Shown here one piece after another: positions 1 to 52,463 of a stretch of DNA of 52,463 bases. The position numbers and the translations under genes were made by a program. The DNA is from Gemmataceae bacterium (GTDB taxonomy: Bacteria > Planctomycetota > Planctomycetia > Gemmatales > Gemmataceae): positions 1 to 52,463 of the forward strand of contig JAIEPT010000187.1 of assembly GCA_019748295.1 (NCBI GenBank), in the 5' to 3' direction. The notes under the pieces were generated by a model, which saw nothing but the letters and a program-made list of their open reading frames with translations, had not been told where the DNA came from and made no database searches. Within the stretch, counting starts at the first letter, position 1; every line of letters starts with the position of its first letter.

Positions 1-25
1 CCGTTCTCGAGAGAATTAGTAGAAC

Positions 26-359
26 ATGATCCAGCTGCCCAGTAAATACGTCATTCTTGGCCGCGTGAAGAATAGTTGTCGATCTCGGTAAGGCGAGTTT
101 AGAGAAAAACCCGAACCCTCGATGGATTTCAATAGTCGAACCCGGAATACATAGCAGTGATTTTCGGGCTAGTGAAGGCCACGTCTACTTGCATCGCATC
201 CATGGAGATCTTTCCGGAAACGAGTTTTACGTTCTCTATCGTATTGTCGAGATCGACCGAGGGGGCCGATACGTCGCCTTTCTATGGCGGTTTCTTCCTG
301 GCGGAACCGTCGTGAAGCGAGACGCCAAGGGAGAGGTCGTCCAACGAATCTCGGACTAA
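26..359 (+). pseudogene. Small unknown protein, probably frameshifted or 5'-truncated
   Basis: The reading frame ending at the TAA at 357-359 is open back to a TGA at 66-68 and reads like real protein in its last half (LHRIHGDLSGNEFY, RGGRYVAFLWRF, then a charged tail ending QRISD). It has no ATG. In another frame an ATG at 26 gives MIQLPSKYVILGRVKN before hitting a stop near 92. Joining the two frames around 68-75 would give a continuous product of about 110 residues. I therefore read this as one small gene with a frameshift (mutation or sequencing error), or as two overlapping fragments. No family is recognised. The stretch is visibly less GC-rich than most of the window. Confidence 0.4.
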
Positions 360-426
360 GGTTGTTTTCTTTTCAAAGGACGAGAATCGGCGGGAACTTG
401 GATCGCATTCTTTCAGGTTCGACATC

Positions 427-1074
427 ATGAAGCAACTGGCTGCGGCAATTATGTTTTGCTGGGCGATTGGATATTTTGCGTTCGGATATTTGCAGTACCA
501 GCAAGTGGATGATCCTGAGAAGCAGCTTGTCAAGCTGCTGATGGAGCAGTGGGAGCAGGACTTGCGCAAGAAGATAAACGCCGATGTTGTTCTAAAAGAT
601 TTAGGAAAATCCGAACGTCTCGTCATTCTTCCATCGCGGTCCATCTATGAAATGCAGGAGGAGGCGGGCATCGCCAAGGACGTCTCCGTCGCCGGCGACT
701 TCACCTTCGCGGCCGACCTCACATGGCTGGGATCGTCGGGTTCCTGGCGGCAGGGCATCTTCGTGAACTTCGGCTCGCAGAGCTTCCTGATCCACGATTC
801 GGGCGAAGCCGGGTGGTACATCTACGGCCCCGGCGGCGTGTTGTTCGCCGGCAATGCGGGAGGCACCTCGGGCCAATCCGGAACGACGACGCTGAGCATC
901 GAACGCTCGGGCGATACGTTGACCTTCGGCTTCACGCGCGGCGGCACGTTCACCACGCTTTTCACGACAACGCAAACGGGCCTGGGCACGCTGACCCAAG
1001 TGGGCCTCGCAGCCTGGAGCCACGGGATCGACCTCAACGCGTTCGCGGACAATGCGTCGCTGATCGTGGATTGA
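427..1074 (+). CDS. Membrane-anchored unknown protein with a C-terminal beta-rich domain
   Basis: Encodes 215 residues. Residues 1-23 form one hydrophobic segment (MKQLAAAIMFCWAIGYFAFG), a signal anchor. Residues 24-80 are charged and helical. From about residue 76 the sequence becomes Gly/Thr/Phe-rich with alternating hydrophobics (FTFAADLTWLGSSGSW, LSIERSGDTLTFGFT) and ends AFADNASLIVD, which looks like a lectin/LamG-type jelly roll of the kind found in planctomycete exported proteins. Base composition changes at about position 655: the first 230 bases are AT-richer and the rest matches the GC-rich host. The gene may therefore be a fusion or a recombination joint. Function unknown. Confidence 0.6.
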   Translation: MKQLAAAIMFCWAIGYFAFGYLQYQQVDDPEKQLVKLLMEQWEQDLRKKINADVVLKDLGKSERLVILPSRSIYEMQEEAGIAKDVSVAGDFTFAADLTWLGSSGSWRQGIFVNFGSQSFLIHDSGEAGWYIYGPGGVLFAGNAGGTSGQSGTTTLSIERSGDTLTFGFTRGGTFTTLFTTTQTGLGTLTQVGLAAWSHGIDLNAFADNASLIVD

Positions 1075-1172
1075 CGGGAAGCGAAAAAGCGACCCTGCTT
1101 CATCGCATTGCGCTTCCGAACGCTCCGAGGTCGGCTTACACTGCAAGCCATCGCCGACACCGGAGCGTTCGC

Positions 1173-2546
1173 ATGTCATGTCATCTCTCGCGCATGCTCG
1201 TCGCAATCGTCATTTCGATTTCTTCCGCATCCTTCGCGCCCGCGGCCGATGAGCCCAAGAAACTCAATGTCCTCTTCCTCCTCGGCGACGATTGGCGGTG
1301 GGATACGCTAGGTTGCGTTAACCCACTGGTGAAGACGCCGAACCTGGATCGGCTTGCCAAACAGGGCGTGCGGTTTTCGCAGATGCGGGTGACGACGTCG
1401 ATTTGCTGCGTGAGCCGGGCGTCGATTCTTGCGGGTCAGCACATGGCCCGACACAAGATCCGCGGCTTCGGCGTTCCGTTCGATGAAGCGGCGTGGGCGA
1501 ATACCTATCCGGCCGTCTTCCGCCGTGCGGGGTGGTGGACCGGATTCGTCGGCAAGTTCGGCGTGGGCAAGGCGGATCCGAAGCACTTCGATTTCCTGCG
1601 GTCGTACGAGGGCGTCCATTGGATGAAGGACGGCGCCGGCAAAGTGCATGTCACCGAGAAGAATGCTCGCGATGCAATGCAGTTCTTGAAGGAACGGCCC
1701 AAAAATCAGCCATTCTGCCTTTCCGTGTCGTTCTTCGCAGCCCATGCGGAGGATCGAAATCCTGAGCAGTATTTGCCGCAGGAGTGGAGCGCGAAGCACT
1801 ACGAAAGCGTGAAGGTTCCCATCCCCGCGACGGCGACCGAGGAGCACTTCAAGCGACTGCCGGCCTTTCTCGCCACTGAGAAGAACGAAGGGCGTGTGCG
1901 TTGGAAGAAGCGGTTCGACACGCCGGAGAAGTATCAGCGTTACATGATCAACTACTATCGCCTCGCCACCGAGGTCGATGAAGCGGTCGGCCGACTGCTG
2001 GACGAACTCGAAAAGCAAGGGGAATTGGACAACACGCTGATCGTCTTCACGGGCGACAACGGCTACTTCCACGGCGAACATGGATTGGCTGACAAGTGGT
2101 ATCCCTACGAGGAATCGCTTCGCGTGCCGTTGATCGTCCGCGATCCGCGGTTGCCGGCGGAGCAGCGCGGCAAGACGAACGACGCGATGGCGCTGAACAT
2201 CGATATGCCGTCGCTGCTGTTGCGAGCGGCGGGATTGGATGTGCCGAAGGAAATGCAAGGTGAGGATCTGGCTCCGGTCTATCTCAGCCCGATGCCGCCG
2301 CGTTGGCGCGATGAGTTCTACTACGAGCATCCCGTGATCCTGGCGAAGGACCGCATCCCGCGTTCGGAGGCCGTCGTTCGCAGGGAAGCGATTTATGCGT
2401 GGTGGCCCGATTTCGACCACGAGCAGCTTTTCGATCTTACCCGCGACCCACGGCAAGAACGCGATGTTGCCCGCGATCCGGCCCACGCGAAGCGACGTGA
2501 ATCGCTCGCTGCGAAACTTGCCGCATGGCGTGAGCGAGTTCCTTAA
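1173..2546 (+). CDS. Secreted sulfatase (alkaline phosphatase superfamily)
   Basis: Encodes about 457 residues. The family hydrolyses sulfate esters, usually on polysaccharides, in the periplasm or outside the cell. The frame stays open upstream, but ATG 1173 is chosen because it begins a signal peptide (hydrophobic run LVAIVISISSASFAPAA ending near residue 25). The metal-binding Asp pair is in LFLLGDDWRWD (D39-D40). The formylglycine motif is C78-C-V-S-R82 followed by ASILAGQ; valine replaces the usual proline in CxPxR. Other sulfatase landmarks are GFVGKFGVGK, TGDNGYFHGEHG and the C-terminal LFDLTRDPRQERD. Activity would require a formylglycine-generating enzyme or equivalent, not present in this window. 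The substrate cannot be told from sequence. Confidence 0.93.
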   Translation: MSCHLSRMLVAIVISISSASFAPAADEPKKLNVLFLLGDDWRWDTLGCVNPLVKTPNLDRLAKQGVRFSQMRVTTSICCVSRASILAGQHMARHKIRGFGVPFDEAAWANTYPAVFRRAGWWTGFVGKFGVGKADPKHFDFLRSYEGVHWMKDGAGKVHVTEKNARDAMQFLKERPKNQPFCLSVSFFAAHAEDRNPEQYLPQEWSAKHYESVKVPIPATATEEHFKRLPAFLATEKNEGRVRWKKRFDTPEKYQRYMINYYRLATEVDEAVGRLLDELEKQGELDNTLIVFTGDNGYFHGEHGLADKWYPYEESLRVPLIVRDPRLPAEQRGKTNDAMALNIDMPSLLLRAAGLDVPKEMQGEDLAPVYLSPMPPRWRDEFYYEHPVILAKDRIPRSEAVVRREAIYAWWPDFDHEQLFDLTRDPRQERDVARDPAHAKRRESLAAKLAAWRERVP

Positions 2547-2625
2547 GAATCTGTTCTAAACCCTGCGGAGGGCTTGGGAGGGCGAGGCCTCCGCTGTGCA
2601 CAACTGTTGAAGGGAACTTCGTATG

Positions 2626-2919
2626 GCGTCATCGGCTTCCCAGCCCCGTTCACGGGGCTTTCGCGAAGGGTCTAGGCCCGCCGTTGACGGCGGGTTTCTT
2701 GGCGGAAACGTCGCGTCACGAGGCCCGTTCACGGGCCTCCTCGCCGTTTGGCTTCAGCCGTTTTCAAGCGGTTCAAGGGCCTGCGGCTATAGCCGAACCG
2801 CGAGAAGGCCCGTGAACGGGCCTGGCGGAATGCTTGTTTTGCCGCTCGTGACCCGCCGTCAACGGCGGGCCTAAACGCTTCGCGAAAGCCCCGTGAACGG
2901 GGCTGGGAAGCCGATGACG
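2626..2919. repeat. 294-bp composite palindrome built of nested GC hairpins
   Basis: Arms of about 67 bases (2626-2693 and 2852-2919) are near-perfect reverse complements. Each arm contains two smaller palindromes: agccccgttcacggggct and gcccgccgttgacggcgggt. Inside lie two more palindromes, 2721-2738 (aggcccgttcacgggcct) and 2806-2823 (the same with gtg for ttc at the centre). One half of this element recurs in reverse orientation at about 42474-42583. It fills the gap between the sulfatase and the convergent methyltransferase. A dispersed non-coding repeat family is the simplest reading. Confidence 0.85.
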
Positions 2920-2973
2920 TCCGTCGCAGCTACCATTCAACGGAGGGGCACCGCGGAGGGGCGAGGCGCCTCG

Positions 2974-3033
2974 CCCTCCCAATCTCCGCCCTCCCAATCT
3001 CCGCCCTCCCAATCTCCGCCCTCCGAATCTCCG
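2974..3033. repeat. Four tandem copies of a 15-bp unit
   Basis: The unit ccctcccaatctccg occurs at 2974, 2989 and 3004, and once more at 3019 with one substitution. Just upstream is a palindrome around gcgaggcgcctcgc (about 2960-2975), the same core seen at 48320-48340. The array lies between the composite palindrome and the end of the methyltransferase gene. Confidence 0.85.
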
Positions 3034-3051
3034 GCCGGGTTCGGAAACAAC

Positions 3052-3912
3052 CTACAAGCGAGGTCGTGCCGATCCCGGTTTGCGGAGCACCCAGAAGATC
3101 CGCGACGCCATCCCGCGAAGGCCCATCAATCCGGCGCCGGAAAACGCTTCCAGCGCCTCAAGGCCCGCAGTTCGTGCGGAGTGTTCGACGTCCGTGTTCT
3201 CGAGGGGCATGCGACGATGCGCTTCCGTCGTGCCGTCCGCGAACGTCACGAAGCAGTCGGCAACGCGTTGTTCGGGGTTATAGAAGAAGTGCTGCTGCAA
3301 TCCGCTGGCCCCGATCTTGTACTCCACCGTCACTTGATTCATGACGCGAAAAGCCCGTTCGTTCAGAACGTCGAAGACGAAGAGCCCCCCGGGCCGAAGC
3401 GAGTTCGCGACGCTTCGGAAAACCTCGGCCAGTTCATCGCGCGAGGCGACGTAGTTGAGCGAGTCGCTGCCGCAAACGGCGGCGTCGAATGTTTCTCCCA
3501 CGTCGATACTGCGGAAATCGGCGACCGCGAAGCGGAACTTGGGCTGCGGGCGTTCTCGCTGGGCACGGGCGATCATCGCATCGCTCAAGTCGATGCCGAC
3601 GACGCGTTCGGCATGGGCGCCGATCTCGCCGCTCAGCAAGCCGCTGCCGCATGCGACGTCCAGCACGGAGCGGAAGGGCGCATCGAATCGCTGTGCCGCA
3701 TCGGCGAGGAACTGCCCATACTGCGGGACGAACGCCGCGGCGACGTCATGCCAGTACTCGGCCAAGCGTGAGTAGGAACCCGCCGACACGACGAAGTCTT
3801 TGGGCGATTGCTGATTGCGCCAGACGCTCCGCGAGATGGGGATCTCGCTTTGCTGGCGCTTCCAGGCAAGCCGCCATTTCGCCTTGCGCCATCCCCACCA
3901 TCCGAGCGCCAT
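3052..3912 (-). CDS. Class I SAM-dependent methyltransferase
   Basis: Encodes 286 residues. Motif I is clear (VLDVACGSGLLSGEIG, residues 83-98), followed by the acidic end of beta-2 (VVGIDLSDAMIARA), motif II (FDAAVCGSDSLNYV) and the post-motif LRPGGLFVFDV. This is the Rossmann core of a small-molecule or protein methyltransferase; the C-terminal half also fits families that carry a beta insertion. The first 40 residues (Trp- and Arg-rich) are unusual, and the true start could be downstream, near VVSAGSYSRLAEYWHD. Substrate unknown. It is convergent with the sulfatase and its 5' end overlaps nothing. Confidence 0.88.
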   Translation of the reverse strand: MALGWWGWRKAKWRLAWKRQQSEIPISRSVWRNQQSPKDFVVSAGSYSRLAEYWHDVAAAFVPQYGQFLADAAQRFDAPFRSVLDVACGSGLLSGEIGAHAERVVGIDLSDAMIARAQRERPQPKFRFAVADFRSIDVGETFDAAVCGSDSLNYVASRDELAEVFRSVANSLRPGGLFVFDVLNERAFRVMNQVTVEYKIGASGLQQHFFYNPEQRVADCFVTFADGTTEAHRRMPLENTDVEHSARTAGLEALEAFSGAGLMGLRGMASRIFWVLRKPGSARPRL

Positions 3913-4020
3913 CCGTTCCTCGTTTCGGCCGAAAAATCGATTCCAGGCTGCAACGGCCTGGGTTGTTCGTTACCATCGACGCATTGTCCGAACCAATTCT
4001 CCCGACTGCCAGGAGCCGAC

Positions 4021-5478
4021 ATGCCGAGGCCGCGTCGCGCGTATGTGCCGTTAGGCGAGCGGCAGGAGTTAGTCTCCCTCTCCCTCCGTGAGAGGGTTGG
4101 GGTGAGGGCGCCTTTTCTTGCGAAACGCCACGTCGCACGCCCTCACCCCCGGCCCCTCTCCCGGAGGGAAAGGGGAGAAATACAGGCGCCGCTCGCCTTA
4201 GCGCTCACCTTCGTGGTGTTGGGCTTGGCAGTTGCGTTCCACCGGGCATCGGACGAAAAATCCGCGCCGCCGTTGCTCGACGGAAACGCACGCTGGTGGA
4301 AGGGAAATCTGCACACGCATTCCCTCTGGAGCGACGGCGACGACTTCCCGGAAATGATCGCCGCCTGGTATCGCCGGCACAAGTACCACTTCCTCTCGCT
4401 CACCGATCACAACGTCCTTTCCGAAGGGCAACGCTGGATCGATGCGGCGCCGCGAGCGAAGGCGATTGCTAAATACGTCGATCGATTTGGGCCCAACTGG
4501 GTCGAACGCCGCTCGGTGCTCGATAAGGAGAAGACGAAGGACCAGGTGCGGCTCAAGCCGCTTACCGAATTCCGCACGGTGCTGGAAGAGTCCGGGAAAT
4601 TCCTCCTCGTGCCCGGCGAGGAGATCACGCACAAGTACGGCAAGTTCCCGGTGCACATCAACGGCATCAATCTGCGCGACGTCGTCCTTCCCGTCGATGG
4701 GCCGAGCGTGACGGAAGTATCGCGCGTTCACCTTCGCGCGGTGGAGAGCCAGGCGAAGAAGACGGGCTGGACGAACCTCGCGTTCATCAATCATCCGAAC
4801 TACGGCTGGGGCTTCCGCGTCGAGGATCTGCTGCCGCTGGATGAGTTGCGCTACTTCGAGGTTTTCAACGGCCATCCGGAGGTGAAGAACTACGGCGACA
4901 AGATTCGGCCCAGCATGGAACGCATTTGGGACATCATGCTGGCGGTGCGTCTGCAACGCGGCCAGCCGCCCGTTTTCGGCGTGGCGACGGACGATGCTCA
5001 CAACTATCACGAGACGAGCGCCAAGAAAGCGAATCCGGGCCGAGGTTGGATCCAGGTTCGTTCGCCGCACCTGACGCCGGAATCGCTGCTGAAAGCGATG
5101 AAGACAGGAGATTTCTATGGCTCCAGCGGCGTCGCTTTGGAAGATCTGAAAGCGGACGAACAGGGTCTCAAGCTCAAGATCGCAGGCGTCGAGGGCGTCC
5201 GTTACAAGACGCAATTCATCGTCACGCGGGCGGACACGCCGCTCGATGCGAAGCCGCGGATGGACGACAAGGGCCTGTCGATTTCGGGGGAGTATCATGA
5301 GGCAATCGGGACGATAGCCGCGGAAGCGGAGGGTCTGGAGCCGGCGTATAGGTTCAAGGGAGACGAACTGTACGTTCGAGCAAGGGTCATTTCTGATTGC
5401 CTTCATCCGAATCCCTATCAGAAGGGGGATGTCGAGATGGCGTGGACGCAACCGAACGTGCGGAAGTCGGCCAAGTAA
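4021..5478 (+). CDS. PHP-domain metal-dependent hydrolase with N-terminal membrane/signal segment
   Basis: Encodes about 485 residues. ATG 4021 is chosen because AGGAG lies 6 bases upstream and it starts a basic n-region (MPRPRRAYVP). The PHP signature is WKGNLHTHSLWSDG (H98, H100) and LSLTDHNVLSEG, with later metal-ligand candidates around PGEEITHKYG, FINHPNYGWG and GVATDDAHNYH. PHP proteins are phosphoesterases or nucleases using two or three metals; planctomycetes have secreted members of unknown substrate. Oddity: between MPRPRRAYVP and the hydrophobic core LALALTFVVLGLAVA lie about 44 residues encoded entirely by a palindromic repeat (4051-4184). A GTG at 4213 is an alternative start. 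Confidence 0.82.
   Translation: MPRPRRAYVPLGERQELVSLSLRERVGVRAPFLAKRHVARPHPRPLSRRERGEIQAPLALALTFVVLGLAVAFHRASDEKSAPPLLDGNARWWKGNLHTHSLWSDGDDFPEMIAAWYRRHKYHFLSLTDHNVLSEGQRWIDAAPRAKAIAKYVDRFGPNWVERRSVLDKEKTKDQVRLKPLTEFRTVLEESGKFLLVPGEEITHKYGKFPVHINGINLRDVVLPVDGPSVTEVSRVHLRAVESQAKKTGWTNLAFINHPNYGWGFRVEDLLPLDELRYFEVFNGHPEVKNYGDKIRPSMERIWDIMLAVRLQRGQPPVFGVATDDAHNYHETSAKKANPGRGWIQVRSPHLTPESLLKAMKTGDFYGSSGVALEDLKADEQGLKLKIAGVEGVRYKTQFIVTRADTPLDAKPRMDDKGLSISGEYHEAIGTIAAEAEGLEPAYRFKGDELYVRARVISDCLHPNPYQKGDVEMAWTQPNVRKSAK
4051..4184. repeat. ctccctctccc/gggagaggg palindromic repeat inside the 5' end of a gene
   Basis: Begins ttaggcgagcggc, contains two facing pyrimidine/purine hairpin arms (ctccctctccctccgtgaga near 4075 and cggcccctctcccggaggga near 4150), and ends ggggagaaatacag. 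The same start and end words occur at 6574-6679, and related pieces at 15146-15175, 36041-36088 and 39252-39297. It stays in frame with the PHP gene. Confidence 0.8.
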
Positions 5479-5554
5479 GCGGATGTTTTGTCGCGCAAGT
5501 TCGAGCAGTTGAAGCGTTTCCAGGTCGGAAGAGAAATCTGCCAAGGAGCCAATC

Positions 5555-6307
5555 ATGTCCGCGACGACCCCATCCCAGCCGAGCCTGAAGGAAATGATGG
5601 CCCGTTACCTGAACCGGCAAGCGGAGTCGCATGCGCTGGGGCTTGGGGCAGTGGATCCCACGGAAGTCCTTCCATACGAAGCAGGTCCGGTGCAGCCCGT
5701 CGATCCGCGCACCGCATGGGACGCGGGCTTGGCGGCTCTCCAATCGGCCTCGGCGAAAGCTCCTCCGGGATGGGGCCAACTGGTCGCTCAGCATGAACCT
5801 GTCGTCGCCGTCAGCCTCTGCGTCGGCAACTTCCCGCAGATGGTTCGCGATTTCCACATGCTGCTGCATGGAGCCGATCTCAAGCAACTTCTGCCCAGCG
5901 CGGGCCGAACGGCCGTCATCACTCCTCTGAACGATTGGCTCGACACGGTGAAGCCGGTTGGCATCGACGCTCTTCTGGCCCTCGCCGCCTGTCGGCTGTC
6001 GAAGCAATTCGAACGGGGCGACGAAGTGATCCGGAAGGCGGATGCCGGCATCCCCGCCGACCATCGCACGGTCTGGGAAAACGAGAAAGCGGCATTTCTG
6101 TGGCATCAAGGCAAGCACGCCGAAGCGCGTTCGATTTGGGAAACGCTCCCCGCCACGCTCCCCGTCCGCTTCAACCGCGGCATGGCCGACCTGTTCCTCG
6201 GCAATACCGAATCCGCTCGCAGCCACCTGACCGGCGTCGCCAACGAATTGCCGGAAACCAGCCCGTGGCATCATCTCGCCAAGCTGTATCTGGCGCTGAC
6301 GAAGTAA
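5555..6307 (+). CDS. Conserved-looking cytoplasmic protein with TPR-like C-terminal half
   Basis: Encodes 250 residues; AAGGAG lies 6-11 bases before the ATG. No signal peptide or membrane segment. Residues 1-90 are Pro/Ala-rich with a VAVSLCVGNFPQMVRDFHML stretch. The C-terminal half (AALACRLSKQFERGDEVIRKAD, AAFLWHQGKHAEARSIWETL, GMADLFLGNTESARSHLTGV, WHHLAKLYLALTK) has the spacing of tetratricopeptide helices. No enzymatic motif. It is followed by a strong hairpin terminator, so it is probably the last gene of its transcript. Function unknown. Confidence 0.8.
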   Translation: MSATTPSQPSLKEMMARYLNRQAESHALGLGAVDPTEVLPYEAGPVQPVDPRTAWDAGLAALQSASAKAPPGWGQLVAQHEPVVAVSLCVGNFPQMVRDFHMLLHGADLKQLLPSAGRTAVITPLNDWLDTVKPVGIDALLALAACRLSKQFERGDEVIRKADAGIPADHRTVWENEKAAFLWHQGKHAEARSIWETLPATLPVRFNRGMADLFLGNTESARSHLTGVANELPETSPWHHLAKLYLALTK

Positions 6308-6341
6308 GCGGAACTACGTCCAAGTCATTGTGATGACGAAA

Positions 6342-6381
6342 AAAAGCCTGAAGCGGTCTCTAGGGACTGCTTCAGGCTTTT
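6342..6381. terminator. Intrinsic terminator, 13-bp perfect stem
   Basis: aaaagcctgaagc (6342-6354) pairs perfectly with gcttcaggctttt (6369-6381) across a 14-base loop and ends in a T run. It has A residues on the other side, so it could act on both strands. It lies 35 bases after the stop of the 5555-6307 gene. Confidence 0.8.
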
Positions 6382-6430
6382 GCGATGGAACGAACTGCGG
6401 ACGGCAAAGAGATTGTTTCGAAACCCCTGT

Positions 6431-6490
6431 CTTCCGCTTGCGGCTTAGCGAGATCAGGGCTTTCTCCGAACGTTCAGCCGCAAGCGGAAG
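6431..6490. repeat. Hairpin repeat, cttccgcttgcggc family (copy 1)
   Basis: Arms cttccgcttgcggc (6431-6444) and gccgcaagcggaag (6477-6490) are perfect complements, with a shared loop word agggctttc. Other copies are at 41435-41484 and 50186-50244. Confidence 0.85.
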
Positions 6491-6573
6491 ACTGGAGTTT
6501 CGAGGAAGGCCAATGCGCCCCGATGGTTCGAGCGAGCCCCTTACCCGCCCCTCACCCAAAGGGAGACAATGCG

Positions 6574-6679
6574 ATTAGGCGAGCGGCGGGAACTAGTCTA
6601 CCTCCCTCTCCTTCCGGGAGAGGGCTGGGGCCCGGCCCCTCTCCCGGAGGCAGAGCGGAGGCAGAGGGGAGAAATGCAG
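6574..6679. repeat. Second copy of the ccctctccc/gggagaggg repeat
   Basis: Starts gattaggcgagcggc and ends gggagaaatgcag, matching the copy at 4051-4184. It contains gccccggcccc-type arms and the duplicated word ggaggcagag. It abuts an otherwise start-less reading frame (6680-6857). Confidence 0.75.
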
Positions 6680-6857
6680 CCGGTTTTGCCTTGAGCGGAT
6701 AGCATTTCGAGAGGCGACGTCCTATCTCGACGTCGATGATCCCAAGGATCTGCCGCTTGAATTGGATGTCCGCAAAGTGGGGGAGAGTCAGGGCATGGTC
6801 GTCCTGACGGTGCTCGGGAAGTATCGAGCGATGTTCGGCATCGCGCCCTTGGAATGA
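6680..6857 (+). pseudogene. 3' fragment of a gene whose start is lost in a repeat
   Basis: The frame ending at TGA 6855-6857 reads RFCLERIAFREATSYLDV followed by DDPKDLPLELDVRKVGES and VVLTVLGKYRAMFGIAPLE, which is protein-like. There is no ATG, GTG or TTG with an RBS; the frame runs back into the repeat at 6574-6679. The next gene starts 4 bases after the stop, as in an operon, which supports the fragment once being coding. Family unknown. It may be a remnant, or its 5' half may have been displaced by repeat insertion. Confidence 0.45.
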
Positions 6858-6861
6858 CGCC

Positions 6862-7332
6862 ATGCTGCAATACTGGTGGGTGCTCGTCGTCGTGATCGGC
6901 GTGGTTGCGATCGCCTGGGCCTTGGGCCGAACCGCAAAGACTTTTGGCCGCGAGATGCGGCACGAGCGGGCGCGCGAGCTGTTCAAATTGCAGCGCGAAC
7001 GGCTCGAAGCGCATTTCCTTCAAGCTGCGGCCGCCACCGGGAAGCCGCGCGGATTGCGGTGGAAGGATTGCCAGTGGGAGAACCAGGTCGAGTTCGTCCG
7101 CGACCGCGAAACGGGCGATCTCTCGGCACTGGTCGGCGTCACGATTCAATTCGAGGCGATCGAAGGGGGCGACATGGAAGGCGTCGCCGCCGTCGGCAAC
7201 CTTCGCCATGCGTCCGCAGTATTCGCCTTTCGAAACGACCACTGGTTGACGGCAGGCAAAGCGCTCTTCAACATGTTTCCCACGGAAGCCGTCGAAAAGC
7301 TCGACAGCCAATACGAACGGCTTGCGTTTTGA
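6862..7332 (+). CDS. Single-pass membrane protein of unknown function
   Basis: Encodes 156 residues. Residues 2-22 (LQYWWVLVVVIGVVAIAWALG) form one transmembrane helix, followed by a basic helical stretch (TFGREMRHERARELFKLQRERLEAHF). The C-terminal 90 residues look like a small alpha/beta domain (GDLSALVGVTIQFEAIEGG, ASAVFAFRNDHWLTAGKALF). The start is 4 bases after the stop of the upstream fragment, suggesting translational coupling. Function unknown. Confidence 0.75.
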   Translation: MLQYWWVLVVVIGVVAIAWALGRTAKTFGREMRHERARELFKLQRERLEAHFLQAAAATGKPRGLRWKDCQWENQVEFVRDRETGDLSALVGVTIQFEAIEGGDMEGVAAVGNLRHASAVFAFRNDHWLTAGKALFNMFPTEAVEKLDSQYERLAF

Positions 7333-7361
7333 GCATCTTCACGCAATGAGCCGGGCAAAAG

Positions 7362-7423
7362 AGCCGCGCACTCAGTAAGCGGTCTTCGCTGGATCCATGT
7401 GACCGCTTACTACGAGCGCGGCT
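7362..7423. terminator. Bidirectional hairpin at a convergent junction (agccgcgcac family)
   Basis: Arms agccgcgcactcagtaagcggt (7362-7383, quoted as two words: agccgcgcac tcagtaagcggt) and 7402-7423 pair with a few mismatches. It lies between the stop of the 6862-7332 gene and the stop of cstA, overlapping the last codons of cstA. A second copy with a perfect 22-bp stem is at 37343-37406. It lacks a clear T tract, so termination is inferred from position and structure. Confidence 0.55.
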
Positions 7424-9701
7424 CCTCCGGAGTTGGAGCAGCGGGCTCGGGCCGAGTCGGGATCATGCCTAGCCACACTCCCAGACATCGCGCGGCCGCC
7501 ATCAAGATCACCAGTCCCACCATGATCATCACGAAGAGCGTCAGGCTCAGATTGAGCACGCCGCGGAGGATGAGGTCGCCGCGTTCGAGTTCGCGCCCCT
7601 CGGCGATCATGCCTGTGAATCGGGACGTCATCAGCGTGCCGGCGGTCATCGTCGTCGAAGCGACCCAGAGCATCGGCAGCAGCGTGGTCCACGCATAACG
7701 GCCCCGGCCTGAGTTCGTCATCACGGTCGTCACCAACGCCAGCGCCATCGCGGCGAGCAATTGGTTCGCGATGCCGAACATGGGCCAGATCGTGTCGATC
7801 GAGCCGGTCCATACCAGCAACCCCCATCCTGCGGTGACGGTGGTCGTGGCGACGATCGCGCCTGGAAGCCAATCGGGCTTCTCGAATTTCGGATGCAATT
7901 TGCCGAGCGTTTCCTGCAACAAGAATCGCGCGATGCGGGTGCCGGTATCGATGGTGGTGAGGATGAAGAGCGCCTCGAACATGATGGCGAAGTGATACCA
8001 ATATTTGACGACCCCCTCGAACGCGATGCCGAGTTTGCCCATTGCTTCGGTCAGCACGCCCGACATGCCGACCGCGAGCGTCACCGCCCCGCCCGTGCGT
8101 CCGCGCAACGATTCGCCGCCGACCAGTTCTTCGACTTGCGCGAGGTCCATCGATTCGAGCTTGAGGTGGGCGATGCTGTCGGCGCCCACCATGTGCATGC
8201 GGTCGCGGGCGGCCGGGTCGATGCCTTGCTTCTTGTAGAGTTCGTCCAGCTTCGGCTGAAATTGTGCGGTCTTTTCGATGCTCACGTTGATGTCGTAGTA
8301 AAGATCGACCGGCAACGATGCGGCGGCGATCAATGCCACGACGCCGACGACGCCTTCCATCAGCATCGAGCCGTAGCCGATGAGGGGAATATGCGATTCC
8401 TTGTCCACCATCTTGGGCGTGGTGCCGGACGACACGAGAGCATGGAAGCCGGAGACGGCGCCGCACATGATGCAGATGAAGACGAACGGGAACAGGTTGC
8501 CCTGAAAGGTCGGCCCGCCGTTCGCGAAGGTTTCGTTGATCGCCGGGCAACGCAGGGCTGGATTGGCGACGATGACGCCGAGGATCAGCAGCAGAATGGT
8601 GCCGATCTTGAGGAAGCTCGAAATGTAATCGCGCGGGCAAAGGAGCAGCCAAACGGGCAGCACGGAAGCGATGAAGCCGTAGCCGCAGAGGGCGAGAATC
8701 GTTTGCTCGCGAGTCAGCGAGAAGTAGGGTTCGAGCGCGGAGCCCGGAATAAGGCTGCCCGCCACCGTCGCCGCCAGGACGCCGACGGCTCCGATCGCGG
8801 ATGCTTCAACGACTCGCCCTGGGCGAATCTTGTACATCCACAGGCTCACGATCAGAGCGATCGGAATGGTGCATGCAATGGTGAACGTGCCCCACGAACT
8901 GCCAGGAATAGCTTGCACGGTATGGGCGGGCACGATGTAGACCGATTCGCCGTTTTGCCGAGCGACATGGAAGCCGGCGGTTTCGTTCTCGCGCGGCTTG
9001 TTGAGTTCGCGAAGGACGAACGTTTCCGAACGCGGCACGATGGGGCCGCTTTCGCGGTACTGGATTTTGCATCCCTTGGGAAAATGTCCGACGAGGGCCT
9101 CGGCCGTTTTTTCGATGCGAATCGTCTCTCCGGCGGGCAGCACAATACGGCTGCCGCGGTCGATGCCGACCGTTTCGCCGCCGAGGGCTTTGACGACGAC
9201 GAAGCCGAGCCCCGCGAGAGCGATCACGACGATGAAGAGGATCGAAAGCGACACCGCGATGGCGGCGGGTCGGCCGATCTCGGTGAGGGCGATCTGCGCC
9301 AGGGATTTGCCGCCGCGGCGGACGGAGGCGGCGAGCACCAGCATGTCTTGCACCGCGCCTGCCAGGCAAACGCCGACGATGAGCCACAGCAAACCCGGCA
9401 TGTAGCCGTATTGAATCGCGAGCACGGGCCCGATCAGCGGGCCGGCGCCGGAGATGGCGGCGAAGTGATGGCCGAAGAGCACCCACTTGTTCGTGGGATG
9501 GTAATTCTGCCCATCCTCATGAACGTGAGCGGGAGTGATTCGTGCATCATCGAGTGCCGCCACTTTCGCGGCGAGAAATCGGCTGTAGTAGCGATACGCC
9601 AGCATCATCACGAAGAGGATGCCCACCAGAAGGGGCATCGCTCGAAGCACTTCCTGGCCCGCGACGGTTTCAGTGAAAATCCCGGCCAGAAGCACGTTCA
9701 C
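7410..9701 (-). CDS. cstA: Carbon starvation protein A (CstA-family membrane transporter)
   Basis: Encodes 763 residues. GTG at 9701 is supported by GGAGG about 8 bases upstream. The family transports pyruvate or peptides across the inner membrane. Family landmarks: an N-terminal helix, RYYSRFLAAKVAALDD, TNKWVLFGHHFAAISGAGPLIGPVLA, AVQDMLVLAASVRRGGKSLA, then many transmembrane helices including GAVSGFHALVSSGTTPKM and the C-terminal GIANQLLAAMALALVTTV. An unusual hydrophilic insertion of about 90 residues (about 190-280: GETVGIDRGSRIVLPAGE to VYIVPAHTVQAIPG) sits between helices just before WGTFTIACTIPIAL. Monocistronic by appearance; dapA follows upstream on the same strand after a 48-base gap. 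Confidence 0.95.
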   Translation of the reverse strand: MNVLLAGIFTETVAGQEVLRAMPLLVGILFVMMLAYRYYSRFLAAKVAALDDARITPAHVHEDGQNYHPTNKWVLFGHHFAAISGAGPLIGPVLAIQYGYMPGLLWLIVGVCLAGAVQDMLVLAASVRRGGKSLAQIALTEIGRPAAIAVSLSILFIVVIALAGLGFVVVKALGGETVGIDRGSRIVLPAGETIRIEKTAEALVGHFPKGCKIQYRESGPIVPRSETFVLRELNKPRENETAGFHVARQNGESVYIVPAHTVQAIPGSSWGTFTIACTIPIALIVSLWMYKIRPGRVVEASAIGAVGVLAATVAGSLIPGSALEPYFSLTREQTILALCGYGFIASVLPVWLLLCPRDYISSFLKIGTILLLILGVIVANPALRCPAINETFANGGPTFQGNLFPFVFICIMCGAVSGFHALVSSGTTPKMVDKESHIPLIGYGSMLMEGVVGVVALIAAASLPVDLYYDINVSIEKTAQFQPKLDELYKKQGIDPAARDRMHMVGADSIAHLKLESMDLAQVEELVGGESLRGRTGGAVTLAVGMSGVLTEAMGKLGIAFEGVVKYWYHFAIMFEALFILTTIDTGTRIARFLLQETLGKLHPKFEKPDWLPGAIVATTTVTAGWGLLVWTGSIDTIWPMFGIANQLLAAMALALVTTVMTNSGRGRYAWTTLLPMLWVASTTMTAGTLMTSRFTGMIAEGRELERGDLILRGVLNLSLTLFVMIMVGLVILMAAARCLGVWLGMIPTRPEPAAPTPEEPRS

Positions 9702-9749
9702 GGCACTCTCCTCCAGGGCATCCGCAATCTGAAAGAGCGATTGCCAGGT

Positions 9750-10637
9750 TTACAGCAAGCCGTAGGCGGTCAGCGTCTGACGGAGCTTGGATTCCAACGC
9801 GGCATCAAGCGGCGTCAGCGGCAGGCGGACTTCGCCGGAGTCGCGGCCCAGCATCTTCATCGCGGCCTTGAGCGGGATCGGGTTGGTCGCCAAGCCGAGC
9901 ATGTCGCGGCAGAGCGTGAACAGCTTGAAGTGCAGCCGGATCGCCTCGGCATGATTGCCGCCAAGATACGCCGACACCATCGCCTTGAGATCTTTCGGGA
10001 CGATATTGCCGACGACCGAGACGACGCCGCGGCCGCCGATGCTCAGGAGCGGCAGCGTGAGGCTGTCGTCGCCGGAGAGGATCGTGAGATCGCTGGCGGC
10101 GAGGATCGATGACGCCTGATCCATCGAGCCGGTCGCTTCCTTCACCGCCACCACATTCGGATGCTGTCCGATCTTGACGATCGTTTCGGGAAGAATGTTC
10201 GAGCCGGTGCGGCCGGGGATGTTGTAAAGGCAGATCGGCAGGTCGACGGCGTCGGCGACGGCCATGTAGTGCTTGCAGTAGCCTTCCTGCGTCGGCTTGT
10301 TGTAGTAGGGGCCGACGAGCAACGAACCATCCGCGCCGGCGGCCTTAGCGGCCTTGGTCAGACGGATTGCTTCCTTGGTGCTGTTGGATCCGGTCCCCGC
10401 CATCACCTTGATCCGCTTCTTCGCCTGTTCGACGACGGCGGCGATGACCTTCTCATGTTCCTCGTGGTCGAGCGTCGGCGATTCGCCGGTGGTGCCGACG
10501 GGGGCGAGGCAATCGGTCCCTTGTTCGACGTGCCAATCGACCAGTTTCCGCAGGGCCGGATAATCGACTTCGCCGTTCTTGAACGGCGTGATCAAGGCAA
10601 CCGTCAACCCCGCGAATCGTTCGCCCTTGGTGGCCAT
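9750..10637 (-). CDS. dapA: 4-hydroxy-tetrahydrodipicolinate synthase
   Basis: Encodes 295 residues. Condenses pyruvate with aspartate semialdehyde, the first step specific to DAP and lysine synthesis, in the cytoplasm. The start is set at the ATG giving [19 protein letters not shown]; a TTG 18 bases upstream is also in frame. Key residues: GTTGE (48-52), the catalytic Tyr in YNIPGRTG (Y138) and the Schiff-base Lys in VVAVKEATG (K166). Length is normal for the family. It lies 48 bases upstream of cstA on the same strand and could be co-transcribed. lysA, the last enzyme of the pathway, is at 24150. Confidence 0.96.
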
Positions 10638-10860
10638 CGCACATCGACTGGGCAAGCCCAGCTCCGCAATTTGTCGAACCGGTCAACGCAGCCACCATCT
10701 TAGCGTTCGCGAGAGCGAAGTCAGCGCGCCTCGCTGCATCGCCTCATTGGGGAGAAGAGATCAAGAGGGTTGAACGCACGTTCGAAGCGGAGACAGGGGG
10801 GTGCGGCAATTCTCGGACGCAGGGATGGACTGCGAACGCTGAAAGCGTTCCCCAGCAAAG

Positions 10861-10895
10861 CCCAGGGTTGGCGACCAACGGGAGCCAACCCTGGG
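10861..10895. repeat. 35-base palindrome, copy 1
   Basis: cccagggttggc, centre gaccaacggga, then gccaaccctggg. The 12-bp stem is perfect. Copies 2 to 5 are at 11233, 11399, 19862 and 19999. Confidence 0.9.
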
Positions 10896-10956
10896 TAGGA
10901 TGCCGTAAATCAATGTAGAGCTCTGAAAGAGCTCCCCAGGAGGCGCCAGGTCCCAA

Positions 10957-11181
10957 TCGCTGGCCCAAATCTACGTTCACATCGTGTTTTCAACGAAGCA
11001 CCGAACGTCATGGCTGTCGGATGCGATCTTTCGAGGACACGTTCACGCATACCTTGCGAGGGCATGTCAAACACTGGGCAGCGCCGCGTTGGAAGTCGGA
11101 GGCGTCGCCGACCATGTGCATCTGCTGGTGCGACTAGGAAAGACGTCAAGCGTCTCCGACCTTAACCATGCGTGGGATTGA
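10957..11181 (+). pseudogene. IS200/IS605-type transposase remnant
   Basis: The frame encodes SLAQIYVHIVFSTKHRTSWL, then a degenerate middle, then LEVGGVADHVHLLVRLGKTS. The HVH of the HUH nuclease motif and the IYVHIVFSTKHR opening are characteristic of IS200-like transposases (Y1_Tnp). There is no start codon: the frame enters from repeat sequence at about 10950. It is also cut short by repeat sequence at about 11165, before the region where the catalytic Tyr would lie (a full protein is about 150 residues). Surrounding palindromes fit the subterminal hairpins such elements recognise. Almost certainly inactive. Confidence 0.8.
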
Positions 11182-11232
11182 GGCTTCCTGGGGAGTTCTT
11201 TCAGAACTCTACAGCGATTTACGCCTTCCTAA

Positions 11233-11267
11233 CCCAGGGTTGGCGACCAACGGGAGCCAACCCTGGG
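11233..11267. repeat. 35-base palindrome, copy 2
   Basis: Identical to copy 1 and followed by the same word taggatgcc. Confidence 0.9.
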
Positions 11268-11398
11268 TAGGATGCCCACAATCGCAAAGGAACTCTGAAA
11301 GAGTTCTCCCAGGACGCTCGGCTCAACGGCGAAACTCCAAAAGCGCGAGGCGTCCTGGCGAGCTCTTTCAGAGTTCTCGTCCGCGGAGTCTCGGTTTA

Positions 11399-11433
11399 CC
11401 CAGGGTTGGCTCCCGATGGTCGCCAACCCTGGG
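11399..11433. repeat. 35-base palindrome, copy 3 (inverted)
   Basis: Same stem as copies 1 and 2 with the loop in the reverse sense (tcccgatggtc), so the element lies in the opposite orientation. Confidence 0.9.
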
Positions 11434-11618
11434 CTTTGCTGGAGAACGCTTTCGGCGTTCGCTGCGGTTGCGTATCGCGGTCCGTCCGCCCGAGGAGCTA
11501 CCCCACCCGGAGATCGAAGCAAGCGGACAACCGATTTCTTTTCGCCTTCAAGTGTGCGATGATGCGGCGGCGGAGCGGAATTGCTTCTCCTGTTCGCTCT
11601 TGGTCATAACATTCACGC

Positions 11619-13544
11619 ATGCCTGGCCACGCCTGTCCTCGCTGCCGACGATTCAATCCGGAACCCGCGTATTTCTGCTGGTTCGACGGGATCGAGCTGC
11701 GCCCGCATGCCGGCGACGCTCAGAAGCTCGCGATCGAGTTCACCTTCCCCACGGGCCGTCGCGCTCGCACGTTCGAGGAACTGGCCCAAGCATGCCAGGA
11801 CGATTGGAACAGCGCTCGAGATCTCTTGCAGCAAGGCGCCTTTCGGCAATTCTTCGTCAGCTTGGGCCGCAATGATTTGGCGCAAAGAGCTGAAGAAGCC
11901 GCCCGCGAGACGAACGCGGATGTCGCCCTTGCACGATTCCTGCAAGCGCTCCCTGCGGCCAAGCATGCGCCGAAGCTTGATCTTCAGCCGCGCCGAATCT
12001 TCCTGGGGACGCTGGCTCCGGGCGAAACACGCTCGCTTCAAGCAACGCTGAAGAATCTCGGCGCCGGCATGCTGCAAGGCGCGATGACGGTGACGGACGG
12101 CGACGGCTGGATTCGCCTCGCCGATGCGGCCGATCCCAAGCGGTGCCTCGTCAACACGTCGAGCGATCAACGCGTCGGCATCGCCATCGACACGCGCGGC
12201 TTGCCGTCGGCTCAGTCGTATGCGGCCAAGCTCATGGTTGTCACCAACGGGGGAGTCGTCGAGTTGCCGGTCGGTTTCGATCTGGCGGCCCAGGCGTATC
12301 CCAAGGCGCCTTTTCAGGGGGCGAGCACGGCGCGCGAGTTGGCTGAGAAAATGCGGAAGCAGCCGAAAGCGGCGGGGCCGGCGCTCGAGTCCGGGGACAT
12401 CCAACGCTGGTTTGCGTCAAATGGCTGGAAGTATCCCGTCGAAGGCACGCCGGCCCGCGGGGTGGCGGGCGTGCAGCAGTTTTTCGAGGCGATGGGCCTG
12501 TCGCGTCCGCCGCTGATCCAGGTGACGCCGCGAACGCTCGAAGTGGGTTGCCGTTGGCCCGAGACGAAACGGGTTTCGTTCGCGCTGCAAACGACCTCGC
12601 GAAAATGGGTCTACGCCACGATCGCCAGCGACTCGACATGGCTGCGACCTGTCCAGCGCAATGTCGCCGGCCCGCAGCAGGCGGCGGTTGCCGTCGAGGT
12701 CGATTCGCGGCTTGCCGTTTCCAACGGAGCCGAGCCGCGCGGCGTCATCCATGTCACGGCCAACGGCGGTCAAAAGATCGCGGTGCCGGTGCAACTCGTC
12801 ATCGACGGAGCGCCACGGCCACGCAAGCCGCTTGGTTCCGTCACGCGCACGCTTGTTTGCATGATGCTGTTTCTGATGTTGCTTCGAATGGTGCTGATTC
12901 CGTTCGTCGACATGGGCGGCCGCAGTGAGATCGTTCGGCAAGCGGCGGTGAAGACAGGCCTCAACCTGGGTGCGACCAGCTTCTTGCACGAAATCGCAGG
13001 TTGGTTGCGGTTGCCGTGGGGCTCGATCCTCGCGGGTTCGGAAAGGCCGTTGCCTGAAGACATCGCCGGGGAAGGGCGCGTCGTGCCCGCGCGCGAATTT
13101 CGAGACTACTTCGCGGCCCGCTTCATTCGCGGCTTGGCCCTGTGGACTTTCTGGATCGGAGGTCCCGTCGGCGCGTACCTCGCCTGGCGTCGCGGAGGCG
13201 GGTCGAGCGATGCGTGGTGGGGTTTCGTCGCAGGCCTGCCGGCAGGAGCGATGGCGGCGGCGACGGTTGCTTCGCTTTTCCTCGTGTGCGAAACGGTCCC
13301 CCATATGATGTGGTCGGCAGTCTTCCGCTCCTGGACCGGCATTGCCGCGTGGACTGCATGGGCATTCATCGCCGTCCTCGGCTGGGGCCTGTGCGGGCTG
13401 GCGATCGGGCTGGGGATACTCCTGATCCCAGGCATGCGAGGCGCGGTTCTTCCCCCGGTCGCGGCGATGCTGGGCGGACTATTCGGCTTTTTCCGGCTGC
13501 GCGGGCTGGCGGCGATGTGTCGGGGCGAACTCGCATCGAATTGA
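11619..13544 (+). CDS. Zinc-ribbon, beta-domain, polytopic membrane protein (paralog 1)
   Basis: Encodes 641 residues. Residues 6-23 form a short ribbon, C6-PR-C9 then C20-WF-D23, with Asp in the usual fourth Cys position. Residues about 50-90 are helical (LAQACQDDWNSARDLL, FFVSLGRNDLA). Residues 110-205 and about 295-390 look like two Ig/ASH-like beta domains, separated by the motif WFASNGWKYPV and VQQFFEAMGL. From about residue 411 there is a hydrophobic helix (LVCMMLFLMLLRMVLIPFV), and from about 505 several more helices to the C-terminus. Every block up to the first helix has a counterpart in the 17045-19729 gene. The ribbon side is presumably cytoplasmic. No enzymatic motif; a scaffold or sensor is a guess. 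Confidence 0.85.
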   Translation: MPGHACPRCRRFNPEPAYFCWFDGIELRPHAGDAQKLAIEFTFPTGRRARTFEELAQACQDDWNSARDLLQQGAFRQFFVSLGRNDLAQRAEEAARETNADVALARFLQALPAAKHAPKLDLQPRRIFLGTLAPGETRSLQATLKNLGAGMLQGAMTVTDGDGWIRLADAADPKRCLVNTSSDQRVGIAIDTRGLPSAQSYAAKLMVVTNGGVVELPVGFDLAAQAYPKAPFQGASTARELAEKMRKQPKAAGPALESGDIQRWFASNGWKYPVEGTPARGVAGVQQFFEAMGLSRPPLIQVTPRTLEVGCRWPETKRVSFALQTTSRKWVYATIASDSTWLRPVQRNVAGPQQAAVAVEVDSRLAVSNGAEPRGVIHVTANGGQKIAVPVQLVIDGAPRPRKPLGSVTRTLVCMMLFLMLLRMVLIPFVDMGGRSEIVRQAAVKTGLNLGATSFLHEIAGWLRLPWGSILAGSERPLPEDIAGEGRVVPAREFRDYFAARFIRGLALWTFWIGGPVGAYLAWRRGGGSSDAWWGFVAGLPAGAMAAATVASLFLVCETVPHMMWSAVFRSWTGIAAWTAWAFIAVLGWGLCGLAIGLGILLIPGMRGAVLPPVAAMLGGLFGFFRLRGLAAMCRGELASN

Positions 13545-13859
13545 TCTCGATTTTCGGTTTCTCCAGGGGACAATGGTTCATGACTCGAAGCAGGTGAACG
13601 GATTTCCTCAACTTTCTCGACAGATCAAGGCGTTTTCGTTCGCCCGGCCCTTGCTGACCCCAAGGGCCTGTGTTACAAACGGCTACAGGATGGCGAGCCC
13701 GCCGGGAGATCCGCCCGTGCCGTCCCCTTCCCGTCTCGGATGACGGAACTTCGAGTCACGAAACCGCGACCTATGAAGGCGACTCGGCAATGCTTCAAGC
13801 AATGCCGGGCCCCGCGAGCGCCGAACGCCCCCTGTCCCATCACCCGAGGTTGTGCAGCG
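13545..13859. other. Intergenic stretch without recognised features
   Basis: These 315 bases separate paralog 1 from the vWA gene. I see no convincing frame, RNA or hairpin. An in-frame extension of the vWA gene reaches ATG 13740, but it encodes Arg/Pro/Cys-rich sequence with no family look, so I treat it as untranslated. Confidence 0.5.
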
Positions 13860-15140
13860 ATGACGGCCAAGATTCACGTCGAACGCATGATGCACCGCAA
13901 CAGCATCGCGGTTGCGGGCGAAACCGCCGCCAGCTACGCCCTGATCAAGCTCATCCCCACCGGCGAAATCCAAAAGCCGATGGGACTCAACCTGGCGCTC
14001 GTGCTCGACGTCTCGGGCTCCATGTATGAGGAAGACGGCACCGGCATCAGCCGACTGAAACGCATTCAAGACGCCGCCATCGACGCCCTGCAGAAACTGA
14101 AGCCCGACGACTCGATGACCATCGTCGCCTTCGCGCACAATGCGCTCGTGCTGCTGCCGCCGACCAAGGTTGCCGAGAAGGCGAAGATCGAAGACGTCAT
14201 CCGCAAGATCGACATGTACGACGTCGATCCCGGCGGAACCGCGATGAACGACGGCCTGCGGCTCGCCCTCGACGAAGTCGAGAAAACGTCCGGAGCCGGC
14301 AAGCTTTCGCAGATCATCGTTCTCACCGACGGCGAAACCTCGGGCGAGCACGAATGCCGCACCCTGGCCCAGCGTGCCGCCGATACGAAGATCGCCCTCA
14401 CCGTCATGGGCGTCGGCCTCGATTGGAAGGCGTCGCTCATCAAGGATCTCGCCAAGCTGTCGGGCGGCAAGTGGTACTACATCGACGTCAACAGCAAGAG
14501 CGAAGCGGAACGCATCTTCGTCGAAGAGTTCCAGCAGCTCGCCGCCGCCGGCTTCATGGATGTGCAAATGAAGCTGCGGCCCATGAAGGACATCAAGATC
14601 AAGCGCGTCCGCCAGGTCGTTCCCGAAATCAAGGAATTGAAGCTGGAAGAGCCGGAAGAACGAACGCTCGCCGCCACGCTCGGCACCTTGCAGAAGGACA
14701 ATTCGCCTCGCTTCGTGCTCGATTTGAGCCTGCCGAAACGGCCTGACGGCAAATACGTGATCGCGCAGATGGAAATCACCTACGACCTGGGCATGGGCGC
14801 CCGCGAGACGACGGGGCCGATCCCTCTCGAGATGACGTACACGGCCGCGGGGCATGGCTACATCAACGCGGAAGTGGCGAAGCACATCGACGAAGTGCAG
14901 ATCTTCGAGCTGAACAACAATCTTCAGCAGGCGATCTCCTCGAACAACGCCGAAGAAGTGCAGCGGGTGGCACAGGCGATCGAGAAGAAGGGGGAGCTGA
15001 TGGGCCCCCGCGCCGCCAAGAAGACGATGCTCGCCAAGCAGGTGCTGCAGGAAATCAACGCGGGCGGACGTGTGTCGAAGAAGACGCAGCTCGCGATGGA
15101 AGATTCGGCGCGCATGGCCGATTCGATGCCGACCAGCTGA
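13860..15140 (+). CDS. von Willebrand factor A domain protein
   Basis: Encodes 426 residues. ATG 13860 begins MTAKIHVERMMHRNSIAVAG. A complete MIDAS metal site is visible: D50-V-S52-G-S54 in LALVLDVSGSM, T127 in DPGGTAMND, and D157 in IIVLTDGE. Residues 230-335 form a beta-rich region (VQMKLRPMKDIKIKRVRQVV onward). Residues 350-400 are helical (VQIFELNNNLQQAISSNNAE and so on), as in planctomycete and cyanobacterial vWA proteins of the CoxE/TerY-like type. No signal peptide, so probably cytoplasmic. It is followed at 165 bases by the FHA gene; together they resemble phospho-dependent protein-interaction modules. Confidence 0.92.
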   Translation: MTAKIHVERMMHRNSIAVAGETAASYALIKLIPTGEIQKPMGLNLALVLDVSGSMYEEDGTGISRLKRIQDAAIDALQKLKPDDSMTIVAFAHNALVLLPPTKVAEKAKIEDVIRKIDMYDVDPGGTAMNDGLRLALDEVEKTSGAGKLSQIIVLTDGETSGEHECRTLAQRAADTKIALTVMGVGLDWKASLIKDLAKLSGGKWYYIDVNSKSEAERIFVEEFQQLAAAGFMDVQMKLRPMKDIKIKRVRQVVPEIKELKLEEPEERTLAATLGTLQKDNSPRFVLDLSLPKRPDGKYVIAQMEITYDLGMGARETTGPIPLEMTYTAAGHGYINAEVAKHIDEVQIFELNNNLQQAISSNNAEEVQRVAQAIEKKGELMGPRAAKKTMLAKQVLQEINAGGRVSKKTQLAMEDSARMADSMPTS

Positions 15141-15205
15141 GTCTTGCTCCCTCTCCGTCCGGGAGAGGGGAGAAATACCGTAGCCGTTCGCGTGACGAAG
15201 TCTGT

Positions 15206-15229
15206 GCAAGCCGGCCGGCGCCGGCTTGC
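15206..15229 (+). terminator. Hairpin after the vWA gene
   Basis: gcaagccggc (15206-15215) and gccggcttgc (15220-15229) form a perfect 10-bp stem with a 4-base loop, followed by ggctttcccttat. It lies after a short ccctctccgtccgggagagggg repeat at 15146-15172. Confidence 0.5.
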
Positions 15230-15305
15230 GGCTTTCCCTTATACCCCTTAGCAGGTCGCCACAGCGCGGCGACCCCGAGCACACGCTCCTGGAGGAACGT
15301 TCGAC

Positions 15306-16100
15306 ATGGTGAAGTGTCCCTTCTGCGGATTCGACAATGAAGACGGCGCTCTGTTCTGCGAACAGTGCAAGTCGGATCTAAGCAGCGTCCCCACGCCGGT
15401 CCACGCCCAACCGGTCCATGCGGAGGCGGTCCCCTTCGCCTACGCCGAGGCGATTCCGGTGGAGGCCATTGCCGTCGAAGCCGTTCCCGTGGAAGCAATT
15501 CCAATGGAGGCCCTCCCGGTCCAAGCACTGGAAGCCGAGCCCGTCGCCGCGGAAGCGATACCGGTGGAAGACGTGATCCCCGCGCCGCTGCCGCAACTCA
15601 CGATGCCGATCGACGAGTCGCCCGCCCCGACGCCCGCCCCGACGCCCGCCGTCGCTGCCGCCGCGGTGCATGCCGCGGCGATCCCGGCGGCTCCCGTCGC
15701 CCCGACGCCTCCTCCCGCACCCGCGGCGAACGCTCCTGCCGCCCCCGCCGCGGGCGGCGGCGTCCCCGCTGGAGCTCAGCTCAAGCTTGTCGTCCAGCGC
15801 GGTCTTCGCGTCGGCGTCGAGTTTCCGATCTATGCCGACTACAACTACATCGGCCGATCCGACGACAAGCCGGTGGACATCGACCTCGACGATCAGGAAG
15901 CCCCCGACCGCGTGTGGTGTTCCCGCCAGCACGCCGTCCTTCACTACGACGATTCGGCCGGCGTCCTGACGATCGAAGACCTCAACAGTTCCAACGGCAC
16001 TTACGTGAATCGTGCCCGCGTGTACCCGGGGCAGAAGGTCAGCCTCAGCGTGAACGACGTGATCCAGATCGGCACCGTCCACCTCAAGCTGAAGGCGTAA
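15306..16100 (+). CDS. Zinc-ribbon and FHA-domain protein with a long Ala/Pro/Glu linker
   Basis: Encodes 264 residues; GGAGG precedes the ATG by 10 bases. A classic four-Cys zinc ribbon is at the N-terminus (C4, C7, C18, C21). Residues 30-155 are a low-complexity linker built from repeats of the type AEAIPVEAIAVEAVPVEAIP, then Ala/Pro runs. Residues 158-264 are an FHA domain with the phosphothreonine-binding signature: GRS (183-185), SRQH (206-209) and NSSNGTYVN (227-235). FHA domains bind phosphothreonine peptides, so a Ser/Thr kinase elsewhere in the genome is expected. Context: it lies between the vWA gene and paralog 2. Confidence 0.93.
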   Translation: MVKCPFCGFDNEDGALFCEQCKSDLSSVPTPVHAQPVHAEAVPFAYAEAIPVEAIAVEAVPVEAIPMEALPVQALEAEPVAAEAIPVEDVIPAPLPQLTMPIDESPAPTPAPTPAVAAAAVHAAAIPAAPVAPTPPPAPAANAPAAPAAGGGVPAGAQLKLVVQRGLRVGVEFPIYADYNYIGRSDDKPVDIDLDDQEAPDRVWCSRQHAVLHYDDSAGVLTIEDLNSSNGTYVNRARVYPGQKVSLSVNDVIQIGTVHLKLKA

Positions 16101-16120
16101 GCCGCCCGGACCCCCGTTTA

Positions 16121-16157
16121 GCGAGGAGCCGCAGGCGACGCCGCGATGGCTCCTCGC
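16121..16157 (+). terminator. Hairpin after the FHA gene
   Basis: gcgaggagcc (16121-16130) and ggctcctcgc (16148-16157) form a perfect 10-bp stem 20 bases after the FHA stop codon. No T run, so it is a candidate only. Confidence 0.4.
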
Positions 16158-16180
16158 GAACGTGCGGCGGCCGTAGCGCG

Positions 16181-16878
16181 CTGTAGGGAACGCCCTCCGT
16201 GGCGTTCCGCCGAACTGGACGCGTCCGAAGGAATGCGTCCAACCGCCGCGGATGCCTCACGATCGCGGAGATATCATGCCCTTCCACGGCCCATCGCCGC
16301 AACGCCGCAATCACCGTCTCCCGACGGAAATCTACGCCTGCACCGGATACGAGTTTTTCTTCACCATCTGCGCCCGCGAACGCGGCGAACCGTTCCGCGA
16401 TGAAAAACTCGCACAGGAAGTCTGCGATTCGTTGATTTGGACGGCACGCAAATACGCTTGGCAGCTGTTCGGTTTCTGCCTCATGCCGGATCATTTTCAC
16501 TTCGCATGCTCGCTTACGCAAGCGAACACCAAGCAAGTGAATGCAGGCGGGCGAGGAACGGTCACCGAAGGGTTGCTCGACCACGTCGCGAGGTTCAAGA
16601 GTTTCACCACATCCAAGGCCTGGGCTCACGGAATCAAAGGACAACTTTGGCAGAAGAGCAGCTATGATCGCGTGCTCGATATGCCGTGGGCTTTTGAGGA
16701 CATCCTTCGATATGTTTTGGAGAATCCGGTGAGGCGTGGTTTAGTGGAGCGATGGGAAGATTGGCCGTACTCGCGAATCGTCGATCCTTGGTGAGGGTTC
16801 AAGGGCTTGCTGAAAGTTGGATACTATCTTTCGGACGCGTCCAGTTCGGCGGAACGCCGCGGAGGGCGTTCCCTACAG
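16181..16878. mobile_element. RAYT-carrying element with 49-bp inverted ends
   Basis: The left end 16181-16229 (beginning ctgtagggaacgccctccgt) and the right end 16830-16878 are reverse complements at 48 of 49 positions. Each end itself folds into an 8-bp hairpin (ggaacgcc / ggcgttcc). Between them lies one gene, an intact REP-associated tyrosine transposase. A solitary 30-base copy of the same end is at 41361-41390. This is the arrangement expected of a RAYT with its cognate REP hairpins in opposite orientation. It separates the FHA gene from paralog 2. Confidence 0.88.
16276..16794 (+). CDS. REP-associated tyrosine transposase (RAYT)
   Basis: Encodes about 172 residues. ATG 16276 has GGAG 5 bases upstream; an upstream ATG at 16252 is in frame. 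The HUH motif is H73-F-H75 in FCLMPDHFHF, and the candidate nucleophile is Y130 in WQKSSYDRVL. The end of the protein carries the RAYT-typical YVLENPVRRGLVERWEDW. These enzymes are single-strand DNA transposases of the IS200-like superfamily, thought to move REP hairpins. The reading frame is intact and both flanking hairpin ends are preserved, so it may be recent or still active. Confidence 0.9.
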   Translation: MPFHGPSPQRRNHRLPTEIYACTGYEFFFTICARERGEPFRDEKLAQEVCDSLIWTARKYAWQLFGFCLMPDHFHFACSLTQANTKQVNAGGRGTVTEGLLDHVARFKSFTTSKAWAHGIKGQLWQKSSYDRVLDMPWAFEDILRYVLENPVRRGLVERWEDWPYSRIVDPW

Positions 16879-17044
16879 TGCGTTACGCTGCCTGCAAGGG
16901 GTGAAGTCGAGATGAAGAAGCCCAGAAGGCGTCCGCGATTTTTTGGTCATCGCAGATCCTGATGAACTCGTGATCGAGGTTTTGCGAGCGGAAGCCGGAG
17001 CGACCTAACACGAATCGAAGCGAAATTCGGCAAGGATTGAGCCC

Positions 17045-19729
17045 ATGCCCCAAGTTTGCGGTCAGTGTTCGCGCGTCAATCCGCAGGATGCGGTCTACTG
17101 CTACTTCGACGGCATCTCGCTCGCCGGGCGCGGCGGCGGGCCGCTTCAAGCGGGGTCGCAGCTTTTCCCCACGCCGTTCGTGTTTCCCAACGGCGCCTCG
17201 TCCCGCAGTTTCGATCAACTCGCCCTGACCTGTCAGCAGCATTGGCCTCAGGCGGTCGATCTCCTCAAGCAAGGTTATCTCGGCTCGTTCTTCGGCGGCA
17301 TGGGCCGCGTCGATCTCGCCATGGCCGCCCAGGATGCCGCCAAGTATCCGGATGCGGATCGCGGGCTCGATCAGCTCCTCGCCAAGCTTCCGACGCAGGC
17401 TCTGCAAGCTCCGCGGCTTCAGGTCGAACCCACGATCGTCAACCTCGGCCAAATCAAAATCGGCGACGATCGCCAGGCCGAGCTGCACCTATCGAATCTT
17501 GGCATGCGGCTTCTCTATGGCTCGATCGCATCCACCGACAAATGGCTGCAGCTGGGCGATGCACCAGGGTTGCCGCAGAAAGTCTTTCAGTTCGGGACCG
17601 AAGCCACCATCCCCTTGCAGGTTCGTGGGCAGCATCTTCGCGCGGGCCTGAAGCCGCTCGAAGCGAAGCTGGCGGTGGATTCCAACGGCGGCACGGCCGA
17701 GATCATCATCCGCGCCGATGTGCCCCCGGCGCCGTTCGAGGGGCCGATCCTTCAGGGCGCCCTGAGCCCGCGGCAGGTGGCCGAGAAAGCGAAGGCGAAT
17801 CCCGCCGGCGCCGCCCCGCTCTTCGAGAAGGGGGACGTCTCGAAGTGGTTCGCCAAGAACGGCTGGACCTATCCCGTGAAAGGGCCTTCCGCCTCCGGCC
17901 TGGGAGCCGTGCAGCAGTTCTTCGAAGCCCTCGGCCTCGCCAAGGCGCCGAAGGTGAAGATCAACGTGAAGGAGATCGCGCTCACCGGCGATCCAGGCCA
18001 GGTGCTGACCCAAAACATTGAAGTGACGACCGAAGAAAAGAAGCCGGTTTACGCGTATGCCGTCGGCGAACAACCCTGGATCGACGGCACGAAGGTGAAG
18101 CTCGCGGGCCGCACGGCGACTATCACGGTCACGATCACGGTCCCCAATCGGCCCGGCGAAAAGATCGACACGAAGCTCACCGTGCATGGCAACGGAAACC
18201 AGCGGTTTCCCGTCCCGCTCAAGCTGACGATCACCGGAGAACCGCTCGCGTTCAGTCCGGTCGATGCGGACGAACCGATGTTCGTTCCGGATGCGGCCAA
18301 CGCAGGGCCGCTCGTCCCCGAGCCTGTATTCACCCCCGCCGGCGCGGGCGTGGATGCATCGTCCTTCGAGTTCGAGGCCGCCGCCCCCGTTCAACCGAAG
18401 GTCTCATCCTCGCCGACTCCTGCCGCACCGACAGCGACGACCGCACCCGCCCCAGCACGCAGCAATCGCCAGGGGATCCCTTGGTGGGCGCATAGCATCC
18501 CCGCATTCCTGCTGCTTCTCGTCCTCGGGGGGACATTGGTCCGCGACCTCTTCTTGCCGCCTCCCAGTCAAGCGGGCGACCCGGTCGAAAGGGAGCCGCG
18601 CATCGGCGTCACCTTCGACTACGCCTTCAACCCCGGCGACAAAGCCGGCAAGTCGATGACGTTCGGCATCCAGGCTTATGAACCTGGAAAGGGCAAGGCC
18701 GCCGGCGCGACGAATCTGACGTTCGCCTTCAACGGCTCCACCAATTCCGCCATGGCCATGGTGGACCGCAAGCCATTCGTCTTCGGCGACGTACAATTCG
18801 GCAGGCCGCCCGAGAGGCCTCAATCCTCCGGCAAATACGGCGGCTACTCGACCACCTATCGCCACACCAATTCACGCGTCGCAATCACGCAGATCGTCGA
18901 GATCGTGCCCGGCAATCCCATTGAAATCTCCGGCGGCGAGTTCGTGCGTCCCCTCGATACCTGCCTTGTCCGCTATGTGCTCGAAAACGAAGACGCCAAG
19001 GAGCACACCGTGGGCTTCCGCTTCGTGCTCGACACCTACATCGGCAACAACGACGGCGTTCCGTTCGCGGTGCCGGGAAAGGCCGAGCTGGTGAAGTCGG
19101 CGGATTTCGATGGGGCCAGCCAAGTGCCTGATTACATCCAGGCGATCGAATCGCCCGAGCTGCGCAGCCCCGGCATCATCGCCCAGCTCAATCTGCGTCT
19201 CAACGAGAAGTACGAGGCGCCGAGCCGGGTCGTGTTGACCGAATGGAATCTGGATCTGCAGAAGAAATTCGAATTGCCGTTCGAGACGAAGGCGAAGGGG
19301 AAGAAGTTCGTGGTTCCGCCGATCGGCAAGGATTCGGCCGTCGTCATGTGCTGGGACGAAAAGCCGCTCCCGCGCGGCGGCAAGCGGACGCTCGCTTTCT
19401 CCTACGGCGTAGGCAATCTTTCGACGTCGGCGGGGATCGGCATCCTCAATCCGGGTTCCGTCGTCGCGGGCCGCGAGTTCGCTCTTACCGCAGTCGTGCA
19501 AGATCCGACGCCGAACCAGAAACTCGGCATCCAGGTTCCCGAAGGCTTCCGCCTCGCGGATTCCACGCCCGCGATGCAACCCGTTCCCCAGGGCGAAAAG
19601 GGCCGGCCCAGCCCCGTCACCTGGCGACTTACCCCCGCGACGACAGGCCGATTCCCGATCCGAGTCAGCACCTCCGAAGGCCTCACGACGGAGCGCAAGA
19701 TCTCCGTGAGCCGGGTGCCCTTGTTCTGA
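17045..19729 (+). CDS. Zinc-ribbon, beta-domain, single-pass membrane protein (paralog 2)
   Basis: Encodes 894 residues. The N-terminal ribbon is C5-GQ-C8 and C19-YF-D22, again with Asp in the fourth position. The helical block LALTCQQHWPQAVDLLKQG and FFGGMGRVDLA, the motif WFAKNGWTYPV and AVQQFFEALGL, and the two beta domains all match paralog 1. An Ala/Pro-rich linker (about 430-475) leads to one transmembrane helix (about 483-505, HSIPAFLLLLVLGGTLV). The remaining 390 residues are a large exported beta-rich region (GVTFDYAFNPGDKAG, AITQIVEIVPGNPIEISG, VGFRFVLDTYIGNNDGVPF). So the two paralogs share the cytoplasmic part and differ in the membrane/exported part. No catalytic motif recognised. 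Confidence 0.87.
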   Translation: MPQVCGQCSRVNPQDAVYCYFDGISLAGRGGGPLQAGSQLFPTPFVFPNGASSRSFDQLALTCQQHWPQAVDLLKQGYLGSFFGGMGRVDLAMAAQDAAKYPDADRGLDQLLAKLPTQALQAPRLQVEPTIVNLGQIKIGDDRQAELHLSNLGMRLLYGSIASTDKWLQLGDAPGLPQKVFQFGTEATIPLQVRGQHLRAGLKPLEAKLAVDSNGGTAEIIIRADVPPAPFEGPILQGALSPRQVAEKAKANPAGAAPLFEKGDVSKWFAKNGWTYPVKGPSASGLGAVQQFFEALGLAKAPKVKINVKEIALTGDPGQVLTQNIEVTTEEKKPVYAYAVGEQPWIDGTKVKLAGRTATITVTITVPNRPGEKIDTKLTVHGNGNQRFPVPLKLTITGEPLAFSPVDADEPMFVPDAANAGPLVPEPVFTPAGAGVDASSFEFEAAAPVQPKVSSSPTPAAPTATTAPAPARSNRQGIPWWAHSIPAFLLLLVLGGTLVRDLFLPPPSQAGDPVEREPRIGVTFDYAFNPGDKAGKSMTFGIQAYEPGKGKAAGATNLTFAFNGSTNSAMAMVDRKPFVFGDVQFGRPPERPQSSGKYGGYSTTYRHTNSRVAITQIVEIVPGNPIEISGGEFVRPLDTCLVRYVLENEDAKEHTVGFRFVLDTYIGNNDGVPFAVPGKAELVKSADFDGASQVPDYIQAIESPELRSPGIIAQLNLRLNEKYEAPSRVVLTEWNLDLQKKFELPFETKAKGKKFVVPPIGKDSAVVMCWDEKPLPRGGKRTLAFSYGVGNLSTSAGIGILNPGSVVAGREFALTAVVQDPTPNQKLGIQVPEGFRLADSTPAMQPVPQGEKGRPSPVTWRLTPATTGRFPIRVSTSEGLTTERKISVSRVPLF

Positions 19730-19834
19730 ATTTGCGGCGCCCCTCCACATTCGCCGTGGTCGCCCTTTGCCGGATGACCGGGAATTTGCAGACGTGTAGG
19801 TTTTCGGGCGTTCGAATGGTCAGGCGGGAGTCCA

Positions 19835-20060
19835 TTACGCCAACGGCGTTCCAGCGCGCAGCCCAGGGCTAGCGACCGCAGGGAGCCTACCCTGGGTAAC
19901 GCGAGAAGAAAAACCGCCTACCCCAACGGGGTTGAAGCCACGGATACCAACGAGTTGCTCGAACCCCTTTGGGGTACCTACGGTTATTGAAACGATCACC
20001 CAGGGTAGGCTCCCTGCGGTCGCCAACCCTGGGCTGTGGGCTGTAACGCCGTTGGCGTAA
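19835..20060. repeat. 226-bp nested inverted repeat with two 35-base palindromes
   Basis: Outer arms ttacgccaacggcgtt (19835-19850) and aacgccgttggcgtaa (20045-20060) are perfect complements. Inside lie copies 4 and 5 of the 35-base palindrome in opposite orientation (19862-19896, 19999-20033), and an innermost pair around accccaacggggttgaa and aacccctttggggta. It fills the gap before ndh. Confidence 0.88.
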
Positions 20061-20244
20061 AGACGGCAGATCGAGATCCGTCTCAATGCGCTGGGTACTT
20101 GACTTTGCCTATTGAATATCGCGGATCGATTGCGGATCGATTGCGGCCGATTGGCGCCGGCTCATTTAGTAGGATGTCCTCGCGGGCATGCTCATTGCGG
20201 CGTGCCCGTGTTGGCTTCATTCTCTTGCTACCGAGAGGACAGCG

Positions 20245-21540
20245 ATGGCTTCCCCCGAACCGCGACGGCGGGTGCTTATCGTCGGCGGCGGGTTCGGCGG
20301 GCTTCTGTGCGCACAAAACCTCGCCAAGGCCCCGGTCGACGTCACGCTCGTAGATCGGAGAAACTTTCACCTCTTTCAGCCGCTCCTTTATCAAGTCGCC
20401 ACCGGCGCCCTTTCGCCCGCCAACATCGCCGCCCCGCTTCGCTCCATTCTCAAACGGCAACGCAACGTCAAAACCTTGCTGGGCGAGGTGGTCGGCTTCG
20501 ACGGCGAAGCGAAGGAAGCGATTCTCTCGGACGGCTCCCGACTCGGCTATGACGTCCTCGTGCTCGCCACCGGTTCGACGCATCATTACTTCGGCAAAGA
20601 CGCCCAGTGGGAACCGCTCGCCCCAGGGCTCAAGACCATTGAAGACGCCACGCGCATTCGGCAAAAAGTGCTCAGCGCTTTCGAGCATGCCGAGCAAATC
20701 AACGATCCTGCTCTCCGCAAAAAGCTCATGACGTTCGCGGTGGTCGGGGGCGGACCGACGGGCGTGGAAATGGCCGGTTCGATCGCGGAATTGGCGAGCC
20801 ACACGCTTCGCCGCGATTTCCGCTCGATCGATCCCTCCTCCGCCCGCGTCGTGCTGATCGAAAACTCGGACCGCGTGCTTCAGGTCTTTCCCGAAAAGCT
20901 CTCGCGCAAAGCTTTGGAAGCATTGCATTCGCTGCGCGTCGAAACGTGGCTCAATTGCCGGGTGACCGACGTGACCCCCGAAAGCGTCGTGGTGGATCGG
21001 CAGGGGCAGCGCGAAGAACTGCCCACGGAGACCGTGATCTGGGCCGCCGGCGTGAAGGCATCGCCTTTGGGCAAGCTGTTGGCTGAGGCGATGGGCGGCG
21101 GCGAGGTCGATCGCGGCGGCCGAATCGTCACCACCCGGGATTGCACTGTCCCCAACCATCCCGACGTCTTCGTCATCGGCGATCTGGCTCACTATCCGCT
21201 CGCCGACGGCAAAACGCTTCCAGGCGTCGCCCCCGTGGCGATGCAGCAAGGCCAGTACGTCGGCGAAGCCATCGCCCGCCGAGCGTCCGGTTTATCTTCG
21301 AAAGGCCCGTTCCGATACCGCGACAAGGGCATCATGGCGACCATTGGCCGATCGATGGCGGTCGCGCAAACGGGAAAGCTGCAACTCAGCGGCTGGCTCG
21401 CCTGGGCCGCCTGGCTCTTCGTGCACATCATGTATTTGGCCGTCTTCGAGAACCGGGTGCTGGTGCTGTTCCAGTGGTTCTGGAACTACATCACCCGCAA
21501 CCGCAGTGCGCGGCTCATCACCTGGACCGACGGCCGCTGA
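20245..21540 (+). CDS. ndh: Type II NADH dehydrogenase (NDH-2)
   Basis: Encodes 431 residues. ATG 20245 follows GAGAGGA by 5 bases and starts MASPEPRRRVLIVGGGFGG. FAD-binding GxGxxG-type motif at residues 14-19; second dinucleotide (NADH) motif FAVVGGGPTGVEMAG; FAD-contacting FVIGDLAHYP; quinone-site-type VAPVAMQQGQYVG. The C-terminal hydrophobic stretch (LSGWLAWAAWLFVHIMYLAV) is the usual membrane-association segment. It transfers electrons from NADH to quinone without pumping protons. It appears to stand alone. The stop codon lies in the first copy of a 10-base triplication. Confidence 0.93.
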   Translation: MASPEPRRRVLIVGGGFGGLLCAQNLAKAPVDVTLVDRRNFHLFQPLLYQVATGALSPANIAAPLRSILKRQRNVKTLLGEVVGFDGEAKEAILSDGSRLGYDVLVLATGSTHHYFGKDAQWEPLAPGLKTIEDATRIRQKVLSAFEHAEQINDPALRKKLMTFAVVGGGPTGVEMAGSIAELASHTLRRDFRSIDPSSARVVLIENSDRVLQVFPEKLSRKALEALHSLRVETWLNCRVTDVTPESVVVDRQGQREELPTETVIWAAGVKASPLGKLLAEAMGGGEVDRGGRIVTTRDCTVPNHPDVFVIGDLAHYPLADGKTLPGVAPVAMQQGQYVGEAIARRASGLSSKGPFRYRDKGIMATIGRSMAVAQTGKLQLSGWLAWAAWLFVHIMYLAVFENRVLVLFQWFWNYITRNRSARLITWTDGR

Positions 21541-21560
21541 CGGCCGCTGACGGCCGCTGA
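21531..21560. repeat. Three tandem copies of cggccgctga
   Basis: The 10-base unit carries the ndh stop codon (TGA) and is repeated three times exactly. The extra copies are outside the coding sequence. Confidence 0.9.
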
Positions 21561-21582
21561 TAGGGAAAGTTTCGAGCAGCGC

Positions 21583-22944
21583 CTACTTTTTTTTGCGCTG
21601 CAGAATCGTTGCGGCGACTCGATTCGCCATATCGCGCAGAAAAGGGCTTCTCTGCACCTGGGGCGACTGCAGAAACGGCAAACTCTGCTCGGTTCCCACG
21701 GCGCTGAGCACATCGAACAATTCCTGGTCGATGAACGGCCTTTTCGCAAGTGAGGCGGACATGTATTGCACTACGGGCATTTCGGCCGCGGAGCCGAACT
21801 GGATTAATGCGGCCGCGGATTCCTGCCGATTCGAATAGGTCCAGTTTTCCAGGAGGAAGGGGACGGTTTCCGGAGCTTTCAGAGCGACCAATGTCTTGAC
21901 GATGTCTCCGTTCGCGAACGGCGAGATGTTCTCCTGCTGGAGTTGGATCAGCACTGGAGCGTGCTTGGCGTCCGCCCAGGCGCAGATTGCTTGCATGATT
22001 TCGCGATGCGACCTTATGCCCGGAGTGCGATAGATCTCTGCTAGGCGAGCGATGACGATAGGGCGTTCTTCGGTTGGGCGCATGGCGGCAAGGGTTCTCG
22101 CGGCTTTGGGAACGTCGAAAACACCGCCTGTTTTTACCGTCCAAAGCAAATCGTTGATTTGCGGGTCTTTCGCCAGCGCTTCTCGAGGAAGATCTTTCGG
22201 CTTCGAAGCGGGCGGGTTTTCAATGGGATTCGGAACGATTTTCGGAAAGTCTTTGAACGGGTTATTGGCGTCGCCTTGATTCTGCGGCTGGGCGAAATCC
22301 CTTTTAAAATTCCTCTGGGGGTCGTTCTGGGCGATTCGTTGGACGCCTCCCCAGAGCGATGCTCCCATGCATGCGGTCACGATGCCGCCGAAGAACATAA
22401 AGAACCCGATTCCTTGCATGCCGAGCCAGGGAACGAACTTCCGAGGTTGCTCCATGGCGCCGCGAATCTGGCCGATGAGGCACAGCAGGCCCCAAACCTG
22501 AAAGTACAAGCCGAACCCCAAGACCATGATGAAGACGCGTAGAATTCCAAGGCCCTCCGGGAGGTAATCGAAAGGAACCCCCCACCCATTGCGCCACGCG
22601 ACGACGCATCCGATGACGAACGCCGTGATCCACAATGCAATGCCGAGCAGCAACGTGAAGATCACGCCAATCGGGAGAATGATGTTAATGAACACCAGCG
22701 TCGAACCGACCGCTCCGACGATGAACAGCGGCAGGTAAGCACGGGTCGCCGAGACGCTTGGTTGCTTCGGACGCCGGTCGGCCTTCTTGCTTCGACGCGA
22801 ACTTTCGCGACGCTCCGTTTGCTCGTCGTCGCCTTCCTCGTCGATCCGCACTTTCGCACCGCATTTGCATCGGACGCTGCGGCCTACTTCGTCTTCTTCG
22901 AATCGCACGCGACGATCGCACTCGGGACAACGAATCGATAACAT
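21583..22944 (-). CDS. Zinc-ribbon membrane protein with HEAT-like C-terminus
   Basis: Encodes about 453 residues. The start ATG 22944 gives MLSIRCPECDRRVRF; the frame is open further upstream but that part lacks family character. Residues 6-28 form a ribbon (C6, C9, C26, C28) of the kind found at the start of many planctomycete membrane proteins. Four to five transmembrane helices follow (LFIVGAVGSTLVFINIILP, VIFTLLLGIALWITAFVIG, ILRVFIMVLGFGLYFQVWG, GIGFFMFFGGIVTACMGAS). The C-terminal 200 residues contain helical repeats (DVPKAARTLAAM, IVKTLVALKAPETVPFLL, ALIQFGSAAEMPVVQ) resembling HEAT repeats. Convergent with ndh. Function unknown. Confidence 0.82.
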   Translation of the reverse strand: MLSIRCPECDRRVRFEEDEVGRSVRCKCGAKVRIDEEGDDEQTERRESSRRSKKADRRPKQPSVSATRAYLPLFIVGAVGSTLVFINIILPIGVIFTLLLGIALWITAFVIGCVVAWRNGWGVPFDYLPEGLGILRVFIMVLGFGLYFQVWGLLCLIGQIRGAMEQPRKFVPWLGMQGIGFFMFFGGIVTACMGASLWGGVQRIAQNDPQRNFKRDFAQPQNQGDANNPFKDFPKIVPNPIENPPASKPKDLPREALAKDPQINDLLWTVKTGGVFDVPKAARTLAAMRPTEERPIVIARLAEIYRTPGIRSHREIMQAICAWADAKHAPVLIQLQQENISPFANGDIVKTLVALKAPETVPFLLENWTYSNRQESAAALIQFGSAAEMPVVQYMSASLAKRPFIDQELFDVLSAVGTEQSLPFLQSPQVQRSPFLRDMANRVAATILQRKKK

Positions 22945-23347
22945 GACCGCTTCTTTCGAGGATCGGCTGCGGTGGCGCAGCAGCCAGGGAGAAGGTAAAG
23001 CAAAGGAAACCGTCCCTACGAGTCCCGAATGGGCATTCAAACGGGCCGCATGCGGAGAGTCAAGCGATAACCTAGCCAGAAACTTCAAGATGACGTTTTG
23101 TTAAGCATAGCTCCGCGAGCGATGATTCGTGCGTGTTGTTGGGGAGCGGACGTATGTGCAGGAACGAGAGGAAACGTGGCCGCCGATGCGAACTCCAACT
23201 AAATCTAATGAAGTGCAGCATGAAAACGCCCGATCCGCTGTCGCGAAGCGGACCGATATCCGATGATCTCACAAATGATTGACGACAAACGATGAATTTG
23301 CAGCGGCAGGGATAGGCCATCGAACAGACCTATGGTAAGGTGAGTTC
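22945..23347. other. Intergenic region between divergent genes
   Basis: About 400 bases between the zinc-ribbon membrane gene (minus) and the toxin-antitoxin pair (plus), so it must hold both promoters. It is AT-richer than its surroundings. I see no convincing frame, RNA or strong hairpin, and no unambiguous -35/-10 pair. Confidence 0.5.
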
Positions 23348-23599
23348 ATGCATAGCGACGCACCCCCTTTCACCGGACCATCCACACTGGATCTCACTGG
23401 GCTTCCCGCGCAGACGGTGCGGCAAATCCTGAAAATTGCCCAGGACGCACGTGCGAAGTCGGAGCAGAGCAGCCTTTCGCCAAACCAGAACGACCCGGAA
23501 CGTTGGTCGGCGGAACTGCGTGCCTGGATCAACAGCTTTCCTGCCAGAGACATCGTTGTGGACACGGATCGAGAGAGCATTTACTCTGACCGGCAATAA
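23348..23599 (+). CDS. Antitoxin-like protein of a PIN-domain toxin pair
   Basis: Encodes 83 residues. Its stop codon overlaps the toxin start by one base (TAATG), typical of toxin-antitoxin operons. The middle is helical and charged (TVRQILKIAQDARAKSEQSS) and the end (RWSAELRAWINSFPARDIVV, then RESIYSDRQ) matches the family of short proteins that sit before PIN toxins and end in a YxDR-type tail. No clear DNA-binding fold is visible at the N-terminus. It is expected to bind and neutralise the downstream PIN protein and may repress the operon. Confidence 0.75.
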   Translation: MHSDAPPFTGPSTLDLTGLPAQTVRQILKIAQDARAKSEQSSLSPNQNDPERWSAELRAWINSFPARDIVVDTDRESIYSDRQ

Positions 23600-24057
23600 T
23601 GCGAATACTCCTCGATACCAATGTCCTCGTCGGCCTTGTCGAACCGAAACATCTTTTTCATCAAGCGGCAACGGAAGCTGTCCATTTATTGGGAATGCGA
23701 AAGCAAAGACTTTGCATCGTGCCGCAGGTTTTCTGCGAGTACTGGGTCGTATCGACTCGACCGACGGCACAGAACGGACGGGGGCGCAAGTCGGATGACG
23801 TGGCCATCGAAATCGCCTTTCTCGAGGCGCACTTCGAAGTCCTGCCCGATACGGCCCGCATCTTCGATGAATGGAAGCGCCTCGTTTCGACGTGCCAAAT
23901 TTCGGGCAAACTTGCTCACGACGCCCGCCTCGCCGCAGCCATGATCGCTCATGGAGTCCGTCATGTCCTTACCTCCAACGACGCGGACTTTCGTCGATTC
24001 CCCAACATCACCGTCCTGACGCCGGCAGCCGTTGTTTCAGGTGCACTACCCTCTTAA
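23599..24057 (+). CDS. PIN-domain ribonuclease toxin (VapC-like)
   Basis: Encodes 152 residues. The PIN acidic site is present: D6 in ILLDTNVLVG, E47 in VFCEYWVV, D107 in LAHDARLAA, and D127/D129 in SNDADFRRF. These residues bind the metal for RNA cleavage. The length is normal for VapC. Translationally coupled to the antitoxin-like gene. The pair is followed by lysA after a 92-base gap. Confidence 0.9.
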   Translation: MRILLDTNVLVGLVEPKHLFHQAATEAVHLLGMRKQRLCIVPQVFCEYWVVSTRPTAQNGRGRKSDDVAIEIAFLEAHFEVLPDTARIFDEWKRLVSTCQISGKLAHDARLAAAMIAHGVRHVLTSNDADFRRFPNITVLTPAAVVSGALPS

Positions 24058-24149
24058 CCGCGCCCGCCTCAACCCCGTCCGCTCGCCATTCGGCGTTTGC
24101 TCGATACACCGACCTTCGGACCTTGCCGCATTCAACCTTCGGATATGCC

Positions 24150-25433
24150 ATGGATCATTTTGCTTACCGCAACCGCGTTTTGCATTGCGAAGACGTCTCG
24201 CTGCCGGACCTCGCCGAAACCTACGGGACGCCGCTTTATGTCTACAGCAAGGCGACGCTGCTACGCCATCTGCGCGAGATTCAGACGGCGTTCGCGGAAC
24301 TCGAACCGACCATCTGCTATTCGATCAAAACCAACGGCAACATTCATCTCGCCAAGCTCATGGCTGACGAAGGGGCGGGGTTCGACGTCACCAGCGGCGG
24401 CGAGTTGTATCGCGCTCTCAAGGCGGGGGGGGTCGGGTCGAAGATCGTGTTCGCCGGCGTCGGCAAGACGGATCCGGAGATCCGCACCGCGCTGGAGAAC
24501 GGCGTCTTTCTCTTCAATGTCGAATCGGAAGGCGAGCTGCTGGCCATCGGCGACGTGGCCAAGTCGATGGGGAAGACGGCCCAGGTTGCGCTGCGTGTTA
24601 ATCCTGACCTGCCCCCGAAGACGCATGCCAAGACCGATACGAGCGTCAAAGGCGTCAAGTTCGGCCTCGACATCGATACGGTGCTCGAGTTCGCCCAGAA
24701 AATGGTGGGCCATCCTTCGGTCCGGGTGGTTGGGCTGCACATGCATCTTGGCTCACCGATCCTCTCGGCAGAACCGTACCGCCAAGGCGTGGAAAAAGGT
24801 TTGATTCTGATCGACAAGCTGCGCCAGCAGGGGCATAAAATAGAGTGGTGGAACATGGGAGGCGGTTTCGGCATCCATTACCGAAAGCAGGAGGCACTCC
24901 CCGCGGCCGCTTTTGCCGAAGCGATCGTCCCGGGGGTCAAGAAGGCCGGATGCAAGCTGATCCTGGAACCGGGCCGATTCGTCGTCGGCAATGCGGGCAT
25001 CCTGGTGAGCCGAGTCATTTACACGAAGGATTCGGGCGGCAAGCATTTCGTCATTCAGGATGCCGCCATGAACGACCTCATTCGTCCCACCCTGTACGAT
25101 TCGTTCCATCGCATTTGGCCGGTGCAGCCTGCCGAAAATGTGCCGTGTCCGCCGGCCGATTATGAGGCCGAGATTCCGAACACGGTAAAATGCGATGTGG
25201 TCGGCCCCGTGTGCGAATCGGGAGATTTCCTGGCCAAGAACCGTGCCCTCCCCCGCCTGACCCGAGGCGACCTGCTCGCTACCTTCAGCGCCGGGGCTTA
25301 CGGCATGGCGATGAGCTCGAATTACAACGGTCGGCCCCGCGCCGCCGAAGTGCTGGTCGATGGAGCGACGCACCGATTGATCCGCCGCCGCGAGACCTAC
25401 GAGGATTTGGTGCGGCCGGAAGTAGAAACCTAA
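24150..25433 (+). CDS. lysA: Diaminopimelate decarboxylase
   Basis: Encodes 427 residues. ATG 24150 gives MDHFAYRNRVLHCEDVSL; the frame is open upstream without family similarity. This PLP enzyme makes L-lysine from meso-DAP. The PLP Lys is K60 in ICYSIKTNGN. Other landmarks: GGELYRALKAGG, VGLHMHLGSPI, NMGGGFGIHY, LEPGRFVVGNAG, CESGDFLAKNR and AGAYGMAMSSNYN near the C-terminus. These are class III fold-type decarboxylase motifs. dapA is 14 kb away, so the pathway genes are dispersed. Confidence 0.95.
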   Translation: MDHFAYRNRVLHCEDVSLPDLAETYGTPLYVYSKATLLRHLREIQTAFAELEPTICYSIKTNGNIHLAKLMADEGAGFDVTSGGELYRALKAGGVGSKIVFAGVGKTDPEIRTALENGVFLFNVESEGELLAIGDVAKSMGKTAQVALRVNPDLPPKTHAKTDTSVKGVKFGLDIDTVLEFAQKMVGHPSVRVVGLHMHLGSPILSAEPYRQGVEKGLILIDKLRQQGHKIEWWNMGGGFGIHYRKQEALPAAAFAEAIVPGVKKAGCKLILEPGRFVVGNAGILVSRVIYTKDSGGKHFVIQDAAMNDLIRPTLYDSFHRIWPVQPAENVPCPPADYEAEIPNTVKCDVVGPVCESGDFLAKNRALPRLTRGDLLATFSAGAYGMAMSSNYNGRPRAAEVLVDGATHRLIRRRETYEDLVRPEVET

Positions 25434-25435
25434 GA

Positions 25436-25525
25436 GAATTTCGAATTGCAAATTTCGAATTGCAAATCGAGGAGACTGGATTCGGCTCCTCAATTTGCAA
25501 TTTGCAATCTTCAATTTGCAATTTC
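25436..25525. repeat. AT-rich inverted repeat with aatttgcaatttgcaat words
   Basis: Arms gaatttcgaattgcaaat... and ...caatttgcaatttcat face each other around a cgaggag/ctcctc core (25468-25490). Each arm contains a direct duplication. It lies between lysA and the next gene and could act as a terminator. Its composition contrasts with the GC-rich surroundings. Confidence 0.7.
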
Positions 25526-25538
25526 ATGTGAGGTTCCC

Positions 25539-27905
25539 GTGCGTTCTCTGCGACATGTCGGATCGATGCTCCTGGGCGCCTTTTGCCTCGCTGCTTTCGT
25601 GTTCACCGCGGCTCGAGCCCAGGATGAACCGAAAGAGAAAAACGTCGATGAGAAACGCGCCTTCCAGGCATTGATGGAGAAGGCGGAGACGGAGTATCGC
25701 GTCTTCTTCAAGAAGCCGGAGTCGGGGGTCGATTTTTGGGCCGCCATTCAGTTCGAGATGGAACTTGGCAAGTTCGATCTCGCGGCTCTGCATCTCAAGC
25801 AACTTCTCGAAAAAGAACCGAAGGAACCGATCGACGCCGACCTCGTGAAGATCCACGAAAACGCCGGCATGTCGGCCTTTCTTCGACTGCAACGCGTGCA
25901 GAAGTGGTCCGAAGTTCTGTCGTTCCAAAAAGAGGCGACGCAAAACGTCGAGAAGCTGGTCGATCGCGTAACGGCGGCCGTGGATAAGCACCTGGGGAAT
26001 GCTCAACGCATCCGCCGATTCATCAGTCGGCTCGATGCGGAGACGCCGGAGGAGCGGGCTTTCGCGTTTGCGGAACTCGACAAATCGCGCGAGCGCGTCG
26101 CCCCTTATTTGGTCGAGGCATTGCGGAAAAACGTCGGCAAGCCGCTTTATCCCAACCTGATCGACGCGATGGTCCGCTTTGGGCCCGAAGTGATGGCGCC
26201 CATGTTGGAGGTGTTCAAGGCCCGCAGTGCCGATGATGCGAACGAAGTGGACCTCCGGCTCGCGCTCCTTCAGATCGCGATTCGCCGCGGCGAAAAACGA
26301 GTGGTGCCGTACCTCTGGCACATGTCCGAATCGAAGAAGTACCCGCAGATCGTCCGCGAGCGAGCCAAGGAAGCTCTTGGCCTCTTGCTCGATAGCGATC
26401 CCAAGAATCTCGCGCCCGCCAAGGTCATGCTGGTGCAGCAGGCCGAGAAGTACTTCACGCACAATGTCCGCTTCCGCGACCCGAAGGGCGTTCGCCTGTG
26501 GCCGTGGGACGGAACATCCGTCGCGAACACGCCGATCGAATTGCGTCCCGATCAGGCTGAGGAGTTTTTCGGACTGCGTTACTCGCGCGAGGCGTTGGAA
26601 CTGGACCCGACGTATGTGCCTGCCCAGACCATTTTCCTCAATTTCACGCTGGAGCGGACCTATCTGCCGCGCTGGGACAAGTTCCTGATCGAACCGTCTC
26701 CGCCTCAGCTTCAGCAGTTGCTGGCAACGATCCAGGCGGAACTGCTGCTTTCGACGCTTGACCGCGCTCTCGAAGATCGCAACGTGCCGATCATCCTGCC
26801 GATCGTGCAAGCCCTGGGCGACCGCGGCGAAGGCAGGGCGGTTCGGCTGTCCGCCTCCGGCGCCCCGCAAGGTTTGCTGCGGGCGCTCTATTACCCGGAC
26901 ACGCGCGTGCAGACGGCCGCCGTGCGGGCCTTCCTCAAGATGCCGGGCACTCAAGCCGCCGCGGCGAAATCACGCGTCGTCGAAGTGCTGGCGCGTCAGG
27001 TCGCCCTGGAAGGTTCACCCAAGGCGCTGGTCATCGGCGCGCCCGGCGAACGCAACATCGAGTATCGCAAAGGGCTGAAAGAGACGGGCCTCGAGCCCGT
27101 CTTCGCACCCACGCTCAACAAGGCGTTCGAGAAGATGCGCGAAGGGGGCGAATTTCATGCGATTTTCGTCGATCAAAGCGTGAAGCCGGCCGACCTCAAT
27201 ATGGGCGTGACCCAGGTGCGGGCCGACCCCGATTTCGGTCGTCTGCCGATCTTCGTCTTCGCCGCCAAACAAAACATCCCGCTCATGGAACGCACGGCCG
27301 AGCGGCATCGTTATGTCCGCGTGCTGCCCGATATTTGGCTCGAAATGGCCGAGGAACTGCGCAACGCCGTGTTCGCGGCGTTGCAGAAGTCGTCCGGCCC
27401 GCCACTCACCGCGGAAGAACGCCAGGTGGTGCAGAAGAACGCACTCGATTTGCTTTGGCGGATGTCTCGTGCGGAAATCGCGGGCTACGACATTCGCCCC
27501 GCGCAGGAGGGAGTGACTCGGCTTCTGCAGAAACCGGAACCGCCTCCTGAGGCTTTGGAAATCCTCAGCAGGCTCCCCGGCGCTCCGGCTCAGATAAAGC
27601 TCGCGGATTTCGTGCTCGATCCCGCGCACGAAAAGATGCGGCTCCCAGCCGCGATCGAGCTGAATCGCCACGTGCAGAAGCACGGCCTATTGCTGCCGAA
27701 GACCCAGATCGACCATTTCCGTATCGCGTACAAGTCGGACAAACTCGACCCGCCAATCAAATCGCAAGTCGCACTGATGTTCAGCGTCCTCCGCCCGACT
27801 GTCGTCGGCTCCGGCCGAAATATGCTGCAGTTCGAAGGCGTCGCTCCACCCGCGCCGAAGGACGCGCCCAAGGAGAAGGAAAAAGAGAAAGAGAAGGACA
27901 ACTAG
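25539..27905 (+). CDS. Secreted HEAT-repeat protein with a pseudo-receiver domain
   Basis: Encodes about 788 residues. A GTG start at 25539 is chosen: GTGAGG lies 6 bases upstream and it begins a signal peptide (MLLGAFCLAAFVFTAARAQ). Residues about 60-400 are helical repeats (FAFAELDKSRERVAPYLVEA, LYPNLIDAMVRFGPEVMAPM) of HEAT type. Residues about 495-600 resemble a response-regulator receiver (KALVIGAPGERN, FHAIFVDQSVKPAD, LPIFVFAAK), but the acidic pair of strand 1 and the conserved Lys are missing, so phosphorylation is unlikely. The C-terminus is a Lys/Glu-rich tail. Probably periplasmic; function unknown. Confidence 0.82.
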   Translation: MRSLRHVGSMLLGAFCLAAFVFTAARAQDEPKEKNVDEKRAFQALMEKAETEYRVFFKKPESGVDFWAAIQFEMELGKFDLAALHLKQLLEKEPKEPIDADLVKIHENAGMSAFLRLQRVQKWSEVLSFQKEATQNVEKLVDRVTAAVDKHLGNAQRIRRFISRLDAETPEERAFAFAELDKSRERVAPYLVEALRKNVGKPLYPNLIDAMVRFGPEVMAPMLEVFKARSADDANEVDLRLALLQIAIRRGEKRVVPYLWHMSESKKYPQIVRERAKEALGLLLDSDPKNLAPAKVMLVQQAEKYFTHNVRFRDPKGVRLWPWDGTSVANTPIELRPDQAEEFFGLRYSREALELDPTYVPAQTIFLNFTLERTYLPRWDKFLIEPSPPQLQQLLATIQAELLLSTLDRALEDRNVPIILPIVQALGDRGEGRAVRLSASGAPQGLLRALYYPDTRVQTAAVRAFLKMPGTQAAAAKSRVVEVLARQVALEGSPKALVIGAPGERNIEYRKGLKETGLEPVFAPTLNKAFEKMREGGEFHAIFVDQSVKPADLNMGVTQVRADPDFGRLPIFVFAAKQNIPLMERTAERHRYVRVLPDIWLEMAEELRNAVFAALQKSSGPPLTAEERQVVQKNALDLLWRMSRAEIAGYDIRPAQEGVTRLLQKPEPPPEALEILSRLPGAPAQIKLADFVLDPAHEKMRLPAAIELNRHVQKHGLLLPKTQIDHFRIAYKSDKLDPPIKSQVALMFSVLRPTVVGSGRNMLQFEGVAPPAPKDAPKEKEKEKEKDN

Positions 27906-27915
27906 CAGGGGTTGT

Positions 27916-28028
27916 GTGGCACGCCCTGAACGTAGCGAAGGGCGTGGAAGCGGTGCTGACGCAGCATCCATTTGCAATGAGATTTCGGAAGCTTCACCAC
28001 GCCCTTCACTACGTTCAGGGCGTGCCAC
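27916..28028. repeat. Hairpin at a convergent junction, 32-base arms
   Basis: Left arm 27916-27947 (begins gtggcacgccctgaacgtag) and right arm 27997-28028 are complementary at 31 of 32 positions, around a 49-base loop. It lies between two convergent genes and may act as a bidirectional terminator, although no T run is present. Confidence 0.85.
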
Positions 28029-28053
28029 CCAGCCTTGCCACACGAAATTCCAC

Positions 28054-30300
28054 TCACTCCGAACGCCGTTTCCCCTTGCGCTTGCGTGCCCGATCCGCGG
28101 AACCGTTGTCTTCCTCGCGTCGGCGATGATTCTTCGGCCGGCGTTCTTGCGGGGGCAACGGCGGAACCGTGCGGGCCACGCTGCTGATGACGCGGAAGTC
28201 CATTTGCCGACGCGTCAGATCGACGCGGACGACTTCGACCTTTACTTTGTCGCCGAGCCGAAAATGCTTGCCGAGCCGTTGGCCGACGAGCGAGTACGAG
28301 GCGTCCTCGAAGTAATAGTAATCGTCCGGCAAGTTCGAGATGTGCACCAGTCCCTCGACCGGCAAATCCTCGGCCTGGGCGTAGAAGCCGTAGTCGGCGA
28401 CCCCGGTGACGATCGCGGAAAGCTGCGTGCCGATGCGGCTGCTCATGTAGACCAGCATCTTGTGCTTGACCAACTCGCGCTCCGCCGTCTCGGCGCGGCG
28501 TTCCATCTTGCTGCAATGATCGCCCAGCGACGTCATCTCATCGAAGTTGCTCGAAACTCGACCTCGCTTGATGAGCTGGTCGAGCTGGCGATGCACCGTG
28601 AGATCGGGATAACGGCGAATGGGCGAAGTGAAGTGGCAGTAGTTTTCCATCGCCAGGGCGAAGTGATCGTCCTTCTCCGGACTGTACTTCGCCTGCTTCA
28701 GACTGCGGAGCAACGCGTAGTGCACCGCATGCTTCTCGGGCCTTTCCGCGGACTGCTGCAAGACGCGCTGCAGCGTGAAGCGGTCCGTCTCGCGTTTGAC
28801 CTTGTAACCCAGGATGCGGACAAACTCGGCGAACGTTTCCAGCTTCGTTTCATCCGGCGAAGGATGCACGCGGCGAAGGAAGTAGACCTCGCGTTCGTCG
28901 AGCGCGGTCGCCACGGCTTCATTGGCGGCGAGCATGAACTCTTCGATGATCTGATGGCTGACGTCGTGCACGCGGAAATGGCCGCCGCTCACTTTGCCTT
29001 CGTTGTCGTATTCGAGTTCTACTTCCGGCATCGACAACTCCAGCGAACCTCGCTTGAGCCGGCGGGCGTGAAGAATCATCGCCAGCTCGCGGCCCTTGTG
29101 CAGCAGATCAAGCACCTCAGGGAGAACACCGAGGTCCTCCGCGGTCGTTCCCTTCGGCTTTCCGAGAATCTCGGAAACCTGCTCGTAAGCGAACCGCTTG
29201 GTCGTGCGAATGACGCCATTGGCGAAGCGCGTGCCGACGACCTGGCCCTGGGCCGTGTATTCGATGATGGCGGATTTCACGAAGCGAGTTTTCCCTTCCT
29301 GAAGCGACGCGAGGCCATTCGACAGGATCTCGGGAAACATCGGCAGCACGCGCTGCGGCAGATAGACGCTCGTGGCCCGTTTGCGGGCTTCGCGATCGAG
29401 GGCACTGCCGAGCGGAGCGAAATGCCCCACGTCCGCGATGTGGACGCCGAGGATCCAGTGTTTGCTTTTCGTGTCCTGCGTCAGCGAGATCGCGTCGTCG
29501 AAATCGCGGGCGGTGACCGGGTCGATCGTGATGGTCAGCCAGTCGGTGAAATCCTCACGGCCGGTCAGATTCTTCTCGTCCCATTCTTTCGCGACGAGGC
29601 GCGCCTCTTCGAGCACGTCTTCCGGAAACTCGTCCGGCAAACCGAGGGCGCGGATGATCGACAACGTATCGACGCCGGGTTTCCCCTTGGGTCCGAGGAT
29701 CTCGACGATGACGCCTTCGCCCCGTTCTTCCGGCGAGGGGAAACGGACCATTTCGAGGACGACCTTGTCGTCCGGCTTGGCCCCCTTCGCGCCGGGATCG
29801 CCGACGAAGATGCTGTGGGAGAAGACGTTGCCGTCGACGCGGACGAAGCTTTCGCCTTCGCGCTCGAAGTAGACGCCGACGAAGTTTCGCGTGGCCCGCG
29901 CCACGACGCGGACGATCTGCCCGCGTGGGCCGAGCTTTCCCGTGGTGGTTTTCTTGGTGATGCGGACCTGGACTTCGTCCCCCGTGGATGCATCGCCGAC
30001 GGCTTCCTGCGGGATGTAGATGTCGGGGCCGATCTTCCCTGCTTCGGCTTGGGGCCGGACGAAGCCGAAGCCCCCTTGCGTTTTGCGGAAGGCGCCGACG
30101 ATGGTTCCTAAAGGCCCGGCCGGCTGAATGGTTTGACTCTTGCCGAGTTCGATCCGGCCCTGCTTGAGCAGCTTTTTGAGCGCAATTTTGAAGGCGTCGT
30201 AATCGTCGATGCGGAGCTTGCGAGCGAGGACTTTGGGTTTGAGCGGCTTGTAGCGGTGATCCGCGATGGCCGCGAGAATCGCGTGTTCGAGAGATGGCAT
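28054..30300 (-). CDS. rnr: Ribonuclease R (RNB-family exoribonuclease)
   Basis: Encodes 748 residues. ATG 30300 follows a GAGG word and gives MPSLEHAILAAIADHRYKPL. Domain order: N-terminal winged helix (about 1-60, RKLRIDDYDAFKIALKKLL), two cold-shock/OB domains, the RNB catalytic domain with the Asp cluster in IDPVTARDFDDAISL, and a C-terminal S1 domain (IGTQLSAIVTGVADYGFYAQ). The basic tail (KRKGKRRSE) is typical. It degrades structured RNA 3' to 5'. Transcribed divergently from the acyltransferase-like gene, with a large hairpin in the shared upstream region. Confidence 0.96.
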   Translation of the reverse strand: MPSLEHAILAAIADHRYKPLKPKVLARKLRIDDYDAFKIALKKLLKQGRIELGKSQTIQPAGPLGTIVGAFRKTQGGFGFVRPQAEAGKIGPDIYIPQEAVGDASTGDEVQVRITKKTTTGKLGPRGQIVRVVARATRNFVGVYFEREGESFVRVDGNVFSHSIFVGDPGAKGAKPDDKVVLEMVRFPSPEERGEGVIVEILGPKGKPGVDTLSIIRALGLPDEFPEDVLEEARLVAKEWDEKNLTGREDFTDWLTITIDPVTARDFDDAISLTQDTKSKHWILGVHIADVGHFAPLGSALDREARKRATSVYLPQRVLPMFPEILSNGLASLQEGKTRFVKSAIIEYTAQGQVVGTRFANGVIRTTKRFAYEQVSEILGKPKGTTAEDLGVLPEVLDLLHKGRELAMILHARRLKRGSLELSMPEVELEYDNEGKVSGGHFRVHDVSHQIIEEFMLAANEAVATALDEREVYFLRRVHPSPDETKLETFAEFVRILGYKVKRETDRFTLQRVLQQSAERPEKHAVHYALLRSLKQAKYSPEKDDHFALAMENYCHFTSPIRRYPDLTVHRQLDQLIKRGRVSSNFDEMTSLGDHCSKMERRAETAERELVKHKMLVYMSSRIGTQLSAIVTGVADYGFYAQAEDLPVEGLVHISNLPDDYYYFEDASYSLVGQRLGKHFRLGDKVKVEVVRVDLTRRQMDFRVISSVARTVPPLPPQERRPKNHRRREEDNGSADRARKRKGKRRSE

Positions 30301-30400
30301 AGTTGCCTCAAGGAGACCGTTCGCCGCACGAAGGTTCGCGCGAATTCCGGCAAAGCCGTTCGAATCCATCATACGTGCAAGAACCGGGCCGAAGGAACAT

Positions 30401-30517
30401 CCGCTCAAAGCCCTGGGCCGAGCGCAGCGAGTTCCTGGGTTCCAGACCGAAGACACATCGCTCTTCCGACGCACCGATCCCAGGAGCTCGCTGCGCTCGC
30501 CTCTGGGCTTTGAGCGG
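30401..30517. repeat. Hairpin with 39-base arms in a divergent promoter region
   Basis: Left arm 30401-30439 (ccgctcaaagccctgggccg...) and right arm 30479-30517 (...gggctttgagcgg) pair with few mismatches. It lies between the divergent starts of rnr and the HGSNAT-like gene, an unusual location compared with the convergent-junction hairpins elsewhere. Confidence 0.8.
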
Positions 30518-30590
30518 CATTGACGGTGGATTTGTCCTGACCGCCGGGTACACTACGGGCCGGGATTTCTTCCGCCGCGAGTGAAACGCC

Positions 30591-31805
30591 ATGTCTTCCT
30601 CAGACGCTCCCGCCGGCAAGTTGCAGCGATTGGTGTCGCTCGACGCGTATCGCGGCTTCGTCATGCTGCTCATGCTGGCCGAAGTGCTCGAGCTGAGCGC
30701 GGTCGCCAAAAAGTTGCCCGACAGCAGCGCGTGGCAATTCGCGGCATGGCATCAGACGCATGTCGAATGGGTCGGCTGCACGCTGCATGACCTCATCCAG
30801 CCGTCGTTCTCCTTCATCGTCGGCGTGGCCGTGCCATTCTCCATCGCCAGCCGACGGCAACGCGGGCAATCGTCGCCGGTCATGCTGCTGCACGCCCTCT
30901 GGCGTTCGGTGCTGCTCGTGATGCTCGGTGTTTTTCTGCGATCCAAAAACAGCGCGGCGACGAACTGGGTGTTCGAAGACACGCTTTCGCAGATCGGCCT
31001 CGGCTATTTCGTGCTGTTCCTCGTCGGCATGGCTTCGCGCTGGGTGCATTGGCTGGCGTTTGTCGGCATCCTGGTCGGATACTGGGCCGCGTTTGCAACA
31101 TACGCAGTGCCGGACAACCTGGTCTCGCCCCTTCGCGGCGTGACGCAGGAATGGCAGGACAAGCATGGCCTGGAGGGCTTCGCGCAGCACTGGAGCAAGA
31201 ACGCCAACCTTGCCCACGACGTCGACGTCTGGCTGCTCAATCAACTCCCGCGCGTCCCCCAAAAGGGTGAGACGGCGTATCGCTTCAACCGCGGCGGATA
31301 CCAGACGCTCAACTTCATTCCCACCTTGGCGACCATGATTCTCGGGCTCATTGCCGGCACGTTCCTGCAAGGCCATGCGCCGACGTTTCGCCGAACGTTG
31401 ATGTTCGCCGTCGCGGGGGGAGTGAGCCTCGCAGTGGGATGGGCTTTAGGGGAGTTCGATATCGTCCCGGTTGTGAAACGCATCTGGACGCCGAGTTGGG
31501 TGCTCTACAGCGGCGGCTGGTGCTTGCTGCTGCTGGCGGTCTTCTACCTTTGCATCGACGTCACCGGCTTCAAGGCATGGGCGTTTCCGCTGGTCGTGAT
31601 CGGCATGAACTCGATCGTCGCCTACTGTCTTGCGGGATTGACGAAGTCGTTCTTCCGCGAAAACCTGACCCGTCACTTCGGATCATCGACGTTTCAAGCA
31701 TTGGGCGAGGCGTACGAACCCTTGCTGCTCGGCGGAGCGGTGCTGCTGATCTGGTGGCTGATCCTCTACTGGCTCTACCGCAACCGCGTCTTTCTTCGCA
31801 TTTAG
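30591..31805 (+). CDS. HGSNAT/DUF5009-type polytopic membrane acyltransferase-like protein
   Basis: Encodes 404 residues. It begins with the family signature RLVSLDAYRGFVMLLMLAEV, followed by VGCTLHDLIQPSFSFIVGVA and about 10 transmembrane helices. The C-terminal part has IGMNSIVAYCLAGLTKSFF and a last helix GAVLLIWWLILYWLYRNRVF. The family includes heparan-alpha-glucosaminide N-acetyltransferase; bacterial members probably acylate sugars at the membrane, but the donor and acceptor are unknown here. The neighbouring long inverted repeat begins 16 bases after its stop. Confidence 0.85.
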   Translation: MSSSDAPAGKLQRLVSLDAYRGFVMLLMLAEVLELSAVAKKLPDSSAWQFAAWHQTHVEWVGCTLHDLIQPSFSFIVGVAVPFSIASRRQRGQSSPVMLLHALWRSVLLVMLGVFLRSKNSAATNWVFEDTLSQIGLGYFVLFLVGMASRWVHWLAFVGILVGYWAAFATYAVPDNLVSPLRGVTQEWQDKHGLEGFAQHWSKNANLAHDVDVWLLNQLPRVPQKGETAYRFNRGGYQTLNFIPTLATMILGLIAGTFLQGHAPTFRRTLMFAVAGGVSLAVGWALGEFDIVPVVKRIWTPSWVLYSGGWCLLLLAVFYLCIDVTGFKAWAFPLVVIGMNSIVAYCLAGLTKSFFRENLTRHFGSSTFQALGEAYEPLLLGGAVLLIWWLILYWLYRNRVFLRI

Positions 31806-31821
31806 ACAGCGCGGCGATCGG

Positions 31822-32205
31822 CGAGCAGCCGCTGTTAGGCGGCTGGTACAGTATCGCAAGAGTCTTGTGTTCTCAGACGGAAAGGACAGAATCATTCCGT
31901 ACAGAATCATGAAAGACGCAGACCAAACGATCCCGGACAAGATGAAGGAGAAAACAAGGCAGGATGATGAAAAGCAGGATGATCAAAGCAGAACTAGATT
32001 GGACTCAGACGCAGCAGTACGACTTCAGGCAACTCGCTCTCATTATCCTGCTCATCATTATCCTGCCTTACTCTCTTCATCATTTTGTTCCAAATCATTT
32101 TGCCTGCGTCTTTCATAATTCTGTACGTAATGATTCTGTCCTTGCCGTCTGAGAACATGAGACTCTTGCGGACGCTTTGCCAGCCGCCTAGCAGCGGCTG
32201 CTCGT
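31822..32205. repeat. Long imperfect inverted repeat, about 170-base arms
   Basis: Left arm 31822-31990 and right arm 32037-32205 align over their whole length as imperfect reverse complements (for example ttctcagacggaaaggacag near 31871 against ctgtccttgccgtctgagaa near 32138), with a 46-base loop. The arms contain short direct repeats such as gcaggatgatgaaaa/gcaggatgatcaaag. One strand is purine-rich and markedly AT-richer than neighbouring genes. It occupies nearly all of the gap between two genes and has no coding frame. A foldback or MITE-like element, or a structured RNA, is possible. Confidence 0.88.
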
Positions 32206-32221
32206 CTAGGCGGTTTGCTCA

Positions 32222-32908
32222 ATGGATTCCGTCGTCCTCTTCGCCCTGGCTCGCGAACACATGCGGCTTCTGCCGCGGCTGGGCTCGCTGGAAAAAGTCC
32301 GCGGATTGCCGTGCCGAGCGTGGAAGGGACGGACCGCAAAGGGCGAATGCCTTGTGCTGGAGACGGGCGTCGGCAAAGAACGCGTGCTGCAAGCTTTGAA
32401 AGCCGCAGTGGGGGACACTCAGCCGCGACAACTGATCTTCGCGGGTTTTGCGGGTGGATTGGATCCGGCCTTGAAGATCGGCGAAGTGGTCGTCGCTCAT
32501 GAAGCGATGAACGAACAAAGCCATCGCTGGCGTTCGCCGCAATCCACATCCCCAACGCAGTGCATGCTGTCCGCGGATCGAATCATCGGCACCCCGCGAG
32601 AGAAACACGCGCTGCATGCTTCGCATGGCGCGGCGGCGGTCGATATGGAATCCGCCGCTTTTGCGGAATGGTGCGATGCACGACGGCTTCCATGGACGTG
32701 CGTCCGTGCCGTCTCAGATACCGCGAACGCGACATTGTCGCCGGATCTCGTCGCACTGATGGCGGGCGGGCGGATCGCGCCGTTTCGATTTCTCTGGACG
32801 CTTATCCGCCGGCCCACGTTTCTCGGCGAACTGCTGCGGTTAGCTCGCGATACCCGGCATGCCGCCGACGGTCTCGCCGAAGAGATTGGGAAGATGCTGG
32901 GCGTTTGA
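32222..32908 (+). CDS. Nucleoside phosphorylase / MTA-SAH nucleosidase-like protein
   Basis: Encodes 228 residues. Family motifs: VLETGVGKERV (ligand loop), LIFAGFAGGLDPALKIGEVV (residues 71-90), AAAVDMESAAFAEWC (137-151) with the ribose-contacting Met-Glu, and VRAVSDTANA with the catalytic-type Asp (D166). The family cleaves glycosidic bonds of purine nucleosides; the hopanoid-associated HpnG branch is a possible alternative. Its last 69 bases overlap the end of the convergent polymerase gene. Confidence 0.83.
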   Translation: MDSVVLFALAREHMRLLPRLGSLEKVRGLPCRAWKGRTAKGECLVLETGVGKERVLQALKAAVGDTQPRQLIFAGFAGGLDPALKIGEVVVAHEAMNEQSHRWRSPQSTSPTQCMLSADRIIGTPREKHALHASHGAAAVDMESAAFAEWCDARRLPWTCVRAVSDTANATLSPDLVALMAGGRIAPFRFLWTLIRRPTFLGELLRLARDTRHAADGLAEEIGKMLGV

Positions 32909-35899
32909 CTTCCGCTTCTTCTTCCCCGCCGCCCGGCACTTCTCGAATTGTTGCACCTGCAACGTCACCACATCGAACTCCTCGCAAACGATCCCTGTCG
33001 CGAAGTACGGTCCGGCCTCGGATACGCTCGGCGCCTTGAGCGCGTCGGCATTCACCTTGAGATCGATGAGGCCGGTTTCGTCCTGCAGCGTGACGATGTG
33101 GAGCAGCCGGCCATCCTCCGAGCGACCTTCGCGGACGGATGCAGGAACGCCCGCAACGATCGCTGTTTCGCCGGCATGCCACGGCAATTCCTTCGCCCGA
33201 ATCCGCTGCTCGGGAAGCAGGTCCGCGAACATCGACAACATCGGCGGGCCGAGGACGAAGCCGAGCGTGGCTAACTCGTCGAAGAGCTGCGCTCGCCGAA
33301 CCGCATCGGGCGTGGTCCACAGTTCGTCTTCCCCGTCGTCTCCGAAGAGGCTGCCTGGGACAGCACGAAGCTGCACGGGCGGGTTCGCCTTCTTGGCTTC
33401 GGCGTAGAGGCAATCGCGAGATACGTCGGCGAAATCGAAGGCCGCACAGCGGATGAGGGCGGATAGAACGGCACGCGTCGGCTTCACTCGCTCCACGAAA
33501 TCCGCCAGTCCGCGAAACGCCCCATAATCACGCCGATTTGCAAGAAGGCGTTCGCGCATCTCCGCGGGAAGAGCCCCGACCGCATCGAGGCCAACGCGGA
33601 CGGCGCGGTCTTCTACCGTGAAACCCTCGTGCGACCGGTTGACGCAGGGGGGCAGTAGGCGAATGCCCGCTTGCTTGATCGCCTCGATGTAGACGCGACG
33701 GGGGTAGGCTTCGTGTTGATTGTTGAGCGCCGCCGCCCAAAACTCGGCCGGATGCCGAACCTTGTGCGCCGCCGCTTGCATCGCCAACATGCCGTAGCTC
33801 ACCGCCTGACTCTTCGAAAGCCCATATTGGCGGAACCGAAGCATCTGGGCGAATTGCTCGTCGGCGATGGTCCGCGCGACGCCCTGCTCGCCGCATCGAT
33901 GAAAAAGCTCGTCGGCCAGCACGCCCTCCGCAGCGTCGCTGTCGGACTTACGCAGGCGATCGAAGAACGCATACGCCTCGTCCAGCGACATGCCGGTCAA
34001 AGCCTCGATCGTGCGAATGGCATCGTCCTCGAAGATCATCACGCCTCGCTGCTTGCCGAGCACGGGTTGCATTCGCGGATGCAGCGTCGGCGATTTGCCG
34101 CTGCGACGAAGGCGGACGTAGGCACACTTGGCATCCCCCATCGCAGGGCGAACCAATGCGAGCGCGGCGGCCACATCTTCCATGCGATCCGGCGCCGTCT
34201 GCACCAGCACATGCCGCATGGCAGGCGATTCGAGCAGAGCAATGCCGAGCGTGTCGCCGCGGCGAAGCAAATCGAAGACGGCGGGCGTTTCGATCCTGGG
34301 CGCGCGGAAGCCATAACCTTGCAGCTCGTCGGCCATGCCGAGGGCGCGATTGGCCAGCAGGTCGATCTTCACAAGCCCGGCCGCGACCACGCCGTCTTGG
34401 TCGAACTGAGTGACGACGCCCCCCTCGGGCGCCGGCTCAAGCGGCACATGGCCATCGAGCCGATCCGGCGCAATCGCAATCCCGCCCGGACGGACCCCGA
34501 GGTGATGCGGACGATCCAGGAGTCGGCGAGAATCGTGAAGGATGCGGCCCCAGCGACCCGAATCGAAGGGAAACGTCCGCGGCGCCGAGCGTAGCCGTAC
34601 ATCGTTCGGGTCCGCCCGGAGCATCCACTCGACTCGTGGGCCGAGCGATTCGCAGAGCGTCTCGATTTGCCCAGGGCTCAGGCCATGGATCGCTGCCGAC
34701 TCGCGAAACGCGGTGCGCGGCTGAAAGAAAACATGCGAGCTGATCATGCCCGTCCGCTCGCGCCCATAGCCGCGGATCAAATAGTCGATCGCCTCATCGC
34801 GAACCTTGGGATCGAAGTCGAGGGCGATGTCCGGCCGATCCATCGAACCGGGACGCAGAAAGCGATCGATGGCGAGGCCGAAGCGCAGCGGGTTGATGTC
34901 GGTGATTTCGAGCAGATAACAAGCGAGCGAGTTGGCGGCCGGCCCACGCAGGGCGCTCGGATGTCGGCGACGTCGCGCGAAACGGGCAATGTCGGCAATG
35001 ATGAGCAAGTGGGCGGCGAGCCGTCGCTCCGCGATGAGCAGAAGTTCTTGATTCAGGCGGGCACGCGCTTCGGAGTTCGTGTCGAGCCCTCGCTTGCGTA
35101 GGCCACGCTCGCACAGCGAGGCGAGATACGCCTGTTCGTCCACGCCTTTCGGAGCGATCGAACCCGGCATCGCGCGATCGCGGGGCAGCGGGTCGCCTGT
35201 CAGCAGGTCGGCGAGACGTTCGGCATTGTTGACCGCATCGGGCACATCGCGGAACCGCCAACGCAGTGACGTACCGCTCACAAGGCGATGAGCGGGGCCG
35301 ACGGAAAGCGTCGCGGGAAGTTCATCCAGCCGTTTGCCCAGACGGACGGCCGCGGCTACCCGGGCGATGCGATAATCATCTGCTTCAGCGAAATGGGCCG
35401 CCGTGCTTGCGACGACAGGCAGACCAAGCCGTTTCGCTTCTTCCAGCTGCCGGCGTTCGCCTTCCGTCGTACCAACGTTGGGCCGAACGACCTCGACCCA
35501 CACGCGGTCGCCGAACGCCTCCCGAAGCGATGCCCCGCACTGCGGATCACGCACCAAAAGATGCAGCCCCGCGGGTTCGTTCGTCAGCATGTCCGCCAGC
35601 GTCGTATCGCCGGGATGCAGATGTACTCGGCTCAAAATCCGGCAAAGGCTCGTGTAGCCCAGGGAATCCCCGATGAGAGCGACTGCTTCCTGGCCCGCAT
35701 GGCGAAGCGTGGCGCCAAGGAGCGGCTTAATGCCGCGGCTACGTGCGGCGGCAAGGAAGGGGGCGATGCCATACAAGTTGTTGGTGTCGGTAAGCGCGAG
35801 CGAGGTGTTGCCAAGCCGAACTGACTGTTCGACCAAAGCTTCCGGCGAATTCGCCCCTTCGAGAAGCGAGTACCAGCTGTGCGTATGAAGCGAGGTCAT
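32840..35899 (-). CDS. dnaE2: DnaE2-like DNA polymerase III alpha subunit with an altered active site
   Basis: Encodes 1,019 residues, the length of error-prone DnaE2 rather than replicative DnaE. Domains: N-terminal PHP (LHTHSWYSLLEG, H5 and H7), polymerase palm with RGPAANSLACYLLEITDINP, thumb and fingers, helix-hairpin region (RKSDSDAAEG to QYGLSKSQAVSYGM) and C-terminal OB fold (VREGRSEDGRLLHIVTLQDE). The palm motif usually reading PDIDxDF is PDIALDF: A359 replaces the first of the paired catalytic Asp residues, while D361 and the third Asp D513 (GLVKIDLL) remain. The C-terminus has QHLPNLF, a possible clamp-binding motif. No imuA/imuB neighbours are visible. Confidence 0.9.
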   Translation of the reverse strand: MTSLHTHSWYSLLEGANSPEALVEQSVRLGNTSLALTDTNNLYGIAPFLAAARSRGIKPLLGATLRHAGQEAVALIGDSLGYTSLCRILSRVHLHPGDTTLADMLTNEPAGLHLLVRDPQCGASLREAFGDRVWVEVVRPNVGTTEGERRQLEEAKRLGLPVVASTAAHFAEADDYRIARVAAAVRLGKRLDELPATLSVGPAHRLVSGTSLRWRFRDVPDAVNNAERLADLLTGDPLPRDRAMPGSIAPKGVDEQAYLASLCERGLRKRGLDTNSEARARLNQELLLIAERRLAAHLLIIADIARFARRRRHPSALRGPAANSLACYLLEITDINPLRFGLAIDRFLRPGSMDRPDIALDFDPKVRDEAIDYLIRGYGRERTGMISSHVFFQPRTAFRESAAIHGLSPGQIETLCESLGPRVEWMLRADPNDVRLRSAPRTFPFDSGRWGRILHDSRRLLDRPHHLGVRPGGIAIAPDRLDGHVPLEPAPEGGVVTQFDQDGVVAAGLVKIDLLANRALGMADELQGYGFRAPRIETPAVFDLLRRGDTLGIALLESPAMRHVLVQTAPDRMEDVAAALALVRPAMGDAKCAYVRLRRSGKSPTLHPRMQPVLGKQRGVMIFEDDAIRTIEALTGMSLDEAYAFFDRLRKSDSDAAEGVLADELFHRCGEQGVARTIADEQFAQMLRFRQYGLSKSQAVSYGMLAMQAAAHKVRHPAEFWAAALNNQHEAYPRRVYIEAIKQAGIRLLPPCVNRSHEGFTVEDRAVRVGLDAVGALPAEMRERLLANRRDYGAFRGLADFVERVKPTRAVLSALIRCAAFDFADVSRDCLYAEAKKANPPVQLRAVPGSLFGDDGEDELWTTPDAVRRAQLFDELATLGFVLGPPMLSMFADLLPEQRIRAKELPWHAGETAIVAGVPASVREGRSEDGRLLHIVTLQDETGLIDLKVNADALKAPSVSEAGPYFATGIVCEEFDVVTLQVQQFEKCRAAGKKKRKSNAQHLPNLFGETVGGMPGIAS

Positions 35900-36040
35900 C
35901 CGTGGACTCGGCTGGTGGATCGGCGATCACTAGTGAACCGACATACATTATAGGCTGCGTACTTGGAGGAAGTGCAATAAATCGCAAAATTCGGAGAGGC
36001 GGCAGGATTGGCTTGTTGGTCACTGGAAGGGCAACTGCTT

Positions 36041-36088
36041 TTCTCCCCACTTCTTCCGGGAGAGTCCGGGAGAGGGGCTGAGGAGAAG
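36041..36088. repeat. Short ccctctcc/gggagagg-type repeat
   Basis: ttctccccacttcttccggg followed by agagtccgggagaggggctg. A degenerate copy of the repeat at 4051-4184, lying just before the next gene. Confidence 0.6.
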
Positions 36089-36114
36089 GGAAGCGAGATA
36101 ACTACAATGCGGAC

Positions 36115-36600
36115 ATGAGCACTACACGTCGAAATGCCGGTTGGGCCTTCTATTTCGGAATCGTTTTCGCCCTCGCCATCATCGCGACGGCAACGCTGAT
36201 CGCGTTCAACGTCAAGCAGCAGCTGACCACCGAACAGTTCGAGGCCGCTCACAAGAAGTGGCAGGAGAAAGGGCCCAAAAGCTATGTCATGGTGTACAGG
36301 ACGCTGAAGAACGACGAGCAGAACCCGGATCACTTCGTCGTCAAAGTGCGGAATGGAAAGACCTACGAAGTACTCGCCAACGGTTTGCCGCTCCCCGAGG
36401 ATCGCTTCACCTACTACGGCATGAATCGCCTCTACGACGACCTCGAACGCTTCATGGAACAGGATGCGGAAAAGGATCGGCCCAAGGTCTTCACGCGCGG
36501 GCTATTCGATCAGCAGGGAGCGATCCGCTGGTATGTCCGCCGCGTGATGGGTTCCCGCGAGCGGGTAGAGATCAATGTCGAGCCGTTGGATGTGAAGTAA
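36115..36600 (+). CDS. Single-pass membrane protein of unknown function
   Basis: Encodes 161 residues. One N-terminal helix (FYFGIVFALAIIATATLIAF) anchors an exported domain with FEAAHKKWQEKGPKSYVMVY and VKVRNGKTYEVLANG. The W...Y spacing and the later YYGMNRLYDDLERF are reminiscent of the DUF6174 type of small exported proteins, but I am not sure. Convergent with ung. Confidence 0.75.
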   Translation: MSTTRRNAGWAFYFGIVFALAIIATATLIAFNVKQQLTTEQFEAAHKKWQEKGPKSYVMVYRTLKNDEQNPDHFVVKVRNGKTYEVLANGLPLPEDRFTYYGMNRLYDDLERFMEQDAEKDRPKVFTRGLFDQQGAIRWYVRRVMGSRERVEINVEPLDVK

Positions 36601-36643
36601 GCGGTTCATTGAAAGTTGTAGGGTGTGTCGAGTTCGACACACC

Positions 36644-37309
36644 CTATGCGCTCCAATCGATCGGATCTTGGCCGCGTTCTTCGAGGGCGGCATTGATTGC
36701 GGAAAAGGGGCGACTGCCGAGGAACTTCTTCGCCGACAGCGGCGAGGGGTGGGCGGCTTTCACGACGGCGTGCCGGTCGTTCGTGACCAGCTTCTCTTTC
36801 TTCTGGGCGAAGCCGCCCCACAGAGCGAAGACGACCGGCTTCTCGCGTTCGTTGAGCTTCTGAATCACGGCGTCGGTGAAGCGTTCCCATCCTTGATTCT
36901 TGTGCGAATTGGGTTCGTTCGCTCGCACGGTCAGCACCGCATTGAGCAGCATGACGCCATGCTTCGCCCACGCATCGAGATTGCCGTCTTTGGCGATCGG
37001 CACGCCCAGGTCGGTGTTGAGTTCCTTGAAGATGTTGACGAGCGAAGGCGGCTTGCGAACGCCAGGGCGGACGGAAAAACACAAGCCATGCGCCTGTCCG
37101 GGCCCGTGATAGGGATCCTGTCCCAAGAGCAACACGCGGACGGATGCGAAGGGGGTCAGCTTGAATGCGTTGACGACGTCTTCCGGCGGCGGGAACACGT
37201 CATGGCGCCGGCGTTCCTCGTTCACGAAATCGCCGAGTTCGCGGAAGTAGGGCTGATGCAGCTCGTGCGCGAGGAGGTCGTGCCAGTCTTCGGGGAGATC
37301 GACCTTCAT
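36644..37309 (-). CDS. ung: Uracil-DNA glycosylase, family 1
   Basis: Encodes 221 residues. Removes uracil from DNA, the first step of base excision repair. Water-activating loop GQDPYHGPGQAHGL (D65), uracil-specificity LLLNAVLTVRANEPNSH (Asn), and the Leu/His loop HPSPLSA (H187) are all present. Length is normal. Its upstream region holds the 37343-37406 hairpin. Confidence 0.97.
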   Translation of the reverse strand: MKVDLPEDWHDLLAHELHQPYFRELGDFVNEERRRHDVFPPPEDVVNAFKLTPFASVRVLLLGQDPYHGPGQAHGLCFSVRPGVRKPPSLVNIFKELNTDLGVPIAKDGNLDAWAKHGVMLLNAVLTVRANEPNSHKNQGWERFTDAVIQKLNEREKPVVFALWGGFAQKKEKLVTNDRHAVVKAAHPSPLSAKKFLGSRPFSAINAALEERGQDPIDWSA

Positions 37310-37342
37310 GACGTCCAGACGTGCGAACGGCGGGCCAAAAGG

Positions 37343-37406
37343 AGCCGCGCACGCAGTAAGCGGTTTCGCTTGATACCCACCAGAACCGCTTACTGCGTGC
37401 GCGGCT
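37343..37406. repeat. Perfect 22-bp hairpin (agccgcgcac family, copy 2)
   Basis: 37343-37364 and 37385-37406 are exact complements around a 20-base loop. Related to the hairpin at 7362-7423. It sits between the end of the lipoprotein gene and the start of ung, both on the minus strand, so it could terminate ung-ward read-through or simply be a REP-like repeat. Confidence 0.85.
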
Positions 37407-37414
37407 GTGCGTGA

Positions 37415-38461
37415 TCAGGGGCGCAGGTAGCCCTGCACCGCAGTCCACATCTCGCGGTGCAGCTCGCTGCGTTCGGGTTGCAGGCCAAGCCGGCCGGCTC
37501 GCACCTGGGCGACGTCCGGCGTGTCTTGATCGACGATGCGGAACATCAGGTAGAACATGGCCCCGGTGAGGGCTCCGTTCTGGTCGTAGACGAAGACCGG
37601 CTGATCCTTGCGGTTGCCGACCGTCTTCATGAAGTCTTCGACCACATCGCGCGTCAGCAGTCGGGGGTTCACTTCAATGGCGACGTAGCGGAAGCCGCGC
37701 TTCTCGATTTGCTTGCGGTCGGCATCCCCCGTCTCGCCCGGCAATCGCAGATGGACGATCGTCTTGTAGCGATGGCTTTGCAGCCACTCCAGCCCATCGT
37801 CGAGCGAGGGGCGTCGGCCGACGGACACCTGGTCGCGCGCCGTTGCGAAGTCGGGGATGCCTACGGGGAGACGTTGCGTCGGCGGCTCGGGAGAGTCTTT
37901 CTCTTTTTCCGGCTCCGGCGGATAGAGGCGAATCGAGTCCTTCTTCCCAGGTTCGCGCTTTTCGTCAAACTCCGGCGGCAACAGCAGCACGCGGTCTTCG
38001 ACGGGCGGTTCCGCCTTCACTTCGGATTTCGCTTCCACTTTCGGCGGAGCGGGCAGTTCGCCCGGCTCCCATTTGTAGTTGGGTCGTTCGCGCACATCGA
38101 CGGGACCAGGGGCGAAACCGGAAGCCGAGGGGCCGGGGGGAGCGGCGCGATCCAGGGGAGCGCCTGGAGGCGGCGGCAGACCAGGAATTCCACCTGGACT
38201 CGGCGGGGGCGGAGGCGCAAAACCTCCCGGCGGGATCGAGCTGCCGTAAGGCGAGGGCGGATAGGGCTGCGAAGGAACCGGCCCAGGAGCCGTCGGGAAC
38301 GTCGGCCCCGGCGAACCAAATGCCCCCGGCGGCGGCGGTGCGGGCACGGCGCATGCCCCCGTGGGACAGCCAAAGCGGTTGCTCATCGCCGTTCGTCTAT
38401 GATGGCAACCGGCCAAGGTTAGGCTGGTCAGGAGAATCAGCAAAGCAGGAGAAAGTCGCAT
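37415..38461 (-). CDS. Pro-rich lipoprotein with a degenerate phosphatase-like domain
   Basis: Encodes 348 residues; GGAGG precedes the ATG. A signal peptide ends in the lipobox LTLAGC (C19), so the product is lipid-anchored. Residues 30-200 are disordered and Pro/Gly/Glu-rich. Residues about 213-345 resemble a small dual-specificity phosphatase fold (LDDGLEWLQSHRYKTIVHLR, YVAIEVNPRLLTRDVVEDFM), but where the HCx5R loop should be the sequence is VYDQNGALTG (292-300): Cys is Asp and Arg is absent. A pseudophosphatase or binding domain is therefore likely. Function unknown. Confidence 0.82.
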   Translation of the reverse strand: MRLSPALLILLTSLTLAGCHHRRTAMSNRFGCPTGACAVPAPPPPGAFGSPGPTFPTAPGPVPSQPYPPSPYGSSIPPGGFAPPPPPSPGGIPGLPPPPGAPLDRAAPPGPSASGFAPGPVDVRERPNYKWEPGELPAPPKVEAKSEVKAEPPVEDRVLLLPPEFDEKREPGKKDSIRLYPPEPEKEKDSPEPPTQRLPVGIPDFATARDQVSVGRRPSLDDGLEWLQSHRYKTIVHLRLPGETGDADRKQIEKRGFRYVAIEVNPRLLTRDVVEDFMKTVGNRKDQPVFVYDQNGALTGAMFYLMFRIVDQDTPDVAQVRAGRLGLQPERSELHREMWTAVQGYLRP

Positions 38462-38612
38462 CGTAGGCCCTCCAAATCGAGGGACCGGGGTCGGTCCATC
38501 CCGATTGTAGCGGAGGAATCAACGGCTTGAGACGCACGGAAAAACATTCGCGCACATAAACTCAAGTCTCGCGATGCAGGCTGTAACGAAGACGCCGATT
38601 ATGCCGACTGGA

Positions 38613-39125
38613 TCAGGCGGATCCTGGCTTCTGCTCGGCGATGACGGCGAGTTCGGTCAGCTTCGCAGCTGTGACGCCGATGCGTTCGAAGCACTCGGCC
38701 ACGATGCTGTTGGAGGTGGTCAGAAGGGTGATGAGCAGGTCCATTGGCGTAACCGCGGAGCGCTGGGCGCCGACGGCGCGATGGTAGGCGTCGCGAAGCA
38801 GGCGGATGACGTTGTCGGAGAGGAACTCGCGATTGAGTCGAAGGAACGGTTCGCCATCGCCCGCTTCCTGATGGAAGAGTTCCTGGAATTGGCCCAAAAG
38901 CTTGCCGAGGTCGGCCCCAAGGCGATCGCCCCAGGCGCGGATGCTGTCGTCCGGCGAGGCGAGCAGGCCCATGAAAATGTGCGGGCTGCGAACGCTGTCC
39001 CAACGGGTTTCCCGTGCGAAGCGGAGACCTTCGCCTAGGGCAAATCGAGCGGATTCGCTCAGGCAGTCAGGATCGACCTGACCGCTCGGGCAAAAGATGT
39101 CATCTGCGGAATCCGAGGCCGACAT
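38613..39125 (-). CDS. Stand-alone Clp N-terminal-domain-like protein
   Basis: Encodes about 170 residues. It has the two-repeat helical pattern of ClpA/ClpB/ClpC N-domains (LSESARFALGEGLRFARETRW, HIFMGLLASPDDSIRAWGDR, then LRDAYHRAVGAQRSAVTPMD and LLITLLTTSNSIVAECFERI). There is no AAA+ domain. ATG 39125 is taken as the start; a TTG at 39155 is in frame. It may act as an adaptor for a Clp chaperone, inferred from fold only. Confidence 0.75.
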   Translation of the reverse strand: MSASDSADDIFCPSGQVDPDCLSESARFALGEGLRFARETRWDSVRSPHIFMGLLASPDDSIRAWGDRLGADLGKLLGQFQELFHQEAGDGEPFLRLNREFLSDNVIRLLRDAYHRAVGAQRSAVTPMDLLITLLTTSNSIVAECFERIGVTAAKLTELAVIAEQKPGSA

Positions 39126-39251
39126 GTAGACGTTCCGAGGTCCAGAAGCCGGCAACTCCCGCGGCTCAGTGGCGTTGCAATCTTAGCTTCCCCTTCCAAC
39201 GAAGGCAACGCCGACTGCCGGTGTGAGCGAAGCGACGCAACCGCTTATTGC

Positions 39252-39580
39252 ATTAGGGGAGCGGCGCGTCTATTCTCTCCCCACTCACGGAGGGAGGAAA
39301 TTGCATCTTCGACGTACATCGTTTGGATCCTTGGAACCGGGCGTGGTGTGCCATGCTTGGGCGGATTCCTGGCTGGGGCCAGCGAACTGCCCGCTTTCAC
39401 CAAGCATGCCCCCAGACCGGACGCTCGGAAGCTCCGCATGCTTCGCCGGTGGAAGCGGAAGCATTGGGGAGCCCGGCCAGGGGACCCGCCGAAGCATGGC
39501 ACGACATGGCACGCGTCACAGCCTAATGGTCGACTTTGGAACGCCTTCGCTCGAAGGTGCAATATCTTTCCCAAGGTGAG
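39252..39580. repeat. Large imperfect palindrome with a short ccctctcc-type repeat at its left
   Basis: ttaggggagcggc with ctctccccactcacggaggg (39252-39297) matches the start of the 4051 repeat. From about 39290 to 39580 the sequence folds back: ggaaattgcatcttcgac against the complement of tcgaaggtgcaatatctttc, and gtgtgccatgcttgggcgg (about 39344) against cccgccgaagcatggcac (about 39484). Both strands encode similar short out-of-frame peptides because of this symmetry. No gene. Confidence 0.7.
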
Positions 39581-39586
39581 GGGCCT

Positions 39587-41248
39587 TCACTTTCCTACTT
39601 GTCCCGCTTCCGGCGCCAACGACACCGCGGGTCCGGCAGGCGTCGGCGTGTTGTCGCGACGCATTGCGTCCAGTTCCGCCTGAAGTCGGCCCGCGTCGGC
39701 CCGTTTCCAGTAACGTTGAGCGAGTTCGGAGAAGCGGATCGATTCCTCGGTGCGGCCCTGGCGTTCGCAGACGACCTGCATGCCGAGCGCTCCGCGGACG
39801 GAGCCGCTGTCGTGAGCCAGCGCCTCGAGAAACGCTTCCTCGGCCATCTCGAGCCGATTGCAGGCAAGGGCGGCGAGGCCCCAGGTTTCCATGTAGTAGG
39901 CGCCGTGGCCCCAGGCGTGGTGGCGGAAGTCGTTCATCGTCTTCTTGACGGCTTTCTCGAGCAGCTTCAGCCCGCCTTCGCCGCCGCCTTGCAGGCAAAG
40001 CAGCTGGCCTTGCGTTTCCCAGAGGCGAAGTTCGAGTTCCTTGTCTTCCCGCTTGGCGCGGAACGCTTCCTGGAGCACATCGATCTCATGCTTCGCACGA
40101 TCCGCGTCCTTCTGCTTCAAGAACACAAGAGCACGCAACCAGCTTCGCGTCGTCTTCTCTTTCTTGTGAAGGTCCGCGATCGCCAGGGCTTCGTCGTAGG
40201 ATCCCTCGACCAGGTGAAGCCGGAACCAGGGGAGCCGGTGCTCGTATTTCGCGTCGCGGCTCAGCTTCTGGATTTCGCGAGCCTGCTTGTATCGGCCGTC
40301 ATGCGTCAGCGCCATCGTCAGCGTTTCGAGGTGGTGCGAATACTGCCAATCCTCCGAGGGCTTGACGTTCATGTCCTTGTGGTATTTCCGCTGCACTTCG
40401 ATCGCATGCCACGACCAGTCGGTCGTCTTGTCCCATCGGCCGATACGCATGCCGAGATGCGATTGCATGTGAAACGCATGGGGAATGCCCGGCGTCGATT
40501 CGATGTATTTCACCGCGTGCTGCCAACCGAGAGCAGGGCGCCGGATGTTCTCGTAATGATGGACCAACTCGTGATGAGCGCCCGCATGCAGCGGGTTGAC
40601 CCGAAGCAACGCCTTGTAGTACGGCACTCCAGCATTCGCGCCTTCGGCGATTTGAGCGCGAGCGAACCAGCCTTCTTCATCGTCGTCGAAAAGGGTCAGC
40701 AATTCGTCGAGATGCTTCATCGCTTCCTTCTTGCGAAGCTCCGGCGTTACGCCCTCGATCATCCCCTTTTCAGCGAGCCGCGATTTGATGAGCAACGATT
40801 CGCGATGGCTTGCGTTGGCGAGCAACTCTTGCGCTTTCTTGAGAGCGGCCGTTTGATTGCCCTTGCCCCACTTCTCGATCGCCCGAGAGAGGCCCCACCA
40901 GGCAAGAGCGCATTCGGGGTCATGCTTCGTCGCGGTCTCGAATGAGCGAGCGGCTTCGATCCAGACATACGAGTGAAAGTAGCCGAGCCCCTGGTCGAAA
41001 TAAGCCTGGCATTCCGGCGAACGCGTCGTGATCTGATAGCGGCTGGTGCAAAGATTCGGAATCAGCTTCGACGGATCGAGCTTCGTCATCGGCAGCTTGT
41101 TCGGATCCAGCGGCTCTTCTTTCTTCGCGCCGTCCTTCTTCGCCTCGTCTTTCTTCGCTTCCGGAGCGGTTTTGGGCGCTTCCGGCTCGTCGGCGAATAC
41201 GGCGAATGGGACGACGAAGGCGAGCAACGCCAAAGGGATCAATCGCAT
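39587..41248 (-). CDS. Exported TPR-repeat protein
   Basis: Encodes 553 residues. Start ATG 41248 begins a signal peptide (MRLIPLALLAFVVPFAVFA). A Lys/Glu/Asp-rich stretch follows, then a region rich in TPR-type helices: FDQGLGYFHSYVWIEAARSF, WFARAQIAEGANAGVPYYKA, LVHHYENIRRPALGWQHAVK, GALGMQVVCERQGRTEESIR. The motif around HAGAHHELVHHYEN, with several His, resembles a family of TPR proteins of unknown role in planctomycetes and proteobacteria. Possibly periplasmic. Confidence 0.85.
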   Translation of the reverse strand: MRLIPLALLAFVVPFAVFADEPEAPKTAPEAKKDEAKKDGAKKEEPLDPNKLPMTKLDPSKLIPNLCTSRYQITTRSPECQAYFDQGLGYFHSYVWIEAARSFETATKHDPECALAWWGLSRAIEKWGKGNQTAALKKAQELLANASHRESLLIKSRLAEKGMIEGVTPELRKKEAMKHLDELLTLFDDDEEGWFARAQIAEGANAGVPYYKALLRVNPLHAGAHHELVHHYENIRRPALGWQHAVKYIESTPGIPHAFHMQSHLGMRIGRWDKTTDWSWHAIEVQRKYHKDMNVKPSEDWQYSHHLETLTMALTHDGRYKQAREIQKLSRDAKYEHRLPWFRLHLVEGSYDEALAIADLHKKEKTTRSWLRALVFLKQKDADRAKHEIDVLQEAFRAKREDKELELRLWETQGQLLCLQGGGEGGLKLLEKAVKKTMNDFRHHAWGHGAYYMETWGLAALACNRLEMAEEAFLEALAHDSGSVRGALGMQVVCERQGRTEESIRFSELAQRYWKRADAGRLQAELDAMRRDNTPTPAGPAVSLAPEAGQVGK

Positions 41249-41360
41249 GGAACGCTCACGGTGGCATCGGCGACGGTGGGGGACATGCATTGTCGTCGAT
41301 GTTCGAGCGCGTTTCCAGTGGGAATCGTTTGCTGCACCCAAAACATGCAACGGCAAAGCG

Positions 41361-41390
41361 CTGTAGGGAACGCCCTCCGTGGCGTTCCGC
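41361..41390. repeat. Solitary REP hairpin matching the ends of the RAYT element
   Basis: Thirty bases starting ctgtagggaacgccctccgt are identical to 16181-16210, after which the sequence diverges. It contains the 8-bp stem ggaacgcc / ggcgttcc. Confidence 0.85.
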
Positions 41391-41434
41391 GGGACCGGGC
41401 GCGTACGTCCCACGTGTTCCTCGGCAGGTCTTCG

Positions 41435-41484
41435 GCTTGCGGCTTAGCGTTCGCAGGCACAATCCGGATCGCTAAGCCGCAAGC
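41435..41484. repeat. Hairpin repeat, cttccgcttgcggc family (copy 3)
   Basis: gcttgcggcttagcg (41435-41449) and cgctaagccgcaagc (41470-41484) form a perfect 15-bp stem. It shares the arm words with 6431-6490 and 50186-50244. Located between two minus-strand genes. Confidence 0.88.
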
Positions 41485-41525
41485 GGGGGAGTCGGGTATC
41501 AGTTGGGTGATCGTTACGGTGAACG

Positions 41526-42371
41526 TTACCCAGGGCGCGTCGCGAACTGCATGATCGCGTCCACGAACTCGCGTTCCTTCTCGAACATCGGCAGATGGCC
41601 GCTGCCGGGGATCGTCTTCCACTCCGCATGCGGCAGATGCTTGCGGTACGCTTCGCCGTACGCAGGCGGCACCAGCTTGTCGTCGGCTCCCCACAGCAGC
41701 AGCGTGGGACATGTCACGCGGCGAAGGCGGGATGCGAGTTTCGGATCGTAGGGCCGCTTCCACATGAGCTTGGCCAAGCCCGCGAGATTGCGATAGCCGC
41801 GGATGAGCGTCGCTTCGTCCGGCTCGCTGCCCATGAGCAGCGAGGCCATGGGGCCATCGGGATCGTGGAACAGAAGCCGTCGCATCGCCTCGCGGTGTTG
41901 CATGACGCGGAAGAGATCGGGCAACGGCGTTTCGGGAACATTGAGGCCCGGGGCATCGGCGATCCACAGTTTCTTGATGCGCTCGGGCCAACGCACCGCG
42001 AACTCGGCCGCGATCCATCCGCCGAGGCTGACGCCGCCGAGGATGACTTGGTCCCAGCCGAGAGCGTCGAACATCTGGACATAGTGGAAAGCCAGGTCTT
42101 CGATCGTATCGATGCCTTCGTGGGCCGGGCTGTCGTTGAATCCGGGATGGGTCGGGGCCAGCACCTCATACTTGTTCGCGAACGCCTGATGGAAGGGCAG
42201 CCAGCGGATCGATTCGCCGAGCGTGCTGTGCAAGTAGACGAACGGCTCCCCTTTGCCGCCATGCATGACTTGCGTGGGGTAGCCGGCAACGTCGATCGTC
42301 TGCGGCTCGCCGTAACGGGATGCGAGGAAGACGCGGGCGCCATACTGGAGCTTGCGAAGGAATCCGAGCAT
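41526..42371 (-). CDS. Alpha/beta hydrolase
   Basis: Encodes 281 residues. Start ATG 42371 (MLGFLRKLQYGARVFL). Nucleophile elbow GGVSLGGW (S115), acid in GADDKLVPP (D230 or D231) and His in GSGHLPMFE (H259): a complete catalytic triad. Oxyanion-type HG(x)K loop at VMHGGKGEPFVYLHST. This is the core of esterases, C-C hydrolases and related enzymes; the substrate cannot be predicted. No signal peptide of standard type. Confidence 0.88.
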   Translation of the reverse strand: MLGFLRKLQYGARVFLASRYGEPQTIDVAGYPTQVMHGGKGEPFVYLHSTLGESIRWLPFHQAFANKYEVLAPTHPGFNDSPAHEGIDTIEDLAFHYVQMFDALGWDQVILGGVSLGGWIAAEFAVRWPERIKKLWIADAPGLNVPETPLPDLFRVMQHREAMRRLLFHDPDGPMASLLMGSEPDEATLIRGYRNLAGLAKLMWKRPYDPKLASRLRRVTCPTLLLWGADDKLVPPAYGEAYRKHLPHAEWKTIPGSGHLPMFEKEREFVDAIMQFATRPG

Positions 42372-42415
42372 GGGGCCATTGTAGAGAGACGCCACAATGC
42401 AAAAACTAATCCAGA

Positions 42416-42590
42416 AAGGGAGGGCGAGGCCTCCCCTGTGCACAACGGTTGAAGGGAACTGGCGTGGGACGGAATCGGCTTCCCAGCCCCGTTCACGGGG
42501 CTTTCGCGAAGCGTTTAGGCCCGCCGTTGACGGCGGGTAACGAGCGGCGAAACAAGTATTCCGCCAGGCCCGTGAACGGGCCTGGATACA
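42416..42590. repeat. Half copy of the 2626-2919 composite palindrome
   Basis: Contains gggagggcgaggcctcccct (compare about 2575), then atcggcttcccagccccgtt... through caggcccgtgaacgggcct, closely matching the reverse complement of 2806-2916. It includes the sub-palindromes agccccgttcacggggct and gcccgccgttgacggcgggt, and aggcccgtgaacgggcct. Located upstream of the GH140-like gene and downstream of the start of the divergent hydrolase. Confidence 0.85.
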
Positions 42591-42622
42591 TTGATGGCGA
42601 TTCCTCTCTCTCAAGGTGGCAC

Positions 42623-44020
<1,398 letters not shown>

Positions 44021-44036
44021 ACGAATATTACGTGCG

Positions 44037-44130
44037 CGGGTTAGCCGCGACGCGCAGCGGAGCGCGGACTGCTTGCAATGCGATCGCAGAGTGCGCTGTC
44101 CGCGCTCCGCTGCGCGTCGCGGCTAACCCG
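44037..44130. repeat. Perfect 33-bp hairpin at a convergent junction
   Basis: 44037-44069 and 44098-44130 are exact complements (begins cgggttagccgcgacgcgca) with a 28-base loop. It lies between the GH140-like stop and the stop of the HEAT/propeller gene. Possible bidirectional terminator. Confidence 0.9.
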
Positions 44131-44139
44131 GGGAACGGC

Positions 44140-46443
44140 CTAGCGGTGCCGGACGCTCCAGGGGCGGCCTTCCATCGTCTTTTCCCAGACGACTCGGCCT
44201 TCGCGATCCAGTTCGGATACCTTGCGACTGGTCATGCTTACCGCCATCGTGTTGCCGTTCGGCAGGCGCATCGCTCGGAAAACTCCCTGCACATTGATGC
44301 GCCAGGAAATCGTTCCGGCGTCGTCCATCTCCTGCACCTGATTCGATGACATCGTGGCGGCGAGATACTTGCGATTCGGCAGCAGCGTCGCGCTCCCCCA
44401 GCCTCCAGGTTGCGGCAAGCGGAATGACTTCTTGATGTTCCCGTTCGACGAATCCACTTCCTGCACCATTCCCTGAGCCGTCATGCACACGATGGTTCCG
44501 TCCGCCATCTTGTGGGCGCTGAAGCAATAGAAGCCGGGCCCCGGCGCGTATTGGTAGACGACCTTCTTCTCGGGCGTCACTTCAAGCAGCATGTTGTAGC
44601 AGCCGATGAACGTGTTTCCGTTGGCAAGGCGCTGACATGAGATCGGATTGGCCGTGACGCGATGCTCCCAGATAATGCGCTTCTGCATGTCGTATTCGAC
44701 GACGCGATTCGCGGAATTCTCGGCTACCAGTACGTTGCCGTTGGGCAGCATCTGCGCGTCCATGGGGCCGGAGAGCCCTTCGAGCGACCAGCGGACGCGG
44801 CCATCGCGGCCGAACTCCGACACCCGGCCCGTGCCGCGCGGCGTATCGTGCTCGCAGACGATGAACAGGCCCAGGATGCCTTCGTCGCCGATGCTGCGAA
44901 GGTCGATGCGCTTGGCGTTAGCGTGAGCCCATTTCTGCCACGCTGCCGAAGCCTTCTTGCGTTGGTCCGAGCCCGGTTCGCCAAGCGATTCGGGCGGGGC
45001 GCCTTCACCCGCAAGGCGGTGCAGATCCTCCTCAACCTGCCAGGTGACGAGCTTCGGCGTCAGCGGCAACAATTCGACGAGCGACTCGATCCCCTCCTGC
45101 TTTTGGGCGGCGATCAGGCCTTGCGCCGCCCGCACTTTGACGATCGCGTCCTTGTCCTGAAGGTTGCGACGAACCAGATCGATGCTTTCCTTGTTGCCGA
45201 TGCGGCCAAGCACGATGTTGGCCGCGGCGCGTCGGGCTGCAATCGCATCGCTAAGTGCTTCACGAAGAATCGGGTCCGAACTCAAGTCCGCGGCAGCAAG
45301 GATGGTCAGCGCGTTGTGTGCTTCCTCCACGTTGTGCGGATCGTCGATGAAGGGCAGGTAGGCGAGCAGCACTCGCAGGGCTTCGGGCGACTTGCCTTGT
45401 CGAGCCGTCTGCCGAATCGCGGCGGCCGGAAGCGCGGGCCCAGGGCCTTGGCGGATCTCGTCGATGATTTGATTCGCGCGTCGGCGAACTTCCGCGTTTC
45501 CGTCTTCGAGATACGGCTGCACGAAGGGGATGGCCGCATTTCCTTCCTTGATGAGGTCGCGCGTGGCCTTCGTTCGGGTCTTGAAGTCGCCCGCTCCAAG
45601 TTCCGCGGCCATCTTCTTGAGCCGCGCCATGCCCTCTTTGGACAGCGTTCGATCGCGCAGCCATTGCAGCACTTGCCGCCCTTCGACTCCGACATTCGAG
45701 GCGGTCAACAAGGCCGCGTCTTGCGCGGCGATATCGCCCAGGGGCGCCATCACTCGGCGTCCGACGAGTCCTTCCGTCGCCAGCTTGCGAACGATGGGGG
45801 AATCGTCGGCCATCTTTTGCCGAGCAGTCTCGCGATCTTCCAGCCGACCGTAGCGTCCCAGGATGTATGCAGCCGCGCCGCGCAGTTGCGGTTGTGCTGA
45901 TTCGAGCGCCTTGATCACCTCAGCGGCGATTCCTTCTTTGGTGCGAGCATGCTTGCCGATCGCACGGAATGCCGCTTCCTCCACCTGCGATTCACCGGCG
46001 AAGGGGATGAAGCCCATCAGTGTCGCAAGATTGTCCTTCAGCGCGGGGCGATTCGTCAGAAGCCGCACAACCGCCAACGCAACATCGTGGTCTCGCTTCG
46101 CCTCGATCTTTTGGATCACTTCGGCCGCCCGCATCGATGCTTCCGGAATGTCCTTGGGCGGGGACTTGAGAAAAGGCAACGCCGAGGCCCCACGCTCAAG
46201 AAGGGCGGCTTGGGCCTTTTGTCGCAGTGATTCGTCTTTGTCCGCCAATTGCCGAACGAATCCCTCCAAGTCGGCCGCGTCTTTGGCGGAAAGGGTGCGC
46301 GATTTGAGATAGCGGAGGAGGGCCGCGTCCTCAGTGGAACTCAACTGCCGTTCGACGAGTTGGCGATCGAAATCATCCGTTGTGCCCGGACTCGCCTGAG
46401 CGAGCAGCAGCGGTGAAACCAAAAGAAGGGCGGCAAGCGACAT
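44140..46443 (-). CDS. Secreted HEAT-repeat and beta-propeller protein
   Basis: Encodes 767 residues. Signal peptide at MSLAALLLVSPLLLAQASPG. Residues about 45-470 are helical repeats in two similar halves: LKSRTLSAKDAADLEGFVRQ with ATLMGFIPFAGESQVEEAAF in the first, and LRDRTLSKEGMARLKKMAAE with LLAYLPFIDDPHNVEEAHNA in the second, suggesting an internal duplication. Residues about 530-765 are a beta-propeller of the PQQ/NHL type (GNVLVAENSANRVVEYDMQK, GNTMAVSMTSRKVSELDREG). Probably a periplasmic binding or scaffold protein; no catalytic motif. Confidence 0.88.
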   Translation of the reverse strand: MSLAALLLVSPLLLAQASPGTTDDFDRQLVERQLSSTEDAALLRYLKSRTLSAKDAADLEGFVRQLADKDESLRQKAQAALLERGASALPFLKSPPKDIPEASMRAAEVIQKIEAKRDHDVALAVVRLLTNRPALKDNLATLMGFIPFAGESQVEEAAFRAIGKHARTKEGIAAEVIKALESAQPQLRGAAAYILGRYGRLEDRETARQKMADDSPIVRKLATEGLVGRRVMAPLGDIAAQDAALLTASNVGVEGRQVLQWLRDRTLSKEGMARLKKMAAELGAGDFKTRTKATRDLIKEGNAAIPFVQPYLEDGNAEVRRRANQIIDEIRQGPGPALPAAAIRQTARQGKSPEALRVLLAYLPFIDDPHNVEEAHNALTILAAADLSSDPILREALSDAIAARRAAANIVLGRIGNKESIDLVRRNLQDKDAIVKVRAAQGLIAAQKQEGIESLVELLPLTPKLVTWQVEEDLHRLAGEGAPPESLGEPGSDQRKKASAAWQKWAHANAKRIDLRSIGDEGILGLFIVCEHDTPRGTGRVSEFGRDGRVRWSLEGLSGPMDAQMLPNGNVLVAENSANRVVEYDMQKRIIWEHRVTANPISCQRLANGNTFIGCYNMLLEVTPEKKVVYQYAPGPGFYCFSAHKMADGTIVCMTAQGMVQEVDSSNGNIKKSFRLPQPGGWGSATLLPNRKYLAATMSSNQVQEMDDAGTISWRINVQGVFRAMRLPNGNTMAVSMTSRKVSELDREGRVVWEKTMEGRPWSVRHR

Positions 46444-46976
46444 GGGCCGAATCCATCAACAGAAGGCGACGCGGGAGGTCTCTTCAGCGTAAACGGGTTG
46501 AGCGGGAAATCCTAACGAAAAGGTCGAACGCCAACTTGCAGAACACAGTTGATCATCCGGCCCAGCCCGAAAAGTGTCGATGCAAGGAGTCCATGACATG
46601 CCCAATTCTCGATTGAACATGTTCAAAAATCGTGCAAGTTTCCCAGCACATTGCAAGGAGTTGAAATCAACCAGGAACCGGATCCCTCTTGGTTCGGCCT
46701 CGCGATGCCGGACAAACGGCACGTTCGGCTTTACCCAACCCGAAAAATCGGAACCTTTGCTCGAACATAACGCCTGACATTGCTAGAGATATGTCAAGGT
46801 TGTAAAATTGGACCGTCTGGCATGCCTGGGGAAGATGACGCTCCTGGCGCGCCATTCTGCCTAGCTATCCTGGTTTTTGGTCCGTCGTTTGCACTTATAA
46901 GGATCGCTAACGCGCGAGATGTTCACCGTTGGCCGGAATCTGGCGCTCCGGCCCGCTTTTCATGAGGACGAGGGAC
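46444..46976. other. Intergenic region upstream of the ketosynthase
   Basis: About 530 bases between a minus-strand gene start and fabF, so it should hold both promoters. AT-richer than average. Contains short hairpins (gttcggcctcgcgatgccgg around 46695) and a candidate sigma-54 promoter at 46878-46893. A 67-codon frame at 46574 has no family character and is not called. Confidence 0.5.
46878..46893 (+). promoter_or_regulatory. Candidate sigma-54 (RpoN) promoter upstream of fabF
   Basis: TGGTCCGTCGTTTGCA matches the consensus TGGCACGNNNNTTGCA at 14 of 16 positions counting the four N positions, with GG and GC at the required 10-base separation. It lies 83 bases before the fabF start. No activator-binding site is evident. 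Confidence 0.4.
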
Positions 46977-48263
46977 ATGCGCAGAGTGGTCGTGACCGGC
47001 CTTGGCGTGGTGGCCCCCAACGGCGTTGGGAAAGATGCCTTTTGGAACGCTTGCCTCAACGGCAAGAGCGGCGTGGCGCCCATCCGCAGCTTCGACGCCT
47101 CCGGTCATCCGGTCAAGGTGGCGGCCGAAGTGAAGGACTTCGACGTCAGTACCTTCCTTTCCGCCTCCCAGCGCAAAAGCATCAAGATCATGAGCCGGGC
47201 CATGCGTTTCGCCGTCGGCGCCGCGGGCCTCGCCATTAAAGACTCCGGCATCGACTGGGACCAGGAAGATCCCGAACGCCTGGGCGTCGTGATGGGCACC
47301 GGGCTCGTTCCTATCGACATCCCTGAAATCGCGCCCGCTGTCTTCCAATCGTGCGATGAAGAGGGCAAGCTCGACGTCGTGAAACTGGGCCAGCAGAACG
47401 GCGCTCTCTTCCCGCTTTGGATCCTGAAGTACCTGCCCAACATGGTCGCGGCGCACGTGTCGATGGCCTTCAACGCACAAGGACCGAACAGCACGATCAC
47501 CACCGCCTGCGCCGCCGGCACTCAAGCGGTGGGCGAAGCCTTTCGCCTCATATCGCGGGGCGATGCCGATGTGATCCTCGCGGGAGGAGCCGACAGCCGT
47601 ATCGATCCCCTGATGATCCTCGCTTATTCCGCCCTGGGGGCGCTAAGCACCTCCGATCGTCCCGCGTCCGAAATCTCGCGCCCCTTCGATGGCGGCCGCG
47701 ACGGCTTCGTGCTCGGCGAAGGTTCCGGCGTGCTCATTCTCGAAGAACTCGAACGCGCGAAAGCACGCGGCGCCGTCATCTATGCCGAAGTGCTTGGCAT
47801 GGGGACCAGCTTCGACGCCTATGCCGTCACCAAGCCGGACCCCGATGCCAAGGGGGCCGCTCGAGCGATCACTTCCGCCCTCAAGGAAGCGTGCGTCGAT
47901 GTGCGCGACGTCAATTACATCAACGCTCACGGCACCAGCACTCGCCTGAACGACCTGATGGAGACCGCGGCCGTCAAACGGGTCTTCGGCGAAGGAGCCA
48001 AAACCCTGGCCATGTCGTCGATCAAGTCGATGGTGGGTCACCTGATCGGCGCCGCGGGAGCGGTCGAGGCAGTTGCACTTGCTCTGACGTTGCACACGAA
48101 TGCGTTGCCCCCCACGATCAATCAGACCAATCCTGATCCCGCCTGCGACCTCGACTACGTGCCGAACACCGCCCGCGAAAAGCGGACAAGCGTCGGCCTC
48201 TCCACGAGTTTCGGCTTCGGCGGTCAAAACGCCGCGCTCGTCATGAGCCGTTTCGCCGCGTAA
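46977..48263 (+). CDS. fabF: Beta-ketoacyl-ACP synthase II-like
   Basis: Encodes 428 residues. ATG 46977 follows GAGGACGAGGG. KAS II condenses acyl-ACP with malonyl-ACP in fatty-acid synthesis. The catalytic triad is complete: C178 in STITTACAAGTQA, H318 in INAHGTST and H355 in MVGHLIGAAG; also RPFDGGRDGFVLGEGSG and STSFGFGGQNA. The residue after the nucleophile stretch is Ala (CAAG) rather than the common CATG/CASG. Position next to a TetR regulator and a DevBCA exporter suggests a dedicated fatty-acyl or lipid pathway rather than the housekeeping copy, though that is inference. Confidence 0.93.
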   Translation: MRRVVVTGLGVVAPNGVGKDAFWNACLNGKSGVAPIRSFDASGHPVKVAAEVKDFDVSTFLSASQRKSIKIMSRAMRFAVGAAGLAIKDSGIDWDQEDPERLGVVMGTGLVPIDIPEIAPAVFQSCDEEGKLDVVKLGQQNGALFPLWILKYLPNMVAAHVSMAFNAQGPNSTITTACAAGTQAVGEAFRLISRGDADVILAGGADSRIDPLMILAYSALGALSTSDRPASEISRPFDGGRDGFVLGEGSGVLILEELERAKARGAVIYAEVLGMGTSFDAYAVTKPDPDAKGAARAITSALKEACVDVRDVNYINAHGTSTRLNDLMETAAVKRVFGEGAKTLAMSSIKSMVGHLIGAAGAVEAVALALTLHTNALPPTINQTNPDPACDLDYVPNTAREKRTSVGLSTSFGFGGQNAALVMSRFAA

Positions 48264-48286
48264 TTTCGCTGCTCGCGGCTTAGCTC

Positions 48287-48368
48287 AGAACCTATTTCGA
48301 AACCCGGCGGAGATTTGGGAGGGCGAGGCGCCTCGCCCCTCCCAAATCTCCGGCCAAGTTCTGAAACG
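48287..48368. repeat. Hairpin repeat with ggagatttgggagg arms
   Basis: ggagatttgggagggcgagg (48309-48328) faces cctcgcccctcccaaatctc (48331-48350), with one bulge, flanked by cagaac/gttctg outer words. It lies 25 bases after fabF; the core matches the region near 2955-3010 and 2570-2595. Confidence 0.85.
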
Positions 48369-48437
48369 ACTTCTTGCCGATCCTCGTCCTCGTGCCCCTT
48401 CCAACTTTCCCAACCGCCAGAGTGCGGCCATTTGTGC

Positions 48438-48466
48438 TTGAGAAAAAACCGACCAGTTGGTATAGT
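48438..48466 (+). promoter_or_regulatory. Sigma-70-type promoter of the TetR-devBCA operon
   Basis: TTGAGA (48438-48443), 17-base spacer, TATAGT (48461-48466), 26 bases before the TetR start. The best -35/-10 match I noticed in the window. The spacer contains a partial inverted repeat (accagttggt), a possible repressor site. Confidence 0.65.
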
Positions 48467-48491
48467 AAAAGCATCCAGATGGAAGGTGATC

Positions 48492-49109
48492 ATGAAAGCG
48501 AAGAACCCACGCGACCTGCTTTGCGAAGCGGCTCTGCGCATTGCCGGCCGCGACGGATTGCTGTCGATGACCCTCGACAACGTCGCCAAGGAAGCTCAGG
48601 TCAGCAAGGGGGGATTGATGTACCATTTCCCCACGAAGGACGACCTGATTCGGGCCATGCTCGAATATTTCGGCGACGATGCGGAGCAGATGCTGATCCG
48701 CAAGATGGCCGAGGATCCCGGCGCTCGATTCCGCTTCGCTCGCAGCTTTCTCTCGTCCGTGTTCGGCGACGGCGAGGAGGACCGGGATGCGCCTGATCAC
48801 CTGAAGCGCGAGGCGCTCGAGAGCATGATGTTGGCGATGATCGCGGCAGTTGCGAACAACCCGAACGTCATCGAACCCCTTCGCGGAAAAGTCGCGAAAA
48901 TCCGCGATCGCGTGCTAAGCGATCGCCGCGACGGCATGGAGCAACTGCTCATTTGGCTCGCCGTCGATGGCTTGATGCTTTGGCAATTTCTCGGATTGAT
49001 CCGGCGTCAAGATCCGCTGTTCGCCGACATTGGGACGGCACTAAAGAAGAAAACGGAGCCTAAGAAAAAGACCAAGCCGAAACGCCCGAGCAAGGGAGGC
49101 GTGGCATGA
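48492..49109 (+). CDS. TetR/AcrR-family transcriptional regulator
   Basis: Encodes 205 residues. N-terminal helix-turn-helix: LLCEAALRIAGRDGLLSMTL and VAKEAQVSKGGLMYHFPTKD, the hallmark of TetR. The C-terminal half is the ligand and dimer domain (LESMMLAMIAAVANNPNV, LLIWLAVDGLMLWQFLGLIR) and ends in a Lys-rich tail. Its ATGA overlap with devB shows it is the first gene of the exporter operon and probably autoregulates the promoter at 48438. The inducer may be the exported compound. Confidence 0.93.
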   Translation: MKAKNPRDLLCEAALRIAGRDGLLSMTLDNVAKEAQVSKGGLMYHFPTKDDLIRAMLEYFGDDAEQMLIRKMAEDPGARFRFARSFLSSVFGDGEEDRDAPDHLKREALESMMLAMIAAVANNPNVIEPLRGKVAKIRDRVLSDRRDGMEQLLIWLAVDGLMLWQFLGLIRRQDPLFADIGTALKKKTEPKKKTKPKRPSKGGVA

Positions 49110-50170
49110 GCGTTTTGCAGCCGCTGAAGCGACGTTGGTTGGGGAAAAGCGTCGTGATCGCCGCCGTTCTCGGCGCCATCGGCTTCTACCTTTCCCGTCC
49201 CGCCGAATCGAGCGTGCCGTCGTCGGCGCCGACGAAACCTAAAGAGGGTGCAACGCGTATTCATGCGCTGGGCCGTTTGGAACCAAGCGGACGCATGCGG
49301 GTCGTCGCAGCGCCCTCCGGCAATGACGGCGTCAGTGTCCGCAAACTGATGGTCGCCGAGGGGGACGATGTTTCGGCAGGCCAAGTGCTCGCGATCTTCG
49401 ATAACCATTCGCGTCGCGAAGCGGCGCTGGCGGAAGCCGAATCCCGCGTGCTCCTTGCCCAAGCGAAGCTCGCACAAGTTCGAGCGGGAGCGAAGGCGGG
49501 TGAGATCGAAGCTCAGCGTGTTGTCGTTTCCATTGCCAAACGCCAGGTCGAGGAAGCGCGCCGGCAGTATGAACGCGGCCAAAATCTGCTCAGCCGAAAT
49601 GCGATTGCTCCCGAGGAACTCGACAAGCTCCGTTGGTCGCATGACAAAGCGCAAATGGAATGGAGGCAGGCCGACCATGTGCTGACCAGCATTGCCGAAA
49701 TTCGCGAAACGGACTTGAAAACGGCGGAGCAGGAAGTCGCCGTCGCCAAAGCCGTGGCCGCCCGAGCCATGGCGGACGTCGAAGCCGCTCAGGTTCGCGC
49801 GCCTTCGACCGGCCGCATCCTGGCGTTGCTGATGCGCGAAGGCGAACGCGTCACCGACCAGGGGTTGCTCAAGTTCGGCGACGTTGGCTGCATGCACGCC
49901 GTCGCGGAGATTTTCGAGGGGGATGTCCGCAAGGTGCGCCTCGGCGGAGATGCCGTGGTGATCTTGGAATCGAGCGGCGAGCGATTCTCCGCGAAAGTCG
50001 TCGAACTGGGCCATGCGGTCGCGCGAAAGGCAGTGCTGACCAATGACCCGGTGAGCGACACGGATGCACGCATCGTCGAAGTACGTGTGCAGCTCGCGTC
50101 GGCCGATAGCGTCGCACTTGCCCGATTGTCGAACGCCCGCGTCGAGGTATCGATCGCCGTTGGCGACTAA
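49106..50170 (+). CDS. devB: DevB-type membrane fusion protein
   Basis: Encodes 354 residues, with a 4-base overlap with the TetR gene. N-terminal anchor (SVVIAAVLGAIGFYLS), then the adaptor architecture: beta barrel/lipoyl half (GRLEPSGRMRVVAAPSG, VRKLMVAEGDDVSAGQVLAI), long coiled-coil hairpin (about 105-215, REAALAEAESRVLLAQAKLA to TAEQEVAVAKAVAARAMADV) and second lipoyl half (VRAPSTGRILALLMREGERV). Together with devC and devA this forms an ABC export system resembling the heterocyst glycolipid exporter of cyanobacteria. No TolC is in the window. Confidence 0.88.
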   Translation: MSVLQPLKRRWLGKSVVIAAVLGAIGFYLSRPAESSVPSSAPTKPKEGATRIHALGRLEPSGRMRVVAAPSGNDGVSVRKLMVAEGDDVSAGQVLAIFDNHSRREAALAEAESRVLLAQAKLAQVRAGAKAGEIEAQRVVVSIAKRQVEEARRQYERGQNLLSRNAIAPEELDKLRWSHDKAQMEWRQADHVLTSIAEIRETDLKTAEQEVAVAKAVAARAMADVEAAQVRAPSTGRILALLMREGERVTDQGLLKFGDVGCMHAVAEIFEGDVRKVRLGGDAVVILESSGERFSAKVVELGHAVARKAVLTNDPVSDTDARIVEVRVQLASADSVALARLSNARVEVSIAVGD

Positions 50171-50185
50171 GAGATTGTTCAATGT

Positions 50186-50244
50186 CTTCCGCTGCGGCTT
50201 AGCGAGCCCAGGGCTTTCCCCGAACGCTAAGCCGCAAGCGGAAG
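50186..50244. repeat. Hairpin repeat, cttccgcttgcggc family (copy 2)
   Basis: cttccgctgcggcttagcg faces cgctaagccgcaagcggaag, with the same loop word agggctttcc as at 6431-6490. It lies between devB and devC inside the operon, so it must be transcribed and could affect expression of devC relative to devB. Confidence 0.88.
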
Positions 50245-50275
50245 ATTGGATCGCTCACTCTTTTCCGATGGTCCC

Positions 50276-51430
50276 ATGCGTTCCATCCTTCGTGTCGCCT
50301 GGCGACAACTCAGCTACCACAAGATGAAACTCGCCGTCGCCGCGGCCGGCGTCGTCGTCGCGGTCATGTTGATGCTCGTTCAGCTTGGCATCCGCCAAGG
50401 CGCCATCGACAACAGCGTGGCCGTCGCTCGCCGAATTACCGCAGACCTCGTCGTCGTCAGCCCTCGCACCAAGACGATCTTTCAATCCTCTGCGTTCCCT
50501 CGCCGACTGCTGTTTCGCATCCCCGGCCATCCAGCCATTGATCGCGTTCAAGCCGCTTACATGTCCCAGGCGAAGTTCCGCAGTCCCTGGGACCACCAAG
50601 AGTTCCCCATCAGCGTTTACGGCGTCGATCCACGCGATCCCATGATGGATTTGCCCGGCCTCCTCGCTCATGCGAACGAACTCGAACTCGCCGACCGCAC
50701 GCTTTTCGATCGTCGCAGCCGCAAGACTTACGGGCCCGTGGCCAAGCATGTGGAAGAAGTCGGACCGCTGATGGCGGAAATCAACTATCGCAAGGTGAAG
50801 ATCGTGGCGACCGTGAATGTCGGCATCTCGATCAGCACCGACGGCAATCTCTACATGTCTCCCGCGAACTTCCATCGCCTTTTTCCTGCGCGCGATCCCG
50901 GCAATGCCGACCTCGGGTTGATTCGCCTGAAGCCTGGCCTCGATCCCGAACTTGTGCGAAAGGAGTTGGAGCCCTACGTCGGCAACGAAGCTCGCATCGT
51001 CACTCGTCAGCGGCTCGTAGCTGACGAGGAGGCGTACCTCCGCGATACCGCGCCGCTCGACTTCATCTTCGGCATGGGCGCCGCAGTGGGGTTCTTCATC
51101 GGCTTCGTGGTCGTCTATCAGATTCTGTACACCGAAGTGACGAATCACCTACCCCAGTTCGCAACGCTGAAGGCGATGGGTTTCAGCGACCGCTATCTGC
51201 TCGGCGTCGTGCTCAGCCAATCGTTCATGCTCGCGTTCCTCGGGTTCTTCCCCGGCTTCGTCTTCGCTCTCGGCATCTACAAGATTTCCACGAAAGCGAT
51301 CCAAATGGAGTTCGACATGACGCTCGAACGGGCCGTGGCCGTCTTCTTGCTGACCGTGTTCATGTGCGGCTTGTCCGGCATCATCGCAATCCGCAAAGCC
51401 TGGACGGCCGACCCTGCGGACGTCTTTTGA
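50276..51430 (+). CDS. devC: DevC-type ABC exporter permease
   Basis: Encodes 384 residues. ATG 50276 (MRSILRVAWRQLSYHKMKL) is preferred over a TTG at 50246 that lies inside the repeat. FtsX-like architecture: N-terminal helix (VAAAGVVVAVMLMLVQLGI), a large exported domain (residues about 45-250), then three helices at the C-terminus (FGMGAAVGFFIGFVVVYQIL, VVLSQSFMLAFLGFFPGF, AVAVFLLTVFMCGLSGIIAI). The NHLPQFATLKAMGFSD coupling region is typical of the MacB/DevC superfamily. Its TGATG end overlaps the devA start by one base. Confidence 0.9.
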   Translation: MRSILRVAWRQLSYHKMKLAVAAAGVVVAVMLMLVQLGIRQGAIDNSVAVARRITADLVVVSPRTKTIFQSSAFPRRLLFRIPGHPAIDRVQAAYMSQAKFRSPWDHQEFPISVYGVDPRDPMMDLPGLLAHANELELADRTLFDRRSRKTYGPVAKHVEEVGPLMAEINYRKVKIVATVNVGISISTDGNLYMSPANFHRLFPARDPGNADLGLIRLKPGLDPELVRKELEPYVGNEARIVTRQRLVADEEAYLRDTAPLDFIFGMGAAVGFFIGFVVVYQILYTEVTNHLPQFATLKAMGFSDRYLLGVVLSQSFMLAFLGFFPGFVFALGIYKISTKAIQMEFDMTLERAVAVFLLTVFMCGLSGIIAIRKAWTADPADVF

Positions 51431-52137
51431 TGCAAACATCCATCCAATCTGGCGACAGCAATTCGGTTGTTCGGGCGAAGGACATCCAGTTCGCGTTCGG
51501 CGAAGGCGAGCTGCGGAAGCAGATCCTGTTCGACGTGTCGTTCCAGATTGAGGCTGGCGAGATCGTCCTGCTCACAGGCCCCAGCGGCAGCGGCAAGACA
51601 ACGCTGTTGACATTGATCGGGGCCTTGCGCCAAATCCGCGAAGGGGAACTCAGCGTCCTTTCGCGTTCCCTCCATCAGGCAACCGCGACCGAGTTGATGT
51701 TGGTCCGCCGGCAGATCGGCTTCATCTTCCAGCAGCACAACCTTCTACCCTTCCTGACGGCTCGAGCCAACGTCGAACTGATGTTCGATTTGCACCCCGA
51801 GATCCCCAAGGCGGAGGTACGCCGGCGAGCGAGCGATTTGCTCGAAAGCGTTGGACTGGGCGATCGGCTCGACTACCATCCCGATCGCTTATCGGGTGGG
51901 CAGAAGCAGCGAGTCGCCGTGGCGCGAGCCTTGGCGGCGGAGCCGAAGCTGCTGCTTGCCGACGAACCCACTGCCGCCCTCGACAGCCAGTCCGGCCGAG
52001 ATGTGGTGGAGCTTCTCCGCAACCTGGCACGGACGCGCGGGTGCCCGATCCTGATGGTGACGCACGACAGCAGAGTGCTCGACGTGGCTGACCGGATTTT
52101 GCACATGGAAGACGGCCGAATTCAGAGCGGCGTTTGA
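51430..52137 (+). CDS. devA: DevA-type ABC exporter ATPase
   Basis: Encodes 235 residues. Walker A GPSGSGKTT (50-58), Q-loop IFQQHN, signature LSGGQKQR (153-160), Walker B LLLADEPT (173-180) and switch His in VTHDSR. All nucleotide-binding motifs are intact. Coupled to devC (TGATG). Closest in type to MacB/LolD/DevA exporters of hydrophobic or lipidated molecules. Confidence 0.94.
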   Translation: MQTSIQSGDSNSVVRAKDIQFAFGEGELRKQILFDVSFQIEAGEIVLLTGPSGSGKTTLLTLIGALRQIREGELSVLSRSLHQATATELMLVRRQIGFIFQQHNLLPFLTARANVELMFDLHPEIPKAEVRRRASDLLESVGLGDRLDYHPDRLSGGQKQRVAVARALAAEPKLLLADEPTAALDSQSGRDVVELLRNLARTRGCPILMVTHDSRVLDVADRILHMEDGRIQSGV

Positions 52138-52243
52138 AGGTATTTCCCAGTGCCCCAGGGGTGGGTCTCGCAAAAAAGATGGCGCGTAAACCCTTATCCT
52201 TCTTATCCTTTTCATCGCATCGACAAAAAACATCGTCGAGCGG

Positions 52244-52271
52244 TTGCCGAATCGTTTCCGCCCCCTAATAC
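52244..52271 (+). promoter_or_regulatory. Candidate promoter of the terminal non-coding transcript
   Basis: TTGCCG (52244-52249) and TAATAC (52266-52271) with a 16-base spacer, about 30 bases upstream of a boxA. The match is moderate; position upstream of boxA is the main support. Confidence 0.35.
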
Positions 52272-52300
52272 TGTAAGTCCCGCGACGTTGTTGCGGTTCG

Positions 52301-52312
52301 GCTCTTTGACAA
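52301..52312 (+). promoter_or_regulatory. boxA antitermination element
   Basis: GCTCTTTGACAA closely matches the boxA of rRNA leaders (GCTCTTTAACAA in enteric bacteria). boxA recruits the Nus-factor complex to untranslated transcripts such as rRNA and some CRISPR arrays. No open frame follows in the remaining 150 bases. Confidence 0.6.
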
Positions 52313-52463
52313 TTAGGTAGTGAAGGAAGTTGCATTTTCATGGTGCACGCTTCATGGGCTGTCGTCCTCGCGAGGGGTCGATGGCTTGGGGAGAGTGCCA
52401 CCGAGTCGAAAGTGATAAGCAAGAGCCTGAGGTAGACAAAGAGAACGTTACTTTTCCCCGCAT
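52313..52463 (+). ncRNA. Probable leader of an rRNA or other antiterminated RNA, cut by the window end
   Basis: After the boxA there is no protein frame. A perfect palindrome cctcgcgagg (52366-52375) and several A/G-rich stretches follow. In planctomycetes 16S and 23S genes are often unlinked, so this could precede either. The mature rRNA start is not reached, so identity is an inference. Confidence 0.35.

Follow-up and report, generated by a model that had tools for sequence, protein, structure and literature searches.

A conserved gene block of Gemmatales that couples paralogous scaffold genes to a vWA/FHA pair of predicted ArnB/ArnA-like architecture: a candidate membrane signalling module

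Results and Discussion

The gene block and a local insertion

The locus described here lies in a window of 52,463 nucleotides, which is the whole stretch of DNA that was analysed. It comprises the following genes and repeats:

11619..13544, plus strand: P1, scaffold paralogue 1, 641 aa, with a ribbon, a helical and beta core and a multi-TM C-terminus (open reading frame)
13860..15140, plus strand: ArnB-like vWA protein, 426 aa (Pfam, alignment, predicted structure)
15306..16100, plus strand: zinc-ribbon-FHA protein, 264 aa, with an ArnA-like layout (Pfam, alignment)
16188..16214, plus strand: REP copy upstream of the RAYT gene
16252..16794, plus strand: RAYT-type transposase, a mobile-element gene outside the module proper (NF047646 match)
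16845..16871, minus strand: REP copy downstream of the RAYT gene, inverted
17045..19729, plus strand: P2, scaffold/receptor paralogue 2, 894 aa (open reading frame, alignment, predicted structure)

An earlier note on this DNA had described a block of four plus-strand genes, and the open reading frames at 11619-13544, 15306-16100 and 17045-19729 were confirmed. The vWA reading frame opens at 13740, and homologues set its start at the ATG at 13860, giving a protein of 426 aa. The vWA (VWA_2, 66.5 bits) and FHA (65.9 bits) matches exceed the Pfam cut-offs. For P1 and P2, nothing reached a Pfam cut-off, and the weak matches were mostly to Ig-like domains (BACON_2, HYDIN, Cep192_D6, DUF5717_N). What had been overlooked is a fifth gene between the FHA and P2 genes (16252-16794), which matches the RAYT family NF047646 with 79.5 bits against a cut-off of 80. 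This gene is probably a local insertion into the block, because the spacing between the FHA and P2 genes is 944 bases in the window as compared to 9 to 234 bases in the 18 relatives measured, and because no RAYT relative was present in the scanned loci, save in L183, which is the window retrieved a second time. The REP pattern is found genome-wide at 120 copies per strand (at most 2 mismatches), and at none for the reversed control. By eye, REP copies often occur as inverted pairs about 146 bp apart, and positions 16180-16880 of the window resemble a REPIN-RAYT-like system inside the putative signalling block.

Further repeats surround the block. Three copies of a 35-bp near-palindrome lie upstream of P1 (10861-10895, 11233-11267 and 11399-11433; at most 1 mismatch, 0 expected by chance), and arms resembling it were seen by eye near 19860-20040. 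Also by eye, the stretch 10964-11140 just upstream of P1 looks like a remnant of an IS200-type transposase.

The vWA and zinc-ribbon-FHA proteins

Within these two proteins, the following features were delineated:

14868..15116, plus strand: C-terminal helical region of the vWA protein, counterpart of the phosphorylated RHB of ArnB
15315..15368, plus strand: zinc ribbon of the FHA protein, C4-x2-C7-x10-C18-x2-C21 (29/29 alignment rows)
15849..16073, plus strand: FHA domain (Pfam, alignment)

The MIDAS of the vWA protein had been reported as intact and, indeed, D50, S52, S54, T127 and D157 are invariant in all 53 rows of the alignment. The predicted model comprises a split beta-sandwich, the vWA domain and C-terminal helices. 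Thr389 (15024-15026) and Thr409 (15084-15086) are invariant and may serve as phosphorylation sites. In the ribbon-FHA protein, the residues of the phosphothreonine pocket (R184, S206, R207, H209, N230, G231 and T232) are invariant in 29/29 rows. By eye, neither the SRxH serine nor the NGT asparagine is present in the FHA domains of two multi-TM proteins encoded on the contigs C337 and C385. Therefore, the ribbon-FHA protein alone has a canonical pocket among these three; a further multi-TM FHA match lies on C315.

The pair is predicted to be built like the ArnB/ArnA switch of Sulfolobus (PDB 8S05, 5A8I, 5A8J). The ribbon cysteines of ArnA, C21, C24, C35 and C38 (PMC12852372), have the same C-x2-C-x10-C-x2-C spacing as those of the FHA protein, and the layout of an N-terminal ribbon, a linker and an FHA domain was found in 29/29 rows. 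The tripartite architecture of ArnB, with a vWA domain inside a beta-sandwich and a C-terminal helix bundle, is reproduced by the predicted vWA model over nearly its full length, with structural matches to 8S05 and 5A8J and an identity of about 16% in the structural alignment. An intact MIDAS, adjacent genes (FHA beside vWA in 28 of 29 loci) and a Hanks-type kinase in the pathway are also common to both systems. In contrast to ArnAB, which uses PP2A, the present module is bacterial and is linked to membrane scaffolds and PP2C, and whereas the C-terminal helices of ArnB carry phospho-Thr bound by the FHA domain, the vWA protein has candidates only. In ArnAB, moreover, the ArnA ribbon docks on the beta-sandwich and helices of ArnB. 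ArnB_C (IPR040929) was not listed for the vWA reading frame in a Pfam search to E 1, in which the library copy used may lack that model. The earlier view that no named system has this composition therefore needs to be narrowed: the vWA/FHA pair has the ArnB/ArnA architecture (PMC12852372), and it is the coupling of a scaffold family to such a pair that we did not find described. The open-access PMC literature, to which the search was confined (subscription papers lay outside its scope), yielded no description of the scaffold family, nor of any module resembling ArnAB in Planctomycetota.

Two other relatives deserve mention. The best structural match of the vWA protein, over its full length and at 16-17% identity, is the vWA protein caci_2163 of Catenulispora acidiphila (4FX5). 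The COPII core proteins Sec23 and Sec24 share with the vWA protein of the block a vWA domain inserted in a beta-sandwich and a helical domain (Foldseek TM-score of about 0.45-0.52 over the query), and they possess a zinc ribbon (PMC12852372). However, the ribbons of the present module reside on separate proteins and there is no gelsolin domain, neither of the two being matched by the vWA reading frame in Pfam to E 1. The 426-aa vWA model ends with helices and thus differs from the one-chain, ribbon-to-gelsolin architecture of Sec23/24.

The scaffold family

The scaffold proteins show the following features, the coordinates of P1 and P2 being those of the window:

11634..11687, plus strand: zinc-ribbon-like motif of P1, C6-x2-C9-x10-C20-x2-D23
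17057..17110, plus strand: ribbon of P2, C5-x2-C8-x10-C19-x2-D22
17405..17728, plus strand: P2 beta-domain 1 (residues 121-228), ASH/HYDIN-like (weak Pfam matches, predicted structure, fold search)
17951..18235, plus strand: P2 beta-domain 2 (residues 303-397), ASH/HYDIN-like (predicted structure, fold search)
18482..18553, plus strand: single predicted TM helix of P2 (residues 480-503; model, hydropathy)
18587..19726, plus strand: post-TM region of P2, beta-supersandwich-like (515-790), then Ig-like (795-891) (predicted structure, fold search)
Contig C337: P3, 851 aa, adjoining the multi-TM FHA protein
L005 4061-8137 (G000:C383): P4, open frame of 1358 aa, with a long C-terminus and a PPC match below the cut-off

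Over an aligned length of 415 aa, P1 and P2 are 33% identical (E 7e-67), and the motifs that the earlier note had quoted as shared by both are present. Its statement that the paralogues differ only after the membrane segment proved incorrect: identity before this segment is 33%, and P2 has an extra linker (residues 406-477), which is of low confidence in the model. An N-terminal ribbon is common to both proteins, as had been proposed, but it consists of three Cys and one Asp (C-x2-C-x10-C-x2-D) and not of four Cys. C5, C8, C19, D22 and G23 (P2 numbering) are invariant in 52/52 rows of alignment A4, which contains 52 of the 61 listed scaffold members (left out were three close copies, some additional copies of P2 and fragments, nine in all). 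A pattern search placed Asp in the fourth ribbon position in 76 of the 77 scaffold loci, the remaining locus being without the pattern. Among the 120 best listed database homologues, 117 have Asp and one has Cys, while the pattern is absent from two. The two database searches scored only the 7995 and 7997 candidates with the most words in common, and the lists used contain the best 120 of 869 and the best 120 of 1383 matches.

The hydropathy peaks of P1 (412-430, 539-557, 584-602 and 609-627) indicate a multi-TM C-terminus. Homology of this region to the multi-TM FHA protein of C337 was considered and found to be unsupported (best match 19.6 bits, E 0.071). For P2, the model predicts a ribbon and ASH-like domains ahead of a single TM helix, with a galactose-mutarotase-like domain behind it. 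The ASH-like fold matches have rmsd values of 12-16 when they span both beta-domains and of 1.9-2.3 for the single domain 121-228; because of the high values across both domains, we use the term ASH-'like'. The post-TM region, for which Pfam gave no matches to E 0.1, would lie on the extracytoplasmic side. A motif in the C-terminal region of P2, LDTxIGxNDGxPF, was rejected as a universal marker and left unused, because strict matching retrieved it from only 30 of the 113 long homologues listed and from 26 of the 46 long loci. A fold search of P2 among viral models returned scattered beta-domain matches with low TM-scores.

Altogether, the genome of the window has four scaffold genes (P1 to P4), and P3 and P4 show no match to the C-terminal half of P2. 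The C-terminus of P3 is reminiscent of ThuA/glutamine-amidotransferase-like folds, but Pfam gave no match to it up to E 0.1. In the tree of the 52 rows of A4, P1-type and P2-type rows are split by 100/100 branches, with P1 on an 18-row side. When the rows were labelled by hand as beside the vWA gene upstream, beside it downstream, or other, the labels needed 9 changes in all. Therefore, linkage to the vWA gene has been repeatedly gained or lost, or is masked by contig ends.

The resemblance of the beta-domains to ASH/HYDIN assemblies, such as those of CEP192 and central-pair proteins, and the vWA architecture shared with COPII Sec23/24 would also suit a structural role, in which P1 and P2 anchor a scaffold of the membrane or envelope, the vWA-FHA pair carries out its assembly, and phosphorylation only tunes this step. 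This explanation appears unlikely to us, as ASH-like folds are common and as the C-terminal regions of the paralogues differ in the way of receptors (P1 is multi-TM, and those of P3 and P4 are unmatched by that of P2).

Distribution and conserved gene order

The scaffold family was detected in 43 of the 102 genomes of the order (E 1e-20), the vWA protein in 40 with one match each (E 1e-80), the PP2C protein in 48 (E 1e-40) and the kinase in 40 (E 1e-90). We chose these cut-offs to part orthologues from general domain matches, and tried a looser one for the vWA protein. At E 1e-25, 20 matches were obtained in 198 genomes of the class; 19 of these were in the order, all at 1e-150 or below, and one was outside at 6e-29. 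The vWA cut-off is thus not delicate. All 40 genomes with the vWA gene also carry scaffolds (Fisher p 3.3e-25), and the corresponding p-values in the order were 4.4e-20 for the kinase and 5.8e-21 for PP2C, with the reservation that these genomes are related and do not represent independent draws. The number of scaffolds per genome ranges from 1 to 5, as compared to the single vWA match. Neither scaffold nor vWA matches were obtained in G001, G008, G031, G349 and G350, five genomes of the same family that each consist of one contig. Outside the order, a partial scaffold match was found in 4 of the 293 other genomes of the phylum, all from one genus, and weak matches were found in three relatives from the class. 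Database matches point to Gemmataceae/Gemmatales and other Planctomycetota MAGs, and so does the name of a 93%-identical protein. A few contigs are labelled Chloroflexi, Acidobacteriaceae, Opitutaceae or Kuenenia, and we suspect errors of binning or naming behind these labels.

In 34 of the 40 genomes, the vWA gene has a scaffold gene on its own strand at a distance of at most 6 kb; such a gene is downstream in 32 and upstream in 12 of them, with 10 having both. The six genomes without such a neighbour are G040, G041, G366, G042, G025 and G010, and in G366 and G042 the vWA gene is near a contig end. The vWA gene is present in 29 of the 77 scaffold loci; many of the others are scaffold copies elsewhere in the genomes, and many loci end early. 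In 28 of the 29, the ribbon-FHA gene adjoins the vWA gene; the sole exception is L166, where the contig ends at the vWA gene. Eleven loci read vWA-FHA-P2-TMFHA-STK-PP2C, where TMFHA denotes the multi-TM FHA protein and STK the zinc-ribbon Ser/Thr kinase, and five of these (L098, L100, L103, L104 and L108) read TMFHA-P1-vWA-FHA-P2-TMFHA-STK-PP2C. The random scatter of homologues that the earlier note had named as speaking against a module was therefore not observed, and the vWA, FHA and ribbon genes, whose co-occurrence it had suggested testing, do co-occur. The conserved linkage and co-occurrence across the order rule out a chance neighbourhood. It had also asked whether a kinase or phosphatase joins the block in other genomes: a Hanks-type kinase is encoded no more than 8 kb from the vWA gene in 18/40 genomes, and PP2C no more than 10 kb from it in 15/40.

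The linked kinase and phosphatase

For 35 of the 41 kinase matches, PP2C is encoded within 4 kb on the same strand. In the genome of the window, TMFHA-STK-PP2C are contiguous on a separate contig, C385 (L191 8920-13892), apart from the block. This separation, together with the RAYT insertion, might indicate an evolutionary remnant, i.e. genes that once formed one operon and whose products now act separately. We regard such a scenario as quite improbable, because the parts persist and keep their key residues, and because the vWA protein of the window is 54-81% identical to that of the 39 other carrier genomes. The C385 kinase (G000:C385:40923-42362) has VAIK, HRDLKPDN and DFG as well as zinc ribbons. 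Besides its PP2C domain, the PP2C protein contains a CxxC...CxxC stretch at the N-terminus and a kinase-like segment; a pattern search of this segment found neither HRD nor DFG.

Similar sets of proteins are known from other systems. The threonine phosphorylation pathway of the type VI secretion system, PpkA-PppA-Fha1, brings together a kinase, a PP2C and an FHA protein, and its kinase spans the membrane. Unlike PpkA, the two kinases of the present module that were looked at show no hydropathy peak indicative of a TM segment. The TerY-P triad, which we take to have a standalone vWA protein, an active ribbon kinase and PP2C as neighbours, resembles the present module in this respect. Neighbouring vWA, zinc-ribbon kinase and PP2C genes have been described for GAP1-N2 systems of actinobacteria (PMC7159879). 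The same three components are neighbours in relatives of the window's genome, but in that genome itself the kinase and PP2C genes are not contiguous with the vWA gene. The present module differs in that it also includes two scaffold paralogues, an FHA protein and a second, multi-TM type of FHA protein.

This common trio raises the possibility of a TerY-P-like or conflict-type triad, in which the vWA protein, the ribbon kinase and PP2C constitute a regulatory unit for stress or anti-phage responses, with P1 and P2 as its membrane platform or effector. Only the kinase and the PP2C protein were matched by PADLOC, the C385 kinase strongly so by the PD-T4-6 kinase models (E 7e-53). However, such a kinase model would be matched by many protein kinases anyway, P1, the vWA protein, the FHA protein and P2 have no PADLOC match to E 0.01, and Pfam revealed no toxin-like domain in those neighbours that were searched with it. 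A conflict-type unit is therefore a rather unlikely explanation in our view.

Signalling through phosphorylation is instead the reading that we favour, and gene fusions bear on it. In a distant genus of the phylum, one protein (L193 4895-7042) combines a protein kinase domain (29-283) with the scaffold core, which spans residues 329-506 (hhalign probability 99.2), and the other three genomes of this genus match this core with open frames of 717-727 aa. Three genomes of a sister family (L066-L068) encode, next to a vWA gene, proteins that have an FHA domain at the N-terminus and several TM segments at the C-terminus, and a scaffold core between the two parts was confirmed for L066 and L068. The kinase-core and FHA-core-TM fusions therefore tie the scaffold core to phosphorylation parts independently of the operon.

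Some side observations were made at these and other loci. By eye, small membrane genes near the kinase-core fusion of L193 are TolQ/ExbB-like. An HSP70-vWA fusion and a second HSP70 lie beside the FHA-core-TM/vWA pair of L066 (9383-14062). In L157 (7343-13913, genome G021), an FHA-P2-STK-PP2C block has no vWA gene beside it, a natural variant that could show which step depends on the hub.

A proposed mechanism

The earlier note had proposed a block that senses or tethers something at the membrane under Ser/Thr-kinase control. A conserved, membrane-linked module with Ser/Thr-phosphorylation parts stands, with sensing and tethering as putative functions, but it is not without a known relative. 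On balance, and with moderate confidence, we propose that the block is a membrane signalling module in which P1 and P2 report to an ArnB-like vWA hub that binds the ribbon-FHA protein under phosphorylation control. The genes, their conserved order, their near-strict co-occurrence and the intact MIDAS and phosphothreonine-pocket residues are observed; beyond gene linkage, we infer every step of the mechanism.

P1 and P2, as membrane scaffolds, would report to the single vWA hub, docking either with their ribbons, which have the same spacing, or with their ASH-like domains. The hub would bind the ribbon-FHA protein loosely through the ribbon and, once phosphorylated, tightly through the FHA domain. 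The linked zinc-ribbon kinase may phosphorylate Thr residues in the C-terminal helices of the hub, and the PP2C protein may reverse this. Outside the membrane, the galactose-mutarotase-like domain of P2 could bind a glycan or glycan-like ligand and thereby change hub occupancy. Given a single-copy hub, 1-5 scaffolds that differ after the membrane segment, an archaeal relative of the hub on which a ribbon of exactly this spacing is known to dock, and a ribbon on the scaffolds themselves, the scaffolds and the ribbon-FHA protein might compete for the hub or share it, with the kinase/PP2C pair setting the state.

A more far-reaching version, 'many receptors, one hub', is put forward tentatively. 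In Gemmatales, the C-x2-C-x10-C-x2-D ribbons of the TM scaffolds would plug into one single-copy ArnB- and Sec23/24-like vWA protein, and a phospho-tail written by the kinase would select between a receptor ribbon and the ribbon-FHA output; we hold this to be possible rather than probable. With equal caution, the scaffolds might then share a cytosolic ribbon-ASH platform and carry interchangeable C-terminal regions (galactose-mutarotase-like, multi-TM, PPC-bearing and others). If true, this would be receptor signalling of a class new to bacteria, which differs from both two-component and PASTA-kinase systems.

If the proposed module is right, the ArnAB switch, which has been studied in Sulfolobus and its kin, would gain a bacterial counterpart with a complete candidate set of parts, namely receptors, hub, reader, kinase and phosphatase. 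To our knowledge, few Ser/Thr kinases of Gemmataceae have been assigned a signal. These bacteria have about 100-150 such kinases per proteome according to the pertinent portion of PMC11032199, where FHA appears solely as a kinase-associated domain. From this large complement, the module picks out one orthologous kinase with a likely substrate, a reader and a likely membrane input, and so offers a directly testable set.
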